From: Promethearchaeota archaeon
Lineage (GTDB): Archaea; Asgardarchaeota; Lokiarchaeia; Sigynarchaeales; SOKP01
NCBI GenBank assembly: GCA_019057735.1
Contig: JAHLWV010000061.1
Coordinates: 1-10,842 of the forward strand
Direction: 5' to 3'
Length of the DNA: 10,842 nt
The notes under the pieces were generated by a model, which searched no databases, had not been told where the DNA came from, and worked only from the letters and a program-made list of their open reading frames with translations. The position numbers and the translations under genes were made by a program. Within the stretch, counting starts at the first letter, position 1, and each line of letters begins with the position of its first letter. Of the stretch, positions 1-10,842 are shown in pieces.

Positions 1-5
1 TTTAG

Positions 6-222
6 TGTTTCTTTTTGAGAAAGCCTAGTTTAATCCGTATTATCCTTTTAGCTCTCTTTATGTCCCAATTTTTACTTATTGGCATTTTCAGATATAAAGT
101 TTCTCTTCCAAGCGATTTGCACTTAACAAGTTGGAATTACCGTGTTGTTAGGAATTATTATTATAGGTTTAGTTTATGCAAGAATATTACATAAAAAAGT
201 AAACAAAAAAGATATAGGTTAA
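6..222 (+). pseudogene. C-terminal part of a small two-helix membrane protein, frame-disrupted
   Basis: No single frame is open through this stretch. The frame covering 6-125 reads a hydrophobic helix (core LIRIILLALFMSQFLLIGIF) and then a polar turn containing LPSDLHL. Dropping one base near 126 leads into a second frame, 127-222, which reads VGITVLLGIIIIGLVYARI followed by a lysine-rich tail ending VNKKDIG and TAA. Together they look like one protein with two membrane helices and a cytoplasmic basic tail. The overall pattern recalls the small DUF485-type proteins found beside solute:sodium symporters, but that is a loose resemblance and not an identification. A further frame change near the left edge is possible. 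The cause could be a real pseudogene or a sequencing or assembly indel. The gene converges on the giant minus-strand gene with only 10 bases between the stops. Confidence 0.35.
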
Positions 223-232
223 GAAATTAAAA

Positions 233-3200
233 TTATTTGTTTTTTGAAATATCCTTCAACATCTTCTTTATTTCGTCTGCTTTTTCTTTATCCTTTGCAA
301 GCTCGGCTTTCTTTTTCTTGTCTTCTACTGCTTTTTTTGATTCAGACAATTTAAGTGTTAATTCCTGCTTCAAAGTTAATAAGTTCTGCATGTCCTTACG
401 GAATTCCTTTGATTTAGAAATAACCCGTTCTTTTTTCTGTAGAGACAATAACTCCTCTTTTCCCTTTTTAATTTTGATTAGGTTTGAAATTTCTCCTGAT
501 AATATACTTACTTCTTTTATTGCACCTTTAATTTTTTGCGTTTCCTCTTTCTTTTTACGCTCATCTTTTAACTTCTGCTTTTCTAGTTCTTCGTGTATTA
601 TTTTTATTCTCTGATTACTTTCTATTACTTTTTGCTCGAATTTTTTAGCGTTCTCAATCTCTTTCTTAATGAATTTTGTTTGTTCACTCCAACCAATTGC
701 TTTAAACTTAGTAATTGCGGTATTAAATTTCAAGTAAGCAGCCTTAAACTCATATTTAGAGACCAATTCTTTCCCTTCATCTATAAGCCTTAATCCTTCT
801 TCTTTTATTTTTTCATTTTGTTTCTGAGTTTCGTATAACTTCTTAAATTTCTTTTGTTGCTCTCTCTTCCTAAGGTCAGTTTCCATTTGTTGCTTCCGTA
901 TCTCTTCGCGAAAAAGTTCATATTCTCGTTGTCTTTTAATATTAGTCTCTTCTTCTATTTTTCTCTTTTCTAAGTAATTTTCTTTTTCGTGGATTAAATC
1001 GTTGATTAAAGTGGTTAAATTAGTAATTTCAGGTTCCCAACCTATTTTTTCAGCTAACAAATTTCTTGCTTGAATGTACAAAGATATTGCTTTCTCGTAA
1101 TCAGGAGTGCTCATCTTGATATATTTTCCACCATCTTCTAGAAGCGAATATGCTGCTTCTCTAAATGTCAATTGATCTTGAATAATTCTCTCTCTTTGTT
1201 TAGTTGCAATCTGCTGAGCTTTCTTCTTTTCTCTTTCTTGATATCTTCTTTCCTTTAAGATGGTTTCCAAATTTCTTTCCTCTTTTAACCGTTCTAATTC
1301 TCGTTTTAAGTTTTGTTCCTTCTCTCGTCCTCTTCGTCTTTTAAGTTCTTCAGCTTTTACGATCATGCCGTTAATGGAATCTGTTGGGAAATTGATTTCA
1401 TTAAGAATAAACATCGCTTTCCTATAACTCATAATAGCTAATTCGAACTTAGAATTGTTAATGTGTAGTTCAGCGTCATCTAAAATTTTAAAAGCTTCCT
1501 CTTTCTTTCTTTCTATAAGAGCTTGCGTAAAAATTAATTTTTCATCTTCATCCTTTTTTAACTTTAAGCGCTCTCTTTCTCTGCTAATATTTTCAGCAAT
1601 TTTCTTTTGAAAATCAATTTCCTCGCGTTCTTTTTTAAGTTCTCGTTCAAGTACTTTTTGTTTTTGGAGATCATTGACTCTCTTCTTCTCTTTAAATCGT
1701 GCGATTAACTCTTTAATTGAATTCGTAGGGTAGTTAATTTCATTTAATACTAACTCTGCGCTTCTATAATATTCTAAAGCTTTATCGTATTCTGCACGTT
1801 TTATATATATTTCAGCTTCGTCAAACAATTCAAAAGCAGCTTCTTTGCGTTTCTCCAAATGTAATTTAAGGTCTTCTTGTTTCTTAATTTTAATTTGTTT
1901 AACTCTCATTTGTTCTTCTTCGTATTTCATGGTATCAGCAATGGTCTGAAGAAAGTGTTTTTCTTTTTCTTGTTTTCTAATACCATATTCTAATTCTTGT
2001 TGTTTAGTTATATTGGCCTCCCGTTTTTTTTCTTGGATTTTTAATATAGTATCTTTTATTATTTCAGTAGGAAACTGAATCTGAATTAAGATCAACTCTG
2101 CATCATAATACTTTTCTATAGATTCCTCATACTTCCCTTGTTTTAATAGATGTTCTGCTTTATCCATTATGGAAAAAGCTTCCAGCTTTTTTGTCTCCAT
2201 CAATTTTTTCAGATCTTCTCTTTTAAGAAGCTCGATCTTCTTTGATAGCATCTTTTCTCTTTCTTTTTGAAAACTTTCTGTCACTTTTCTCTCAAATACT
2301 CTTTCTTCTTCAACTTGTTTTCGTAGTTTTTCTTTTTCGAGTAATTTTTGGCGCTCTTTTTCGTCTTTTTTAAATTGCAGATTTCGACTTGACTCTTCTA
2401 ATAATGAAATATAGTTTCCCGTCCACCCTAAATGTTTAAGTAAGTTGAGTGCATTTTGATAAGCTTCAATGGATTTATCATAATTCTCTTGTGCTAAAAA
2501 GACATCAGCGTCTTCGATGATTTTAAACGCTTCTTGTTGTTTTAAAATGTTCTGGGAACTCAATACCTTTTTTGTTTCCAAAATTGCCCTTTCTTTTTGG
2601 ATTAATCTTTTTTCTCTTTCTCTTCGGATTTTAAGATTGTTAAGAAATTGCCTATGTTCGGCATCTTCTTTGATTAATTGCTCGAACTCCCTTTGTTTCC
2701 TAATTTCTATTTCTTTCTTTTCATTTTCGATTTTGTTAATCGTCTGGTTAATAAGCACAATTTCTTCGATCCATTGAATTTGAGCAAAAATTTGATTTAC
2801 ATTTCTATAACTTTCTACTGCTAAATCGAATTCTCCTAATGAAAGATAATTTTGAGCTTCATCCAAGATTTTAAACGCTTCTTCCTTTTGGCTCTCTCTA
2901 AAATTAATTTCATTTTTGCGTTCTTTCTTAACTATCTCTCTTTCTTCTAGTTTTTTTCTCTTAGCTTTCATCTCTTTGATTATTTTTTCTTGAAAACCTC
3001 TATCCTCTCTTTCTTTCCTAATAAGAAATTCGATATCTCGTTGTTTTTTGAGATAAGCATCCCGTTTTTTATTTTCGATCTCGATTATTGCATTCCCTAC
3101 TCTTTCCATTTCACCATACCATTGAATTTCAGCAAAAATACCAGTTACATGCTGGTATAATTCAATCGCTTTATCAAAATCGCCTTTCTCCAGATAAGCG

Positions 3201-5158
3201 TGAGCATCTTCCAATATTTTAAAAGCCTCATCTTTTCTCTTCTCTCGATGCATCAACTCCGCTTTTTGATCTCTTAACAAGATTTTTTTGTCTTTTAATT
3301 TCTCTTTTTCTAATTGGAGCTGTTTTGATATCTGTTCCTGAAATTGTTGTTCAACCTTAAATTGCTCTATAGATTTCATCAAATCTTTTTGTTTTGTTAA
3401 TAATTGTTCTCTTTTCCTATTTTCCAATTCTCTTATAGAATATTCAATTAAATGTAATTCGTCGTTCCATTGTATGCTCGCGAAGATATTTCCCGCTTCT
3501 TGATAAGCAGCTATTGCGCTATCTAAATCAGATTTTCTTACGAAATTATCTGCTTCATCTAAAGCTTTATACGCGTCAAGTTTACGATTTTCGCGGTGTT
3601 CTAATTCTTCTCTTTTTTCTTGGAGAATGCCTTCTCTCTGCCTTATTTTTTCTCTTTCCTTTGCTAACTCTATTGATGTGAGCTGTTGAAACTCTATATC
3701 ACTTTTTCTACGTTGGCCTAATTTAGTTTGGTGCTCTAAATCTTTCTCAATTTTGTGTTCTTCTAACTTTTTAATACTTAAAATGGTCTCTTCAATTGTA
3801 GGAGCATGAGATTCCCAATCTGTCCCTAATTCCTTTAGATATCCTAAGGCTTCCGTGTACCTATTAATTGCTTTGTTATAATCAGATTCTTCCCGTAGTA
3901 TTCTATCAGCGTCGTCTAAAATTGTAAACAATTTCTCTTCTTTCCTCAAATTTTCTTTTCTTTTTTGTTCGTATTCTAATCTTCTCTTGTCCAGTTCTCT
4001 TGCGTTTTCAATAATTTCATCTTTTTCCTTAAAATATATCGTATCTTGTAGGATTTTTAGCTGGCTCTCCCGTTTTTGCCTTAAAATATTCTCTTCTTCT
4101 TTATTCGCTTGCTTGATTTCTATATTTTTGATAAAGTTGATAACTGGTTGAATGTATGAATCCCATTCAATGGATTTAAACAATTCAATTGCTCTTTGAA
4201 ATTTAATAATCGCTTGATCGTATTTCTTCTCTCTTTCCAATTTTTTACCAAAATCAACTAAATTAAATGCTTCAATTTGTATTTTTTCTTCATCTCTATA
4301 GATCTCTGTTCTTATCTCTTCATATTCATCAGTCTGTTCTTTTATAAATATTGTTTCTATTTGTTTCTGAGAACTAACTTGCTCATACTCTTTTTTATCA
4401 TTTTCTAATTTTTCAATAATTATGTTAATACTCTTTGTTTGGTCGTGCCACCCTATAGAATTCAATAATTTTACAGCATTTTCGTAATTCTCAATTGCTT
4501 TATCGAAATTTCTATCGGTTTCAAAAAACTTTGCATTATCAATAAACTCAAAGGCATCCTTTTGTATTTCCTCCACTTGCTGTTTCATAGCTTTAAATTT
4601 CTTTAATTCTTCAGCTTCTGCTGCACTTTTCTTAACTCCAAACGCGCTAACAACCTGTGGTTCGATTTCTTGACGAATAATATCTTGTTCTTGACCTTCC
4701 CCAATCTTGGTTTCAGTCTCTGATTTATGGTGTCTTAACTTTTCTGATAATGCTATAAGTTTGCTTTGCAAATTACTTAATTGAGCCTCAGACCATCCTG
4801 TTTGAATTAGTAATTTGATTGCTGCTTCATATTGCTCAATTGCATCTCCCAAAAATCCATCTGTTTCTAATTTTTGAGCTCCATCCAACAAAGAAAAAGC
4901 TTGGTCTTGTAATTGCTCAAGTTGATTTTTCGCGTTCGCTTGATCATATATTATCTCTTGTTTTGCAAAATCTTTTAACTCTTCGATCCTAGAGAAAATA
5001 TCACTTATTTTATCCATCATAAAGCCGCTATTTTTAAGATAGTTTGCTGCTAATTCATAACTCTCCACAGCTTTTTCTAAATTTTTTTCATTCTCAAATT
5101 TTTGAGCTAAATTAAGATACTTTAAAGCTTCTTGAGCAAGTTCTTCATTTCCCAACAT
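233..5158 (-). CDS. Giant coiled-coil protein with 14 TPR/MIT-like hairpins in 116-residue register
   Basis: This is a 1641-residue, highly charged, almost entirely helical protein with no signal peptide or membrane segment, so it is probably cytoplasmic. It contains fourteen copies of a helical hairpin with the pattern A-F-x-I-L-D-x-A-x-x-Y-L, then G-x-F-D-x-A-I-x-x-Y, then a hydrophobic helix ending in Trp, Phe or Tyr. The terminal aromatics are at residues 46, 122, 237, 332, 448, 564, 680, 796, 912, 1029, 1143, 1257, 1374 and 1490. Each is followed by a short third helix and then a Lys/Glu/Arg-rich coiled coil of about 75 residues. The last 130 residues are a lysine-rich coil. The hairpins resemble TPR or MIT units. 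I do not recognise a named family. The ATG start lies 12 nt after a GAGGG-like site and gives a complete first hairpin. A structural scaffold, tether or spacer role is inferred only from architecture. Confidence 0.93.
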   Translation of the reverse strand: MLGNEELAQEALKYLNLAQKFENEKNLEKAVESYELAANYLKNSGFMMDKISDIFSRIEELKDFAKQEIIYDQANAKNQLEQLQDQAFSLLDGAQKLETDGFLGDAIEQYEAAIKLLIQTGWSEAQLSNLQSKLIALSEKLRHHKSETETKIGEGQEQDIIRQEIEPQVVSAFGVKKSAAEAEELKKFKAMKQQVEEIQKDAFEFIDNAKFFETDRNFDKAIENYENAVKLLNSIGWHDQTKSINIIIEKLENDKKEYEQVSSQKQIETIFIKEQTDEYEEIRTEIYRDEEKIQIEAFNLVDFGKKLEREKKYDQAIIKFQRAIELFKSIEWDSYIQPVINFIKNIEIKQANKEEENILRQKRESQLKILQDTIYFKEKDEIIENARELDKRRLEYEQKRKENLRKEEKLFTILDDADRILREESDYNKAINRYTEALGYLKELGTDWESHAPTIEETILSIKKLEEHKIEKDLEHQTKLGQRRKSDIEFQQLTSIELAKEREKIRQREGILQEKREELEHRENRKLDAYKALDEADNFVRKSDLDSAIAAYQEAGNIFASIQWNDELHLIEYSIRELENRKREQLLTKQKDLMKSIEQFKVEQQFQEQISKQLQLEKEKLKDKKILLRDQKAELMHREKRKDEAFKILEDAHAYLEKGDFDKAIELYQHVTGIFAEIQWYGEMERVGNAIIEIENKKRDAYLKKQRDIEFLIRKEREDRGFQEKIIKEMKAKRKKLEEREIVKKERKNEINFRESQKEEAFKILDEAQNYLSLGEFDLAVESYRNVNQIFAQIQWIEEIVLINQTINKIENEKKEIEIRKQREFEQLIKEDAEHRQFLNNLKIRREREKRLIQKERAILETKKVLSSQNILKQQEAFKIIEDADVFLAQENYDKSIEAYQNALNLLKHLGWTGNYISLLEESSRNLQFKKDEKERQKLLEKEKLRKQVEEERVFERKVTESFQKEREKMLSKKIELLKREDLKKLMETKKLEAFSIMDKAEHLLKQGKYEESIEKYYDAELILIQIQFPTEIIKDTILKIQEKKREANITKQQELEYGIRKQEKEKHFLQTIADTMKYEEEQMRVKQIKIKKQEDLKLHLEKRKEAAFELFDEAEIYIKRAEYDKALEYYRSAELVLNEINYPTNSIKELIARFKEKKRVNDLQKQKVLERELKKEREEIDFQKKIAENISRERERLKLKKDEDEKLIFTQALIERKKEEAFKILDDAELHINNSKFELAIMSYRKAMFILNEINFPTDSINGMIVKAEELKRRRGREKEQNLKRELERLKEERNLETILKERRYQEREKKKAQQIATKQRERIIQDQLTFREAAYSLLEDGGKYIKMSTPDYEKAISLYIQARNLLAEKIGWEPEITNLTTLINDLIHEKENYLEKRKIEEETNIKRQREYELFREEIRKQQMETDLRKREQQKKFKKLYETQKQNEKIKEEGLRLIDEGKELVSKYEFKAAYLKFNTAITKFKAIGWSEQTKFIKKEIENAKKFEQKVIESNQRIKIIHEELEKQKLKDERKKKEETQKIKGAIKEVSILSGEISNLIKIKKGKEELLSLQKKERVISKSKEFRKDMQNLLTLKQELTLKLSESKKAVEDKKKKAELAKDKEKADEIKKMLKDISKNK
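630..5128 (-). repeat. Fourteen-unit protein-level repeat array (about 348 bp per unit)
   Basis: The array covers the hairpin units of the giant protein, from residue 11 to about residue 1510. Successive marker aromatics are spaced 76, 115, 95, 116, 116, 116, 116, 116, 117, 114, 114, 117 and 116 residues apart. The linkers are also homologous: many share a K-Q-x-x-x-E motif soon after the third helix, a later F-Q or F-L pair, and an E/K/R-rich run before the next A-F. At DNA level the copies are diverged. The clearest shared stretch is the reverse complement of the codons for A-F-K-I, for example near 1482, 2517, 2867 and 3216. The array is therefore an old duplication that is not subject to ongoing slippage. 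Confidence 0.85.
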
Positions 5159-5170
5159 CTTTATCTAAAA

Positions 5171-5176
5171 CCCTCT
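5171..5176 (-). promoter_or_regulatory. Probable ribosome binding site of the giant coiled-coil gene
   Basis: On the minus strand AGAGGG precedes the ATG at 5158 by 12 nt. This is longer than the 6-7 nt seen at the two plus-strand genes here, so it is only moderately convincing. No better start codon lies between this site and the ATG. Confidence 0.45.
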
Positions 5177-5327
5177 TTTAACATTTCTTAAAAACTATAA
5201 GTGAAGCGTGAAATTATTGATAGTTCCTACAATAAATTAAACCGATTTATTAATTAAACTTTTTATATTTAGATGATTAATTTACTATAAAAACTAACTT
5301 TTAACCTCATTTTTAAAAAGTTAAGAA

Positions 5328-5331
5328 GAGG
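5328..5331 (+). promoter_or_regulatory. Shine-Dalgarno site of the RACo gene
   Basis: A GAGG core, within AAGAAGAGGA, lies 7 nt upstream of the ATG at 5339. The spacing supports this start over later in-frame methionines. Confidence 0.7.
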
Positions 5332-5338
5332 ACCTTTC

Positions 5339-7306
5339 ATGAAAAGTAATACCTTTCAAATTACGGTCGATATTGAACCGATCTCGAGAAGACTCTTCTA
5401 CACCGAAAATGAAACCTTTTATGAATTACTGATCAACTCAGGTATCCGTGTACAGTCCCTTTGCGGCGGTAAGGGAACATGTGGCAAGTGTAAAATACTG
5501 GTTCAAGACGGAATGAATTTTTTAAATCCTCCAACAAACTCTGAAATGAAATTTCTCACGCAATCCGAAATTAGAGAAAAATGGCGTTTGGCTTGTCAAT
5601 GTAGAGTAAACCCCTCCCAAATTCAGTCAGCTAAAATACATCATTCACCCCAGATAAGGATATTTATTCCTAAAGATCTACTCGGCGAAGATTTTAAGAT
5701 ATTGACGTCGGGAAAATCTAAAAAAATAAACCTTAATCCAAATGTAAAGAAAATTTTTGTTGAAATTAATAAACCAAATTTAGAAAACCCCGTTCCGGAT
5801 ATTGAAAGAATTTTATCTTCTTTTTCGTCAATCAAGGATAATGAAGGAATTTATAGCGATCTTTCGTTTGAAATCGACACAATAAGAAAAATACCCCTAA
5901 TTTTAAGAGAAGACCAGCACCGTATTTCATTAACAGTATACAATAATAAAGAAGTAATAGATTGCGAAGCAGGTAATAAAACCGAAGATTGTTTCGGAAT
6001 CGCATTTGACATTGGAACTACAACTATCGTTGGGTATTTAATCAATTTGCACAATGGAAAAATATATTCAATTGCATCAGCTCTTAATCCACAGACAGCC
6101 TACGGTGAAGATGTTATTTCGCGTATAACTTACATAAAAGATAATCCCGCAGGACTTGGAAAATTAAATTCTATTCTGATAGAATCTTTAAACTCAATAA
6201 TAAAAGAAACCTGTAATAATGCTAATGTTTCAACTAGTCAAATATATGAGGCAACAATAGTTGGGAATTCAGTCATGCATCATATATTTCTCAATATAAA
6301 TCCTACGTATATCGGTTTAAGTCCCTACGTGCCAGCACTGAAGAGTGACTTAAATATTAAGGCAAAAGATGTAAACCTTGAGATTTCAAAAAGCGGTTAT
6401 GTCTATGTATTACCTGTAATTGCTGGATTCGTTGGAGCGGACACAATGGGCGTAATTATTTCATCAGAGATTGATAAAGAACAAGAATTAACATTAGCAA
6501 TTGATGTTGGAACTAATGGTGAATTGGTTATTGGTAATAAGGATGCACTTTTTACGGGATCTTGTGCAGCAGGATCTGCATTGGAAGGTGCTCACATTCA
6601 ACACGGCATGCGAGCCGCATCAGGAGCTATTGACACTCTTAAAATTGATCCGAGTGATTTTAGCGTTGAATACACCACGATTAATAACAAAAAACCCATA
6701 GGCTTTTGTGGTTCTGGTATTATTGATGCGGTAGCCGAAATGTTAAGAGCAAAACTGCTTACCAGAAGCGGTAACTTTAATAAAGAATTCATAGACAACG
6801 AACGTATAATAAAAGAAGAGAAAAACCTGAAATTTATATTAGTAAATGAAGATGACACCCCAATTAAAAGACACATAACGATTTCACAGAGTGATGTTAG
6901 AGAATTACAAATGGCAAAAGGGGCGTTTTATTCTGGAGCGCGCTTGATTTTAAACCACTTAAATAGCGTAAACAAGTCCGACCTAAAAATTAAACAAATC
7001 CTTTTAGCTGGAGCATTTGGAAATTACATTAATAAAAATAACGCGAAATTTATTGGGATGATTCCGGATATACCTGACGATAAACTTTTTCAAATTGGAA
7101 ACGCAGCAGGAGTCGGTGCTCAAAATTGTTTATTAAACATAGATTTAAGAAAAAAAGCTCGAAAATTACAGGAAAAAATACAGTACGTTGAAATTGCAGT
7201 TGAAAAAGATTTCCAAAAAGAATTTGCTTCAGCGATGTATTTTCCTCACTTAAACTTGAATGAATTTCCAAGTCTTAAAGAATATGCACATATCCCAAAA
7301 AGGTAA
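5339..7306 (+). CDS. RACo-like reductive activator of corrinoid proteins (2Fe-2S ferredoxin plus ASKHA ATPase)
   Basis: This 655-residue protein has full-length RACo/COG3894-type architecture. Residues 1-100 form a plant-type 2Fe-2S ferredoxin domain with Cys42, Cys48, Cys51 and Cys86 as cluster ligands, inside LCGGKGTCGKCK and ACQC. Residues 100-215 are linker and middle domain. From about 219 comes the ASKHA ATPase: FDIGTTT (223-229), GNSVMHH (309-315), IDVGTNGE (388-395), GSALEGAHIQ (412-421), FCGSGIID (456-463) and LAGAFGNYI (556-564). By family knowledge, RACo uses ATP and low-potential electrons to reduce inactive Co(II) corrinoid to Co(I) on a corrinoid Fe-S or methyltransferase-system protein. 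It is cytoplasmic. No corrinoid protein or methyltransferase gene lies in the window, so the substrate is unknown. RamA-type activators differ in having C-terminal 4Fe-4S motifs, which are absent here. Confidence 0.93.
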   Translation: MKSNTFQITVDIEPISRRLFYTENETFYELLINSGIRVQSLCGGKGTCGKCKILVQDGMNFLNPPTNSEMKFLTQSEIREKWRLACQCRVNPSQIQSAKIHHSPQIRIFIPKDLLGEDFKILTSGKSKKINLNPNVKKIFVEINKPNLENPVPDIERILSSFSSIKDNEGIYSDLSFEIDTIRKIPLILREDQHRISLTVYNNKEVIDCEAGNKTEDCFGIAFDIGTTTIVGYLINLHNGKIYSIASALNPQTAYGEDVISRITYIKDNPAGLGKLNSILIESLNSIIKETCNNANVSTSQIYEATIVGNSVMHHIFLNINPTYIGLSPYVPALKSDLNIKAKDVNLEISKSGYVYVLPVIAGFVGADTMGVIISSEIDKEQELTLAIDVGTNGELVIGNKDALFTGSCAAGSALEGAHIQHGMRAASGAIDTLKIDPSDFSVEYTTINNKKPIGFCGSGIIDAVAEMLRAKLLTRSGNFNKEFIDNERIIKEEKNLKFILVNEDDTPIKRHITISQSDVRELQMAKGAFYSGARLILNHLNSVNKSDLKIKQILLAGAFGNYINKNNAKFIGMIPDIPDDKLFQIGNAAGVGAQNCLLNIDLRKKARKLQEKIQYVEIAVEKDFQKEFASAMYFPHLNLNEFPSLKEYAHIPKR

Positions 7307-7603
7307 ATCCCTTTATAATTAGTAGATGGCTCTTTTAGAAAGAGAAATTGCTCGGATTTTGACTCTGAAAATATTTAAATTTGTAAGATGAATTTTAAAG
7401 ACCAGAAACGTTTAATATGATATATATATTCTACGAAAAGAGTATAAAAGTATTTAAGAGATAAATATATAAAATTTTTATCAGAAATAGTATTAATATT
7501 ATAAAAAGAATTAAATAAATAGAATTTAATAATAAAGATAATAAATTATATTCAATTAATTTTTGTAATAATTTAATTAAAATCTTCAAGGTAGAGGTCT
7601 TTA
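7307..7603 (+). promoter_or_regulatory. AT-extreme intergenic region with GTPase promoter candidates
   Basis: This 297-bp spacer becomes almost purely A/T after about 7430. TATA-like elements include AGTATAAAAG at 7441-7450, a run around 7463-7475, and AAATTATATT at 7543-7552. The last is best placed: a start about 25 nt downstream would give a short leader containing the GAGG site. A small hairpin, CTCTTT-TAG-AAAGAG at 7330-7344, lies just after the RACo stop. It lacks a T-tract and is a weak terminator candidate. A 21-codon ORF at 7326-7391 (MALLEREIARILTLKIFKFV...) overlaps the hairpin and has no ribosome binding site. I do not call it a gene. Confidence 0.45.
7594..7597 (+). promoter_or_regulatory. 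Shine-Dalgarno site of the small GTPase gene
   Basis: A GAGG core (GTAGAGGT) lies 6 nt before the ATG at 7604. It is nearly the same context as the RACo site and fixes the start that places the P-loop at residue 12, as in Ras-like proteins. Confidence 0.7.
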
Positions 7604-8131
7604 ATGTCAATTTTTAAATTAAAAGTTTTACTCACGGGTGCTGCTGCTGTTGGAAAGACGAGTCTTGTACAGAGATTTATCAAAAACCGATTTGCGGCAA
7701 ACTACAAATTAACAGTAGGAGTAGATATTCTCACCAAAGATGTTGAGTTTAGACAAGGCGAAGTAGCAACTTTAAGCATATGGGATATTGGAGGCCAACA
7801 ACGTTTTGAATTCATCCGTTCAACCTTTTATAAGGGAGCAGCAGGTGCTCTATTAGTTTTTGACTTAACGCGTGAGCAAACTTACATCGAAACAAGAAAA
7901 TGGTTAACTGAAATAAGACAATTTAGTAGCCAAAACATCCCCTTTGTATTAATCGGGAATAAAGCAGATTTGGTTGAGGATGTCGGAGAGGTAATAGATA
8001 GAGAAGAGGCTCGGGCTTTTGCTGAGTCGGAAGGTAGTATTTACATTGAGACTTCCGCAAAAACAGGCATTAATGTTGACGACGCTTTTACTGAACTTAC
8101 ACGTAGAATTGTTGAGTCAAGAACTCAATAA
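7604..8131 (+). CDS. Rab/Ras-like small GTPase
   Basis: This 175-residue single-domain GTPase has all five G motifs. G1 is GAAAVGKTS (12-20, with Lys18 and Thr19). Switch I has Thr37 in LTVGVDI, close to the Rab IGVDF signature. G3 is DIGGQ (61-65), with Gln65 matching Ras Gln61. G4 is NKAD (119-122) and G5 is ETSAK (149-153). WDIGGQQRF and FYKGA also follow the Rab pattern. By family knowledge it is a GTP/GDP switch in the cytoplasm. There is Ala14-Ala15 where Ras has Gly12-Gly13, and Gly-Gly in switch II as in Arf and many archaeal GTPases. The protein ends SRTQ with no Cys near the C terminus, so lipid anchoring by prenylation is not expected. Partners are unknown, and no GAP or roadblock/longin gene is adjacent. 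The GTPase fold is certain; the Rab-like assignment is probable. Confidence 0.96.
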   Translation: MSIFKLKVLLTGAAAVGKTSLVQRFIKNRFAANYKLTVGVDILTKDVEFRQGEVATLSIWDIGGQQRFEFIRSTFYKGAAGALLVFDLTREQTYIETRKWLTEIRQFSSQNIPFVLIGNKADLVEDVGEVIDREEARAFAESEGSIYIETSAKTGINVDDAFTELTRRIVESRTQ

Positions 8132-8145
8132 TCCTAGCTTATTCC

Positions 8146-8151
8146 TTTTTT
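8146..8151 (+). terminator. Possible T-tract terminator of the GTPase gene
   Basis: A run of six T follows the GTPase stop by 14 nt, inside the 64-bp convergent spacer. Archaeal termination often occurs at such U-tracts without a hairpin. No hairpin is visible here, so the call is tentative. Confidence 0.35.
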
Positions 8152-8195
8152 AGTTCCAAAACATAGATTTTACTACTTTGTTTACATAATTTGTT

Positions 8196-9614
8196 TTATT
8201 CTTCTTCAAAATTCTCACATAAATCATCGTGAATAATTTTAATAGCATCATCGATTCTTTCTCTTTTTATGACTAAAGAGAGGTTCATTTCCTCAGTACT
8301 TTGAGTTATTGCTTTTACACGTACTTTTTTCTTTTCTAAAGCTTGAAATATCATTACTCTTGTTAGATTTTCTAAGACCTTAAAACCTGTAATGTTTATT
8401 ATTGCGACTTTTTCAGATTTAATTTCAAAAAAATCTGTAAAGTAACCAGAGCTTTCTAACGATTCTACTGCTCTGATGGAATCTGCTTCTTTCACGATAA
8501 AGGAAGTACTAATTTCTGAAGCACTTTGAGCAACTAAGGAGACGCTTATTCTATTTTTACTCATAACTTTAAATATTTTGGCTAAAATGCCAGGTACATC
8601 AACTAAACTCCCTGAAGATACAGTTATTATTACTGCGTCCTCAACAGTGGAAATACCTTTGATTTCATTTTTATCAGTCATAGCAGATATTGTAGTAAAT
8701 TCAACTCTCTCAAGAGGTTTGTTGAAGTTTCTCAGTTCAAGTGGAATCTTTTCATTTTCAATTGCTTCAAGACATTTCGGATGGAGTATTTTTGCTCCAA
8801 AATTTGCAATGTGTTTTGCTTCTTTGTAATCTAAATGTTTTATGAGCGTTGATTTTGAGATGTATTTTGGATTTATGGCTAACAAACCATCTACATCTTT
8901 CCATAAAATTACTTTTATGTTCTTATCGTTCGCAACTTCGTATATCGAATGTGCAAGAATAGTTGCGGTATAATCTGAGCCCCCTCTCCCGAAAGTGGTC
9001 GTGTATCCAATTTTATTTCTCCCTATGAAACCAGTAATAGAGATTATTATATCTTTTTTGGTGTTCTCTAGTAAAGGAATTATTAATTTTTTTACACGTA
9101 CGTTAGTAAATTTATAGAAAGGATATGCGTTGTTAAACTCATCATTTGTTATGATCACTTTATTTGCTGGAATGTAAACTGATTCTAGCCCTTTACTTAA
9201 GATATATTGGTTCAAGATGTATGTAGATAAAACCTCTCCAAAGCTTAGGACATAATCTTTGTAATAAGGCTCTAATCCGAACTCTTTAATATCCTCTAAA
9301 GTGTCTTCCAATTCACTAAGTCTTTTATCAACCCAAACTTTCGCTTTAGCGTAATGCTCAGTATCTTCGTCGAATATTTGTTCAATCATATTAATATGCT
9401 TACTCTCCAAGATAGCAATATTATCATCAAGAATTTTTGAATTGGTAACATTTAGTGCTGTATTCAATAATAAATCCGTTATTCCATTGAAGGCTGAAGC
9501 CACAATAATTTTTTTGGAATTTTTATAAATGTTTAGTATTTCGAGAATTTTCTTGAAAGCATTCTTATCAATTAAACAGCTTCCACCAAATTTCATAATA
9601 ACAATTGGAGTCAT
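8196..9614 (-). CDS. Aspartate kinase, monofunctional, with two C-terminal ACT domains
   Basis: This 472-residue protein phosphorylates L-aspartate with ATP to give 4-phospho-aspartate, the first step to lysine, threonine and methionine. The amino-acid kinase domain occupies about residues 3-300. It has KFGGS (8-12), the SFGE segment (124-127), the FGRGGSDYTA loop (208-217), WKDVDG (238-243) and GAKILHP (273-279). Two ACT domains follow at about 325-395 and 402-470, with effector-loop-like QSASEISTSFIV and QSTEEMNLSLVI, which suggests feedback control by an end-product amino acid. There is no fused homoserine dehydrogenase. The segment usually written T-x-D-P-R reads AINPK (246-250), a modest divergence. 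The start ATG is 6 codons before a second Met that directly precedes the KFGGS motif. No strong ribosome site is seen, only a weak GAG about 10 nt upstream. Whether it acts as LysC or ThrA type cannot be told here. Confidence 0.95.
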   Translation of the reverse strand: MTPIVIMKFGGSCLIDKNAFKKILEILNIYKNSKKIIVASAFNGITDLLLNTALNVTNSKILDDNIAILESKHINMIEQIFDEDTEHYAKAKVWVDKRLSELEDTLEDIKEFGLEPYYKDYVLSFGEVLSTYILNQYILSKGLESVYIPANKVIITNDEFNNAYPFYKFTNVRVKKLIIPLLENTKKDIIISITGFIGRNKIGYTTTFGRGGSDYTATILAHSIYEVANDKNIKVILWKDVDGLLAINPKYISKSTLIKHLDYKEAKHIANFGAKILHPKCLEAIENEKIPLELRNFNKPLERVEFTTISAMTDKNEIKGISTVEDAVIITVSSGSLVDVPGILAKIFKVMSKNRISVSLVAQSASEISTSFIVKEADSIRAVESLESSGYFTDFFEIKSEKVAIINITGFKVLENLTRVMIFQALEKKKVRVKAITQSTEEMNLSLVIKRERIDDAIKIIHDDLCENFEEE

Positions 9615-9783
9615 AATATACGCTCATGCAATATTAATATTTGAAGAATGTTACCTTTTTAATTATAAAAAGAAAAAAAGTCTTATTAGTATGTTGGAAT
9701 TATGGTTCTTTATTTGAAGAATTTTTACTAAAATTCTAAAAATCTTCAAAATAAGTTATAAAAATAAGAAATTTTAGATAAAA
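9615..9783 (-). promoter_or_regulatory. Intergenic region with aspartate kinase promoter candidate and TTTGAAGA repeats
   Basis: Read on the minus strand, a TTTTTATAATT element (9661-9671) sits about 50 nt before the aspartate kinase ATG, suitable for an archaeal TATA box with a leader of about 25 nt. The spacer also has an 11-bp direct repeat, ATTTGAAGAAT, at 9639-9649 and 9712-9722, and an inverted copy of its TTTGAAGA core at 9742-9749. Downstream of the proline-rich gene the minus strand has a short T-run (9760-9764) that may end its transcript. All of these are visual calls. Confidence 0.35.
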
Positions 9784-10842
9784 TTATCTTCCCAGTAATT
9801 TTTCAGTTTCTTTAATCTGTTCATTAATATTTTTTTCAATTGTAGATAACTTCTTCTTCTTTTCCTCAAGTTCATCTCCAGTGATTTCCCCAGTAAGTTC
9901 CTTCATGTCAAAATCTAACGACATTTTGGTGATGCTCGCTTTCTTTATTTTTAGATCCATCAAAGATTTTTCTAAACCTGCCTTTTGGGCCGCATCGCTT
10001 ACTACGGCTTTTTCGGGCATATCAACTGTAGTTTCATTTGGCACGACATCAGGTTGAGTCTTTACTATAGATTCTTTAGGAGGTTTGGGAGGTGCTACTT
10101 TTGGTGGTTTTTTAATTAAAGTAGTGGGGCTCACGGGTATAGGAGGTGGAATTGGTTCTTTTGGTATATCTGACATCTTAGGTGTTGGAATTTTAGGCGC
10201 TTTCTGAATCTTGGGCGTGGTGTCCTTCACAGGTGGTACGAATCCCGAAGGCATTTTTTTACCTACTAATTCTGTTGGTGAAATTAGTACGGGTTTTTTT
10301 GCTACTGTAGGATTAGAGACGTGGGCGAATGGTGATGTCTTCAGTTTATTTTTAGCGTCTTTAGGTACTACCGTTACACTTTTTGGCCTTTGTTTCACCA
10401 TAAAATCTGCGGGGTTTAAATTCAAACCTACAGCTGTTTTAAAGATTTTAGGCTGAATTAACATCTCAGGTTCGTTTTCTTTTTGGATTACTTCCTTCTT
10501 TTCCTCTATTGGTTTTGCAGGTTCAGTTAATTCTGATTTTTTCTCAGCTACTTCTACTTTTTTATGAATGAGTTCTGGAGTGGTAGCAGGTATTTTTGGC
10601 TTCACTAAATCCTCAACTTTGGGACTATCTGGTAAAGTAGGTTTTTTAAGTTTAGGTGGCGTTTCTATTGGTTTAGGTGGGGTTTTTACTGGTTTAGGTG
10701 GCGTTTTTATTGGTTTAGGCGGGGTTTTTATTGGTTTAGGTGGGCCTTCTATCGGTTTAGGTGGTTCTTTTATTGGTTTAGGTGGTTCTTTTATTGGTTT
10801 AGGTGGTTCTTTTATTGGTTTAGGTGGTTCTTGAACTGGTTG
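9784..10842 (-). CDS. Proline-rich repeat protein with C-terminal helical hairpin, 5' end outside window
   Basis: The frame is open through the right edge, so 352 C-terminal residues are visible and the true start lies outside. A GTG at 10605 could be mistaken for a start, but the repeat array upstream of it is in frame. Visible order: nine 7-residue repeats of type E/T-P-P-K-P-I-K (about residues 5-67), a low-complexity Lys/Glu/Pro stretch, a second proline-rich stretch with PIPPPIPV and APPKPP, then about 63 C-terminal residues forming a charged helical hairpin (LMDLKIKKASITK, then LTGEITGDELEEKKKKL, ending LLGR). The proline-rich part is probably disordered and may bind proline-recognising domains; this is inference. 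I recognise no named family. It lies 169 bp upstream of aspartate kinase on the same strand and probably has its own transcript end. Confidence 0.85.
   Translation of the reverse strand, partial: QPVQEPPKPIKEPPKPIKEPPKPIKEPPKPIEGPPKPIKTPPKPIKTPPKPVKTPPKPIETPPKLKKPTLPDSPKVEDLVKPKIPATTPELIHKKVEVAEKKSELTEPAKPIEEKKEVIQKENEPEMLIQPKIFKTAVGLNLNPADFMVKQRPKSVTVVPKDAKNKLKTSPFAHVSNPTVAKKPVLISPTELVGKKMPSGFVPPVKDTTPKIQKAPKIPTPKMSDIPKEPIPPPIPVSPTTLIKKPPKVAPPKPPKESIVKTQPDVVPNETTVDMPEKAVVSDAAQKAGLEKSLMDLKIKKASITKMSLDFDMKELTGEITGDELEEKKKKLSTIEKNINEQIKETEKLLGR
10642..10830 (-). repeat. 21-bp tandem repeat encoding nine (E/T)PPKPIK units
   Basis: Nine in-frame 21-bp units cover exactly 189 bp. On the plus strand the unit reads as variants of GGTTTAGGTGGTTCTTTTATT. 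In protein order, the first three units are EPPKPIK, followed by EPPKPIE, GPPKPIK, TPPKPIK, TPPKPVK, TPPKPIE and a degenerate TPPKLKK. The N-terminal units are nearly identical at DNA level, while the C-terminal ones have drifted, consistent with recent expansion at the upstream end. The preceding residues, QPVQ, show the array begins close to the right edge. Confidence 0.92.

Follow-up and report, generated by a model that had tools for sequence, protein, structure and literature searches.

A giant, probably rod-shaped protein of Lokiarchaeia with MIT-like modules joined by linkers of conserved exact length

The locus and its genes

The window, that is, the whole stretch of 10,842 nucleotides analysed here, carries on its minus strand one open frame for a giant protein in which Glu and Lys together make up 31% and which contains 10 Trp. 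A profile HMM places 14 helical hairpin modules along the chain. Reading of the sequence by eye found no obvious signal or membrane segment, and we consider the giant to be probably a cytosolic long rod of Lokiarchaeia. Its parts, together with the other genes of the window, are as follows.

233-5158, minus strand: giant multi-module protein, in all likelihood a rod, 1641 aa with 14 hairpin modules (open reading frame; modules from the profile HMM)
4694-5158, minus strand: two MIT-like modules at the N-terminus, aa 1-155 (76 residues apart in all 97 non-redundant sequences with 14, 18 or 20 units)
4268-4759, minus strand: linkers 2 and 3, of free length, together with module 3, aa 134-297, serving as internal negative control (homologue intervals 103-120 and 91-111; modules 2-4 at 0.88 indels per 100 aa)
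4631-4660, minus strand: FGx[KR], a short conserved motif of linker 2, aa 167-176 region (85 of 102 non-redundant sequences)
3929-4132, minus strand: linker 4, aa 343-410, 67 residues, nearly invariant in length (homologue interval counts and module profile alignment)
794-3784, minus strand: locked array from the module 5 helix-C anchor (aa 459) to the module 14 helix-A anchor (aa 1455), with nine 70-residue linkers (anchors, shift test, profile alignment)
3185-3457, minus strand: example of helix C, linker and helix A predicted as one continuous helix, aa 568-658, 91 residues (AF2 model)
236-280, minus strand: amphipathic helix at the C-terminus, conserved and similar to an MIT-interacting motif, aa 1627-1641 (terminal pattern in 98 of 102 non-redundant sequences in its stricter form, 101 of 102 in its looser form)
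5339-7306, plus strand: RACo-like corrinoid-activation protein that carries a 2Fe-2S domain at its N-terminus and points away from the giant
9784-10842, minus strand, partial: proline-rich protein, corresponding to the C-terminal part of a protein that starts with an Arf/Ras-like GTPase in another locus (L014:3438-5369)

Where the flanks permit, the gene order reads Arf-like GTPase with a proline-rich tail, aspartokinase, Rab-like GTPase, RACo-like protein, giant and E1-like ThiF, the identities of the neighbours resting on a domain scan of one representative each. The RACo-like protein is found in 33 of 39 sources, window included, and long members of the Arf-like/proline-rich cluster in 23 of 39. 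An E1-like (ThiF) gene follows the giant in 35 of 38 loci, the window ending short of it; in locus L001 it starts about 300 bases past the giant on the same strand. An E2-like (UQ_con) gene lies nearby in 26 of the 38 (representatives L001:7552-9132 for the E1-like and L005:14704-15213 for the E2-like gene).

Spacing of the modules in the giant and its homologues

A sequence-only reading of this DNA had reported marker aromatics at residues 332, 448, 564, 680, 796 and 912, five consecutive intervals of 116, and later intervals of 117, 114, 114, 117 and 116. Tryptophans lie exactly at these positions, and the later intervals are reproduced from the loop aromatics at 1029, 1143, 1257, 1374 and 1490. 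Counted from the helix-A starts, the same stretch runs 113, 119, 116, 116, 116, 117, 114, 114, 114 and 119; the run of five equal 116s depends on the marker chosen, because module 5 has three extra residues upstream of its Trp. We placed three anchors in each module: where helix A starts, at the aromatic of the loop that leads to helix C, and at a helix-C residue that is hydrophobic in most modules. In the window modules the aromatic lies 35 or 38 residues from the helix-A start and 9, 11 or 12 from the helix-C anchor, and the distance from the helix-C anchor to the next helix-A anchor runs 30, 68, 49 and 67, followed by nine consecutive values of 70 (modules 5-13). The invariant of the giant is this stretch of 70 residues between helix C and the following helix A, not 116. 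Since the stretch is fixed at 70 from module 5 on, all variation of the period there lies in the hairpin loops, and such differences should leave the geometry of the rod unaltered.

The helix-C anchors were placed by hand on the window modules and the module-alignment model derives from them; constancy of the period needs no helix-C anchor. For a shift test, we trained a helix-C/linker profile on 450 units with a period of 116 and moved it along units with other periods. It scored best at the predicted position in 379 of 380 units (period 114) and in 165 of 168 (period 117), and less cleanly so in more diverged units (106 of 148 at period 119, 56 of 93 at period 118). For linker 4, with a period of 113, a shift of 3 was the commonest value (43 of 105), agreeing with its 67 residues.

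The protein search returned 173 homologues; among the 120 listed, 48 carry 14 modules, 53 carry 18 and 12 carry 20, the other 7 being fragments. From interval 4 onward four of these 120 deviate (P0030, P0031, P0056 and P0109), setting aside 118 versus 119 at interval 5. The non-redundant set comprises 102 of 171 sequences, window included, with fragment P0041 entered as a 10-unit form; 33, 53 and 11 of its members, 97 with the window, have 14, 18 and 20 units. In these 97, 1053 of 1054 intervals from the sixth onward take a single value per position, and the periods from interval 4 sit at the mode of their class in 328 of 330 cases (14 units), 737 of 742 (18 units) and 173 of 176 (20 units). 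Intervals 2 and 3, by comparison, vary across homologues over the ranges listed above. Module profile alignment assigns 70 residues to the linkers from interval 5 on in 297/297, 683/689 and 162/165 cases for the 14-, 18- and 20-unit classes, and to 19 of 20 linkers of one 25-unit protein. Other single deviations were noted in L018 and L035/L076; L076, which is cut by a contig end, has a single linker of 62. The nine 70-residue linkers of the window share 11-35% identity among themselves and homologues keep position-specific lengths, which on sequence evidence marks the constant spacing as not due to chance.

A scan of bacterial and archaeal genome contigs, which relied on exact peptide patterns, yielded 38 loci; the titles of 37 name Lokiarchaeota or Lokiarchaeia and that of one reads 'archaeon'. 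By profile search, 64 of 227 genomes of the phylum match at E<=1e-10 and 49 at E<=1e-60. Uncut forms with 4, 7, 9, 10 and 25 modules occur among 20 outlier regions that we fetched. The 9-, 10- and 25-unit forms keep the pattern of 67 followed by 70, with nineteen consecutive 70s in the 25-unit L073 and L074, and short distant forms are locked in part only (32, 63, 100, 71, 70, 70 in L082; 32, 74, 64 in L080). Freely varying linkers, which the sequence-only reading had named as a result that would refute it, are confined to linkers 2 and 3 and to some of the short distant homologues.

L081, a homologue cut by a contig end, has four consecutive 60-residue linkers, another repeated value. L093-L101, from related genomes, form a further family of long proteins (1497-1815 residues in uncut members) with similar hairpins at other spacings (e.g. 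102, 120, 134); most have two 116 intervals near the C-terminus and one has a 56-residue linker twice. L102 and L103 (1100 and 1165 residues, from more distant genomes) combine 116, 116 spacing with a similar C-terminal motif after a proline/serine-rich middle, and are possible deep relatives of the giant.

We compared indels per 100 aligned residues with those of neighbouring genes at matched identity. At 55-70% identity the locked region gave 0.02, against 0.88 for modules 2-4 of the same proteins, 0.20 for RACo, 0.19 for the histone-deacetylase-like (HDAC-like) gene, 0.13 for aspartokinase and 0.04 for HAD. At 70-95% identity the locked region gave 0.00 and the E1-like gene 0.26; at 45-55% HAD, with 0.06, fell slightly below the locked region, with 0.08. 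A compact HAD enzyme is about as indel-free as the rod, which weighs against the lock. An alignment of modules 6-10 holds 31 sequences down to 41% identity with zero gaps in 532 columns. The length filter of alignment A2 dropped 0 of 59 loci, and of 174 sequences P0030 alone (minus 22 residues) fails it. Selection on unit length, as claimed from the sequence, is supported by homologues and by the indel control, one control gene being nearly as low, with the amendment that the fixed quantity is the 70-residue stretch. Length is kept while sequence diverges, as in coiled-coil spacers. Because changes are tolerated in the loops and in linkers 2 and 3, the simplest reading is that the locked length reflects constraint on how an unbroken helix rises and keeps its register.

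Relatives of the giant differ by whole units (14, 18 and 20, but also 9, 10, 25 and shorter forms). Matching the modules of other classes against profiles of the 14 modules, in three representatives each, resolved the 18-unit form into modules 1-10, 7-10 and 11-14, and the 20-unit form into modules 1-11, 6-11 and 12-14, i.e., duplicated blocks of 4 and 6 units; one unit of one 20-unit protein was nearly tied, scoring 103 for profile 10 and 101 for profile 11. The one 25-unit form looked at has repeated blocks of the same kind, and two 9-unit forms are without modules 3, 7-9 and one of 10/11. In a midpoint-rooted tree of 37 sequences, built from three genes flanking the giant with the giant itself left out, 18 units mark one clade of 13 loci and 20 units one locus, while 14 units are spread across the rest of the main clade. 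On this distribution, 14 looks ancestral in the main clade, and changes of copy number look like rare block events.

Fold of the modules, the linkers and the C-terminus

The AF2 model predicts helix C of one module and helix A of the next as a single helix in three of four linkers, of 91, 93 and 92 residues; the remaining linker is broken, with pLDDT under 50. Each module is predicted as an antiparallel three-helix bundle, as in MIT domains. For modules 1 and 6 the best VIA-align matches are MIT domains, with the fold of the Vps4 MIT, and modules 1-2 align with the tandem MIT pair of calpain-7, while unrelated bundles score close to MIT domains in the structure comparison. The MIT family PF04212 matches the whole giant with 69.8 bits against a cut-off of 30; taken singly, none of the 11 window modules seen passes that cut-off, the best reaching 28.7. 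TPR_2 matches the whole giant as well (51.7 bits, cut-off 27), profile hits include designed TPRs, and most Foldseek rows are TPR proteins. The hairpins, though, are not the stacked superhelix of ~34-residue repeats expected of TPRs, since they recur every 76-119 residues with helices between. No spectrin family is among the Pfam matches at E<=0.1, and helix B has 17 residues against 91-93 for the C-linker-A helix, unlike a spectrin repeat filled by three long helices. Neither predicted model has a Foldseek match at E<=0.001; a search of solved structures with the whole giant yielded nothing at E<=0.01, and NCBIfam no named family at E<=0.01. No enzymatic domain appeared in Pfam at E<=0.1 or in NCBIfam at E<=0.01.

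Pro and Gly together make up at most 1.2% of each column from -67 to -1 before the next module. Hydrophobic residues return at fixed linker columns (hydrophobic fraction 0.23-0.26). In the 14-unit class, column -39 before the next module is Phe in 8 of 9 linkers (31-33 of 33 sequences) and Leu, in 33 of 33 sequences, in the linker after module 12. The -39 aromatic argues for packing near the middle of the linker, possibly on a second rod. Read as ER/K single alpha-helices, the linkers have a suitable composition (Glu, Lys, Arg, Gln and Asp total 60-66%); against that pattern, K-to-E pairs at i,i+4 outnumber E-to-K pairs, 6099 versus 4600, and about a quarter of the positions are hydrophobic.

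Heptad periodicity is weak. The pooled whole-helix profile has its best period at 3.52 (p=0.077), with p=0.015 for a fixed period of 3.5; for the linker alone, pooled, the fixed period gives p=0.18 and 0.10 and the best single heptad register p=0.048 and 0.028. Per-unit periodograms reach p 0.073 in one of nine units and >=0.84 in the other eight. We rejected a heptad rule behind the value 70, given the weak and mixed periodicity, linker 4 at 67, and the repeated 56 and 60 in L041 and L081. The earlier remark that 116 is no multiple of the heptad misses the point in that 70 equals ten heptads, but this count in turn depends on the anchors, the periodicity is weak, and linker 4 has 67 residues. 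What the alignments support is an exact linker length, not a multiple of seven.

The linker-2 motif FGx[KR], present in the 14-, 18- and 20-unit classes, always lies 29 residues ahead of module 3, so the length variation of linker 2 precedes the motif. It looks like a candidate docking site. An assignment of the motif as lineage-limited proved wrong: a narrow pattern finds it in 19 or 31 of 102 sequences, whereas the wider one built from invariant columns gives the count listed above.

The C-terminal pattern reads Asp, any residue, Ile/Leu, Lys, Lys/Arg, Met, Leu/Ile, Lys, Glu/Asp at most positions, and several short forms end similarly. MIM1 is the motif through which ESCRT-III tails bind MIT domains. 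Compared with what we take to be the MIM1 consensus, the giant keeps [IL]xxM[LI] at conserved spacing, has Met in place of Arg, and varies at the last hydrophobic position. The C-terminal helix thus resembles MIM1, the match being imperfect. For Asgard MIM1, Leu-to-Ile changes are reported (PMC7240154).

Interpretation and comparison with known systems

That the giant forms a rod, as had been proposed from the sequence, is well supported by the homologues and by structure prediction of consecutive units, and the register lock is shown at the level of sequence. Our best reading is a rigid scaffold of many MIT-type modules whose axial and angular register is under selection, including a weaker ESCRT part. 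We hold it to be probable, tempered slightly by the indel rate of HAD, which is as low as that of the locked region, and by unrelated bundles that come near the MIT scores. In the predicted arrangement, each module would be an MIT-type three-helix bundle whose third helix continues unbroken as the first helix of the next module, and the chain would be a rigid spine with one module about every 11 nm. An alpha-helix rises 0.15 nm per residue; we estimate a unit advance of about 76 residues, or 11.4 nm, and a locked part of about 103, 148, 171 and 217 nm for 14, 18, 20 and 25 units. Gain or loss of a single residue in the spine helix would rotate all that follows by about 100 degrees and displace it by 0.15 nm. 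Since angle and rise would both be altered, the lock would keep the modules in a fixed axial and angular pattern, such as may be needed if they face a common partner lattice, a membrane or sister rods.

Proteins closely related to the ESCRT and cytoskeletal proteins of eukaryotes occur in Asgard archaea. In 8 of 8 related genomes there are Snf7 genes scoring over the cut-off; they lie either on contigs without the giant or at a distance of over 300 kb from it. In 6 of these 8, an MIT protein of 405-413 residues adjoins a Snf7 gene, and from its length and place we take it as a candidate Vps4. Given their MIT-type folds, the modules might bind the helical MIT-interacting tails of ESCRT-III-like proteins while the MIM1-like C-terminal helix engages the MIT domain of Vps4 or another rod, which would make the giant a multivalent ESCRT-associated scaffold; this part of the reading we put forward tentatively and with considerable doubt. 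Less likely still is an ESCRT-assembly ruler, in which 9-25 MIT modules, repeating every 11 nm or so at an unchanging angle and grown in whole blocks only, would catch the tails of ESCRT-III along the neck or tube of a membrane and join Vps4 or the next rod by the C-terminal motif. If so, rod length (locked part ~100-220 nm, 14-25 units) would set assembly size per lineage.

The strongest rival to the MIT scaffold is a purely structural rod, in which spectrin-like joints stiffen the chain or build fibres without MIT-type ligand binding and register serves lateral packing. The Phe or Leu at -39, a hydrophobic patch halfway along a charged helix, is what packing would lead one to expect, and the hydrophobic fraction of the linkers points the same way; yet the hairpins are more conserved than the linkers (mean pairwise identity 0.667 versus 0.568 in the 14-unit class), and the conserved C-terminal helix and linker-2 motif are hard to explain through packing alone. 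We regard such a rod as a substantial possibility, if short of an even chance. A little below it we place the view that equal lengths merely combine the intolerance of long helices to indels with inheritance from duplicated units, total length and spacing being without function. Many units do stem from block duplication, coiled-coil spacers are described as keeping length without sequence (PMC5082667), and the compact HAD enzyme of the same loci is similarly low in indels. Intolerance of a helix to indels would, however, itself constrain register, and copy number holds at 14 through most of the main clade and is 18 across the 13-locus clade, so that we find this view rather unlikely.

Hairpins that are TPRs binding extended peptides, on a giant built as a beads-on-a-string TPR scaffold, would account for the TPR_2 score, the designed-TPR profile matches and the mostly TPR Foldseek rows. 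The modules stand apart and unstacked, however, their third helix closes the bundle as in MIT, and modules 1 and 6 align best with MIT, which leaves this alternative improbable. To chance or an assembly artefact we give practically no weight: the exact run of five 116s is in part a product of the W marker, but 113 of the 120 listed homologues have exactly 14, 18 or 20 modules, the rest being fragments, and the spacing counts of the homologues refute it.

The rigid MIT scaffold makes direct predictions that can be tested, namely rod length by lineage, a pitch of about 11 nm, MIT binding and sensitivity to single-residue insertions. The family amounts to an unusually clean natural experiment on helical register, with loops and two linkers varying and nine to nineteen linkers exact, and whole-unit copy number marks lineages. 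It bears on how a cell with eukaryote-like machinery builds structure on a scale of 100-200 nm. We found little in print on long scaffold proteins of Asgard cells, and no description of the giant among the Asgard/Lokiarchaeota papers listed by a search that took in few subscription papers and preprints.

Among known systems, the giant shares the three-helix bundle with MIT proteins (Vps4; calpain-7, ULK3), which have one or two modules in place of its 14 (9-25 in longer relatives) and lack its fixed-length continuous helices. We know of no eukaryotic protein with more than two MIT domains; tandem MIT pairs are described for calpain-7, ULK3 and LIP5 (PMC9477494). With TPR scaffolds (LGN, OGT) it has in common the helix A-B hairpin with a TPR-like pattern, although its hairpins lie apart and unstacked. 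Spectrin and dystrophin rods consist of three-helix repeats of fixed length, helix C running into helix A of the next repeat, whereas the giant would have, by model estimate, a bare helix of about 55 residues between bundles, and its period is about 116 rather than about 106. Coiled-coil spacers, for their part, keep length without sequence conservation, and they and Smc arms have preferred discrete lengths that persist as sequence diverges (PMC5082667, PMC5344682); the giant differs from both in its single-residue lock per module, its variable linkers within the same protein, and its weak heptads.
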